This document shows positions 1-64,000 of a DNA stretch of 64,000 bases, piece after piece. A program made the translations under genes and the position numbers. The DNA comes from Tachypleus tridentatus. Lineage: Eukaryota > Arthropoda > Merostomata > Xiphosura > Limulidae. The notes beneath the pieces were generated by a model. The model was not told the DNA's origin, made no database searches, and saw only the letters and a list, made by a program, of their open reading frames with translations. The stretch is from positions 29,032,034-29,096,033 of the forward strand of contig NC_134829.1 in assembly GCF_004210375.1 (NCBI RefSeq), written 5' to 3'. How positions within the stretch are numbered: the first letter of the stretch is position 1; each line of letters opens with the position of its first letter.

Positions 1-510
1 TTATGTTACACATATCTGGCTCGTTAAGAATATTTTAACTATCGTTTGAAAAATACTATGAGTCAGCCTAAGCGTGAATTTACGTAATACAAATCGCTAG
101 CAAATAGCAAATACCAGCTGCTTTCGTCGTTAAGGCATAGCTTCATCTTTATCGTTTTAAATACCATAAAAATAAAAATATATATTTAGCATGCGACATT
201 TTGTAAGAGGAAATTTATCAGTAACACACAAACAAGGTGATAGATTAATATTTTAGCTAATATCAATAAAATGTTTTAAAAATATATCTTAGTGCTTATG
301 AAGCTAAAATCGAAATTCTATACGCCACAAATAGCCCTTTGTGTAATTTTGCATTTTAAAATAAACAAACAAGTAAAGTAAAATAAAACGATTTACATCT
401 TCCAGAAAGTTCGATATTTAAAAGTAATAACATTAGGTTTAAACTTTTTTTTTAACCATCTCGCAATAAAATATTTCAAACGTCATTGTTTTAATTTAGA
501 ATAGGTTCCA
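1..510. other. AT-rich intergenic DNA, no gene seen
   Basis: I see no coding pattern, RNA gene or clear repeat here. The composition is AT-rich throughout. Confidence 0.5.
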
Positions 511-750
511 ATATGGCAGCCAGGTAAGGCGCTCGTCTCGTAATGTGAGGGTCGCGGGTTCGAGTCCCCGTCACAGCCGTAGGGGCGTTATAATGTGAGA
601 ATCAATCCCACTATTCGATAGTAAAAGAAAAGTCCAACAGTTGGCGGTGGGTGATGATGACCAGCTGCCTTTCCTCTAGTCTTACATTGCAAAATTAGGG
701 ACAGCTAGCGCAGATAACCCTCGAGTAGCTTTGCATGAAATTTTAAAAAA
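511..750 (+). mobile_element. tRNA-derived SINE (family A), near full length
   Basis: The head is tRNA-like, with a B box at about 556-566 (ggttcgagtcc). It is followed by the conserved body (cgttataatgtgag, then atcaatcccactattcg, then tagtcttacattgc) and an A-rich tail. The same body recurs at least ten times in this window in both orientations, which defines it as a dispersed SINE and not a tRNA gene. Confidence 0.9.
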
Positions 751-1255
751 TCTATTAAAATGTTTAATGTTATTTACAGAAATTGAAATTAATTACATAT
801 ACGCTGGTGATCGTGACCAAGCAGTCTGTATTTTGGGAAGTTTATTGATTTTTAAAGAAAGCCTACAGAAACGTTCTCTGGGGTAACCAGTAATCAAGTC
901 ATGGATTTAATGGATATGAGTGTGAAATGATATCAGGTTGGGTGGATACGTAGTTGAGAGCGTTTCCTAAATTAGGGGTAAGGTACTTTCTCCATCTGCT
1001 TATAGACCGCTTGCACATTTATGTACCTATTGATTCACATTGCCTCATTTTTCTAGATTAGAGTAACTAACAGTTTTTATCTGAAGAGAAGTTCTGTATT
1101 TCCAGTGTATGTTTTGTGTGTGTGTGTGTCACGCTATTAAAACACTTACAAACAAAACTATTTTTAGTTGTTTGTTGTTGGAATTTTTTGCAAATTAAAA
1201 GTGCATTTAATCTCACTTAAAAGAACTGGAGGAAACTTATCTTTCCTGAGTACGC

Positions 1256-1291
<36 letters not shown>

Positions 1292-1780
1292 AATTTTCTT
1301 CAAAATCGATTCGATTGATTTCAGTAGAAGTTTGATGTAGAAGTGAGTCTTCAAAACTATGACTTAAAACTCAGTTTAACTGAAAGGGATTCAAGGCCAA
1401 TGTTATAAAAATTAAGAATAACCTATAAACTTAGAATCAACAAAGAACGCATGAAAAATTAGTGTTAAAGGACTGACTTAAAATACTAAAATACTAAAAT
1501 GTATACAGGTTCACTTTTTGTGGAGCTCTCTGTAATTTTATTTTAATTACTTAGAGATTTGAAACTTTCTTGGCATCTATTATAATATCAGTTAGCATTC
1601 ATTTTAATGATAAATCAATATTACGTAAGAATACGTTGTCGTGAAAAAATGAATAAAAACACTTGAGTAACTGATGCAACACTTACATACACACTTAACT
1701 GTCATGGTATAAAATTCCCGTGAGAGGGAGCCACCGAGAGTTTTTTTTAAGGCTTCACAAAAGTGATGCTGTCACGCTTT
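751..1780. repeat. Intergenic DNA with GT and TA microsatellites
   Basis: No gene is apparent. A short GT run lies at about 1115-1129 and a TA run at about 1256-1288. Confidence 0.7.
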
Positions 1781-1799
1781 GTTAGATTTTTATGAAGCG

Positions 1800-1880
1800 C
1801 AGAACTACATAATAAGATTTCTGCCTATAACGGGTATCGAAACTCAATTTTCTAGTGTCATAAGCTTGCATGCTTATAGC
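1800..1880 (-). mobile_element. Fragment of short tRNA-like repeat (family B)
   Basis: On the minus strand this matches the middle of the shorter repeat seen intact at 29469-29587 and more fully at 4018-4127 and 37587-37694, around the phrase acgggtatcgaaac. It is degenerate and partial. Confidence 0.5.
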
Positions 1881-1909
1881 TGTGGGCATAGATAAAGTCA
1901 CGTTTGATT

Positions 1910-1987
1910 GCAGATCTACGTAAGAAAACAACAACGACAAAACATGCGAAGATCTATGTAAGAAAACAACAACAAAACATGCGAAGT
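1910..1987. repeat. Two-unit tandem duplication
   Basis: Two adjacent units of roughly 35-38 bases begin with agatctacgtaagaaaaca and agatctatgtaagaaaaca, and both end in acatgcgaag. They differ by a substitution and a small indel. Confidence 0.8.
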
Positions 1988-2030
1988 CAAGCATTATTTT
2001 ATCACTTACTTTCTATTTGTTTTGTTTCGG

Positions 2031-2292
2031 GAATTTCGCACAAAGCTACTCGAGGGCTATCTGTGCTAGCCGTCCCTAATTTAGCAGTGTAAGACTAAAG
2101 GGAAGGCAGCTAGTCATCACCACCCACCGCTAACTCTTGGGCTACTCTTTTACCAACGAATAGTGGAATTGACCGTCACATTATAACGCCCCCACGGCTG
2201 GGAGGGCGAGCATGTTTGGCGCGACTCGGGCGCGAACCCGCGACCCTCAGATTACGAAGCGCGCGCCTTAACGCGCTAGGCCATGCCAGGCC
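2031..2292 (-). mobile_element. tRNA-derived SINE (family A), full length
   Basis: The tail, body and tRNA-like head are all readable on the minus strand, ending in the tRNA-like start at about 2290. It abuts a second copy directly with no spacer. Confidence 0.9.
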
Positions 2293-2497
2293 CAAGACTA
2301 GAGAGAAGGCAGCTAGTCATCATCACCCACTGCTAACTCTTGGGCTACTCTTTTACCAACGAATAGTGGGATTGACCGTAACATTACAAGGCCTCCACGG
2401 CTTAAAGGGCGAGCATGTTTGGTGCGACGAGGAATCGAACCTGCGATCTTCAGATTACGGGTCGAGCGCCTTAACCCACCTGGCCATGCCGTGCCTC
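2293..2497 (-). mobile_element. tRNA-derived SINE (family A), tail-truncated, abutting the previous copy
   Basis: This is the same family and orientation as the copy at 2031-2292, but it starts inside the body at caagactag. It keeps the tRNA-like head, including the complement of the B box near 2435. The pair forms a head-to-body tandem. Confidence 0.88.
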
Positions 2498-4017
2498 ATT
2501 TACTTTCTCTACTCTTTAGTTTCTCAAACGCTTCATTATTCACAATTTCATCGTGATGCATATTGAATATATATTAAAGATTAATTAACCAACAAATGAT
2601 AAACTCGATAAGCTTACACGGGGAAACAAAACGAAAGACGTAAAGCAATCAATAAAATATAAAACTATCAAATTAAATCAAACTGTCACCGTTTGTTTTA
2701 GTAATTTATAAGGTCTAATAGTTCTAATACACGACTTTTTAAATCTTTAAATTATAATTCCGAATGTAATCTTAAAACTTAGATTTTCACCCTGAGCTCC
2801 ATCTTACACGCCTGAGGTTCAAACGGCAAGGTTAATAACACCTAGAATTTCTCCCTTATTTTGATCTACTGACTCGAAGAAGGATAGACACTTAAACGAA
2901 CCAAAAAAGGGACTGAGTGTTACTTTTATAACTCGCCCACATCTAACGTTGCAGACATGTTCAGTGACATTACGTTTCGAACTTTGAACCCTTTAATCCA
3001 AAATCCAGCACCTTAACCATTAGACTATGTCTGGCCTAATTTGATCTGAATATTTTATCAAAATGCATCCAAGCCATTTATTCGTATTACATACCAACAA
3101 ACAAAATGAAATGAAGAAGACAATGGGAAAAAATCTAATAAATTGTAAAATTACAGCATTTTGTCAAAAAAATGATCGATATTTGTTAGATTTTTGCTAA
3201 ACGTTTCCATTTTTACTACCTGTAAAGACAGACACTGTCATATTACTTACATCCACACCTGATAAAAAAAATAGTTTAATAAGAATATATTTTTCACCGA
3301 TTGAAATATTTAACTTTTATTGAATTTCTTACAAAAACATTGGTAACTCCTACTGTAAGTTGAATTATTCATACCGGTAGTTTATTCTAGTGATTATACA
3401 AATTTACTGTAATAAATTTTACTATTGAAACTTAATAACAGAACATTAATTCACAAATTACGTTAGTAGCTTTTACTGATATTACTCGCGCTTACTAATG
3501 AACTTTCCATCTGTTATCTACATTGACAAATTTAAACGACAAAGCGTGTAAACAATTCTACTTTCTGGTTTAAACTTATAAATTTTACTAGCTCTCCTCT
3601 TGCAAAACAATTTCTGTTATTTGATTTGCCAGAAAGAATTGAGGCTGACAGGCTTACATTGGATAATTAACGGATCTACTAAGATAATCATTTGAATTTG
3701 AGTAAGATTAACAAATGATTTCCAAAGCTACGTAACAGTGTTTTATGCCTAACGTACAGTGAACATTAATATAAACACATTTAGCCTAATGATCATTTTG
3801 AAGTGAACAAAAATTTTATTGATACTTCTTCGAGAAAACGAATCGACATTAATTAATTTAATTCATCATTTTCATTGAAACCCCAATGACACTCTATATA
3901 CAGTTTCAAAATTTACTAAAATCTCTTGCAAACAAACCAGCAATCTTTCGCTGACAAACTTTAACTAAAACGTATTATCTGATATATTGATTTATACTAA
4001 TGAATTTTTTGTTTGAA
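2498..4017. other. Intergenic DNA, no gene; possible decayed tRNA-like repeat near 2930-3037
   Basis: I find no open reading frame of note. Around 2985-3037 the minus strand resembles a worn tRNA-derived head (complement of ccttaaccattagactatg), which may be another SINE relic. Confidence 0.4.
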
Positions 4018-4127
4018 GTTAAGCACAAAGCTACACAATGGGCTATCTGTGCACTGACCGCCACTGGTATCAAAACCCAGGTTCTAGTGTTGTAAAACTG
4101 CACACATGCCACTGTGCTGCTAGGGGG
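4018..4127 (-). mobile_element. Short tRNA-like repeat (family B)
   Basis: On the minus strand it matches the repeat at 37587-37694 through the phrases cacaaagctacacaatgggc and tatcaaaacccaggttctag. Family B is shorter than family A and carries its own tRNA-like promoter region. Confidence 0.7.
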
Positions 4128-5002
4128 TATTAAAAAATAAACTTTATCAACACTTATATTAAATGAAACGTATTACCCTTAATTATGGATCATGGTTAAA
4201 TATACACTTCGTGTTAAAGAATCACTCTAACCTTAATATTCTCTGACAAACTTCGAAAATGCTTTACAGCAGTTTTTAACCCCATATGATATGATGTTAT
4301 ATCGCGGAAGGTTTTCAGAAGAAATTCTACAAAAACATAATTGTTTAATTTTCATAATAGCTGAAAACGTTTTTCGTTATAAATCAATAAGTGAATAATT
4401 TACTTTTTTTTTTGGGAGGGGCGCTAATTAATTGTTTCAGTTTACATTAACGTTTTTCCAAAACAGTCTCTAGTTACTAATACGTATGGCAAACTTTAGG
4501 GAGGTGTTTTGTACTTTTCTTAGATTCGTTTGTAATATCCATTTATTCACCGGGCGATTGTTGCTTAAGACAATCTTGATATACGGTTATTTTCTCCGCA
4601 TTGCAGGAACGCCAGGCAACAAAAACATTCACACAGGCGTACATGTCGCGGTATCATTAAAAGTTATTTTACGAAACGAAATTATCAGAAACTATCCAGA
4701 CACGCTGGGAATCTACAAAAGTTTCTTGTTGTTGATAGAAGATTGATTCTTTCTAGACGTTGATATTAATGTCTTCCATTAAAAAATTAAATATGCTTTC
4801 CAACCGCATCAAGAAATGTGTCAATGGATCAGGTTTGATCAATGGCTCGTGATGATCTGTTTCGGGACACAGAATCATGCGGTCGTTGTAATAACGAAAA
4901 GAACTAAAAACCTTTCGTGAAAGTCACTGGGTAAAAGAATCATAACACTTTCGCGGAAAACAGAGAAGAATTGTGCTTATAAACGTAGAAAAACATACTC
5001 AC

Positions 5003-5225
5003 CCTCTGTTCAAAAGTTGAGTTCTTCAGACAAAGAAAACGGGTACTTGGTGAACGTGCTTCTATCTAGGAACCAAGCACTGGCTACATCAGCCACGCGC
5101 CTAAAAGTAATATCAACAACAGCTCATCACGTGACTACTGAAGCTTTCTTGGAGCTCGTCTCATCGTTTGCTCCCATGCAGCGCTCTCTGTTGGAGACGC
5201 TGAAGAGCAGGAGGTCCTTTCTATT
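5003..5225 (-). other. Candidate 5' exon ending in a consensus splice donor
   Basis: Read on the minus strand, this stretch is richer in GC than its surroundings and ends at GTGAGT (complement of 4997-5002), a strong donor. A plus-strand frame of 70 codons overlaps it, but I do not recognise it. A non-coding or mostly non-coding first exon is possible. No partner exon was found, so the call is weak. Confidence 0.2.
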
Positions 5226-5629
5226 CTGATATTTTTATCTGAAACCACGCTTTTAGTGTTTATTTTATCAACATTTCTTTTCACTTTTAATAACTCATTT
5301 TCTGTGAAATATTACCACGCATCTTGAGAAGTAGCACTTCTGTGGTGTTCACATAATCAAAATGTTTAAATATTGTTGGCTATTTATACATAACTGGCTC
5401 TGAATACACCATTTAAAGATATTCTAAAAAATTATGAAGAGAAATTAAGAACTACTTCAAAACAATATTTTTTGAATTTATTTGTTCATTTTAATCCAGT
5501 CCTGCCCAGTGTAAAACGGCTTCAGGTAACTAACCGCATTAGTAAGTATTTAGAAAGAGATTGTAAAAAAATAATTGTTTAAGAAAAATATTTGATGAAT
5601 GATAAAGAGATTTTTTGTCAGATATATCA

Positions 5630-5901
5630 GGTATTAAGTTCTAAAAACAAATGGACAGTCAATATGTAGATCATTCTGACTGCGCTGTTATTAAGTTCTA
5701 AAACCAAATGGACAACCAATACGTTGATTATTGTGATTGTGATGTTATTAAGTTCTAAAACCAAATGGACAGTGAATACGTTAATTATTCTGACTGTGAT
5801 GTTATTAAGTTCTAAAACGAAATGGACAGTGAATACGTTAATTATTCTGACTGTGATGTTATTAAGTTCTAAAACCAAATGGACAGTCAATACGTTGATT
5901 A
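5630..5901. repeat. 57-bp minisatellite, left part of a split array
   Basis: Five copies of a 57-base unit start at about 5630, 5687, 5744, 5801 and 5858. Each contains aagttctaaaa and aaatggacag. The fifth stops after 44 bases, at the TTA of 5899-5901. Its missing 13 bases are found at 8464-8476, so the array was cut by the insertion of the element at 5902-8460. Because 57 is a multiple of three, the array is open in some frames, but those frames are not genes. Confidence 0.95.
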
Positions 5902-6066
5902 CACAGGTCAACAAATTTTTTCGAAATCTCAGTTGCATAAGATTTTTTTACTCATTCTTATCCTTTGTGACCTGCTAAATTCAAATATGAAAATGGTTCA
6001 GCTCTACATGCTCTAGTTTTAATGCAATTTTAAGTTTTTCATTCTAGCCGTTTGTGGTCAAATTAA

Positions 6067-6251
6067 CACGTTTCCTGCGATGCCTATATTGACAAACCGG
6101 CAACTGCTGCGATGCTCTTGTACATCTGACAGCTTCAGTGCTGCATGAGCTATGATAACGTGAGGTTGTCGTTACACTTGTCTCTATCCTGCAACTTAGT
6201 TAAAGGTAAGACAATAGTGGGACACTGGTGGGTCCCATCGCAGGAAACGTG
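6067..6251. mobile_element. piggyBac-like MITE nested in the leader of the larger transposon
   Basis: A perfect 16-base inverted repeat (cacgtttcctgcgatg at 6067, its complement ending at 6251) is flanked by TTAA on both sides (6063-6066 and 6252-6255). The 185-base interior has no coding capacity. TTAA duplication is the hallmark of piggyBac-type transposases. The ends differ from those of the piggyBac element at 17117-19242, so that element did not mobilise it. Confidence 0.85.
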
Positions 6252-6379
6252 TTAATTACTTACACGTTTATGTTATCAACAGAGATATTAAAATTGTTTA
6301 GATTTTGTGGTCAGATTAATTACTTACACGTTTATGTTATTAACAGAGATATTAAAATTGTTTTGATTTTGTTTCAGAT
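6252..6379. repeat. 64-bp direct duplication upstream of the transposon coding region
   Basis: Two units of 64 bases start at 6252 and 6316, both beginning ttaattacttacacgttta. They differ at few positions. The first unit supplies the right TTAA of the MITE. The array lies just before the start codon at 6386 and could be part of the element's own leader. Confidence 0.85.
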
Positions 6380-6385
6380 CTGATC

Positions 6386-8084
6386 ATGGCTACAAGGAGA
6401 CGTCAATGTGAGAACAAGCCGAACGCTTTCTGTTATATTTGTGGATGCTTCACGCTTATTCGTCAAAGGCGTAATATAACATCGTTTGTGAGGCGTGCTT
6501 ATAAAGCGTACTTTGGACTTGCTCTTGGTGACCAAGACAAGAAATGGGCTTCACATATTGTGTGTCATAACTGCGAGGAAATGCTGCGTGACTGGACAAA
6601 AGGGAAACGTAAGGGTTTACCTTTCGGAATTCCCATGACCTGGCAAGAACCGATGGACTGACTGCTATTTTTTGTCTGGTCAATACAAAGGGCATTGGCA
6701 AGAAAAACAGACACAAAATCTCATATCATAGTATCCCCTCAGCAATCCGACCTGCTCTGCACTCTGATGAGCTCCCAATCCCAGTTTTTAAAGAATTTCT
6801 TCCATCTGAAGATGTGGGTAGTGACCAAGAGCAAGAGACTGCTGGTGAAACTCAAGAAATACTTTCAGAATTTGGCGATCCTTCTTATGAGACCCCACAG
6901 TCATTAACTCCTCAACAGTTTAGCCAGCCAGAGTTGAATGACCTTGTGCGTGATTTGGGTCTCTCCAAAATGCAGCTGAAGTGTTAGCTTCCAGGATGCA
7001 AGAAAAGAATCAGCTGAACCATACAACTAAAGTGTCATACTTCTAAAATCGGGAGCAGGCTTTTGTGCCATTTTTTACAGAAGAGAATATGTTTGTTTAT
7101 TGTCATAATATCTCAGGTCTTCTCCAGGAATTAGAGATGCCAGTATACCATCCAAATGACTGGCGATTATTTCTAGATTGTTCTAAGCAAAGTTTGAAGT
7201 GCGTTCTACTTCATAATGACAATGTCTATGCAGCTGTTCCAATTGGACACTCTGTGTATTTACGAGAGGAATATAATGACATTAAGACTGTGATTGACCT
7301 ACTAAAATACCACGAGCACAACTGGACAATTGTGTGGACCTCAAAATAGTTAATTTCCTCCTAGGTCAACAAAGAGGATTTACAAAGTACCCTGCTATCT
7401 TTGCATGTGGGACAGCCGAGCTCGAGAAAAGCACTGGAACCAGAAGGAGTGGCCCATACGTGAGACTCTGAAGGCTGGTATGCCAAATATTGTCAACGAT
7501 CCAATTGTCAGTCGAGAAAGATCATATTTCCTCCTCTCCATATCAAGCTGGGCTTGATGAAACAGTTTATGAAGGCGTTGAATACTGACAGTGAATGCTT
7601 ACAACACATATTTTCTGTGCTCCCTGGTTTGTCCTTCGAGAAGATCAAGGCAGGTGTTTTTGATGAACCACAGATTCGTGCACTTGTGCGTGATCAAGAA
7701 TTTGCCAGAAAAATGAACGACACGGAAAGGACTGCATGGCTTCATTTATGGCGGTGATGGCAAACTTTCTCGGCAATAAAAAAAGCTGACAACTATGAAA
7801 CCCTTGCAGCGAATATGTTGTCAGCTTTTCGCGATCTTGGATGTAACATGAGTGTCGAACTCCATTACCTGTACAGTCATCTTGATAGATTCCCTGAGAA
7901 CCCAGGAGCCGTAAGTGACGAGCAAGGCAAGCGGTTCCATCAGGACCTCAAGACCATGGAAGAGCGTCACCAAGGGAGATGGGACAAACATATGATGGCA
8001 GATTACTGCTGGAGCATTAAACGAGAATGCCCTGAGACAGTCCACAAACGCAAGAACTACAAGCGGAAATTTATGCCTGAGTAG
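6386..8084 (+). pseudogene. Zinc-finger, DDE-like transposase of the 5902-8460 element, frame-broken
   Basis: The start is the ATG at 6386, reading MATRRRQCENKPNAFCYICG. Residues 16-19 (CYIC) and 61-64 (CHNC) form a zinc-binding amino end. Later blocks follow in order: a leucine-rich stretch near 6900-6990, DWRLFLDCSKQSLKCVLLHN at about 7155-7215, a second acidic position in the CVDLK-like region near 7335, a CxxC-bearing segment near 7385-7410, LGLMKQFMKALNTDSEC near 7545-7600, and SDEQGKRFHQDLK near 7910-7955, which would supply the glutamate. The last frame ends at 8084. D, D and E assignments are my inference from spacing and hydrophobic context. The reading passes through several frames, so this copy is inactive. 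I recall similar proteins in many invertebrates annotated only as uncharacterised. A second copy lies at 25632-26606. Confidence 0.75.
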
Positions 8085-8463
8085 ACTGCAATTGAGCTTT
8101 GCCTCCTCATAGTAGCAAGTGTCTTATCTACTAATCAGTTTTATACAAATAAATTGAATTATAACTTGATATAAAATTGAATTTATATAAACAACTTGAA
8201 TACATTTATACTATCTTGTATTTTCTTTTTTTATTACCCAGCTATATTAAAGAGTTTTATAACATATTTTATCACATATTTTTCATGATAGACTACGACG
8301 TCAATGTGATGATGACGAAATTTTGAGATTTTCAAATACCTTGATTGCAAAAAAAGTAGAGCACTGAGGAAAAAACTAACTTCAGATCTGAAATCAGGGC
8401 AAGAAATTATGTAATACCAAGTGTTTGATATAAATGCAACAAAAACTTTGTTGACCAGTGTTA

Positions 8464-8750
8464 TTGTGACTGTGATGTTAATAAGTTCTGAAACCAAATG
8501 GACAGTCAATACGTTGATTATTGTGACTGTGATGTTAATAAGTTCTGAAACCAAATGGACAGTCAATACGTTGATTATTGTGACTGTGATGCTAATAAGT
8601 TCTGAAACCAAATGGACAGTCAATACGTTGATTATTGTGACTGTGATGCTAATAAGTTCTGAAACCAAATGGACAGTCAATACGTTGATTATTGTGACTG
8701 TGATGTTAATAAGTTCTGACACCAAATGGACAGTCAATACGTTGATTATT
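8464..8750. repeat. 57-bp minisatellite, right part of the split array
   Basis: The first 13 bases complete the unit cut at 5901. Five further units start at 8477, 8534, 8591, 8648 and 8705, each near identical, with aaatggacagtcaatacgtt. The right units carry gttaataagttctgaaacc where the left carry gttattaagttctaaaacc, so the two halves belong to slightly different sub-arrays of one original array. Confidence 0.95.
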
Positions 8751-8799
8751 CTTGACTTAAATTATGATTTTTTTAGCTGCAACATAATTTAATCCACAA

Positions 8800-8991
8800 A
8801 ACTGTATAACGAAGACAGTGTTAAAACTTGACATAATGTAAGTCTATAACTGTATAACGAAGACAGTGTTAAAACTTTACATAATGTAAGTCTATAACTG
8901 TATAACGAAGACAGTGTTAAAACTTTACATAATGTAAGTCTATAACTGTATAACGAAGACCGTGTTAAAACTTTACATAATGTAAGTCTAT
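8800..8991. repeat. 48-bp tandem repeat, four copies
   Basis: Units start at 8800, 8848, 8896 and 8944, each beginning aactgtataacgaagac and ending aatgtaagtctat. They are nearly identical, suggesting recent amplification. The unit is unrelated to the 57-base one next to it. Confidence 0.95.
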
Positions 8992-9525
8992 CACCTGCAG
9001 TATTATTAAAACCTATTCCAGTGTCATGTCCTTTGAATGGTCTGAATGGTCTTCAAATGCTGTTTTTCTTACATAGATTATATTCTCTAGTTCACCCGAA
9101 TGTATCTTATTCGTTTAAGACTAAAATATTTAGATCTTTGGTCCAGTGAACGAAAACACAACATTTTCAGTTTTAAAATAATAATAAGAAGTAATTACAA
9201 ATCTCTTTAAAATTATTTTAATATATTTTTTCATATTTTGCGGAGAAGGGAAGTAACATCTTAAGCTCTGCCATGAGCTGTGTATTAATTAATAACAAGC
9301 TGTAATTCTGCCAAACCTCTGAATTGCGATAACTTAGCAACGTATAAGAACATACGAAAAATATTAATTTGTCTTAAATATATTGTTGTCATACCTACAA
9401 TAATGCATCAAGTGTTAGGACAAAGTCAAAAATTAGATTTCTGGCTACTTTCTAAAACAATAGAAGGTAAATAACAGGTGAAACATCTAAATATTATTTA
9501 TCTTCATATTCAGTACAACAAAAGC
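8992..9525. other. Spacer, no gene seen
   Basis: AT-rich sequence without a recognisable gene or repeat. Confidence 0.4.
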
Positions 9526-9529
9526 TCAG

Positions 9530-10855
9530 TGGAAGTGCTTGAGTTCAGCAAACAGTTAATATTATGTGTGTCCCTCCTTTCGTTTTAATAACTGCAGACA
9601 GTCTTGCTGGCACTGTTGCAACATATTTAATCAAAGCGTCTTTTGACATTTTACTCCAAATGTCTCTAATATACTCCAAGAAAGCTTATAAAGCTTATTG
9701 GAAGTATTCTTTGATTTTTCATATATCTAATCTAACAATATCAGATCTGATCAATTGGGTTGAGATCGGGTCTCTGTAGGGATCAATTCATCATTTGAAT
9801 AACTCCAGTAGCTCCCTTCTTAGCTAAGTAATTTCTTCAAAGGTTGGATGAGTGTTCGGAGTCATTATTTTCTCTACAGTAGAATTATTTACCAATAACA
9901 CATAAAACACTGGGCACATCTTGACAAGTCAGTTTATGATGGTACTTGTGCTGGTCCATTATTCGATGTATTTTCCAAATATCTCCTGTCACCTCAGCTG
10001 AAAAACTCCCCCTCAAACCACCACACTGCCTCCCTATGCATGATCGCCCTTTCAACCGTGGGGACGTTATAATGTGACGGTCAATCCCACTATTCGTTGG
10101 TAAAAGAGTAGCCCAAGAGTTGGCGGTGGGTGGTGATGACTAGCTGCCTTTCCACTAGTCTTACACTGCTAAATTAGAGACGGCTAGCGCAGATAGCCCT
10201 CATGTAGCTTTGCGCGAAATTTAAAAGAAATAAACAAACAACTAGTCTCCCTATGTTTCATGGCAGGTGTTATGCATTGAGGTAAGCATATTTCGCCTCT
10301 CTTCCACCAGACGTGCAATCTACACTTTGAACCAAATATTTCAAACTTGGACTCATCCGTCCATAACACCCTTTTCCAATCCTTAATAGTCCGGTGTTTG
10401 TACTTTTAAGCAAATTTTAGTCCATGAACAATATGTGAAGATTAAAGTAAAGGTTTTAATTGCTACACAACCTAATCTTTCATCATCATCGAGTCTTCTT
10501 GATACTGTGGATCCAGACACTTTTCTATCATTTGTTACATGGTCGTTTATCTCATGCTTGAGATCAGTGGCAGTTTTCCTTCTTTCCCAAAGGCTGCCCA
10601 AACGAGGACACTTAACACCAGTATACTTTAATTTATATGTTCTGTCTCTTTCTTTCCTATTTTCAAACTTAACTGTCTCAGTCTCACGACCTAGGGTAAT
10701 TGACAGTGTTTGGGGAGCATTTCAAGTCTGCAGCAATTTGTCAGAGAGTCTAACCAACATCACGTAAAGCTTTTATGCAAAAAACTATTTGCTCTACTGG
10801 CAATTCTCTACGCTTTTTAGGCTGTGGCATGAAAACACAACTTAATATATATATA
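9530..10855 (-). mobile_element. Decayed Tc1-like transposon, interrupted by a SINE
   Basis: On the minus strand the coding start reads MPQPKKRRELPVEQ near 10830. A helix-turn-helix region follows (LGSLWERRKTATDLKHEIND at about 10600-10540), then LWTDESKFEIFGSK (first catalytic Asp in TDES) near 10366-10325. A PDLNPI-type motif near 9765-9745 belongs to the last catalytic Glu region. This order is standard for Tc1 transposases of about 340 residues. Several stops and frame changes break it, and a SINE sits within it at 10039-10246. Confidence 0.85.
10039..10246 (+). mobile_element. 5'-truncated SINE (family A) inserted in the Tc1-like element
   Basis: The tRNA-like head is missing and the body runs from the ccctttcaaccgtgggg region to an A-rich tail. 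The flanks carry a target duplication, ctccctatg, at 10030-10038 and 10247-10255. Joining the flanks restores the Tc1 frame region around TPAMKHRE. Confidence 0.9.
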
Positions 10856-10869
10856 TAGTGTTAAGAACT

Positions 10870-11740
10870 GTTTTTACCAAGTTTATTTGTAGAGTGCTAT
10901 TAAATTTATTTCTTCTAGTGTATACCAGTACCACATGCTAGCTACTTGTTAGTTTCTTTCTATATAGTTAAGATACTGCATGGGTTACCATGACAGTTTT
11001 TTTCAGACCATAAATTTGATCAGTATGTTCATTCAAACAGAACCCTCATGACATGTCCCTTGATACAAGTATATGGGAATTCTAAAGAATTATAAGTTGT
11101 TGTTTTTTTTATCCTGGCTCATTCGTTTGTCAACATAGATTGGTGAAGTAATACCATAGTGATGAGATTTATATTCTGTAATGACATGGAAGAATTAGTC
11201 CCATAAAATGTAAAGAATGACAAATTATTATTTTGTCCTAAAATGTTTGCATAGTTCTGTAAAAAAAACATGTATATATATAACCAACAAAACAAAATTA
11301 AATCAAGGTTTATTTGCTTACTACTTTGACAAAGTTATCTTTAGATTAAGGTTTGGATATAGTTTCATATTTCATACACACACACACACGTATTCGTATA
11401 TACATACCTTCAAATGGTATGGGAAAACTTATTTTATTACTACTATTACATACTCTAGTACAAAACAAACATTACACATAATCTTTCCTTTTTCTTAGTA
11501 GTTTATTTCACACCTTCTGCTTTTTTTCAACGTTTGTTTATAACCAGTGGTTAAAAACATTTTAAAGATTTAGAGATAAAGATTCGTTAGCTTAAATAAT
11601 TAAATGTTCAACCGTTTGATTCACTTTTATTAATACAATTATTTTCAATAAAAGTATTAACCGTCACATTAATACACTATAGCAAGAGCTAATGTCAACA
11701 TAAAACATCCTAGATGTATGTAGTAGTGTTTGTGTTTTTC
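10870..11740. other. Spacer with CA microsatellite, no gene seen
   Basis: A short CA run is at about 11374-11390. The remainder is AT-rich with no supported gene. Confidence 0.5.
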
Positions 11741-11836
11741 TTATAGCAAAGCCACATCGGGTTATCTGGGGGAATCGAACACCTCAATTGAGCCTTGTAA
11801 ATCCGTAGACTTACCACTGTACTAGCGGGGTACAAG
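11741..11836 (-). mobile_element. Short tRNA-like repeat (family B)
   Basis: The minus strand matches the copy at 29469-29587: complement of cttatagcaaagccacatcg, then the complement of the B-box region gggggaatcgaac, then gtaaatccgtagacttacc. It is moderately diverged. Confidence 0.7.
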
Positions 11837-11937
11837 TTGTGGTATTAAATAACTTACTAAACTTTATTAAAGTTTGTAGTAAACTTGGGAAGGAAGATTT
11901 ACTAATCTACTGAAAAAAATCTCGCATTCAGCACTTT

Positions 11938-12104
11938 GAGGCCGTGGGAACGTTATAATGTGAAGGTCAACCCCTCTATCCCATCTCACAATAATAGACC
12001 AAGTGTTAGCCACCCTCCCTCTTGTTTATCTCTACCAAATTAGTGACGGCGAGCGCAGATATCACAAGATTAATTTTGTGTAAAATCAAGCGAACAAACA
12101 ATAT
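11938..12104 (+). mobile_element. Degenerate headless SINE (family A)
   Basis: It runs from gccgtgggaacgttataatg through a shortened body to gacggcgagcgcagatatc and an AAACAAAC-like tail. It has several deletions and is older than the other copies. Confidence 0.75.
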
Positions 12105-13118
12105 TTACAAAATTGTGTTAACGTTACTATAAAATGTGACCAGTAACACAATTTTGTAAACACAATTTTGTTGTAAAAGTTAATAAAATTTAATTGTTTG
12201 TAAAGAAAATTTCCACACCATCAAGATAACCTGGTTTTAACGTTTTTCTTATTCACTACTTTTTCTGCAGTGTACAGTATTAATAATAGCGACCATTTTT
12301 TACTGTATCATCTCAAAAAATACAGCATACAAAATCATTTAAAGCAAAATAAAACTTTTAGATTTTAATACGTGAAAGTTTTAATTCAAACATGATGATT
12401 TTAATATACTATTGAAACTAACTGTATTAAAACTAAACCTACTCAGTTTATTAGTAAATTTAGCTTTCAAAACAAAACATAAATTTTAACTGACATAGAT
12501 GATAAAATAAATACTATTTAACTTTTGTATTTTTTTATCTTTCTTAACAACAACTTTTATAAACCGAACAGTTAGACAGCATTTGACATGGGTAAGTTAT
12601 TCATAGATTTGAGTAAAACACTAGATTAGAAATATTCAAGAAAATTTTGAATACAGAATAGGTAGTTTAAATTCTGTAATTATGTAATATTTCAATAAAA
12701 TATGTGAAACATTCGAAAATTAAGATTACCTTTTAAAGTAAGAAAATGAAACCTTAAAACTTATCTTAAACATCTGTTTAAAACTTATTTTGATTATTTA
12801 AAGATAAAATAGCGAGAAAAATAAATAAAAAGTGACAAGTTTCAGAATTTTTTTGTATTTGAAACAGTATTTTAAAGAAAAATTGTCTTTCGTCTGAATA
12901 TTAGAACATAATGAGACACAAATACCAAAAAGTCAAAGTTGAAACCGTCGTAGCGTTTCAGAAATGAATGCTACAGTATAATTAAACATGTTGATATTTA
13001 TAACGAACTCTAGATTGGTAAGAATTTATAGTTACGATTGTTAGCAATAGTACTTTAACTAACTAATGTATACAATGTTTTACATTTTCACGAATTTATT
13101 ATTTTTGAAACTTCAGGG
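12105..13118. other. Spacer, no gene seen
   Basis: Very AT-rich sequence without a supported gene or recognised repeat. Confidence 0.4.
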
Positions 13119-13245
13119 CGCCCTCAAGTGGCATAGCGGTAAGTCAGCGGACTTATAACATTAGAAACAGAGTTTCGACATTTGTAGTAGACATTACACA
13201 GATATCCCATCGTTTAGCTTTGTTACTAACTACAAACAAACAAAC
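13119..13245 (+). mobile_element. Short tRNA-like repeat (family B), diverged
   Basis: The head reads gcatagcggtaagtcagcgg, followed by the gagtttcgac B-box region, the cagatatccc segment and an ACAAACAAAC tail. This fits the family seen at 29469-29587. Confidence 0.6.
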
Positions 13246-13951
13246 TTCATGATATCTTAAAATTATTGTTATAATATTCACGAATCTGTTCTTATTACCA
13301 GAAATCTGATGGGAGTTTTTTTTTTAATTATGATTTGTATACATCAAATCTTTTAGCTTAGTTTAAATAAGCTATTAAAACCTAAAAAAATTACAAGACG
13401 TATTGTTATTATACATCCAACGGTAGTAAATAAGAAAGCTTATTGTTTCAACGCGGTTTTTGCACTGTTCGCAGGTAACTCAATACCTTCAATAAAATGA
13501 AACATTGTACTGTTCATGGCTCCTCTGAAGTCTGTAAACTGATTAATCTGAAAGATTAATTTAAATGAATGAATAAGTAAATAACTTGTACAAAACACGT
13601 CAACGGACATATGACGGATATATTACTGGTTTTACATTGCTTTGCTGTAAATACTGGTGACCAAAAATAAACATTATAAATCAGCAGTAATTTCCTATCC
13701 GTGTAGTTTCAAAGCAATACACAATAGAAACAGTTACACTTAGATATAAAAACAGAAGAATACATTTTAAGAAACAGAAAACTAAAGTTTGTTTTGTGTT
13801 TGTTGTAACTCTTCCTTGAAATCTTATTTATTCAAGAATTAATTATTCCCAAATTATACAAAAAAAGTAAATTTTGTATTCTCTTTTGGTGATGGAGGTC
13901 TAGTCTTTCTCTAGAAATATAAATAACAAACGATGTCTTCCTCAAAGACAA

Positions 13952-14064
13952 GATTGTTAATATTACCTTTAACCCCAAATTATTACTTTTTATTCATTTA
14001 ACTTGGAAGTGTATTTAAATGAATAAAAAGTAATAATTTGGGGTTAAAGGTAATATTAACAATC
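13952..14064. repeat. Perfect 49-bp inverted repeat with 15-base loop
   Basis: Arm 13952-14000 begins gattgttaatattacc and ends ttattcattta. Arm 14016-14064 is its exact reverse complement. The loop is 14001-14015. Neither arm resembles a coding sequence or a known terminal repeat. See findings. Confidence 0.97.
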
Positions 14065-14182
14065 ATACAGCACTATATAAATAAAATAGTTTATTTGGAA
14101 TCTATTTAATACTTCTATATTTCCCATTGGTTAACCACAGTTGGATAAAACTATTTGTAGAACTAAAATCTACTAAACGCTT

Positions 14183-14458
14183 AGCCCGGGATGGCCAGGT
14201 AGATAAAGCACTCGACTCGTAACCCGAGAGTCGCATGTTCGAATCCCCGTCACCTCAAAATGCTCGCCCTTTCAGCCGTGGGGTCATTATAATGTGACGA
14301 TCAATCCCACTATTCGTTGGTAAATAAGTAGCCCAAAAGTTGGCAGCGGGTGGTGATGAACAGCTGCCTTGCCTCAAGTTTTACACTGCTAAATTAGGGA
14401 CGGTTAAAGCAAATAGCCCACGTATAGCTTTGCGCGAAATCCAACCCAAACTAAACCC
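14183..14458 (+). mobile_element. tRNA-derived SINE (family A), full length
   Basis: The sequence starts gcccgggatggccaggtag, has the B box gttcgaatcc at about 14238, the full body, and ends gcgcgaaatccaaccc. It is slightly diverged. Confidence 0.9.
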
Positions 14459-14623
14459 TTTGCTACACTTGCTTTTTCAGGTTTTCTTTTGTTGTTATTG
14501 CATCGCTGTTAGTTTGTTTTTATTTTTACTTATTAATTATGTGTTACTTTAATCCACAAGACAAATAAAAGACATAATGAACGTAAGTAATTTACATAAA
14601 CGTAAGATATTTGTTTCTTTGTT

Positions 14624-14818
14624 TTTGAATTTCACGCAAAATTACGCAAGGGCTAACTGCGCTAACCATCCCTAATTTAGCAGTATAAGGCTAGAGGGAA
14701 GGCAACTAGTCATCACCACCCACCGCCACCTCTAGTCTCACACTACAGCATTAGGAACGACTAGCGCAGATAGCTCTCGTGTAGTTCTGCGTAATATTAA
14801 AAAAACGAACAAACAAAC
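14624..14818. mobile_element. Inverted fusion of two SINE (family A) tails
   Basis: Bases 14624 to about 14728 read as the SINE tail and body on the minus strand. From about 14729 (cctctagtctcac) to 14818 the plus strand carries the body end and tail (gactagcgcagatagc, then an AAACAAAC tail). The two halves meet inside the same body segment. Confidence 0.85.
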
Positions 14819-15095
14819 CATACCTAGTCCATAAATTTGGCGGTAAGCTGTGTAATTGAATTCAAAGTAAAACTTTGTTGCTAGGTCCATTAATGCTGAT
14901 AAATTTGAAGAGGTTGAAGTGATTATTCATCAGGATTATTGATGATAGTTTTAGCGACCAGCCTGAGTACTTCTTCTTGAGGTATACAGAGGTTAAATGT
15001 AGAAGCTTGTCATTGCAATTCACCTTCCAATAGGACAGCGTCAAACTTATGAACTTGGAACGCTAAAATCTAGGACTTCATTCCCTAAGATATGC

Positions 15096-15220
15096 ATAGC
15101 AGATAGCCAAATATGACTTAATTTTAAAAAACAAACAACTTTGTGGACTTAAAATGCTAATATATAGGGCTCGATCCCTGTGAACAGCGAAATGTGACTT
15201 TATTCATAAAACTGAAAAAC
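15096..15220 (+). mobile_element. Decayed tRNA-like repeat fragments (family B)
   Basis: Phrases gcatagcagatagccaaatatg and gtggacttaaaatgctaat followed by gctcgatccctgtgaac match family B pieces in altered order. The copy is old, or two fragments are juxtaposed. Confidence 0.4.
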
Positions 15221-15352
15221 AAATCGATTTCACGTTACTTTTCAAGAAAAGATAAGCACTAGAAGTTTTTCGGAAATAGGAATTTTTCGGCTTTTAGGTT
15301 TATAACACTAAAAATTAGGTTTTGATACCCGTGATGAGCATAGCATTGGTAT

Positions 15353-16510
15353 ACTACATGGCCAAAAGTATTTGGACACCCCTTCTAATTATTGGGTTCG
15401 GCTATTTTAGCTACACCCATTGCTAACAGGTACATAAAATCAAGCATACAGCATTGCAACCTCCGTAGACAAAATTAGTAGTAGAATGGGTCGTCCTGAA
15501 GAGTTTAATGACTTTCAAGGTGGCGCTGTCATTGGATGCCACCTTTCCAACAAATCAGTTCATCAAATTTCTGCCCTACTAGAGCTGCCCCAGTCAACTG
15601 TAAGTACTGTTGTTGTAAAGTGGGCATGTCTAGGAGCAACAACGGCTCAGTCACAAAGCGATAGGCCACACAAGCTCTCAGAACGAGACCCCCTAATACT
15701 GAAGCGCGTACCGTGTAAAAATTGTCTGTTCACAGTTGCGACACTCACTACCGAGTTTCAAACTGCTTCTGAAAGCAACGTCAGCACAAGAACTGTTGTT
15801 GGGAGTTTAATAAAATAGGTTTTCATAACCGAGCAGACGCACACAAGTCCAAGATCACCATGCGCAATGTCAAGCATTGGCTGGAGTGATGTAAAGCACA
15901 CTGTCGTGGGACTCTGAAGCAGTGAAATCGCGTTATCTGGAGTGGTGAATCATGCTTCACTATCTGGCAGTCTAACGGACGAATCTGGGTTTGACGGATG
16001 CTTGGAGAACGCTACCCGCTTGAATGTATAGTGCCAACTGTAAAGTTTTGTGGAGAAAGAATAAAGGTCTGGGGCTATTTGTCATGGTTTTGACTAGAGT
16101 AAAGGGAAATCTTAATGCTACAGCATACAATGACATTCTAGAAAATTGTGTGCTTCCAAGTTTGTGGCAGCAGTTTGGGGAAGGCCCTTTTTTGTTTCAG
16201 CATGACAATACCTATGTGCACAAAGCGAGGTCCATAAAAACATGGTTTGCCGAGGTAGGTGTGGAAGAACTTGACTGGCCTGCAGAGAACCCTGACCTCA
16301 ACCCCATCGAACACCTTTGGGATGAATTGGAACACCGACTGCAAACCATGCCTTCTCGCCCGACCTTACTAATGCTCTTGTGGCTGAATAGGGACGAATC
16401 CTCACAGCCATGTTCCAACCTAAGGAATGGGTTGCCTTTGGATGTTTGTAGAAGCAGTAAATTTAAGTGAGTTTATGAAAAGGCTTAAGTACATGAATGA
16501 TAAGGGCTGG
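15353..16510 (+). mobile_element. Decayed Tc1-like transposon, right end not found
   Basis: The left terminal repeat (catggccaaaagtatttgga) begins at about 15358. A transposase follows: MGRPEEFNDFQGGAVIGCHL with a helix-turn-helix at 15486-15640, then a block near 15940-16010 reading IWSGESCFTIWQSNGRIWV. There the usual catalytic Asp of SDES is Gly. Then 16024-16470 holds FLFQHDNTYVHKARS (second Asp) and NPDLNPIEHLWDELEHRLQ (Glu). Internal stops and frame shifts separate the blocks. No complementary right repeat is visible before 17 kb, so the 3' end is lost or too diverged. Confidence 0.88.
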
Positions 16511-17068
16511 TTGTAAGATTTTTAAAAACTATCTTAATTTAATTTAGAAGATGGTACAGTCGGAATAGACCAGTAGGTCTCATGTTGACCCAGAACAATA
16601 TGTTTTGTTAATTTTTATCTTTTTTATTCCCTCCTGTCAAAGCATCTACAGTTTTTAAGCTCAGTGCAATTAAACTGATACTTTAAGATTATATAAGTGT
16701 CAAGATTATTAATTATATATTATGGGGTTAATTTTTTACTTGAATATTATGAGTATTAATCTTCTTTATTTTATCTTTTTGTGCTGTTTTCACAGTTTTA
16801 TAATTTACAAGATTGTGGTTATTTCTTTGCTATATACAACTTCATATTTTGTCAAATGATGCACTTGAACGATACAAAAATAAAGCTTATTTTAAACTGC
16901 AAAACTGTAGTCTTTCAGATACAGGCTTAAGCCTATATCCACATACATAAACACTTTGAGTAATGTTATAATGTTTTTTGGACCAAGTATTAAAATGTCT
17001 GCAAGCTATGTTAATTATATTTTTTTGTGGCATCAAAATTATTATATGATATACTGATAGTTGACAAG
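16511..17068. other. Spacer, no gene seen
   Basis: AT-rich DNA between transposons. Around 16555-16600 a phrase (gtcggaatagaccagtagg) resembles 3' ends of LINE relics elsewhere in the window, but too weakly to call. Confidence 0.3.
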
Positions 17069-17149
17069 AAAATTTGTTGAAATTGGATATTATGCATGTA
17101 TATATTTTAGGTTTAACCTATTCAGTGCCATAGACAAGATAACTCGTCC
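17069..17149 (+). repeat. Direct repeat spanning the left piggyBac junction
   Basis: About 80 bases here recur at 19875-19954: gaaatttgttgaaattggat, tatgcatgta and the ggtttaacctattcagtgcc junction. The repeat covers 48 bases outside the piggyBac element and about 33 bases of its left end. Confidence 0.85.
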
Positions 17150-19242
17150 AAGCTGATCAGTAACACAGTGCCACAGATGAGTTAATTTGTTCTCAATAAT
17201 ACCCAACTCCCAATGCTAAATGTCAGCACCATACATGCATATGACTTACTTACAAATTGTTTAACTTTTGATCCAAAATGGCGTCACGAAAAAGTTACAA
17301 AATGATGAAGCATTATAGTTTTATTTTGAACTTGGTTCGGAGTTTGAAGATTGCAATGGCAATTCAGAAGAGTCGGATTTTGAAGATTCTTTGAAAAATA
17401 TGGAAATACAAGGCTCAGATGTCAGTGAAGATGATAACTGGCCATCATCCAGCATTGGTAAACGGGCGATAACACCAGGGAGTAAACGTAAAATTGCAAG
17501 TCGTGGTAAGAACAGTTCCAAGAAAAAGTGCCCTAATGACAATGATTGGAATGCTGAATCTTTTGCTGCTCCAATTATAAACCCCTTCTCAGGAAATCAT
17601 GGTGTCCAGTACAATGATTTGAGCCAAGATTCAAAGCCCTTTCATTGTTTTCAAAAGTTCTTCCCTCCCACAATTGTTAACCATATTGTAACAGAGACCA
17701 GTAAATATGCAGAAACTGTGATGGCCCGCACTGATTTGGAGGAACATTCTAGAGCAAAATCATGGAAGCCAACTAATGAGAAGGAAATTTATGAATGTAT
17801 GGGTCTGATAATGATAATGGGCATAGAAAGAAAACCGACTATTTCCATGTACTTCAGTACTGACCCTTTGCTTGCCACACCCATATTTGGTCAGTGCATG
17901 TCAAAATACAGGTTTCTTTTGCTGCTATCGATGCTGCACTTTGCTGACAACACCAAGGAAAATATTGTTGATCAAGGACAGCACAAGATACAGCCCATTA
18001 TTGACTATTTACAGGAAATATTTAGAACCACATATGCACGAAACAAACATGTGTGTATTGATGAATCTTTAATACTGTGGAAGGGTTGACTGGGATTTCA
18101 ACAGTACATTCCATCTAAAAGGGCTAGGTTTGGAGTCAAAAGTTATGAACTATGTGAAAGTGTAACATGCTGTGTTTGGGACTTTTTTCATCTATACTGG
18201 GGCAGTACAGCACTAAAGAGGGCAGACAGGGCAAAAGTGTTGTATGCCCATTGATGGAACCATTGTTTGGACAAGATTATAAGCTCTATTTGGATCGTAT
18301 TTTTGCAAGTCCCACTCTAGCAAAGTCATTGCTTGATCATGACACCTATTTGTGTGAGTCAGTAATGAAAAATCGAATTGGGATGCCGAAATGTTTTGCA
18401 AATATCCAAAGGGGAGAAATGGAAGTGGCACAAAAAGACAGCATTGGTGTTCTTCATTGGAAGGATAAGAGGGACATTTTCATGTTGAATACAATACATG
18501 ATAATACCATGCAAAACACTGGAAAGATCAACCGTGCTACTGATGCAGCTATTGTAAAACCAAAATGTATCATTGATTACAATTGTTATATGGTTGACTC
18601 GTGTGACAGTGTGTTGCATGCTTATCCGAGTATGCGCAAGGCTGTCAAGCAGTACAAAAAAGTATTTTTTCACATGATGGATATAGCAGTGTACAATGCT
18701 TTGGTAGTTTACAAATCACTGGGAAACAACCTCTCTCCTGGAGTTTAGACTTGGTGTCATCTATACCCTGATTGAATATTACCACACCCAGCGCCCAAAA
18801 TCCACCAGAGGCCGGCCTTCCTTGGAAAACCCCCTTCGCCTCATAGAACATCACTTCCCAACACTAATTCTCCAAATAGAAAAGAATAAGTACCCAACTA
18901 GAAAGTGTAAAGTGTGCTCTGACAAATCCACGAGGAGGGAAAGCAGATATGAATGTATTAATTGCAAAGTGGCTCTTTGTGTTGACCCCTTCTTCAAAAC
19001 ATTTCACACAAAAGTGAATTATTAAATGTGTCATTATTTCAATATCCAAATATGACATTCTGTGCATTATTGTTTCATGTTTTGTACATATTTCTTTATT
19101 TTGTGTACTACTATAAGTTTGGCTTAGAGAAAAAATAGTATTTGCTGCTTATTTCCTTTGTTTTAAAAATTACTAAATTTTGCTGAAAAAAAACCTGGTG
19201 TAGGAGCTGCCATAGCAGCTGAAATACTTGGCAGTCAACAGG
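17117..19242 (+). mobile_element. piggyBac transposon, 2.1 kb, both ends present
   Basis: TTAA lies on each side (17113-17116 and 19243-19246). The left end reads cctattcagtgccatag and the right end, complemented, reads cctgttgactgccaag, an imperfect inverted repeat. Near each end are sub-terminal copies of the gtgcca/tggca motif. The transposase fills most of the interior. Confidence 0.9.
17331..19025 (+). pseudogene. piggyBac (PGBD-like) transposase, broken
   Basis: The amino part is acidic (SEESDFEDSLKNMEI) and lysine-rich. A DDE_Tnp_1_7-type core runs from about 17560. The first catalytic Asp is in HVCIDESLILWKG at about 18048-18086. LDRIFASPTL near 18290-18320 holds the second Asp. DYNCYMVDSCDSVLHAYP near 18570-18630 corresponds to the usual NKYMGGVDKSD region with changed residues. 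The carboxyl end has the cysteine-rich CxxC finger (CKVCSDKS, YECINCKVALC) near 18908-18995. An internal stop follows ILWKG at 18087, and the reading frame changes after it and again after about 18720. The family is usually near 550-600 residues, so nearly the whole protein is represented. Confidence 0.92.
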
Positions 19243-19654
19243 TTAAATGCAGTTGCAAGAATACTGATAGAGGGGGCAAGAGTTGAATGTTAAAGTCACA
19301 AATTAACAGTAGAAGATCCAGAAACCCTAAAATATGTTACATTAGACGTAGCAGAATTGAAACAGGTATGAATAAGTTTTACTTTGCCTGAGAATACATC
19401 TGTTTACTACTCAGTAAATACAAATAAAAAATTAATTTTTGTTTGAATATTGTAGCAATTTAATGTTAAAGTGTAAGAAAGTAAGTTTTTTGTTGGGTTC
19501 ACTCACCATCATAGTTTTATTGATGTTTTACAAAATGAATTAAATAAAAATAAAAGTTAAGTCATTTCCACTATTCAGAATTTTCTTAAGCTCTTAGAGA
19601 AGGAATAGAGTATTAAACAGTCCAAACTTGAACTTGTTCACATATTTAAATGAT

Positions 19655-19756
19655 TAAAATCTACAAATGAACATTCTATAACACACAATTAGAATCAATA
19701 CTTTAAATAAAGATTTTAATTGTGTGTTATAACACATTGTTCATTTGTGAGTTTTA
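19655..19756. repeat. Imperfect inverted repeat, arms near 40 bases
   Basis: Arm 19655-19691 (taaaatctacaaatgaacat through acacacaatta) pairs with 19717-19756 (taattgtgtgttataacaca through gagtttta) with a few mismatches and a small insertion. The loop is about 25 bases. Confidence 0.85.
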
Positions 19757-19874
19757 GTATTTTAAGAAGAGTATTTTTTTGTTTTGTTTTTGTTCGATGT
19801 ACAAGACTTTAACAGTTATTGGTCAGTTTATTTCATAATTAATATTTAATTATTTACTTTTGAGAATGACAGTT

Positions 19875-19954
19875 GAAATTTGTTGAAATTGGATATTATG
19901 CATGTACATATTTTAGGTTTAACCTATTCAGTGCCGTAGAGGAGATAACTCGTT
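19875..19954 (+). repeat. Second copy of the piggyBac left-junction repeat
   Basis: It matches 17069-17149, including the TTAA and the first bases of the element end (cctattcagtgccgtag), but no transposase follows. The two copies are 2.8 kb apart in the same orientation. Confidence 0.85.
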
Positions 19955-21473
19955 TAACAGCATACACAACATATACTGTTCAATTGTTGTAGTATTATTA
20001 ATGATAACTTATTCAAATCTTTGATATTTTTCTTGTTACTTGAAGTGAATATTGTTACATTATAGTGTTACTTTCATAGTTAATAGAAAGTTCAAGGCCT
20101 CCATAAATCATGTATAAATATAGGCAACCAAGTGAGCACAAGTCAAAATGAATTTCAGAAAAAAAAAAAAAATAGAGAAAGAAAGCCTGAAGCCAGCTAG
20201 TGTGTGTGTGTGTGTGTGATTAGCTGATATGTTACAGTGAGTTTAACAGGTAAGATAATAACATGTCTTGTGAAAAGGTTTTATAAAAGTAACTGAACCA
20301 GTCTGAGTGGACATAAGCATGGTTGTTGTGATATAGAAAGCATATTAAAGTTTAATAAACCAAAACCTTTATAATTGCATGAAAGTGAAATTCAGAAAGT
20401 CAGTGATGTCTTCAATATCATTATGGTGTCTGTGGAATGAACTGGTACTGAACAGGGTTGTTTTATTTTGAGTAATGAACTTAACTACAAATAGTATTTA
20501 TTTAAAATGCCAGGAATATGCAGCTATTACATTGCTAAATATAGGAAGTTATGTGACAAACAAGGAAACAGTTTGTAAAAAAAAATTTTAATACATTAAT
20601 AATATGAATACAGTTTTCAACCTCTTGATTTAATATTTGGTTTTGAGTAGTTGTGTAATTATAACTGATTATTTACCATTATACCAAATTCTCTTTAAGT
20701 ATAATTTATGTTCCATATTAAAGGAGAATTTTATAAGAATACAGAATACAAGTAATGTCAAAATGAACATTGATTCACAGTGGTGAGTGCTGCTGGTTCA
20801 GGCTAGGGTTTAGACTTGACGACTAACTACCACAATAATCAACTAGCTTAGTTTAGTTACATCTTTTATTGTACATTTTATTAATTCATGCAATATTGGT
20901 CATCATTAATAAGCCTTTGCTTTATTGAGTTAAACCACTTGTTTCTAGCAAGACAATGCATAATGTAGAGTTTGCTTTTGTCTATGGAATTTCCACATGA
21001 TTGCTATGCCACACTGCCCTTAGTACACATGGACAGTAACAGTGACTGTTCACTGTTCATTTAGCCAGTCAACATGTTATTTACTAATAATATTTTTTAC
21101 TATCCAATGCTTTTTTAAAAAATGATCATATATAAGCTGTTTAGAACCAGTCGGTTCTGTACACAGAACTTCTTTAGTTTTAACCTTTTCTTTAACTCTA
21201 CTTCTATAAAGTAAGACAGAAGTTAATACAAGTTCATAATGAAGTCATCTTGGACTCAAGAGAGAAATGTAAACTGTTTCATTACAAACACATGATATTA
21301 ATGTTGTTACTAATACCAGGGTTATTATAGGTTATGCATTAACAAAATTCATTCATCATGTAAAGAATATTTCAAGTTCAACTAGTTCAACTGAATGTTT
21401 ATGAGATCAGACCATTGGTGATGTTAATGTGAAGAATACAAATACTTTAATCTATAATTCAGTTAACATTATA

Positions 21474-21713
21474 CAGGGTGTTCGGAAAGTGACTGTTCAG
21501 TTTTGTAATCATATTTTATTCAGTCTATTTCAAGCCAGCAACTGATAGCGGTGTTTATAAACAAAATAAGAAGGATCCAGGCCTGTATTGATGCCAACGG
21601 GGGTCACTTTTAACATTGTTTATAATTGTCATTCATATTTACCTCCTGTATTCTGTATTGAAACATGTCTGGTAATAAATATATAAGTGCACAGTAACTT
21701 TCTGAACACCCTG
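21474..21713. mobile_element. mariner-type MITE, 240 bp
   Basis: Inverted ends cagggtgttcggaaagt and, at the right, the complement of actttctgaacaccctg, with TA on both sides (21472-21473, 21714-21715). No coding capacity. A shorter derivative with the same ends and shared interior lies at 58946-59023. Confidence 0.9.
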
Positions 21714-22489
21714 TATTTACATGACCTCTAGAACTTCTGAAATGTACATTTACAGTATCTTCACATGCTGTATTTAGTGTTTACCTTTCTCTTCCACAAA
21801 GTGAATAGCTGGTAAACTGACACAAAACACTTTATTGAATGGAAATCTGTAAAAAGTTGTGGTAAGCACAGTTTTAACTTCACTTAGGTTAAAGCTAAGT
21901 TGTAGCATTATGATTTTTGTTTATTTTTAAGCTCGTCTGTGAATAATTTCCCCATGACTCGTTAAACATTATTTAGTACTACTTAAAGAAGATTTTCAAA
22001 AGGTTGATCTGTTTATCAAATTTATGTGGGAAAGATGTTTAATAGAATCAAAACAAAATTTTTAAAGTTTTGTGATGTAAAATATTTTACATCGACAGAG
22101 AATTGACACTTTTTTAACTTTAAATTTCTGGACTTGAAATACATAAAACCTGGAGTATTTGAGGAAAGTGTTCTTTACCCCTTTAAAGATGAAATTTAAT
22201 AACACCTATAATGTTCAAAATTAAGATTATTCCTACAAAGAGAATTACTTGTAATATTGTGTGTGTTTGTGCTTAAACATTGGATCTATTTTTCAAAATA
22301 TATGAGCAATTTAGAAATCAGTTCGAGCAATATGTGCTCATTTCCTTTTGAAAATTGAGGTAGACATTAATATGGTTATTAGCTAATTTATGGTACTCAA
22401 ATCAAATAAGAATAGTCTACAAACAGCATCTAAACTTTTTGTTGATTCCTTACAATACTGTCTGAGTTTTTGTTTACTTATATTCACAG

Positions 22490-25400
22490 CATTACATACA
22501 AAGTAATGCTAGAAGACCATTTGGAATTTCTACCTTAATTGCTAGTTTTGATTATGAACACACACCTCATCTTTTCCAGTCTGTCTTCTGATGTTAACCA
22601 TGCATGAAAAGTAAATATTCAAAACTAATTCATTTTTTTTTTATCATCCATTGAAAGTAAGAAAATAAAACTTGTGTGGAGTTTACAGAACTAATTCACC
22701 TAGTTTTTAAAATAGATCCCAGTGGAATTAATGATGTGTATCAGCTATTAAGGGTTAGTTTGTGAAGGTTTTGAACAGAATTTAAAGTTTTTGGAAGATT
22801 AGTTTGAAGCAACTTTTCAGTTTGGTCTATATTTTGAATTAAGTGTCACTTTCTTTAAAGATGTTTGTTAATCATTTAGTGTGAACAGTTAAATAGCTGT
22901 TACTAATATCAGCATAAAATTGTCTGCTCTAGTCTTTCATGTAAATTATCGATATTATTTAAAGGTAACAGTGTTCTTCTAAGAATAGTTGTCATTGTAA
23001 GTAATAAATTATTCCCTTTCAACACACTTAAAATAAAGTTTGTAAATTCTACAATAGGTTTTTCTATTTTTTGTTATTGCTAGTTTTGGATTGATTAGAT
23101 TAGATGGTTTCATAATTGTAAGTAATCTATGTCCATTAGATATATAAAACCCCATTAAATTAATTAAAGTGAGATGGATTAATTAATAAAAACTATTTAA
23201 TATACAAATAAATAATAATTCAGCTGTTGTGGTAATACATTAAGCTTGATATACCAAGTTAATTATTGGTGTATATCCTGTCACAAATTGATATTATGCT
23301 GTTTTATGATCAGTCACTAAAACCACTTGTAGGTAAAATAAATTCCCATTTGATTTCAGTTATAGTTTTTAGAGGAATATTGCAGTTACTACTGAAATCC
23401 CCGATTATTGAAGCATATTTCATATGTTTCAGGCTAATGCTACATGTCGAAATGCTAAAACAGAGAATACTTAGAAAAGAACTACAATGAGGAAGTTAAG
23501 TCAGAAGAAGCAACTATCAAGTTTGCTATAAAGGTTCTGTTAGAAGTGAGCCAGGAAAACAAATGTGGAAGTAGCCATCATGAAGAAGGAACAACCTCTA
23601 AAGGTAAGAAACAATTTAGAAATGAAGTCCTTTTTTTTTTTTTTTTTACATTACGTTCAAAGGTTTAAGTACTCAGAATTTATATGTGTCATACATTTGT
23701 TTGTCAGTTGGTGCATATCATAAAATCTAAGAAGATTTAGCAGTTTTTTATTTACTTCCAATACAAAACAAAATAATGATTTTGTTTGTTCTTGTTTTAG
23801 TTGTTTTACTTTAAGTACAAGTCCAGAGTTTTTGTATTATGTTATCCTGTAATGTCAGAATTCTGACAATTACATTTAGAAGCTGAATATTGAGTAACTT
23901 ATCATTGGTTGGTTGATTTAATCCAATGCTTGTTGCATACAAGGTGTCTCAATTGTCTGCTGTTTCAACTCTACTCAGAGTAAGTTTTGCAACCCCCAAG
24001 GCAGCATGGACAATAAGGACTTTCATCTGAGTTTTTCTGTAAGACTTCAAATTTGAATGAAAATCTACCAAAACTGCATAAAACATTAACCAGACATTTG
24101 GCCATGGATCTGTTACTGGACGTACAAAGGTTTCAACATGGAAATGAAAGTCTTGAAGACCATAAAGGTTGTGGAAGGAAGCCATCCTTAGATGAAAACA
24201 CATTAAGGGAAGCAGTTGGGACAGACCCTCACACAACAGTACACAAGCTTGCAGAAAAGATAGGCACAAACAAATCAAACATTGCCAACTAGCTGACTGC
24301 AATTGGAAAGATGAAAAAGTTAGATAAGTGGGTTCTGCATGAGCTGACTGAAAATCAACAAAATTGGCATTATGAGACCTGTTAAGGATGGCTTTCCAGA
24401 AATTGAATGAATTGGGAATCGAGGTTCTGCCTCATCCACTTTATTCTCCAGACCTTTCTCCTAGAGATTTTAATTTTGTCAAACACTTTCTCAAATTTTG
24501 AACAATAAATGCTTTCAAAACCAGGCAGCTGCAGAAGAATCTTTCAGGAGTTCATTGACCATAAAAACTTATTTCTACAGCAGGTGCATAAAGGGCATAA
24601 TTGCACATTGGCTAAGATTGTTGAAACAAATGGTAATTACACTGGTTAAAGTATGTTTTACAACACTAGTTTATACATTACCAAAATCCACAGTTCAAAA
24701 AACAACATTTATTTCTGGACAACCTAATAGTTAAATTACATTATTTCGATCTAATTAAGACAACAGCTGAGTGTCTTTGCTGCTTTGTAGGTTCTTAGAT
24801 GAAATAATGTATTACTGGAAAAATAGAATGACAAATTAACTTCAGTTATTGTATTTATTTTAAATACTAAAAGTCTGCATTTAACAGTCAGGTGGGTGTA
24901 CAGGATATACACTGCCATCTGTATGTTGTTGATATTTAAAGGTGATATGAAATGTATTTTTTTACATTAAAAAGAAACTTGCATTGTTTAAAAAAACATT
25001 CTGAGGCTCAAATAGAAATTTGTAAAATAGTTACACATGATTTCTTCAGTTTTGGCCAAAAAAAACAAACAACTATCTAATTTAGAAATAATTAAAATAC
25101 AACTACACTATGGAAATGATCTAATTCATTATGAAGATTCATTAATTTCAGTTACTGCTTCAAAAAGATCCACATACCAAGTTTGACTATTTGGTCAGAT
25201 TTTTGTATTATAATGAAATGAAACATGCAAGTAAATGTGACATAAGTTGCAATTAGAATATTGTTCATCTTGGTCAGCAAGACATGAATTCAAGTTGAAA
25301 CTTAGCTTATAAAAAGGTGTCTGTTACAAAGTTTCATCAAAGGATGGATCAACCATTCATATGTTGTTTTATAATGCAAAAATATAAATCTAGAATTTTG

Positions 25401-25615
25401 TTTTTTTAGTTATGAAAGCAGCCTCTTAAAGTTTGGGACTTGCTTGTTTTAGAAAATACTTTGAGGCTTGCATATATAACTTACATAACTGAGGCTAAAA
25501 CTAATTTTTTCATTATGCTTTATCTTTCAGATGTTAGACCCTGAAGACTTAGAAGTAAGCAGCTGAAATAGAAAAGAAGAATGAAGAAGCTGAAAAGAAA
25601 AGGGAGAAGAAATGA
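22490..25615 (+). pseudogene. PSMA7: Proteasome subunit alpha type-7 (20S alpha4), decayed gene with introns retained
   Basis: Three exons of the carboxyl half are recognisable. Exon 22490-22610 reads [20 protein letters not shown], matching the RYTQSNGRRPFGIS region, and ends at an intact GT. Exon 23433-23603 carries ANATCRNAKT, REYLEKNYNEEVKSEEATIK and VEVAIMKKEQPLK. Exon 25531-25615 carries MLDPEDLE and AAEIEKKNEEAEKKREKK with a stop. Splice signals are preserved. The conserved NAIGR became NATCR, the HAWK tryptophan codon is TGA, and small deletions shift the frame within exon 2 (twice) and exon 3. No exons for the amino half were found upstream. A functional protein would be an alpha-ring subunit of the 20S proteasome. 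This copy is an unprocessed pseudogene or a decayed duplicate; a gene with multiple assembly errors is less likely. Confidence 0.88.
23940..24740 (+). mobile_element. Decayed mariner transposon (SETMAR-like lineage)
   Basis: An amino block reads FQHGNESLEDHKGCGRKPSL, then AVGTDPHTTVHKLAEKIGTN and IGKMKKLDKWVLHELTENQQ (24130-24362). The family-typical middle with the first catalytic Asp is missing. The text resumes near 24390 with QKLNELGIEVLPHPLYSPDL followed by SPRDFNFVKHF, the block holding the final catalytic acidic residue. It lies in the last intron of the PSMA7 pseudogene. Confidence 0.88.
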
Positions 25616-25631
25616 TTGTCACAAACTCGGT

Positions 25632-26606
25632 TTACTTGATCCATACATTCTCATCAGCAAATTCAATTGCCTTGCACAGACCTGATAGATTGTAGCAAAA
25701 GCAGAGCCCATTTTGACAAGTGAAGAAGCTTGAAAAATGTCTGACACTTCCTCTGACTTGTGGCTTGCACATTTTTATCTAAGAAATCCCACTCCTTGAG
25801 CCTAGATGTCAAAAGTTCTGCATTTGACTTTGTTAGACCAAAATCTCTGATCAAATCATTGAGGTCTCTTGTTGGGATAGTATGGATTTCTCTCCCCAGC
25901 TTGCACCTCTGAAATTGTAATCTGGATATTCAACGTCTACCTCTTCTGATTTGCTGCTCTCTTCTGAGGATGGCTGCTTTCTCTGGCAGAGTGGCTACAG
26001 GGAGCTCAGGGCAGTGTGGCACTGGGGCAATGGATGATGGAAGGCCCAAATACATGATAGCAGATTCATTCTTACCAGCCCAATGTTTGAAAGGGTCCAC
26101 CATGCAGAAGTGGCAATTGCTTGAGTGGTCAGCGGGTTCATGCCAAATTCTTGGAATAGCAAACTTCATGGCTCTCTTTTCCACTCTGTACCATCCTGAA
26201 AAGAAAGATTGTTGTTATGAAGAATAACATGTTATTCCATATTTCATCCACATGTGTAAGAGGTTCATGCAAAATATTTTGATATTTTTTTCTATACTAT
26301 TAGAAATAAAAAAAACAAAAGATATTTAAATTTTAAAAGGTCTAATATTTGTATAATATAAAATCTTACTCTTCAAGCTAGCAAAATTGTCCTTTTACCT
26401 TCTAGAGTTTTCTTGCAGTGCTTACAAGTAAAATGAGGTGCACAGGATTTTTCTTGATCCCTGGCAGCCATGCTGAAATGTGCCTTGCAGGCTTCACACA
26501 TTTTAACAGATGCTATCACAGAGTACTTTTTTGCTCTCGTCTTGATAAGTTGGCCACATACGTAGCAGAATACATGTGAAGAATGCTTGCAGCTTCTTGA
26601 TGCCAT
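25632..26606 (-). pseudogene. Second member of the zinc-finger/DDE-like family, amino half, with an intron
   Basis: Exon 1 (26606-26399) starts MASRSCKHSSHVFCYVCGQL and holds three CxxC pairs: CYVC at residues 14-17, CEAC at 37-40 and CKHC near 61-64. It ends in CKKTLEG. A GTAAAA donor and a TTTTCAG acceptor bound a 203-base intron (26196-26398). Joining there gives LEGWYRVEKRAMKFAIPRIW, which aligns with LRDWTKGKRKGLPFGIPMTW of the 6386-8084 copy. Exon 2 continues HEPADHSSNCHFCMVDPFKH. Further left, beyond a stop at about 25932, DLNDLIRDFGLTKSNAELLT and then SFFTCQNGLCFCYNLSGL match the first copy up to about its DWRLF block. The rest is absent. I found no terminal repeats. Confidence 0.72.
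26196..26398 (-). other. Apparent 203-bp intron in the second family member
   Basis: The donor is GTAAAAGG and the acceptor ends CTTTTCAG. The junction falls in phase 1 within a glycine codon. The other family copy has no insertion at the equivalent place between MLRD and WTKG. Confidence 0.7.
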
Positions 26607-26609
26607 CTC

Positions 26610-28030
26610 TGATAAAATCAGGTCTATGTGTTCACTTAGGCAGCTAGAACTAAACTGAAGTGGTGAGTGGTGAACCCCTGTATATATGTTACTAGTTCTA
26701 CAACATTTTAGAAAGTTCTTAATTCTCTATTGGCTACTCAGCACTGAATCTTCCTGGAATGTTCTGTAACATGGGTAAATTTGAAAATTTCATTACACAG
26801 ATCACAAAAGCAAAGTTTGAAGAGAAAAATAGGTCTTTTCCATTTAGTTTATATATAAGCAATTGGGAAATAACATTTTGTTACATAGTGTAATAAATGT
26901 ATTGCTACTGTGTTGTTTCAAAAAAGGTTCACTTTTCTGTGTGATGAACCTAAAGAAATTATCACAAAAACCCAACTGTTCTGATCTATATACTTTCCTT
27001 AATTAATTGGCTGTTATTACTTATGTTTGTTTTCAAACTGGCAAAAAAATATTAAACTATTACTGTTGTGGTAGTCTTATCGAATTCAGTTTTTTTTTAT
27101 GAACTGTAATTCACTGAAGTTTAAAGTGTATGTATGTTTATTTTCTTTGTACTGGGTGCAGATAATAAACTAATAAATATTCTCAGGCAAACCAATATAA
27201 CAAACGTTGTTTGCTCTTCTATGTAAAATATTTTCTCAACCCAAACGAGCCGTTTTTGCATATATATTTCTCTACAAGTGGGTTTTCTCGACATCACTGA
27301 TAATTAATGTTTAATACATCAAAGTATATTGAAAAAAAAAAACCTGCACTTCATACCTTCAGGACTGCAAATGATTTAACTTTTGTGTTTTAGATTCATT
27401 TTGAGACATCACAATTGCAAGATGATGAATTCCTTTTGAAACTGAAAGCTGTTAGAGGTATGCACATTGAATAGTTGTTGTTAAGAGGGATCTTTTTTAC
27501 ATTTCAGTCAAGAAATTTATTTTTAACATTGAATTCAAAGTATCAGTTGTCAACAAATCTCTTAATAAAATGAAGTGTCAGAAATAACTAGTGTGCTCAT
27601 GTTAAACTTTTACATCACAGCACCCACTATCAATTTCAAGGCACTTTATTTATGTTGCAAAGTTTGGCCTTGTATTCCTAACTCTCTCTGTTTCCACTCC
27701 TAGTAGTTTAGGAAGTCTAAAATATATTGTTGTGGCTCTTTAAGCTGTGCTTGTTTCAGTGGCAAAAACCATGATATCATCAAATGTTGAAATGAACCAT
27801 GTTGTGTCAACTGCTCTGCTTTCCTCACCTCTTTTTTTTTAAATTGTTTCAAATGATTTAATGAGAAGGGGATAAGACTTCACTAAATCTTGTACCCTGA
27901 AAGTTAGTAATGTCTTTTTCAAAATAGTTGTGTTGCTGTGTACCGTATTCTACTGCTACAGTGAGAGTTCATACCAATGTCTCTGTTCCACCTGTGGAGT
28001 TTTTCTCTAACCACTGACATGATCTATTGC
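26610..28030. other. Spacer; one exon-like stretch at 27394-27455
   Basis: No gene is recognised. On the plus strand, TTTTAG at about 27388-27393 and GTATGC from 27456 bracket an open stretch reading IHFETSQLQDDEFLLKLKAV. It could be an orphan exon, but I do not recognise it and no partner exon was found. Confidence 0.25.
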
Positions 28031-29468
28031 CTTTTTAAGACAAATGGGTGAACATACCTACATCTACACTTCTCTTCCTACCAGTAGTACCAATGAGCAT
28101 TTGGGGCCAGTTCAGTTGGTCCCAATATATAATACCACTATATTTTGTCTTGCCCTCACTCACTGGAATCTCATTCCACTGAAGACCTGCCTCTATGGTA
28201 CAATGCAGAGCTCTTTGGTGTGGATTTCTGTACGTGGTGAGGGGACCTCCAAGAGAAGGTTCTGTAGTTTCAGTTTACCTTCTCTGGAATTTAAAGTCCA
28301 CCCATGCATTTGCCATGCATGGTAACTCATGAAGGCGAAGAGAGGATCTTGGTTGTTGAGGGGTCCAACCCTAACACACCACTTTGACCTTGAATTCCTG
28401 CAGACAGGCAGCCCTGGCTAGTTGGCTAATCCACTTGGGCTAGGGTCAACCAAGTACTAATGTTGGACACTTTCAACGGGTGTTGTAGACATTGTGTCTG
28501 ATGGTGGTGTTTTGATATAATTCTCATGAAACCCTGGTGTTGCTGCAGTGTTCTTGTTTGGCATTATAGTGTGTCCCCTTGTAGGGCTCCATGGTGGGTG
28601 GGATCATTTGGCACCAAAATATTCTTTCATTATTACTGACTCCCCCAACTCAAAGGAAAAATAAAATAAAAAACAGATTATCAGTGAACAACCATTTCTT
28701 GAAGGTTCTGAACAGCAATTTTCAATTTCTTCAACACCTGTACCTCATTTTCTGATATTACATACTTTAACATATAAATATTTAGGTCAAATCTCTCCCT
28801 TTTTTTATTCAGAAGGAACTAGAGGGGCTTGCTGGTTCTCCAAAGTCAGTCAAAAAGTTACATTCTGAAGACATTTTGGTGGAAATATCCATTTGGGGAT
28901 ATACCCATGCTAATTTGAATTCGTCATGTGTTGTAATTGTTTAGAGGGATTTAAAGAACATCTCTGAGTCAGAGGTCGTCCTCACAGGTTTCTTCACTCG
29001 AGGAGTTTCTGCAGTGAGGCATATCTCTACTTGGAAAGATGGAATTATGATGCTGACCAATGTCCTAATTTTCACGTTTACATCACCACGTCCATCTGCC
29101 ACCATCAAGGCAGGTTATCCAAGTTCCAAGGTGCAGCCACTTATTCCAAACCATCTCATGTTTCCAATATCAGCAGTTCAGTCACTCGAATACTTCATGT
29201 TATTCTTTGTGTGCTCATTGTGGTGGCAAGGACCATGATGTCTCCAAGTGTGAAATAGACATTGTGGTAGTTGTGGTGACTCTCACACCTATTTTTGTTC
29301 TTGCCCTAGATGGGTGGAGGAAAAAGAGGTACAGCATTTGAAAATGATTCACAACATTTCTTACCCCAAGGCTCAAATTATTGTCCACCACTCTATCTCC
29401 ACTGCATGCAGCTTCACTCTGTTCCACTGTTACAGTAGGAGTGCAGACAGATCTCTCCATATCTCTGA

Positions 29469-29587
29469 TGCCCCCGCTAGTAAAGCAGGATGTCTCTGGA
29501 TTTACAACGCTAAAATCAGGGGTTCGATTCCCCTCGGTGGGCTCAGCAGATAGCCCAATGTGGTTTTGCTATAAGAAAATACATACT
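29469..29587 (+). mobile_element. Short tRNA-like SINE (family B) inserted in LINE ORF1
   Basis: Full copy with head gctagtaaagcaggatgtct, B box ggttcgattcccc and tail ctataagaaaatacat. An 11-base target duplication, catatctctga, flanks it at 29458-29468 and 29588-29598. This is the best-preserved member of family B in the window. Confidence 0.92.
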
Positions 29588-29944
29588 CATATCTCTGACA
29601 GAGTCATTTTCAAATCAACTGAGAAAGGTTTTGCCTTTAGTGGTTAAGAGAGATGACAAGTCAATGTCAACATCTATCTCTGTCACTACCCTTCCTTCCA
29701 GAGGCTCCATGGATCCACTTCCTTTGCTTTCAGTTTCTAGCGTTTCCTTGCATCCATCTTCTTCGACCCTGAGATGCAGAACGATTATTCATTGATGCTC
29801 TCAGTCACTGGAATCTTCATATACTGACAGATACCTGCCCATTCTTCACAGGATCCATGGAGGTTGATAGACCTCATAGTAAAGAGAAACGACGTGGTCG
29901 AAAACAGAAGAGCTCTCAATCCAATTTCCTTCACATAAGTAAAA

Positions 29945-30935
29945 ATGGTCACTATAATACAATGGAACTGTCAAGGTTTCTGTTATAATTTAGATGACAT
30001 AAAAGTGCTGATTGGTTCTTACCATCTTGTATGTCTTTCCTCACAAGAAACATTTCTCAAACCTGTTGATACAGTCACCTTTCGGCAGTTTTCATTGTAT
30101 AGAAATGGCAGGTTATATGATGGATGGGTGCATGGAAGGGTGGCACTTCTGGTCGATCAGCATGTGCCCTCCCTGTCTTTGCCACCCGATACACACTTGG
30201 AGGCTGTAGCCACCCGTGTTTCGTATCATCACAGTTTGTTCTCTTTATCTGTCTCATGAGGAGACCTATGATCAGTCAGACCTTGATGCTCTCATTGAAT
30301 AGTTGCCGTCTCCCTTTTTAATCCTGGGGGACTTTAATGGACATAATCCCCTCTGGGGCGGAGCTGATATTGATATGAGGGGTCGTTCTGTAGAGCATAT
30401 GCTCTCGGATCATAACCTCTTTTATTTAATACTGGTATTTGTACCTATTTTTCTGCATCTAGTCAGTTTTTTATTGCTATTGATTTATCTGCTCCCCTTC
30501 ACTTTTCTCTCATTTCCCTTGAGGTTGACAGTGACTCACAGGGTAGTGATCATTTTGTAATCATGGTGAGGGAGACTGGCCATGGCCAATCACGTCTAAC
30601 ACACGTACCGTGGTGGAAGCTGGACCAGGCTAACTAACTCTCTTTCATTGCTGTCATCTGTAAACCATTGATAGATGACTGTGTGTCAGCAGTACGCGAC
30701 TGTATTGTCCAAGCAGTTGATCACTCTATTCCTAAAACCTCAACACGTATTACATGGTAATCTTGTCCATAATGGAATATTGCCTGCCACATGGTACAGA
30801 AGGGTCAAAAACGGGCCTGGGATACCTTTTGTAGATTTCCCACACTTTCAAACTGCATCACTTTGCAGTGACCTCATGCACATACTTGTCAGGGAAGACG
30901 TTAAAGCTAGAAGGAATCTTGGATTAAGTTCATAA
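29945..30935 (+). pseudogene. LINE ORF2, endonuclease part
   Basis: Residues from the start read MVTIIQWNCQGFCYNLDDIK, then SSQETFLKPVDTVTF (catalytic Glu in QET), then RLYDGWVHGRVALLVDQHVP, LILGDFNGHNPLWGG and MRGRSVEHMLSDHNL. These are conserved steps of the apurinic-type endonuclease of non-LTR elements. The frame changes near 30250 and again later, and a SINE interrupts it at 30941. Confidence 0.85.
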
Positions 30936-30940
30936 CTAGC

Positions 30941-31480
30941 CTGGAGGTCAGGTGGTTAAGACAATAGACTCGTAATCCGAGGGTCGCGGGTTTGAATCCC
31001 TGTCGCACCAAACATGCTCGCTCTTTCAGCCATGGGGGCGTTATAATGTAACGGTCAATCTTACTATTCGTTGGTAAAAGAGTAGCCCAAGAGTTGGCGG
31101 TGGGTGGTGCTGACTAGCTGCCTTCCCTCTAGTCTTACACTGCTAAATTAGGGACGGCTAGAGCAGATTGCCCTCGTGTAGCTTTGCGCGAAAGTTAAAC
31201 CAAACCAAACCGAATATTTTGTATGCTATAGTTTATATGAATTAGTTATATTATGATTCATATTGTTATACAGATTTGTTTCATTGTTTTCATAATATAC
31301 TTTTTAATTCTCCACAAGAAGTTTTTACTAACTTGTTTAAATGGTATTTTAGAATAGCCGATTAAAGCATTTTCGATTTTCACAAACGTTTATAAATTCT
31401 AGGGTTGATGATTTGTGTGCCATTGCCCAAGATGTTTTTCATACTATGCGTTAGAACAGTGATGCCTTTTAAACCAAACC
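30941..31480 (+). mobile_element. SINE (family A) plus about 270 bases of extra 3' sequence, one insertion
   Basis: A nearly full-length SINE (30941 to about 31208, B box at about 30988-30998) is followed by unrelated sequence ending in ttttaaaccaaacc. A 15-base target duplication, aagttcayaactagc, lies at 30926-30940 and 31481-31495. Removing the 540 bases between restores the LINE reading ESWIKFITSISSTTS. Both parts therefore arrived together, as expected for a 3' transduction. Confidence 0.85.
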
Positions 31481-34319
31481 AAGTTCACAACTAGCATCTC
31501 TTCTACCACCAGTTCCAAAATCATATGGGAGAAGATTTGGAAGGTCAGTGAGCAGTGTACTTCTACCCCTTTCGATCTTTTTCTCCAATTGCGAAGAAGT
31601 TTCTGATGCCCAGAGTGTCGCCGATACTCTGAGTAAAAGTTTTTCTCGTTCATCTAACACTTCTGCCTTATCCTCCATCTTCTTAGCCATCAATGCTCGG
31701 GCAGAGTGATCACCTCTTTTTTATGGGTTGATCATCTCTATGAGTACAAGCGTCCCTTTACATTGGTGGAACTCAACCTTGCTCTTTATTAGTCTGGTAG
31801 TACATCAGTCAGGCCTGATGATATTCACTACAAGTTGCTGCGCTATCTCTCTCCTGCTTCTCTTGCTATTCTTCTGGTCGTTTTTAACCAGATCTGGCAG
31901 AATAATGTTTTCCTGATGCTTAGTGCCATGATATTGTCTTCCCTTTTTCTAAGCCTGGAAAGGATCCCAAGATTCCTTAAAACTACTGTCTCATTGTTTT
32001 GACGAGCTGTCTCTGTAAGACCTTAGAAAGAATGGTTAATGCTCGTCTTGTTTGGTTCCTCGAATCAAACAATTCCTCTCGCCCACCAAGTGTGAGTTTC
32101 GATGACAGTGTTCCACCTGATTCGACTTGAAACGTCAATCAGTGTAGCTTTTCTAAAGGACAACATCATGTTTCTGTACTTTTTGACCTTGAAAAAGCTT
32201 ATGATACTACGTGGAGGTATGGAATCCTGCGAGACCTCCACTCATACGGGTTGAGTGGCCATTTGCCCATTTTTATTAAGCATTTTTTAATAGACTGGCG
32301 ATTACATCTTTGAATGAGTTAAATACTTTTTTTTTTTTATGCAAGAGGAACTTGGAGTCCCTTAAGGCTGTGTCTTGAATGTCACACTTTTCATTATAAA
32401 GATTAATGTCATCAGTGGACAACTCTCCCTATAGTTGAAAGTTGTTTTTATGTTGACAACTTCCAAATCTCGTGTCAGTCATCAAGCATATGGTTTATTG
32501 AGTGGCAGCTACAGACTGCTCTCTATCATTTACTGAAGTGGACTACAGCAAACAGTTTTACCTTTTCTTGCTCTAAAACCGTTTGCATGCACTTCTGCTG
32601 ACAATGGGGTGTTTACCTTGATCCTGAGCTCCATCTTGGAAAATTTGTGCTTCCCATGGACCCTTAGGCAAAGTTCTTGGGGCTTATCTTTATTCAACAC
32701 ATCAAGCAGCTACGTGCCAAGTGTATATCCTCCTTGTCCTCTCTTCCACCTTATGGGAAGCAGATCGATTTTGTATGCTAAAAATCTATTGTGTCCTCAT
32801 TCGATTGTAACTAGACTCTGGGTCTATGGCCTATAGCTTTGCCAGGACCTAGGCCTTGAAGATGTTGAACCCTGTTCACCATCTGAGGCTTTGGCTGTGC
32901 ACGGAGCTTTTCCACACTTCTCCAGTCCAGAGTTTGTACACTGTGTTTCACGAAGCTCCTCTACTGTTTGCAATTATTTTTACTGTATGCAACAGAACCT
33001 CGATCCTTACCACAACATTCCACCTCGGTTGTATTTTCCTTCCTTAGTGGGCCATGTTTTTTTTTCGAATAGATGGTCTGCCATTGTTCCTTTTGGCCTT
33101 CGTATCCAGGCACAGTTGGCTGAATTAGGTCTGTCCTTGGATAGCGTTGCTGTTTCCACTGATCAGCCTATCCCACCATGGCTTATTACCATTTCTAAAT
33201 GTGACTTTTCTTTGAGTGATCAGAAGAAGGTGGCTACTCCCGATTGGAAGTAGTCTTCCATTTGCCGAACATCTTTCGATCCATCCTTCCATTCCCATTT
33301 ATATAGATGGTTCAAAATCAGGTGACTCTGTGAGCTCAGTCATGGTTTGATGGTTGCACACATAATCCCCTCTACAGTTTCTGTGTTCACTGCTGAAGTG
33401 TATGCCACTTATCTTGCATTGGATCACATAGAAGCTATGCAGTACACGAACTGTACTATTTATATCGATTCACTTATCTCTCTCTGACCCTGGAACTACT
33501 TCACATTATTTTTCACGTTGTTCTCGTCGATATTCAAAACAAACTGGCTCATTTCTCCTCATTATCCATTTCTACCCAGTTCTAGATACCGGGCCATGTT
33601 AGTATTCGCGGGAACGAGGTCACTGAACCACAACTAAGTCTGTCTGCTCTGGTGCTGTCACGGCCTTGCCTGTCCCATAAATGGACCACGGTTTTCTGTT
33701 CAAGACTTGGCTTCTTGCCACTTCGCAGTTGACTTGGAATAAGCAACGTCACAACAAGCTTTTCCAGATAAAACCTCCTATTGTGCATTGATAATCTTGC
33801 TTCCATAATGATCGGGAGGAAGTTGTCCTAGCTAGGCTACACATTGGTGACAATTTTTTTAACACATCGTTTTCTGTTTTCTGGGACTGATGCACCAACG
33901 TGTGGTCTGTGTGACACTGAAGTCACAATAGCTCGCATTTTACTGTCGTGCCATTGTTAAAACCGTAAGCGACGGCACCATTTTAGACATTTTTACCATG
34001 GGTTCACCCTTGACGTTGGACAATATCATTGGCGATGGTGATACTGTCTACCTCAGTTGTGTCTTTAAATTGTTAAGGGTCATTGGTTTTTTTAATTCTA
34101 AGTTTTTAATTCAAAAAGTAAACTCTGTTTTGTTTTAAAATTATTCCTTTTTATGTATTTTAATCATTTTACCTTTTTGAATTTTTTACCAGTCATATGG
34201 CGCAGATAGCTGAGCTGCTTTGGGCCTGTAAACACCAAACAACTAGGCAGAATATATAAAGGTCTATATACCTACCATAGGGAAAAGAAATTAGATTGAA
34301 AATTATTCCAATAATATAA

Positions 34320-35830
34320 TCAAGGTTTTTACCCCAATTTGGAGAGATTTATTTCTTACCATTCTCCGTGTATCTCCAGACAGGGAACGTTTTTCTAAAC
34401 AGCCAATATCCTCATCGTTTGGCAATTTTCACTTTACAGAAGAGATTATGTAATTAATGAATTCATAGTGAAGTGATACTTGTAGTTGACCAGGATATTC
34501 CACTCATAAATGTGGAATTTATTACATTTGTGCAGGCAATTGCTATGTAAGTCTTAATTGTTCATACCATCATATTTTTTTATCTGACTAAGATAAGAAA
34601 TTAATCAATCTGTTGCCACTTCCTTTCATCATCCTAGGTAACTGAAGTGGACACAATCTACTCTAGGGTAGTGCAAATATTGATTGAAGGAAACATATGG
34701 AACATATCCTATTATGTTGCAAACTGCTTTTTCTTCATACAGAAAGCATGATTATTTTCATGTCTTGTGGTAAACATCCAGCTGCCAAAAGGCACAAAAA
34801 ACTCAGAATCAAGCTCAGTGTATCATCTGCAGATATCCTACTCTTGTCTTTGTTTCTTTGAATTTCGCACAAAGCTACTCGAGGGCTATCTGTGCTAGCC
34901 GTCCCTAATTTAGCAGTGTAAGACTAGAAAGAAGGCAGCTAGTCATCACCACCCACCGCTAACTCTTGGGCTACTCTTTACCAACGAATAGTGGGATTGA
35001 CCGTCACATTATAACGCCCTCACGGCTGGGAGGGCGAGCATGTTGGCGCGACGCGGATGCGAACCCGCGACCCTCAGATTACGAGTCGCACGCCTTAACA
35101 CACTTGGCCATGCCGGGCCTCTACTCTTGTCAATCACATGGCCTTTTCAAAAGACTTATGCTCATGTTCAACAGGTCAGATGTCAAAGCGAAGAAGAATC
35201 TTGGATTATATTTTCTTTCAGTATCTCATCTACAACAAGAAGAAATTACCGAGATACAATATATTGCTAACAAAAAACATTTCTTAACTTTCCAGTACCA
35301 CCATCTGTTCCACTGCCTTTTTGACCATCAAGACACGAGTTGAAAGAATATTACCTTCTTTTCAACCTGTTTGTCTTAACGATTGTAATTGAGTATTTAC
35401 TCTTGTAAAACTTGATGCTTGGTTTGCTTTGCTCTAGCTTTACATCAACTGAAATATTCTGTGTCATTTCTCCAGCATTATTTGATCTTCCTCTGGTTCT
35501 TTCTAACCAGGTTTGACAAGAGGCTATCATCATCCCTTTATAAAGCTTGGGTGGGATCCTAAGATTACTTAGACCATTTTCTACGACTAAATGTCTATAT
35601 AAGACTTCTCGAGAAGGCAGTTAATGTTCGTCTTGTTTCCTTGAACCAAAGAAACTTCTGTCCAATACTAAATATTGCTTTTACAGATAAAGATCTACTA
35701 TGAACCATTTGATTCAACTAAAAATATCAATAAGGGAATTCTTTGTCAAGAAGGAGCACCATGCTTCTATTTCTTTGTATTATCTTAAATAAAAAAGCTT
35801 AAAATACCAGGTGAAGATTTAGCATATTAG
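34320..35830 (+). mobile_element. Second, heavily decayed copy of the same LINE group
   Basis: Pieces of the endonuclease (LVDQDIPL near 34490), the KRLMLMFNRSDVKAKKNLGL region near 35140-35205 with SISSTTRRN in another frame, and weak reverse-transcriptase text near 35500-35640 occur in the same order as in the copy just upstream. A SINE splits it. It is much more eroded. Confidence 0.65.
34858..35120 (-). mobile_element. tRNA-derived SINE (family A), full length
   Basis: Starts aatttcgcacaaagctac, has the complete body, and ends with the complement of the tRNA-like head (ggccatgccgggcc). It is inserted in the second LINE copy. Confidence 0.92.
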
Positions 35831-35839
35831 AGTACATCC

Positions 35840-37205
35840 ATTTATTGTGTTGCACAACCATTTACTCATTTTATTCATAAAATATTATCAAAAGGTCAAT
35901 CTGTGTTCATGTGGAATCAACACTATTCTGAGTTTTCCTACAAAAAAATGCATTTGCAATGGTTTCTCTATATATCTTTCCATTTGTTTAATTGGAAAAA
36001 CGTCGTCGTCTTCAGTGGATTCAAATAAAAATCTATGATTTGATACCATCTGGTTGAAATAGTGGAGGTGCTTTGACTAAAAACAACATTCAGTCGAAGA
36101 GAAATGGAACAGATAATTAAAAATTACATTTCTATAGTTGCTAATTTGACACAAAGGAAAGTTTTGTTTTAAAATCTTGTTGACCCACCTTGCATTAGTA
36201 ATAATTTTATGTTTAAATATTATATAATTATAATTATTCATAGTATTACTACGGATCTGAAGGTATTTTGGTACTTGTTTAGGTGATAAGAGTACTTCCA
36301 TGATAACTTTTGAACTCGATTATATAAACTAGTAATTTACAAAACATTTGATGTGTAGGAAATTATACTTCTTCGATTTGATCCAAACGTTAACATTCTA
36401 TATGTTGTTGGTATTGAATTTTAATTTCGCACATAGTGGGATTGGTCGTTACATTATAACGCTCCCACGTCTGAAAGGACGAGCATGTTTTGTGTGTGAC
36501 GGTCATTATGAATATATTTTACAAAGTATATTGTCAAATTATTCTCGCATTTAATTCCATTCTTGTAATCTTGTGGTATAAATAATGAACATGATTAAAG
36601 AAGTCTTCTTTTTCTTCCACATAATTTTTTTTATCCAAAAATTTCTATTTGGATTAATTAATATAATTACTAACCATTTTGTTTCGCATTCCGAATATTC
36701 CAAGTTACAGTATTGGTGTTCGTTGTTGTTTTTGTTTTTCTGAAAAGTTGCAGTCTAGTGATTAATTAAAGATTCTTTATATTTTTTATAGTTCGACCAA
36801 AGCCTCATGATATTTTCATATTATATTTCGTGAGGCCAGAACCTATAAACGACATACATTTTAGTAACCAATTTAATTTTGTAATTACTGTATAAATCTG
36901 GATAGTAACGCAATATTTTAAAGGCTCATAATAATTTGAGAATGTTTTGTATAATGATATAACCCATTTAAAACATCGGTAATGGAATGGAAAAGTCGTA
37001 ATCCTCTAATTTATCAGGTTAGCATATATTTCGGTGTCTTATAATTCTTTTTATTGAAGTAAGCATGGTACTGATGTTTCTAAAACATTTAAATATTTGT
37101 TTATAACATAATTAATGCTCCTTTTTCTCAGCTTAAGATGAAGAGAACTAAGTTCGATTGATGTAATTTTGTTCCTGTCGGATCTTTGACACTTAACTTA
37201 TACAC
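35840..37205. other. Spacer with a SINE fragment, no gene seen
   Basis: Only the SINE fragment at 36424-36500 is recognisable. The rest is AT-rich. Confidence 0.45.
36424..36500 (-). mobile_element. Internal fragment of SINE (family A)
   Basis: The complement of the body phrases gggattggtcgttacattat and cgctcccacgtctgaaagg is present. The tail half is deleted. Confidence 0.8.
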
Positions 37206-37209
37206 GAAA

Positions 37210-37462
37210 AGGTTTGGTTTGTTTTTTAAATTCGCGCAAAGCTACACGAGGGCTATCTGCGCTAGCCGTTCTTAATTTAGCAGTGTAAGACTAGAAGGAA
37301 GGCAGTTAGTCATCACCATCCACCGCCAACTCTTGGGATTGACCGTAACATTATAATGCCCCCACAGCTGAAAGGTCGAGCATGTTTGGTGTGAGAGGGA
37401 CTCGAACCCACGACCCTCGGATTACGAGTCGAGTGCCTTAACCACCTGGGCTTGCTGGGCCT
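37210..37462 (-). mobile_element. SINE (family A) with a small internal deletion
   Basis: Head, body and tail are present on the minus strand. The block with aagagtagcccaag is missing between ccaactcttggg and attgaccgtaac. Confidence 0.92.
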
Positions 37463-37586
37463 ACAGGAGAAGGAAGAATCAAAGAAAAAAGTATAATGCA
37501 CTACAACTTGAGATTATCTACAATTATACTGTTTTCCGTATTATGCGTAAAATTATTTAGTCATTTCCATTTTTATTATTCGTTAT

Positions 37587-37694
37587 TAAGTACAAAGTTA
37601 CACAATGGGCTATCTGTGCTGTGCCCACTACGGGTAACAAAACCCAATTTTTAGCGTTAAAAGTCTGTAGTCTTATCGCTGTACCTTGAGGGAA
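37587..37694 (-). mobile_element. Short tRNA-like repeat (family B)
   Basis: Contains acacaatgggctatctgtgc, the complement of a B-box-like stretch, and gtctgtagtcttatcgctgt, matching the copy at 4018-4127. Confidence 0.75.
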
Positions 37695-37699
37695 AGGAC

Positions 37700-39241
37700 A
37701 TGGTTGTTTTGAAGCAAAACCATCGAAAACCAAAAAGTTTGAGATCTTTTAAAAGCGAATTTTTCTTCGTTAGATCTATGCACTAAAACTAAATGGTCTT
37801 TTACGCTTCTTTTGAAGAATAATACTTTCTATGAAAAAAGAAATGTTTAAGCTTTTCGATTCGTTTTTTAACTTTAAATAAAAGATTATTTATTCAGAAA
37901 AAAACAACAACAAATGAATCATTTTATGAAGCGAGAGAATTCAAAATAAAATAGTAAAAAAGAATTTGTGAATACAAAAAGTTTATTCATCTTTTAATTT
38001 TTCTCGACGAATATTAACACCACCTACAATATAAATTAATTACTCTCACCCTCAATCCCAATAGCAAATGAAAAGGGGGTATTTGCCTTCAATGTGTTAA
38101 GGTTTTGAATTTAATGTTTATATGAAATATTTTTACAGTGGTGCTTTTAAACAATAGAAAAAACTTAATTAAAATCGTTAACTCTGTTTATATCGGTTTT
38201 TGAAACAAGAACGCCAATGTAAAGTTACATAGAAATTTTTTACAACAGTTTGTGTGGGAATTCAATTTTTTATAGACAAACATTAAAGTCTGTGTTTCAA
38301 ATTACTTGGCTTACCGTCTTGCACGTTCAAATTGTTTTTGTGCTTAAAAACTCACATTGTTAAAAGATGATTTTAAAAATATATCAAATAGTACTCATTA
38401 ATTTTATTGATGCCAATATCCTTATATTTTTTATATTATAACACACTATAGATAGTTTTTATAGTTGGAGAACTAGATGTGTTTTTCATAAATTATTTAG
38501 TCATAAATGTTTGTGATTTAACCAGACCAAATAAATATGGGTTATGTAATGTCCGAAAAATATTCAAATTACTGAAAATATGTTAGAACGATAGATGTGG
38601 ATTAATACTTCCATTTTTTGAAGATAAAACATTAGTAATGATTTTTACTGAACAATTTATTCAGCATTCTTTGCCCTTTATTCGACCAGTATTTTCCTAT
38701 TTCTTGCCACTGGAAAGTTATGTTTCTAAGTGCAATAAATAAAATAAAGTCGATGTGGAAGTGGCTATGATGGATATTCACCTAAAGAAAGATGACAGAT
38801 AAAGAAAGTTTTAAAAAAAACATTACAAAAAACAGTTAATGATTTGAAGAGAAAAATGGTAGGTCGAATTTTGATAATATATAATTGGTTTCAATAATAA
38901 GCACAAAATGCTTGAATATTTAATTGTATTTTAACCTTCAACTGTACTTATAAAAGAAAAAAAAAGATACAATTTCTACTGGAACTAGAAACCTAAACGA
39001 CAATAAATTCACTTATAAATACAACTTGTGATATCACATTATGTTTATTCTGCTAAATTATACATGCTATAAAATAACAATAATTTACATTTTTGTCTTA
39101 AATTTTATGTTTAACCTCTCCCTTTTTAAAATGCTATTACAAACTGAATTTCTATATTGTCAGTTCAAAAATAACAAAAAAAAAAAAAAGTTTTAAACTC
39201 ACATATGCCGAAAGGTGGCGATTAGTTACCCATATTTGTTT
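37700..39241. other. Upstream region of EMC4, no clear promoter element
   Basis: AT-rich. An A-run at about 39177-39189 precedes a short stretch with higher GC (tatgccgaaaggtggcg) immediately before the EMC4 start codon. I see no convincing TATA box at a fixed distance. Confidence 0.35.
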
Positions 39242-39315
39242 ATGACGATGGCGTCGATAGGAAAAAATCGGAGTATTGCGCGCCGTCATAAATGGTCATT
39301 TTCCTTTCCTCAGAG
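39242..39315 (+). CDS. EMC4: EMC4 exon 1
   Basis: 24 codons plus two bases, ending TTTCCTCAGAG before the donor GTGTGA. It includes the conserved basic RRHKW motif. Confidence 0.85.
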
Positions 39316-42300
39316 GTGTGAACTGTTTTTATATACATTTTTTATTGTTTTATTAGTTCTCGTACATTGTATCTTTGGGATACGAACTACTTTAGGTTTA
39401 CAATTTATTTTTGTGCAAGATTTTGCTCGCCCTCTTGTGAGATGTGCAAACAATATTTATAATAATAATATTAAATTTATTGCGCGTGAGATTTTGAATT
39501 ACGCACAGTAAGATTTAAATCAATTCTACCAGAGGATATGATTTAAGAGTTTAATTGAGTTTGATGCGTAAGTATAGACCTATTAGGAAATGGATAAATA
39601 AACATTATTTAACTGAAAGTGTAATATGTAATATTTTATAATATATATAATTGCTAACACTGTAAAAAGAGACCATTCCAAACAATTCTTGTGTGATAGA
39701 ATAAACAAAATTGTTCAGTATTAAACCTCAGTCAGTTTATTAGTATGGTTAAAGTGCATTTAAAGTAAGGTTTGATAAGTTTATTTCTGACTGTAACTCT
39801 TATGTGTTCAACTATATTTATGGTTTAATTAGTATAAACTACAAAGGCTCTGTGGATATAGAACATTATATATTGTCAAATGTGATGAAATTCGTTGACT
39901 TTTGTGAAAGTTGCATCACAATGTAATTTTAAATCATATATTGTAAAATCATACTATTTTAATAGTATATAAATAGAAAATGCAAATTTTATATATTAAA
40001 TTAATTGTAGAAATATTATCCCAGATTTTTACCATATTTTGTTATGTCTATCTGAAATATTTTGATTTTCTAAAAAAAAAAAAGGAAAATACCTGTTATT
40101 TTTCTTATAATCCAAAAGGAGTATAGCATGATCTTTTTCTAAAACTATGTAAATAATTTTTGTTCTTTACCAAACACTCGATTTTTCCATATAGCTTAAA
40201 TATAGCAGATTTGCAGAACACTATGTAAAAATGGTATGCTTTTTGAAAAATTCTGCACAAGACATACCAATACATTCACTTCTCAGTGTGATATATATAT
40301 ATAGCTATTCTGAAATAAGAAGATAATAAAGAGTTGACTTAAATTCCAGTACAATGTTGCATCTTTTATTATTTACAACTGTACCATTAACAAACGAGTT
40401 TTTTAATTTTCGTAGTTCAAAAGTTCCATCATTATCAGACTCTCTGGTCTTTGTTGTGACTACTTTTGAAATATAAGGAATAAAATAAAAAAAATGTCAA
40501 TTCTAACATAACAATTGGACTGTAAGAGACCATTCGGTCTATCTAGGCAGTCTTTTACTCCTATCCATGAGAAAAGTAAAGAATTTAACTTATTCTTTAT
40601 TTTTTAGAAAAAAATCAGTTCTATTGTTAAATAACCCCTTCAACACTAATTTATCATATTGTAAAATGTATTTAGTTACATTTGTGCATTTTTCTTTTAC
40701 ATTCTAAAAGTTCATTCTCCATGACAAAGTAGATATTAATAAGATTAAGAGTATTATTTCCCTTTGTTATTTATGGTCTAGTCTTTGGTTTGCAGATGTC
40801 AGCAGATGATTACAGTGGTGGTGTTCAACCCAAAGATGCTCTGTTGAATGTCTATAGATGTATGAGGAATTTTTTCAGTGAAGGATGGGCTATTTTTTTC
40901 CTCAAATGAGGTTGTGAAGTTTTTTTTCAAATTAAGGGTGAAAATGGCCCAAATCACCATATTTTTTACTTCTAAATTTGCCCAAATGATCATATGTATT
41001 TCAAGCTGAGACTGTTCCTCCTTCCACTCACACACCTATGTGAATTTTCTTCTTATAATAGTATAGTCAAGGAAGAAAATTTAAAACATCCTTAACCTAT
41101 TATTCTTTATTTAACATGAAATGATTACAGCTTTGAATTTATAAATATCAAACGACATCTGAATCATTACATGGCCATTAGTCAGTTTAATTCACACATC
41201 CAAATAGTTGGAGTTCCTTACAAATATATGCCAGAGTTAAAATAGCCAGTCTGTGTAATACCATACAGTGTCACCAATAAATGAATTTCTCAGAAGTGAG
41301 TCTTTCAATCCAACTATCAGCTAGAGCTTGAAAGACTTCTTTTATGCTAGGTATTTTAAAAAATGTACTTGGGCCACTTTAGAGTGAACAACTTGTATGG
41401 TTATCCATGTTATGTTTAGTGAATTTGCAATATCATTACTATCTATCAGCCACAAAAGTTTCAAGTTTACAAATCTGAATCATCTTATACAACTTTGTTA
41501 CTTTTGTGATGCTATGCTATTAACTTGCAAGTTACTGTCAAGAGGAAGATTGGCAAAGATACTGCTCCACAAAGAGATGCACTCTCATGTTCACTTAGCA
41601 ATGTTTTGATCTTTACAATATCTTTCTATGAACCTTCCAGAGCAAAGTCAGAAAGACAGATTGAATTAGCCTCACCACCAGGATACAGCTCTTCTCTTGG
41701 ACAAGCCCATGTTGAGGCCAGCAAAGAAACTGATGCCAGTCTTATTGTGAAGGTAAGAAATGTGTATATTAAGCTCTTTAAGGCTTAGCTTGACTAATAA
41801 GTTGTCTTGATATATTAGAATACAAAATGTTTATTATATATTTTATTTATTTTAACTTCTTTTATGAACAGCTACATGCTCTCTTGTTATAATGTGAATC
41901 TCCTCTGATTTTGTTGTTGTTACAAGATTGACTTGTTTGTCTCTTCTAGGTACAACATTGAAATTACATAAAGATTAATGAAAGTGCTAAGCCTAAACTT
42001 TTAAGAAATTCAAGTATAGTGCTATCACAGTTGAAACCCTTTTGTAAACTATGGAAAGAAATTTAGGGTAATACAAGTAAAAATTATAAAGTTAGACAAG
42101 AGTGAAGATAGAGGTATGCAAAGTTGGTCAGTTGTCAAGATAATTAGAGTTGGTCAAGGTTCAAGGTAGTGATGTCAGTAGTGGTTAGATGACTGAACCA
42201 AGAGTTAAGATTGCTTGTGAAGTTGGTATTGTAACATTTTTATGAAGTTAATGTCCAGCTTGACATGCATGCTTTAGCTCATATTCCTCTTGTATTTTTT

Positions 42301-45300
42301 AACATCTAGACTAGTTTTGGAATAGCTTTCATGAAAAGTTAAATTACTGCAGTATAGATTACCTGATTTTAATTAATATCAATGTGAAACTTCACAAAGT
42401 TGTTCTTGTACATCTGGTAACTTTCACAGAAGTTGGTTAAAATGTGATCATTATTTGTATATCTTCAAAATTGTCGTGAGACATCTATCAAATTTTTAAA
42501 CAATTGTGTTTAAACCTCACTACACAGTATATACAACAGTTCAAGAGTATTCGTAAGTTTCAAGCTACATGAGGATTTACTGAACTGGGCATGTAATTGC
42601 TATATTGATGACTTGTAGATTCTGACCTTAAACATCAAAAGCCTACTTTTGTTTAGTATCACTATTTAGATATATGTGTTAGTTGTTATTGGTATCTTTC
42701 AACGTACTGAACATGTTAGATATATATATGCTGAAGCTAATTGTTATGGCCCAAAGTATTGTTAACAGTGAGGGTACCCAATTGATTAAAAAGTGCATTT
42801 TAGTTGGACAATGAAGAACCCATTTTTTAGAAAAAAGCTTTGAGATAGATTGACTGGCTAATAAAAAAGTCTATTATAAATGTACAACATTTTGATAAGG
42901 TTTGTTATCCTCGGGTATTCTAGTTTTTACAAGACTAAACTTACTTGGCACATTAAACTTGATTGTTAGGATTAAGTTTTGTTCTATGTACATAGATTGT
43001 ATTAGTTGAAAGTTTATATTGATTTATTAATTCTCTTTGTCCATTTAGTTAGTTTAATTTCTTTGAGGATGAACTTGTTCCTTTTAGAACAAACCATTTA
43101 AGTCAGATTGAAAGCAGAAAAATTAAGTTGACTTTAACATGTTGATATTGAAGATTAAGGATGTTAAATGCCATTGTCTTGAAGTTATAAGCATCAACCC
43201 TCTCACAAAGATTAGTTTTCAGTGTCAAAGAAGTTAGAATTTTGTTACTGTGCTGCTGATGTGAAGTGTCACAGCTCTTGCAGAGATTAGTTTTTGAGGT
43301 AAGAAATGTTAAGAATGTCATTGTCCTGAACTATGAAACATCAAAATTACCACAATAGTTTTCACAATTAAAGTAGTTAAGTGTGATGTTCTCATGGAAG
43401 TTGTAGACATCAAAACTGTCTCAGATAAGTTTGCAAAATAAAAGAACTGTCACAGTTATTGAGCTATAAACACAACCTGCTAGAATCTTAACTAATCCAA
43501 ACATCTTGTAGTTGTTGGTTCGTTTCTCACGTAAGAAGTGAACGATAAGTCAAGGAGTCACAAATAAAACAAGTTAAAATGCAAAAAGGTCAATATACAA
43601 GTAATCAGATATCCATAGGTCACACATTCCTGAAAAACTTAAACCTTCCTTGACATGATAGTTAGGTATCCAAGTCATAGTTATATTTAGTGTGAAAGTG
43701 ACTAATTTTTAAAAAAGCCATACTAATATGTTGAGGTTTATAATAAGTTTTCTAATATATTCTAGAAAGTTTTAAACAAAAATTCTTACTTTCCTTGTTT
43801 TGATGTTTTATACCAGTTATTGATTTCATATAATTGAGATATGACTTTTCCAGATCATTTAACTCTCTCAAATATTGTTTTATTTAACTACCAGAAGTTA
43901 GCATTGTTTAATAAGTTTTGAATTTAATATTTCATTATTTTACTAACTGATGACAGACAGAAATTTTACATTTGGTAAGAGTTTTGATCAACAGTGTACC
44001 AGCTAAAACTCATTTATGGCAATATAAAAAACTTTACATATATTGTTGTATGTGCAATTAAAATGGTGTCATTAAGCAGCTTGTCAATAAAACATGAAGC
44101 CCATATTTAAGCAACTGTTAAAGGAAAACAAAATGAATACATCAGGTTAGTAAATGTAAGAAATTTTTTTAAAATGGTGTTTGATGTGATCTTTTTTTGC
44201 TAATAGTTTTTTGTCCAATTTTATGATTTTTATTTTATTTAAAACCTATTCAAATATTAGTAAATTGAGTTTCTTATCCAATGTAGAGCTGTAATACTCT
44301 TTTGATAACAAATCAATGTATCCAAAATGTGTAGAAAAAATATTAATAATTAAACATAGTTCTGTTATCACTTCTTATGTTGATCAGTTTTTGTGTATGT
44401 TATGTGTTGTATCATTCAGTTTTGAGCATGAAATGGTTTGAGAAATTTGATTTGAAGGTGAATGAGTTTGTTCCAAAAACTTCAAGGTTACTTATAATAA
44501 TTATAATGTTTTTATTTTAACTCTGAAAATTCTGTGACTACTGTGCTCTTCTTGTAACAATATTTATGTTGCTTGCATCACAAGGAACACCTTTAAATGT
44601 GTGATAACAGTGTCTTTACATAAATGTGTGATAACATCTGTAAATTGTTAGAAATAAGAAAACAAAGCCTTGCTCATTCTCTTGTTTTGTAAGATATGAA
44701 TCAGATGTTAATCTCTGACCAAGAACTATAGCTTAAACACTAAGTTTTCTCTCTTCTCAGACTCCTAAACCAATTCATGTTCACTATTATTGCACTTAAT
44801 TTTTTTTTTTATTTTAACAGAAATCCTGGGACATTGCTCTTGCACCCCTCAAACAGGTCCCCATGAACCTCTTTATAATGTACATGGCAGGAAATTCAAT
44901 CTCTATATTTCCAATCATGATGGTGGGAATGTTATTCCTTCGCCCAGTGAAAGCACTGATTACGATACAGTCTAGTATGTATTTTTACTGACAGAAATTG
45001 TGAAACAGTGTAAGATTGTTTTGTTTTTTCAAACTGATACTAAGTTAACTAGTTTGTTTGTTTTTAATTTCAAATATTTTGCTTCCTTTAAAGTTTACAT
45101 TTTGTTAGTTGTGCTGTTTCCCTATTTATTTGTTGGTGTTAATATGGAGAAGCATGTTTAGTTTGTCACCTGGTCATTGGAAGTTGTTTCAAAGTACAGG
45201 AAGTGTTCTGTTTAACCTCTCATCCAGTGGGCTTGTAACATGTTTTGTAGAGATATATGAATTACATTTAATAAGATTATATCTCAGGATGGGTATTAAC

Positions 45301-48300
45301 ACTTTAATTAATAAAGCAGAGAACAGTGTTTCAACTTAAGAAGATTGAAACATTGTTCTCTGCTTTATTAATAAAAGTGTTAATACCCATACCACCCATC
45401 CTGAGATATATTTTTACTTTAAGTGGGTTTCTTGTCATCACAAATTTAATAAAATTCCTGATATTAAGATCATATAATTTGATTATAAGTCACTGACAGT
45501 TTTAATGTTGTATGTTCAAGGGAACTACATAATGTTTCGAATGAACACTATCTTAGATATATGTTCAAGTGGCGAACATCATGTTACAACTGTAGGTTAC
45601 AGATGTAGGTTCAAGGAAGCTGAATGATATTTTAACTGTACATTAGTTCAGATTCTGTATGTTTAAATCAGTTGTACTCTTTCAACTTTTCTCTAATTTA
45701 GATGTTTTATGTTTAACTTTTAAAACCCATAATGTTTTGCATGAGTTATTATGATGTCCTAATAATTATCACCATACCTTATAAAATTTTCATTCTGGTT
45801 ATAAAAATATGGATAATAACATGGCTTTCAGCCTAAAATACATAAATGTTTTTGGATGCTGTCACATTTCTATAAATAAATCGAGATATTCAAGTTGGAT
45901 GTTTGTAGCATTTGCTCGGATGTATGGAGTTAGGTGAGCTTCACTTTTTGAACTGTTTAATAGCTCAATTTCTTTAAACAGTGGTTTCAAATGAGCTAAG
46001 TTGGGTTTCACTTATTCTAATTCACATATCTGGCATGTCTAGATTAGGATTGGAAGAGATTCTTAATATTAATTATTCTGATAAAATCCAACAAAATTAC
46101 ATTGCTATTTTTTATATTATATTTATTTATCTTTTCTATTTTTTCATTTTGTCACCAGCCTTTAAACTCATAGAAGGGAGCCAAGCTTTCTTCCAAAAAA
46201 GTTGTGTATCTATTTGGAAATCTAGTTTGTTTAGCAGTTGCATTGTACAAATGTTCTTCGATGGGTTTGTTACCTACACATGCATCAGACTGGTTAGACT
46301 TTGTGGAGCCACAGCAGGTATGATAGTAACAACAAAAACTGTAAACTTGTCTTCTGTAGTTTAGTTTTCATGTTAATTTTGTGTAAAACATGAACTTTAG
46401 GCAGAAAACCAAAACATTATTTAAAATTGGACTAAGTGGTTCTGGGTAAATTAAGTCAGAAAGAAAAAAAATATAATTGGCATTAATTTTTAGTTTTATT
46501 TATGTGTCCTCTTTGGGCAATAGCAATACAGCTCCCCCCTGCCTTGTAAAACCTTCAACATTCTGGTGATAAAAATATGGCTCAAACTTTTGAAGAGGTT
46601 AAATTATACACTTGTTATTCTAGGACCTGAAAGAGAACTTTTTCTCTATTACAGAATATATTTTCATTTTTTGGAACCAAATTGTTATTAAACTCAGGCA
46701 AATTTTATTTATGTTGTAATGGTGTCATTATTCTAAATTTTCTAAAGGAAGGTTGTTTTCTTTTCCTTCATACATGAAACTTGTAAATAACTGACTGCTC
46801 ACACCATTTTCCTCTAAACATGAACTCGATATATGCCTGATTTCTTACACCATTTTCCTCAATATCTGAACACTGTACATACCCAAATACTTATACCATA
46901 TTCTTTGCCTGAAGCCTGTACATGTCTGATTACCTGTACAGTTTCTTTCTTTGCCTGAAGCCTGTACATGCCTATGCCATGGCTAGCATCAACTGTACTC
47001 TTTCATGTTAGCGTCATTTCAAACATTTTCAGCTCATGATCAGTGTATGTTGAAATGCTCTCTAATGCTATAAAGTAAAAGTGTTGTCACCAAAGAGTAT
47101 TACAAATTTAGATTTTTTGTGCACCACTTTAAACTTTGCTGGTCACCACGTATTACATTAGATCCCTGGAGTTAGCAAGTTTTTCCAAAACTGCTCCTGA
47201 AACTTAGATGGTTGTTTCAGTCAAGGAGAAACAGAAGTTAAGTTTCTTAAATGTTTTTTATTTGTTGTTCATTGCAGTTAGGCTATCTTCACTGCATCCA
47301 CCAAGATGTTTCAAAGTTAGCCATAATTTAATAATAGTGCTGTTGTTGCTAGATGCTAGAAGACTGAAAATAAATAAAGCTAGAAAAGTTGTTTTTTTTC
47401 TGATTGTGTTTCAGCTAGAGAAGTTGTCTTCTTATTGTGTTCCAACAATTCTGAGCTGATTTGTGTGCCATTGTCTGATTGTCGTCAAGATATTTTACTA
47501 TTTGTAGTAATAAACTTTGAGAAGATTATGCTTCTGACTTGTATCATTATTAACAGTTTTAAAACACATCCAAACTGTTTTGTCAATAACCCTGTGCTAG
47601 AGTATCAGTAATGGTACCTAGCTGACCCACCATTTCAATGCACAGGAAAGACAGAGATGTGAGAACCAAATTCCACTCCCTCCTCCTCTTACAGACAGAT
47701 CTCAGTTCTGTGGGATTCCTAAGAATATGTATTACATTTGGTGACAGTATTTCACTAGTTGTAAGCAGAGACAGATGTACACTTTCATCAAATAATGATT
47801 TAGGTGGTGGGTTCATTAAACATAACAGTTCTGTCTTACTATAAATAATTCCTTTTTTTTAATCAACCTAAACTGCCTGTTTGTATATAATTTGAATAAG
47901 TACCATTAGTATGGTTTAAAATGGTCAGTTTTATCTTCTCTGTTTCGAATCTTTCACAGGAAAATGTTAATTGCCATATCAAGTCAAACAGAAAATATAA
48001 TTTTCATTGAATACTAGAACAGTTAGGCCCAGCATGTCCTGGTGGTTAAGGCACTTGAATGCTAATCTGAGGGTTACAGGCTCGAATCCCCGTCACACCA
48101 AACGTGCTCACCTTTTCAGCCATGGGGGCGTTATAATGTATGGTCAATCCCACTATTCATTGGTAAAAGAGTAGCCCAAGAGTTGGTGATGACTAGCTGT
48201 CTTCTCTCTAGTCTTACACTGCTAAATTAGGGACAGCTAGCATAGATAGCCCTTGTGTAGCTTTACATGAAATTCAAAAACAAAACAAAAAATAAACTAG

Positions 48301-48884
48301 AACATTTGGTAGAACTGTAGCAGCCAAAAGTACATATGAAATGTTAACTGTTTCCAATAAACTTATCGTAATAATGCATGATGTAAGTTTATCCAATGTG
48401 AGATGGATAGTGGATATCTAAATCTAACCTTGCACATTTTTATTATAAAAACAGTAGCATACAGAAGTAATGTCTATATCATTCAAGTAGTTTTAGTTTA
48501 GGTATGTGAATGTTTATAATTACAATCACTTGATATTTTGGTATTTTTATTTTCTTTTTAATTTATATATTAAATGTATCTATTTGTCAATTTGTCTTTT
48601 CAAGCGTTTTAGGAATTGGATTTTTTTTATTATAAATATTTATCAAGTGATTAGATATCTTAGTATTGTGTTTTTTTCAATATTTTTTGCAAAATATATC
48701 TGGCCTAATAATCATTGTTATTACCAAAAAAATTCATTTTTCTCTACAACTAAACCATTTCTTCTCAATGAAAAATTCCTTGTTGCCAGTTTCAATAATT
48801 TTTTATAATTTCACTGCTTATTTTGTGTATTTTTCTCTATTTCAGAGAATGGAATTTACTGGTGGTGGATTCTTCAGAAGTTAA
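39242..48884 (+). CDS. EMC4: ER membrane protein complex subunit 4, five exons
   Basis: EMC4 is a core subunit of the ER membrane complex, which inserts and stabilises transmembrane segments in the endoplasmic reticulum. Coding exons are 39242-39315, 41641-41752, 44821-44974, 46159-46317 and 48846-48884, all with GT-AG introns of 1.2-3.1 kb. The product is 178 residues, against about 183 in human. It reads [18 protein letters not shown], then [70 protein letters not shown] and the RMEFTGGG end. Two hydrophobic stretches (about residues 75-105 and 128-147) are likely membrane segments. Exon 4 is one base too long: an A6 run at 46195-46200 must read as A5 to keep the frame. With that correction the phases of all exons agree. 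ATG 39242 is chosen because the methionine is followed by the family's basic RRxKW segment; 39248 is an alternative. Confidence 0.95.
39316..41640 (+). other. EMC4 intron 1
   Basis: 2.3 kb. Near 40530-40650 a decayed stretch (gagaccattcggtctatcta) looks like the 3' end of an old LINE or similar repeat. No other feature is supported. A minus-strand frame at 41035-40799 is not recognised. Confidence 0.5.
41641..41752 (+). CDS. EMC4: EMC4 exon 2
   Basis: The acceptor is CCTTCCAG and the donor GTAAGA. It encodes [20 protein letters not shown] and continues to ETDASLIVK, which aligns with the YPVGY...QETDRILVEK segment of human EMC4. Confidence 0.93.
41753..44820 (+). other. EMC4 intron 2
   Basis: 3.1 kb of AT-rich DNA. 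Low-level internal similarity near 43100-43330 (repeated aagattagttttcagtgtca-like phrases) may be a worn local repeat. No mobile element is recognised. Confidence 0.5.
44821..44974 (+). CDS. EMC4: EMC4 exon 3
   Basis: The acceptor follows a T-rich tract (ATTTTAACAG) and the donor is GTATGT. It encodes [20 protein letters not shown] through [11 protein letters not shown], the most conserved part of the family and the first membrane-embedded region. Confidence 0.97.
45278..45410. repeat. Near-perfect inverted repeat in EMC4 intron 3
   Basis: Arm 45278-45334 (tatatctcaggatgggtatt through agtgtttcaa) pairs with 45345-45410, which carries an extra 9 or so bases (ccataccac region). Loop is about 10 bases. 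Confidence 0.93.
46159..46317 (+). CDS. EMC4: EMC4 exon 4, one-base surplus in an A6 run
   Basis: The acceptor is TCACCAG and the donor GTATGA. The first part reads [14 protein letters not shown]. After 46200 the conserved text [20 protein letters not shown] continues in the next frame, to [13 protein letters not shown]. One A too many at 46195-46200 explains the shift. The exon is otherwise clean. Confidence 0.93.
46318..48845 (+). other. EMC4 intron 4
   Basis: 2.5 kb, holding the SINE at 48028-48290 in the sense orientation. Short local repeats near 46780-46980 (gcctgaagcctgtacatg occurs twice) are also present. Confidence 0.6.
48028..48290 (+). mobile_element. tRNA-derived SINE (family A) in EMC4 intron 4
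   Basis: The head reads gcccagcatgtcctggtgg, B box ggctcgaatcccc, the body is complete apart from a short deletion after agagttgg, and the tail is AAACAAAAC. Confidence 0.92.
48846..48884 (+). CDS. EMC4: EMC4 exon 5 and stop
   Basis: The acceptor is CTATTTCAG. It encodes [12 protein letters not shown] and a TAA stop, matching the RMEFSGGGLLL end of human EMC4. Confidence 0.93.
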   Translation, partial: RMEFTGGGFFRS

Positions 48885-48971
48885 ATGTTTTCTTTTTTTA
48901 AGAGAAAACTATGAATTGAGTACAATATTTTAAATGCTGTATTCATTGCTACAGATAGTAGAATATATTTA

Positions 48972-48977
48972 AATAAA
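48972..48977 (+). terminator. Likely EMC4 polyadenylation signal AATAAA
   Basis: The first AATAAA downstream of the stop, 88 bases after it. A TG-rich and T-rich stretch (ctgtttttgttatatctttg) follows within 30 bases. Confidence 0.65.
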
Positions 48978-48999
48978 GAATTTAAACACCTGTTTTTGT

Positions 49000-50910
49000 T
49001 ATATCTTTGATTTTATTTTTAAATCCTTTTCTGTTATGAGGAAAATGGAAGTTTATGCATAGGATCTTAGATGTTGACCACTGTGTATTACAGAAGTCAT
49101 AATCTAAATTTTAAATTGATATGGATAATGACATGCTTTTATGTTGATAAAACCTAGAGCAGTAAAACACCTGCTTGAGTTTATAACTCTAAAAAAATAA
49201 TCTATATCCTATGGAGTGTTGAACATTAATAGGTTTAACACAAGAAAATCATATAATTGATTTTATATAAAAAACACCTTCTGTTTTTGCAGTTTCTAAA
49301 ATAAAATGCTTTTATTAAAAGAATTAGATTAATTATAATTTGTTTCATCAGATGATATTAAATGTTACTCCATTATCTGATAATCCGATTTAATGATGTT
49401 ATATTGTATATAGTGTTAAAAATGTTAAAATAAATAAATGTTACATTGTGAAATGATATTAGTGTTATATTTTTCAAGCCTTTATTTACACTTGCTTTAT
49501 TGGTTTTGATCTTACATGTTCATGCAAAGTACTAAATTTGAATATCTTTGTAATTCAGGAAAAATGTCTGAGAATTGTATTTTGCTGTTTAAACACAACT
49601 TATTTTATTCTTTCTTTCATATTGTCTAAAAAAAAAAAAATTAGTATTTCATAATAAGGGTTGCTGAAATGTAACTATATATATGGTCTAATGGTGAGGA
49701 ATTGAAATGGGAATCTGAGGATTGTCGGTAAATATACTTAACATGTTTGGCTGTAGTGTATAATAAGAGTTACTGTCGTTTGTATTATTAAATTAAGAGT
49801 ATCAGCTGCAGGTGGAAGTTGGTACCAACTGGTTTTCTTCCCTTTGGTCCACAGTTCAAAATTAGATGCAATTCCTAATGAACTACGGGAGTGTCTGGCC
49901 TGACCATTTATTTCATTATATGGACAAAGTGTTGTTTAGGTGAACAAACAATAAAGGTACGTTTGTATTTAAAATTTTATGTACCACACTTATTTAAATG
50001 TTTGTTTCTTTCAATATAACTGTTTTCTTTTCAGTATCAAATTTTATTGCTTTACAAACAAAATGAGATGCACAGTAGTTTAATTTTTAAACTATAGGGT
50101 TCGGACACGTTGATAAAAATCATTGTTTTAATGATGACGGAGACGCACAAAACAAGTTTTGTATTTTTTATGTGGTCGGAAAAAAACGGGCAACTTAAAT
50201 ACAAAAAGGTGAAAATATGAGTATTCAATGTAACTTGTCTTCCTGAATAATAAAGACAAAACGAAAGACAAATTACAAAGTATGCGTTTTTTACACGACA
50301 CAAAAGGATAACCACATACCTTATTACTTCTGTCGCATCTTCTTGTCTCTTGATAAAGCAAAAATATAGTGAGTGATTAGTTACGTTCACCTTACAATTA
50401 ATTTTTAAGATAAGCGTTATGTTTATGTGTCAAATATTTAGGCAATTAAAGAACGTGACGATAGATTTGGGATAGTAATTTCGAGAGATGAATCATAACT
50501 GTGTACTTGTCCATTAATTATGTTTGTAAGCGGTCATAAATACGTTGAAACTAGTTTTCTGTTTTTATGATAGAAATGGTGCAGACAATTGCAATATTGT
50601 TATAGTATGTTGTCAAAAGATGGCGTCACGTCCACACAGTTAAACATTCAATCAAAGTCGTTGTGATATTATATACATTTTACTAGCACACACTTGAAAT
50701 GATTATTGGTTATTTGAAATCTATTTATAGTTCAATAACTGTTCAGTTTTTAAGATCAGAATAAAGTAGTGTTAAAAGTTGGTAATACATTAATAATTGG
50801 CTAGTTTCTATACCACCAGTCCGCATACAGGTGTGGGTCCAGTCAAAGTCACCTTGCCGGTGATTGTAACTTCACAAACAAACAAGAGAAAACTGAAAAT
50901 ATACTCAAGT
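49000..50910. other. Intergenic spacer, no gene supported
   Basis: Mostly AT-rich. A minus-strand frame of 112 codons at 50390-50052 has no recognised motif and I do not call it. A slightly less AT-rich patch lies around 50450-50650. Confidence 0.4.
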
Positions 50911-50912
50911 TT

Positions 50913-51101
50913 GTTTGTTTGTGAATTTCGCGCAAAGCTAAACGAGCACCACCAACTCTTGGGTTACTTTTTCCAACAAATGGTGGGATTAACCGTTACA
51001 TTATAACGCCACCACGGCTGAAAGAGCAAGCATTTTGGTGCGACTGGGATTCGAACCCGCGATCCTCAGATTACGACTCAAACGCCTTAACTCACCTGGC
51101 C
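50913..51101 (-). mobile_element. SINE (family A), cut by the assembly gap
   Basis: Tail gaatttcgcgcaaagctaaa, a shortened body, and the tRNA-like region with the B-box complement (ggattcgaacccgc). The last known base, 51101, falls at the end of the tRNA-like head. Confidence 0.9.
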
Positions 51102-51601
51102 NNNNNNNNNNNNNNNNNNNNNNNNNNNNNNNNNNNNNNNNNNNNNNNNNNNNNNNNNNNNNNNNNNNNNNNNNNNNNNNNNNNNNNNNNNNNNNNNNNN
51201 NNNNNNNNNNNNNNNNNNNNNNNNNNNNNNNNNNNNNNNNNNNNNNNNNNNNNNNNNNNNNNNNNNNNNNNNNNNNNNNNNNNNNNNNNNNNNNNNNNNN
51301 NNNNNNNNNNNNNNNNNNNNNNNNNNNNNNNNNNNNNNNNNNNNNNNNNNNNNNNNNNNNNNNNNNNNNNNNNNNNNNNNNNNNNNNNNNNNNNNNNNNN
51401 NNNNNNNNNNNNNNNNNNNNNNNNNNNNNNNNNNNNNNNNNNNNNNNNNNNNNNNNNNNNNNNNNNNNNNNNNNNNNNNNNNNNNNNNNNNNNNNNNNNN
51501 NNNNNNNNNNNNNNNNNNNNNNNNNNNNNNNNNNNNNNNNNNNNNNNNNNNNNNNNNNNNNNNNNNNNNNNNNNNNNNNNNNNNNNNNNNNNNNNNNNNN
51601 N
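51102..51601. other. Assembly gap of 500 unknown bases
   Basis: Exactly 500 N. The round number suggests a placeholder of unknown true length. It begins at a SINE end, a typical place for an assembly break. Confidence 0.99.
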
Positions 51602-53995
51602 CTTTCTACAGTTATCATTTTTTGTTTAAAATTGATCTAAATATTTATAATCATGGTTGGATTATTAAATGACAAAAATGCTAGTGTCTTTTGATGGTCA
51701 ATTACCTACTGCTCTGAAGGTCAAACAGAAGTCACAGATGAATGGCTTGTATAATAAGACTCCTTACAAAAGTATCCAACTTTGCTTCGAGTTATTAGGT
51801 TGACATATTTTAGATCACTGTCAGTGTGTGCAATCTGAACCTACTTCAGCACAGAAAAGTTTATGATATTTTAAACTTTTATTTTCAATAAACATAAAGT
51901 CATAAAGACAGTACAGTGAATGAAGAATTATTTATTATCAATGAACTTTATAACTGTGTTAAATATTTCAGATTCTTATTTGTAAAACAAATTTACATCA
52001 CATTTTATCAGAATCTATTACAATTTTTTCTGTTTTATTAATTTCTACCCACTAAGATTTTAGTGAATGGAGGTAAAAGTGCACTGTGAAATCTTGTAAG
52101 TGTAGAGAATGTTGGTATGAACAAAAGAAATTAATAAATAAGCTTAAGGTAGAGATAACCCAGCCTAAGGCTAGGAGAATAAAATTTAACATGAAAGCAA
52201 AAATATCTATCCAATTTTAAACTTAAATAATAAAAAAACAAACCTCTTTAATCAATAAAAACTCTAAATTAGAAAATAATTTTATTTTCAATTTTATAGT
52301 TAATAAATTTCATTTTATAATTTCTGTATATTGAATGACAATAACATCAGGCCTCATTCATGCCACTATACACCACATTGTTGTATGTGTATAGAAGCAG
52401 TGTGATGTGGTTCATCACATCACACTTAATTTCTCTTCTGACACAGTGTAAGCTAACCTGGACTAGAGCCAGGTGTATAAAATTTACCATGAAAGTAAAC
52501 ATATTGATCCAACTTTAAATTTAATAATAAAAACTAATAATAAAAGTTCATTGATAATAAATAATTTTTCATTTACTGCACTTATTTTATGACTTTTTTA
52601 TGTTTCTGAGAAATAAAAATGTTGAAAATATTTTTTACTGTTCTTCTGTGTTAAAAAAGGTTCAGAATGCGCACACTGACACAATGATCTAGAATATATC
52701 AACCCAATAACCCAAGGAAAAATGTGCACGTGCATGCACTCCTGCATGTGTATAAGTAATAATACCCAGGTGCACACCCTCAAGGTCCACTTAGTATGGA
52801 TGTAAAATTACAGGTTTCTAGATTTTTTGCTTTTGGAGCCATGGAGGTCACATATTGTTTTCTATGCATTTTTTCACTATCTTACCTAACGAAAAGATAT
52901 GCACGCATACACACACACAGATAAGTAATAATATCTAGGTGCACACCCTCACGGTTGACTTAGTACGAGTGCAAAATTTCGGACTTCTAAGGTTCTTTCA
53001 TCTAGGAGCTTAGGAGCTCACATACATGCAGGCACACCCATTTATTATTATAGATGTAAAACGTTATTTAATTTTCCTTCTATATACCAATATATTTGAA
53101 ATACATGTAGCATGAAGTGATAAATGATTGTATACTAGTATAACAAAGACAAATATGACAGTTGTGTACCTGCTTAAAATAACAAGGATTTCATACTAAT
53201 TAGATGCATAGTTACCTATTCACTCTTTATATCTACTAGCTGAGAATTCTTGGTAATAAAACAAAAACTGTAAAAAGTACAATGTTCGATAATGATTTTT
53301 AAACTCCAATTACCTCATTAGATGCTAATTACATATCTTGCTTCATAGAAGGTAATAGTTCACCCATTTAACTGACTAACTACTTGGGTCCTTAAACTTA
53401 AACCCAAAGTCTATACATGTCTTATTTCAGGGTAGCTTTTGATCTTGTTTCTTAGACAAAGCCTTAAAACAAAATATTCTGCATATGTTGTCAGACATTT
53501 TCCATTTTCCACACCAAATATTAATCAAGCTAGCTATCTCTATGTCATGAATTGTAACCAACATACATACATGATGAATCATCTTTATAGTAACATGCAA
53601 AGAATAAGCTCTATATGCACAAAACTACTGACTGCCTAAATGTTATGGATACAAATCAACAAAATGTTGAATGAACTTCGAAGCTTCTACCAATTAAAGT
53701 TCACCAAATTCATCTCCCTATTTATGCAAGATTAAATCCACAGCATTAGATACAAAATATTTGTTTTGTCTCCTACTAATGTAGGAGACTTGAATACACA
53801 TTTTAAATGCTAGAAAATAAAATATCATATCATGTAGAGTAGATATACTTTTACATTCTACTAAATTTATTAATAAATTTCATAATAATTTCTTGAAGAA
53901 ACCTCTGCAATTCCCATATATACATATTCAATTACACACATAAGTTTGGCATTTAATTCTTTGTTTGTGATAAATAAGTAAAACCTTTTAACCCA
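51602..53995. repeat. Intergenic spacer with locally repeated blocks
   Basis: A block near 52150-52250 (taaaatttaacatgaaagca) recurs at about 52475-52560. A second pair occurs at about 52745-52850 and 52915-53030, sharing ataagtaataatayc and ggtgcacaccctca, roughly 175-180 bases apart. No gene is supported. Confidence 0.65.
53866..53871 (-). terminator. Possible EIF6 polyadenylation signal
   Basis: TTTATT on the plus strand is AATAAA on the minus strand, about 136 bases beyond the EIF6 stop. Similar sequences occur nearby in this AT-rich DNA, so the choice is uncertain. Confidence 0.35.
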
Positions 53996-54006
53996 TATAG
54001 AAAAGT

Positions 54007-54198
54007 CTATACAAACCCTCCTATTAGTGATGCTCTAATGTTGCTGGAAATGTTCAAAGGCTGAGCCTCATTAAGTTTGAACACACTTTCAATCACAGAA
54101 ACTTCTGTACTTGTTGTGTCTATTCCACAGAAAGCACACCAATCATTCACAACCATCCCTGCACCAATAATGTCACTTCCTCGGTTTACTGTACCTGC
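54007..54198 (-). CDS. EIF6: EIF6 last exon and stop
   Basis: 64 codons including the TAG stop, beginning [20 protein letters not shown] and ending RASLIGGFV. The acceptor is GAAATAG. Confidence 0.95.
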
Positions 54199-57100
54199 CT
54201 ATTTCAGGAATAAATGCTTTTAGCTAATTTCCTCTTAATTTTGTTTAAATTTAAAATTCATAATTATGACCATCAATTTAAGAAAGTGGTAAATTCATTT
54301 ATACTTCAAATCATTTCATGTTAAATGTGCTTGACTTAGAAATATATACAAAAATACAGCATGAAGAATTCTTAACATATAAAAATCCAAAATTCCTGCA
54401 AGTTTCAGCAGAACTTAGAAGAGGGAACAAGTTTTAGTTGTTGCATAGAAAGGCAATTAGCTTCATAGATGGTGTGCAATCTAAATTGAAAGTGCTAAAA
54501 CAAACATGACATAAGAGATGAAATAAAGTTTCCAATTCACAGGAATCAACAAGGGAAGATAACAGAACAAATTAAACAATAATTATAAAACTAAAAATAT
54601 ACATAATAATGATGTTGTGAATATATGTACAGTAATATTCATTCACTGGATCATGAAAATCTTTAATGTGAACATTTTGTCAGTAATTTAAGCCCTACTA
54701 CAGAAATACTTAGATTTTATTTCTTGATAACATATGTAATACAAACAAACACCATGTCTCAACATTTATGATTACAACTAAAAATCTATGGAAGTGACAA
54801 ATCTGCTAATATGATGATTCCATATTAAATGCATTAATATTAGATTAAAACAAATAAACAAAAGTGCTACACAATGAAAAAACATTTTACATGACATTTT
54901 CTCATATTATTTAGAATTATACATACAGTAGATATAATTTTATATTCTCTAACTTCATGAACAGTTTGAAACTTTTAGTAAAAACCTAAAGCAGAGAGTA
55001 ATAAGTTCAAATAGATAACCTATTTTAACTATTTTTAGCATTAGTTTAAAAACATTGACTGTACTTTCAACATTCATATCTAGCTTACACTACAAAGGAC
55101 CACAAAATGGGGAAAAATAAGGAAAAATAGCATTCAAATTAATTAAAACACATGTCTATAGCAAAAATTATTATGATTTGCAATGCTTAAGGCAGAAGTC
55201 CTTTGTAAGGCAGTTTAAATCGTGTTACATAGAAAAATTGATTAGACAGAATCTTTGAAAGGTTAGAATACAAACATTCTAAATTATGTACACACCGTGT
55301 GGAGCACTTTAACAAAAACATTGTTAGAAGAAACACTGTTGAAGTGTTTCTACAAACAGTCTTAAAAATGGAATCCAGTTACTATCACTTTAATATTTGT
55401 TTTTTGTTTTCAACATGCAACAATGTTCCTTCTTACAATATTTTTATTAATGTGCTTCATACAGTATGCACGCAATATTGAATTTCTTTATGTTCTTACC
55501 CTTCAATGATTCTGTCCAAGCCTTTTTCCTATGTAACATGGTTTAAACTGCCTAATGTAGGGTTTCTGCCTGAAACTTTGCAAACAAAATTTTTGTTATG
55601 GATACAAATTTCAGTAATTTTGAACACTGGTTTTTCATGCTCAACTTACCACTAAAGGAATTTGGAGAAGAGAAGACAACTCCTCCATATCTCCCACAGA
55701 GGTCTGAGGGTGTACCTTCATAACACAGAGAAAACAAAGGATCTTCATGTTTATTGTCAGTGGTGTAAACTGATAAATATGTACATACAAATTTATTTCA
55801 TATTTTTCCACCCACTCTAATATCAGATAACCACTCCTTATCATTATGTTCATTCAGTAAGTGAAACTTGTAATCAATAATTTTATAAGTAATGCTTTTT
55901 TTATACACAAGCAATCCAAATATTTAAGTTAAAAGTAATGCATAGAATATCTTATGTGATGATTTAATGGTACTTGTGGTAACCAAAGTTACATGAATTG
56001 TAAATCGTTAAACACAAATTAAACATGCAAATCAAAACAAAATTTACAGCATGTAGCAGATACATAAAATATAAAACTTATCATAACTACACAAAATAAA
56101 CTCGTTAAATGGCTTCACTGTTAATGTGTTTACAGTCAGTTAAAAAACCAAAAAATTCAAATGCTCATCCAGCATAACAAGTTGTTTATGTTATGTCTAG
56201 TTACATGTAACAAATACCAACACAAAATAGTTGTTATTAAGTAGTTAACTTTCAACAGCTTCTTGGAAGAGTTTATATACAAAGAATGTTTAATATACAA
56301 CCAATGTAAAAAGGCAAACATTCTAAATCTACTATCACATACTTGGGTATTGATAAACATCAACAGCTTAGACTGTGACACACCCAATTTACCAATATAT
56401 GAAGCTGATATCTTCACCAATTACTTTTAAAATCTTAGGATATAAAACTACATCACATTCACCTAGTGCATGTCTGACAATGCTTGAACTGTTTGGACCC
56501 TAGGACTGTGACAATCGGGCTCAACTATCAACAGACTGGAAAATTGTTTATAAGATATCCTAGGCTCAAGACACTGTTCAGCATGTTTTAGGTGACTGTG
56601 GTGTGATTCTATACCCCAAAATCTTCAGAGTAATTGGTAAAACTGAAAATGAGGCTATACTGTAGGCAAAGGAAACACTTTTTGATTTTTCAAAATAAGC
56701 TGAGTTTAAACAAACAACAAAATACTACTGAATTTTTACTTACAATATAGGTATTTAACATCAAACTTTTACACTGCATTGCATAATTTATAGTAGGCTT
56801 CTCTTATTATAGCAGAGGCTCAGAACTGCATATAATAAACAACTCTCACACAAACTGTAAATGAACTATGCACACACTGCATTTTTGACATTGTGTGTGA
56901 CTTCTACAGTATTAAAACTTTTCGTCATTTGATGAGTGTGACTCCAGTATGCTTGCAATTCCCAGAACAGTTCATATGAAAAACATTCAGTAAAGACTAA
57001 ACCTGTTTCATAATAAACACTTTTAAGATATCTGTAAATGTATGTTTAACAAGCAACACAGAGTGAAGAAACTTGGGTTGTCATATTCTCTATTTCTTAA

Positions 57101-60100
57101 ATGTCTATGAAATTTATTAATAAAAACAGAAGGCATTCATAAACACAAATTATTAAAGTTATCATAATTTATTTTATTGTAATAAATGACAAAATGGTAG
57201 CTATACACCTACTTATATATGTATATACACTTCCTAGCTCCTTTATTAGGACATATATGTAATAAGAAGCTGATTCACCTTTTGCCTGATTAACAACCAT
57301 GAAATAGCATGGCACATGGTTGGAAGATGTCCTGAGCAGGTTTTTCTCATTCAGCCATTAATATTCTATACTTTATATTGAGCAAGGTATGCAAAGAATC
57401 ATGATGGCATTTTTTTTAAGTTCATTTCATAGATGCTAAATTGAAGTAAGATATGAAATTGCAGTGGCCATTGGAGATGCCTATATTCTCCATCATGTTC
57501 CTCAAGCTATGCATGAATATGTCCAATGTCTGCAAAGAATGAGAGCATTGATGTCTTCACAATATCATTCCCAGCAGAACACATATGAAGTATTACAACA
57601 TACACTTCATTAGAAATTATGCTGAAGTTCTGGAATTTATGCTACATTCTAAAGAAATCAAAGGGTCCTGGATATGCTAGAAAACTATGATTCACTTTAA
57701 AAGCATAAACTGAAGGTATAATACAAGAAAGGTCAAGTGATTCACGTGGCTTTGTAAAAAAATGCCTTCCTCTATCTTTACGATAAAGGTAATGCATAAC
57801 TTATCAGACTACATCACTATCCATGAGTCCTCAACAGATCAATTTGTGGACTGCCTGCACCACTCACAACATTTTTTCTTCCAGATAAAAGAGATCAGTG
57901 ATTTATGAAACAGTCTATTACTACTACAGAGATTTCATTGCAGCGTTCTTCAAAAGATGTGAATAGAGATGGTTGTGGCTTGCCATGTACTGAATGCCTC
58001 CATCAGCCTATTGACTGGACTTTACTAAAATATCTAAATGCTTTCCTATACCTTCTGTCATTACATATTTTGGGCCACAATGAACCTAAGAGCAGATGTT
58101 GAATTAACCTATTGCCACTGGTGATTGATAAGGTCAAATGACTGATGTCTTGGAGCAGTCTATCAATACAATTGTCTTGAACACTGTGGGATCTGCTAGA
58201 TCCACTGCCATGCCTCTTTTAAATGTTTGCCCCAATCATTTAGTGCAGTAGATACAGCTTGACACATCATTTGATCACCCTCAGCTCAGTTCAGGCACAA
58301 GCCTGAAAGAGTACAGAGGCACTAATAAAGTGGCCAGCCAGCACATCCATGTATGTACAATTAACACAGGTTAAGTGACAATAACTAGAGTAATTAATGA
58401 GTAACCATTAGAGAAATACTTTTCCAAATGTTTGTCTCAAATGTCAAACTAAAAAAGGGATGCCTGATTTGTTTTCAGGTCACTGAAAAAGTGCCTAGCC
58501 TTTTCACATGTAGGATGGCTAGAATTCTCAAGCAAACACATTTTAACAGTCAGCATATTGTAATACTAAAAGTAGATTGACATACTACAAATGTGAATTG
58601 CCTTGTAAAATAGTTTAAAAAGGCAGGTTTTCACATCAACAAATAGCACAACATTTGGAATATCATATAACACTTTGTATGGTGTTTTTAATTATCTTTT
58701 ACTAACCATAGTGATCTTGTGTAGAATTTGAAGAATATGCAGCACTGATGCTACTAATTTATTTTTCTGAATTATTAAGCAGACAAGCTATTTAGGTACT
58801 AAATAGGAAAACCAACCTATCATTCGATTCACCACTTCTTATAGTGGTGTTCAGAGTTACTGACGAAGGATGAATTCCCCAAAACAGGTGTAACTCAGTA
58901 CAAGAGATGAATCAAATAACAGATTTGGCTTCATATCTAGTTATACAGGGTGTTCAGAAAGTCACTGTGCAGTTTCGTCTGTTAATAAATATATAAGTGC
59001 ATAGTGACTTTTCAAACACCCTGTAGTATCTTCAACATTATATAAGTTCTGTTAACTTTAATGATTTATTGTATTAACTTATATAAATGATTTTTAAAAG
59101 CATGTCACAAATTCAATATATTTTAAAAACAGATAAGAATACTGAAATGCAAATCTTAAAGAGGACTTCACAATGTTTGTTATTTTCTGGTCAAATCGAG
59201 TCTTGATAAATAACAGACATAATTTGAAATATTTAAAACTATAAGCAGTTATGGGTAAAGAACAAAGCATTAACATAAATATTTAATAAATAAACCAAAA
59301 TTTCATTTTAGGAACAAAAATAGTTACATGATTAAAATAACATCATGCATAATTTGAAAATTCCTGTAATAATAATCACTTGTCCAGTAAGTGTAAAAAC
59401 TGAAATTATTACTTTGAAACAATTTACTCATCTCAATTCAAAGAACTTGGCTAAAACCTTTGAACAATGTAAAAAATGACAAGATACTCTTTACTACTCT
59501 TCATTTAACTGTAACTGATAAAACTTACCAACCCTCCTTGGTTACTTAAAGCACAGTAACTCCCAACTAACACATTACTTGCAACGGTTTGTCGAAAAAC
59601 TTCCACTTGCAAAACATCTGACAAGATTTCCTCCGTTTCCTAAAAAGAACACCAAATAAGACAGATTTTTTTCACAAATTTCAGAAACAACTTAGTTTTA
59701 ATAGATATTTATCATAAAGCTAATCAAAAATTAGCATTTTTTTCATTTTTATCACAGTAACTTCAAAACAGCATTTTTCATAACATTATGTTAAGATTAA
59801 TCTTTCAGTATGTTATTTGTCTAGGTAATTACCCAGTTTTAACAGACATTTAAAATCAAAAATCTAGTGTAAATAAAAATTATGTTCAATTATTTATCTA
59901 AAACATTTCTTTTCTTTGGGCATTAAAATAATTAATAATAATAATAATAAAATAATTAAAAGGATATTTCTTCAAAATATTGGAAATTTTACTTATGCAC
60001 ATAACTGTATTTCATGAGTGATATGTATGCCTATTTTCTTCAAGCTAAGCATTAATAATGCTAGATGTGTGAAGAAATCATACATTTTACTGGAAAACTG

Positions 60101-62492
60101 TGACAAAGCCAAAAACAAGAAACCTAAATTTTTAACATACAGCAAGTCGTATAGTTTTCTCTTATTGTGGCCCGGCATGGCCAGGTGGGTTAAAACATTC
60201 AACTCCCCATCGCACCAAACATGCTCGCCCTTTTAGTCAAGGGGGCATTATAATGTGATGGCCAATCCCACTATTCATTGGTAAAAGAGTAACCTAAGAG
60301 TTGACAGTGGGTGATGATGACTAGCTGCCTTCCCTCTAGTCTTACATTGCTAAATTATGGATGGCTAGTGCAGATAACTCTTGAGTAGCTTTATGAGAAA
60401 TTCAAAAACAAACAAACAATTCTCTTATTGTAAAGAAACTCTGATATTATGAATCTAAAATTTTTTTAAATATAATTTTTACATTGAGGAACGCTTCCTA
60501 AGTTATGATGATAAACATACCCTTAACACAATGATAAAAAAAGAAATACATTATGCATGTGACCTTTGTAACAGTAAGAAACTGATATACTTAACTTTAT
60601 CATTTACCTGTTCTTAATCCCAACAATTTTTATTTCTCACAACATAATCAAACTTGCACATATCCTAGAATCATAGAAATATCAAGTTGATATTAATAAT
60701 TAATTCTCTGTTACAAGATTACCCTGTCTAGATCAGGATGAGTAAGGGCAACATAATCATTGCAAGCTACAACATTTCCTAAAGCCGAAAGTCTCTCTTC
60801 AGCTCTCTGTATTTTTACAGAGTCAGGTAGCGAGTTCCTAATGTGTTGTAGTTCTTGGTCTGTAGCTGTATTAGGAATGAGGAGTCCATGTCTGTTGGCT
60901 AATTGGGAAAATTAAAAAATACTTATATACATTTCAATTCCATAATTGTGATGCAACATCATACACTCAAAATTTCATCTATAGACCACACAGTATAAGG
61001 TGTTACATCATGTAAAGAGCTGATACCTCATAAGTTTTTCTTACTACGGTTTTGTATGTTGCATATCCAGTTAATCAAATGGAGTCTGTAGCCACATAAA
61101 ATGCCTTGCCATTAGCAATGTACAGCACATAAGGTGTGTAGTTAAGATGTTATAATGTTCTTTTCACTCAAAACCTACACAGGACTAGTAAAGAAATATC
61201 TGCTGAAAATTATTACCAGTTTTATGGTGATACCACATAAACAACCAATTTATATTTATATTTCATATTCTATATATGCATGTATTTTGATTAAAACAAT
61301 ATGGTGATAAATAAATAAAGCAAGGGTTGACATTTTTAACTACTAAGATAAATTCTGTATCTTTATTAGATATCTATAAAACTACATTTAATTACATTTT
61401 TCCCATTTTAAGAAATGGTCAATACATTTTCAAGCTATATAATTATGTTTAAAAAATGTATAATGTGACATAATGCTGAAATAAAATACATAACAATGAC
61501 ATTGATAAGAGAAAATCATGGGATGTTAGTTTGCTCATAATTTCAAAATCTTTAAGACTGGTTGCTAGTAACGAGGATGCTATAAATTTTAAAAAAGAAT
61601 TGGATTAGTTACATAGTTAGGACAGCAGATGGCAGTTGATTATGAAAAGTTAAAGGTTATGCACATAAATTATTATAATATAAATTACACATAGAATGTA
61701 GCTGGGATTACTTTTATAATTATATGAATGAGAACAAAAATTGTGTTTAATTTTTAATACAACTCTTAAATCTTTGAGATCTTTAGCTATTACAAGTTGT
61801 AAAGTTAATAAAATGTTGGGCTGTATGTCAACTACACTTGAAATAATTCCATATTTTTGCACAAGTTATTACTATCACTTCATTTAGAGTAACATGTAAT
61901 TTTCATACCCTTATTACAGTAAGACCATTGAGTTAATGAAGAGGATTCAATGCAAAATTACTCAGGTGAAAGCAGGTGTGGACAAGATTGTTATGAGAGC
62001 TCTTTTAATCTATTCTCTCTTGAAATGGAAACTGTTGAAAGTTGATCAGATTTTATTATTCAAAATTATTAAGGAAACTAATAAGTTTGATGTTTTAGAT
62101 TTTCTTTCAAGTTCAACTCAAAAGAAGCAGAACAAGGGATCACAAGTTTAAGATTTGAAAAGATCAAACATCTTCAGCTGTGGTCCACTTATTAACAATC
62201 ATCTGTAGGGGTTTTATAAAAATGGTAAATGAATATTTGGAGAAATAAAGGTTGAACTTTCAATTATTTTTTGTTCTTTTTAAAGGGTTCAACTTTCAAT
62301 TTTTTGTTTGTTTTTTTTAAAGAGAGGCTGGGATCAAAATATCCTTATGAGTTGAAAAGGCCCCCTGCCTTGATTTTTCATAATTTCTAAATTTATAAAT
62401 ACTTACCAACACAAAGAGTTCCTATGATCCGACAACCAGAAATGGAAGTGTGAATTACAGGGATAGTATCTGATAATTCTCCTTCAAAGACA
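54007..62492 (-). CDS. EIF6: Eukaryotic translation initiation factor 6, exons 2-6, first exon outside the window
   Basis: eIF6 binds the 60S ribosomal subunit and keeps it from joining 40S until released by SBDS and EFL1. It is also needed for 60S biogenesis in the nucleolus. Minus-strand exons are 62492-62407, 60898-60723, 59639-59529, 55715-55650 and 54198-54007, all with GT-AG introns and agreeing phases. About 209 of the family's roughly 245 residues are visible, from [20 protein letters not shown] through [40 protein letters not shown] and [11 protein letters not shown] to [19 protein letters not shown]. The missing part is the amino end (MAVRASFENNCEIGCF in human), expected beyond base 64000. 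No frame damage was seen. It is a pentein-fold protein; the repeats of that fold account for its even conservation. Confidence 0.96.
55650..55715 (-). CDS. EIF6: EIF6 exon, 22 codons
   Basis: Reads [20 protein letters not shown] then LV, against [22 protein letters not shown] in human. The donor is GTAAGT and the acceptor TTATGAAG. Confidence 0.95.
57237..58345 (-). mobile_element. Heavily decayed Tc1-like element in an EIF6 intron
   Basis: The outer ends resemble each other inverted: cctttattaggacatata at the left and ctaataaagtggccagcc at the right. The interior phrases taataagaagctgattcacc, cttttgcctg and gcagtggccattggag match, from memory, a Tc1-like family abundant in fish and invertebrates, read on the minus strand. 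No frame is intact. Confidence 0.65.
58946..59023. mobile_element. 78-bp mariner-type MITE derivative
   Basis: Ends cagggtgttcagaaagtcac and the complement of gtgacttttcaaacaccctg, with TA on both sides (58944-58945, 59024-59025). The right half (taataaatatataagtgca) is the same as in the 240-base copy at 21474-21713, so this one lost the middle. Confidence 0.9.
59529..59639 (-). CDS. EIF6: EIF6 exon, 37 codons
   Basis: Reads [20 protein letters not shown] then [17 protein letters not shown]. The donor is GTAAGT and the acceptor TTTTTAG. Confidence 0.96.
60170..60415 (+). mobile_element. SINE (family A) in an EIF6 intron, B-box region deleted
   Basis: The head tggcccggcatggccaggtg is followed directly by aactccccatcgcacc, so the segment with the B box is missing. 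The body and AAACAAACAAAC tail are complete. It lies antisense to EIF6. Confidence 0.9.
60723..60898 (-). CDS. EIF6: EIF6 exon, 58 codons plus two bases
   Basis: Reads [20 protein letters not shown] then [20 protein letters not shown] and [18 protein letters not shown]. The donor is GTAATC. The split codon at its start is GCC, giving Ala where human has Gly. Confidence 0.96.
61930..62210 (+). mobile_element. LINE relic (CR1/L2-like reverse-transcriptase end)
   Basis: A plus-strand frame reads [20 protein letters not shown] then [16 protein letters not shown], resembling the DLIxxFKIIKGfxxlxxxxFF...TRGHxxKL tail of CR1/L2-type polymerases. It is antisense to EIF6 and lies in an intron. Confidence 0.5.
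62407..62492 (-). CDS. EIF6: EIF6 exon, 28 codons plus split codons
   Basis: Reads [20 protein letters not shown] then RIIGTLCV. The acceptor is ATTTCAG and the donor GTAAGT. This is the most upstream exon seen. Confidence 0.95.
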
Positions 62493-62494
62493 CT

Positions 62495-63779
62495 GAAATA
62501 AAAAAACAACAACAAACAAACTATGAATTAATTATACTTCAAGTAGCAGTAATTATTTTGTTTGCATATTCACAGGCAAATTAGTTTTCAAATATACCTT
62601 GAAACAGAGATGTCAAAGAAGCATATTTTTGTTATTTAGAATTTTAACTTCTATTCAAAAAAAAAAGGAAAAGAAAAAAAAGGTTAAATTACAGAACTGA
62701 GGAAGGGTCACTGTAAAAGTTTGTTAATTGTTTATACACACCATGAAGTATACACTAAAAAGTTTGGTTATAAATAATTTATGGTCTAATTGTTAGATAA
62801 AAACTTCAATAGAATTACTTGCTATCTAATTGAAAAAAGTATGGTCTGTGTGAAAGAAGAATCATGAAGAGTTCTATCTACACAAGTTGTATTTATAATG
62901 GTCATAAATCTTAACCACACTAGAATTCATGGGGTAAAAAATTTCATAACATATAGACAACATGAGATCATTATGCTTTGCAATACATCCACTCTCCTGA
63001 AAAGTAAAAACTAAAACCAATCTTCATTTTCCAGGAAATTTTGGAATTTTCCTTTTAACATATCCTTCAGAAGCTAAGAGCTGTCATTACACTACAATTT
63101 ATTGAATATTAAATGCAAGTTCAATCTCAAAACTTCCAAAGAATGTGGTTTTGGACATATATTTTATAGGAAACTTCGAAACAAATTTGTATCTGTTAAT
63201 TGATAAATTATTAAGTGAAATACAGCATCATCAAGTCTTCATATTAGCTAGTACTAAGGCATAAGTGCTTTGAGTAAGTTCAGTATATATAATAATAAAG
63301 TCATATTATTAGAATCATTAATAAGCAATTGACAACCTCTATTATTTTGGTATCACACTTTTTATGTTTCGCCTTCAACTCAGATACAAACAATTTCACC
63401 TGTGATTTGGTATGGAAAACCAAGCATCACAAAGCAATAGAATAAGTAGCCAGGAATGCTTTTAAAGCAGCTACAGGCATAATACTGTACTCAATTTCCT
63501 GCACAATATCTAACAAGATGCCTGTATGTCATTTGGAGACTTCAGTGTTTCTTTTGCTGGGCTGTTAATTTCATGATTGATGGACAGATTTCAGCCAATT
63601 CAAATCACTTTTTGTAACCCCAATGCAAAATGAGTGTGGGAAATGCCTTCTTTTTAGCCAATAAACATGTCCAATGTGTAAAAACAAGTGTCACAACTGA
63701 AGCTTACCTGTATTTTTCCAAATCTTAATTTTGTGTTCTCTGATCTACCAACTATGGAATATAATAAACTAGAAAAAAA
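62495..63779. other. Presumed EIF6 intron 1, no exon found
   Basis: I searched the minus strand for the amino-terminal EIF6 exon and did not find it. No other feature is supported. Confidence 0.6.
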
Positions 63780-64000
63780 TATCAGAGGCCTTCATCCTTT
63801 CAATGCTTTTGTAATTTTCAATAAATTCAAATCTCATTCTACTTTTTTCAAGAGCAAATAAGTTAAGTGATCCTAACCAATTTTGTAAGATAATCCTTCC
63901 ATCTCTGAAATCATCCTAGTAGCCTTCCTCTGAACTCTTACCAACAAGTCAGTATTATGCATACAGTATTTCAACTAAGACCTAACTAGTGATTTGTATA
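63780..64000 (-). mobile_element. LINE relic (CR1/L2-like), runs off the window
   Basis: On the minus strand from about 63998: YKSLVRS, a stop, LKYCMHNTDLLVRVQRKATR, MISEMEGLSYK. This fits the thumb region of CR1/L2-type reverse transcriptases (LVRPxLEYCxxxW...DxxxLExVQRRATRMI). Stops break it. Confidence 0.7.

Follow-up and report, generated by a model that had tools for sequence, protein, structure and literature searches.

The 64,000-nt stretch of Tachypleus tridentatus DNA analysed here (the window) contains a 57-bp minisatellite whose array is interrupted by a whole DNA transposon with an exact 3-bp target site duplication. The array lies in two parts, 5632–5901 to the left and 8461–8750 to the right, and between them the element occupies 5902–8460 on the forward strand (2,559 bp); it is a dead copy, very probably of Chapaev3 type. 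Its borders are formed by 20-bp terminal inverted repeats, the left one on the forward strand (5902–5921) and the right one on the reverse strand (8441–8460), and outside these stand the left (5899–5901) and right (8461–8463) copies of the TTA target site duplication. Within the element, a nested 185-bp insert (6067–6251) and a 64-bp direct tandem duplication (6252–6379) in the 5′ non-coding part are followed by the remains of a transposase gene on the forward strand (6386–8081). The array, the TTA copies, the nested insert and the tandem duplication carry no strand assignment.

In a common register, the left part of the array ends in a split unit of 44 nt (5858–5901) that closes with TTA, and the right part opens with a second TTA followed by the other 13 nt of that unit (8464–8476). 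The rejoined 57-bp unit differs from the preceding unit at 4 of 57 positions and from the following unit at 2 of 57, and the 57-bp phase is kept across the joined flanks of the element. Taken from the interrupted unit (one copy of the element), the empty site reads GATTATTG, that is, A-TTA-T. A preliminary description of this DNA had the left array halting after 44 of 57 bases at TTA, and a second TTA on the right leading into the remaining 13 bases of the interrupted unit; both observations were recovered at exactly these coordinates. Its further claim, that the array fixes the element ends as well as the 3-bp duplication, holds for the length of the duplication, which the array does set at 3 bp, but not for the exact position of the cut: it is the symmetry of the inverted ends that places the cut between TTA and CAC, as opposed to one to three bases off.

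PMC4079192 describes a TWA duplication between A and T in all Chapaev3 elements examined, with confirmation from paralogous empty sites. ATWAT is found nine times in the joined 557-bp array, each time at the same phase of the repeat unit, and the most diverged outer unit is without it; across the whole window the motif is found at 416 of 63,996 positions. Under the published A-TWA-T rule each typical unit would thus offer a single site, and the element occupies such a site, its insertion being one of the nine.

The ends of the element read CACAGGTCAACAAATTTTTT on the left and, on the other strand, CACTGGTCAACAAAGTTTTT on the right. Written as a CAC/GTG pair (CACAGGTCAACAAA / CACTGGTCAACAAA), they are identical at 18 of 20 positions and begin and end as CAC...GTG, in keeping with the CAC-type inverted ends proposed in the preliminary description. 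Identity runs at 13 of 14 and 18 of 20 bases and reaches 20 of 30 on extension, with only 2 of 10 bases matching beyond base 20. We scanned the window for CAC...GTG pairs spaced at 0.5–5 kb, allowing one mismatch in 14 and requiring identical 3-bp flanks, and the single pair returned was formed by the ends of the 5902–8460 element; 40 first-order Markov resamplings, scanned in this way, together produced one match. Exact matches to CACWGGTCAACAAA in the window are limited to the two element ends, and with up to three mismatches allowed the window holds 18 matches against 17.5 expected, which is chance level. No second copy of the element was found in the window. One match to CACWGGTCAACAAA with two mismatches lies inside the element (7360–7373), and the end core GGTCAACAAA is found there a third time, at 7364–7373, within the transposase gene, where it encodes GQQ. 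Roughly 0.011 internal occurrences of GGTCAACAAA are expected inside the element, a Markov estimate for a motif that was picked after the ends had been seen.

The nested insert, 185 bp long, is bounded by inverted ends of 16 bp that match perfectly (CACGTTTCCTGCGATG), with TTAA duplications on both sides. Its empty site is present within the element itself: the tandem copy near 6309 carries the flanking sequence without the insert (GGTCAGATTAATTAC), giving TTAA as the duplication. The insert shares this duplication, together with inverted ends, with the TTAA-duplicating MITEs of the piggyBac type, and we take the TTAA duplication to mark that kind of element; on this basis the insert is probably a piggyBac-type MITE. 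No other copy of it was found in the window, and the piggyBac-like element that the window also contains (described below) has different ends. Because the insert sits inside the larger element, unless it was carried along during that element's move, it is most simply the younger of the two, postdating the Chapaev3-type transposon.

The transposase gene begins with an ATG (6386) and closes just ahead of a TAG at 8082–8084; it covers 1,696 nt, or about 565 codons excluding the stop, and is composed of coding-like pieces in shifting frames on the forward strand. Followed by eye along these pieces, the frame changes five times or more and meets two in-frame stops, at 7044–7046 and 7755–7757, so the copy is dead and a whole protein cannot be made from it. 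The N-terminal part (6386–6658, forward strand) is cysteine-rich, with pairs of cysteines in CYIC (6431–6442) and CHNC (6563–6574), and is probably a zinc-binding domain that recognises the element ends; neither a Pfam model at cut-off nor a PDB sequence below E 0.75 matched it. This piece seems continuous with the next one, with no evident intron, and a splice-acceptor-like TTTCAG stands directly upstream of the ATG.

Further along the forward strand, three motifs follow one another in the order C(2)C, LH and H(4)H, with both the residues and the path through the broken frames chosen by eye. They are PCYLC (7390–7404), of a C(2)C class given in PMC4079192 and PMC12730594, and PPLHIK (7530–7547) and HYLYSH (7863–7880), of the LH and H(4)H classes given in the former. 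Three other forward-strand stretches, LFLDCSK (7167–7187), CVDLKIV (7331–7351) and SDEQGKRFHQD (7914–7946), are the probable sites of the first catalytic D, the second catalytic D and the last catalytic E, an alignment-free assignment in which about 19 residues separate the second D from the first C of the C(2)C motif.

Profile and structure searches returned no relative of the protein. Nine protein pieces matched no Pfam family at cut-off (best E 0.043), three pieces matched no PHROGs family below E 0.08, and searches of PDB sequences with the protein pieces gave nothing below E 0.1. An AlphaFold model of the C-terminal 187 residues, made without an alignment, is helical with a pLDDT of 61, and Foldseek searches with this model found no match below E 0.36 (viral) or E 1.1 (PDB); the model of a 94-residue piece that includes the proposed first D has a pLDDT of 46. 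We also looked for relatives in viral contigs, using protein pieces and degenerate motif patterns, and in prokaryote genomes, using patterns, and found none in viral contigs, prokaryote genomes, phages or plasmids. Some pattern matches to the protein pieces in viral contigs were dropped when tblastn gave no confirmation, and matches to 22 Klebsiella phage records were attributed to chance, the best 20 of the 22 having E values of 5 to 6. Since animal DNA is not expected in such collections, these empty viral, prokaryote and plasmid searches do not count against a common occurrence of the family in animals. The Tc1-like and piggyBac-like open reading frames in the same window are recognised by Pfam, and they are less broken than the transposase gene, which makes them a partial control only. 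The view in the preliminary description that the protein is uncharacterised thus stands in the sense that no Pfam model matches any of the nine pieces at cut-off, but not in the sense that the transposon is new, its group being already known.

These searches bear on a PIF/Harbinger-type origin, a reading for which the length of the duplication speaks. PIF/Harbinger duplications are often TWA, as is the duplication at this locus. PMC12730594 gives 3 bp as the canonical Harbinger duplication, and the element agrees with this. However, no Pfam Harbinger model was found at cut-off on the nine pieces, and, although a protein this decayed could escape such a model, the Tc1-like and piggyBac-like reading frames of the window are recognised. 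In addition, CAC...GTG ends and the set of C(2)C, LH and H(4)H motifs are given for Chapaev/CMC and Transib elements in PMC4079192 and PMC12730594, and we regard a PIF/Harbinger-type element as extremely unlikely.

The ends, target, motifs and size instead place the element, very probably, in the Chapaev3 group of the CMC assemblage, as a full-length DNA transposon of autonomous type that is now inactive. Chapaev3 is a sublineage of Chapaev in PMC12730594, and in PMC4411706 Chapaev and Chapaev3 are counted as clades of Transib. As described in PMC4079192, Chapaev transposons end in CAC/GTG, in general duplicate 3 to 4 bp, and carry the motifs C(2)C, LH and H(4)H. The element shares with Chapaev3 the CAC/GTG termini, the 3-bp TWA duplication between A and T (in one copy) and, as read by eye, all three motifs. 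The cysteine-rich start of its protein may correspond to the complex N-terminal zinc finger (Chapa) that PMC4411706 attributes to Chapaev3.

Size points in the same direction, as a weak test of membership, because the sizes in table 1 of PMC4079192 vary. Merrow and Garfield are the Chapaev3 elements that come closest to this one. In that table, the six Merrow and Garfield entries with both exons whole measure 2,092–2,455 bp and encode 554–562 aa (77–78 plus 477–484 aa by exon), whereas Conan_ET measures 1,865 bp and encodes 461 aa, and Conan_AC measures 3,363 bp. The element's approximately 565 codons compare with the 554–562 aa of Merrow and Garfield, and its 2,559 bp come down to about 2,306 bp once the nested insert, the TTAA copy made with it and the 64-bp duplication are subtracted. 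Merrow and Garfield are reported to have two exons, whereas most other Chapaev3 transposases are apparently single-exon (PMC4079192), and the element, with no evident intron, would fit the single-exon Chapaev3 transposases.

Placement in the CMC group had been proposed in the preliminary description, and the A-TWA-T target, the C(2)C – LH – H(4)H order and the coding length support that proposal and narrow it to Chapaev3. The neighbouring branches share part of this evidence. CAC..GTG ends with 3-bp duplications are consistent with EnSpm too, to go by PMC12730594, and the element could on these features belong to EnSpm/CACTA or another CMC branch outside Chapaev3; we consider this improbable, given that all examined Chapaev3 elements are described as following the A-TWA-T rule (PMC4079192), that the element matches Merrow and Garfield in coding length, and that none of the nine pieces matched a Pfam family, and thus a Pfam CACTA transposase family, at cut-off. 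The C(2)C and H(3-4)H motifs between the second D and the E are likewise common to EnSpm, Mirage, Chapaev, Transib and RAG1, according to PMC12730594. In the element, too, C(2)C and H(3-4)H motifs lie between the proposed second D and the proposed last E. Transib and RAG-like elements make 5-bp duplications, whereas that of the element is 3 bp, and the protein pieces gave no match to RAG1 in PDB searches or in Pfam.

The kinship with Chapaev3 is judged by features, not by sequence identity, and no family model matches the protein, as would also be the case for a distant, undescribed CMC/Transib branch sharing merely the order of the zinc motifs. Under that reading the agreement with Chapaev3 would have to extend to the ends, the target rule, the motif set and the coding length, all of which are found together here, and we judge it very unlikely. 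In a compound version, the protein would represent a separate undescribed CMC/Transib branch that gained the Chapaev3 target rule independently, and the internal GGTCAACAAA would serve as a third transposase site, acting in self-regulation or giving rise to short derivatives; we hold this combination to be quite improbable. With the Chapaev3 assignment, the locus is a neat single-locus example of an already published target rule and no new kind of element.

For a Chapaev3-type element, the history of the locus can be proposed as follows. An intact transposase would have bound the 20-bp inverted ends, and the element would have been excised by cut-and-paste chemistry at an active site of the DDE RNase-H type. 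It would then have been joined to a staggered 3-bp cut at A-TTA-T within one minisatellite unit, and repair of the gaps by the host would have left the two TTA copies. The copy as it stands has frame changes and stops, and the 185-bp TTAA-flanked insert lies nested in its 5′ non-coding part.

Given that the insertion divides the minisatellite, we compared the two halves of the array, using four whole units from the left and five from the right. The right half is far more homogeneous than the left: units differ on average at 5.3 positions within the left half and 1.0 within the right, and at 6.1 between left and right. Consistent differences between the halves fall at two columns, 20 (T on the left, A on the right) and 29 (A on the left, G on the right). 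Among the 126 ways of dividing the units into four and five, the division at the insertion comes out best, with a score of 3.47, but cutting the array after three units gives a slightly better score (3.78). The comparison is therefore suggestive only that the insertion may mark a border between two array types, and the better score of the other cut keeps this from being proof. The differences between the halves fit a stop in homogenisation once the array had been split and, likewise, do not prove it. Split loci of this kind could be used to time the homogenisation of minisatellites after they are cut in two. Thanks to the interrupted repeat, one copy in one assembly is enough to read off both the ends and the target duplication of a Chapaev3-type element, in agreement with the published A-TWA-T rule. 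The locus would also help to put a name to a protein that goes unrecognised by Pfam models here.

Several other features lie in the window. Shortly past the 57-bp array there is a second minisatellite, with four copies of a 48-bp unit (8800–8991). Remains of a Tc1-like element at 15486–16470 match the Sleeping Beauty HTH at E 1e-6, below the Pfam cut-off, and DDE_3 at E 1e-9, above it. No tRNA genes were found in the window by ARAGORN, and the assembly has a gap at 51102–51601, represented by a run of 500 N. The piggyBac-like element (17113–19246) has two open reading frames matching DDE_Tnp_1_7, at E 5e-34 and 1e-22. Its ends are tentative, having been chosen as the best of three TTAA pairs (11 of 14 matching) in a loose end-match scan; the other two pairs proved to be T-rich runs. 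A dispersed repeat of about 150–280 bp is present in at least nine places, with approximate starts, among the matches listed, at 2017, 10039, 14193, 30946, 34844, 37213, 48041, 50947 and 60204, and further pieces lie near 525 and 14603; by its size it is SINE-like, and it may resemble repeats of arthropod genomes. Four segments, at 55155–55602, 13952–14064, 45272–45416 and 19646–19765, match their own reverse complements; they are palindromic repeats and possibly foldback elements.
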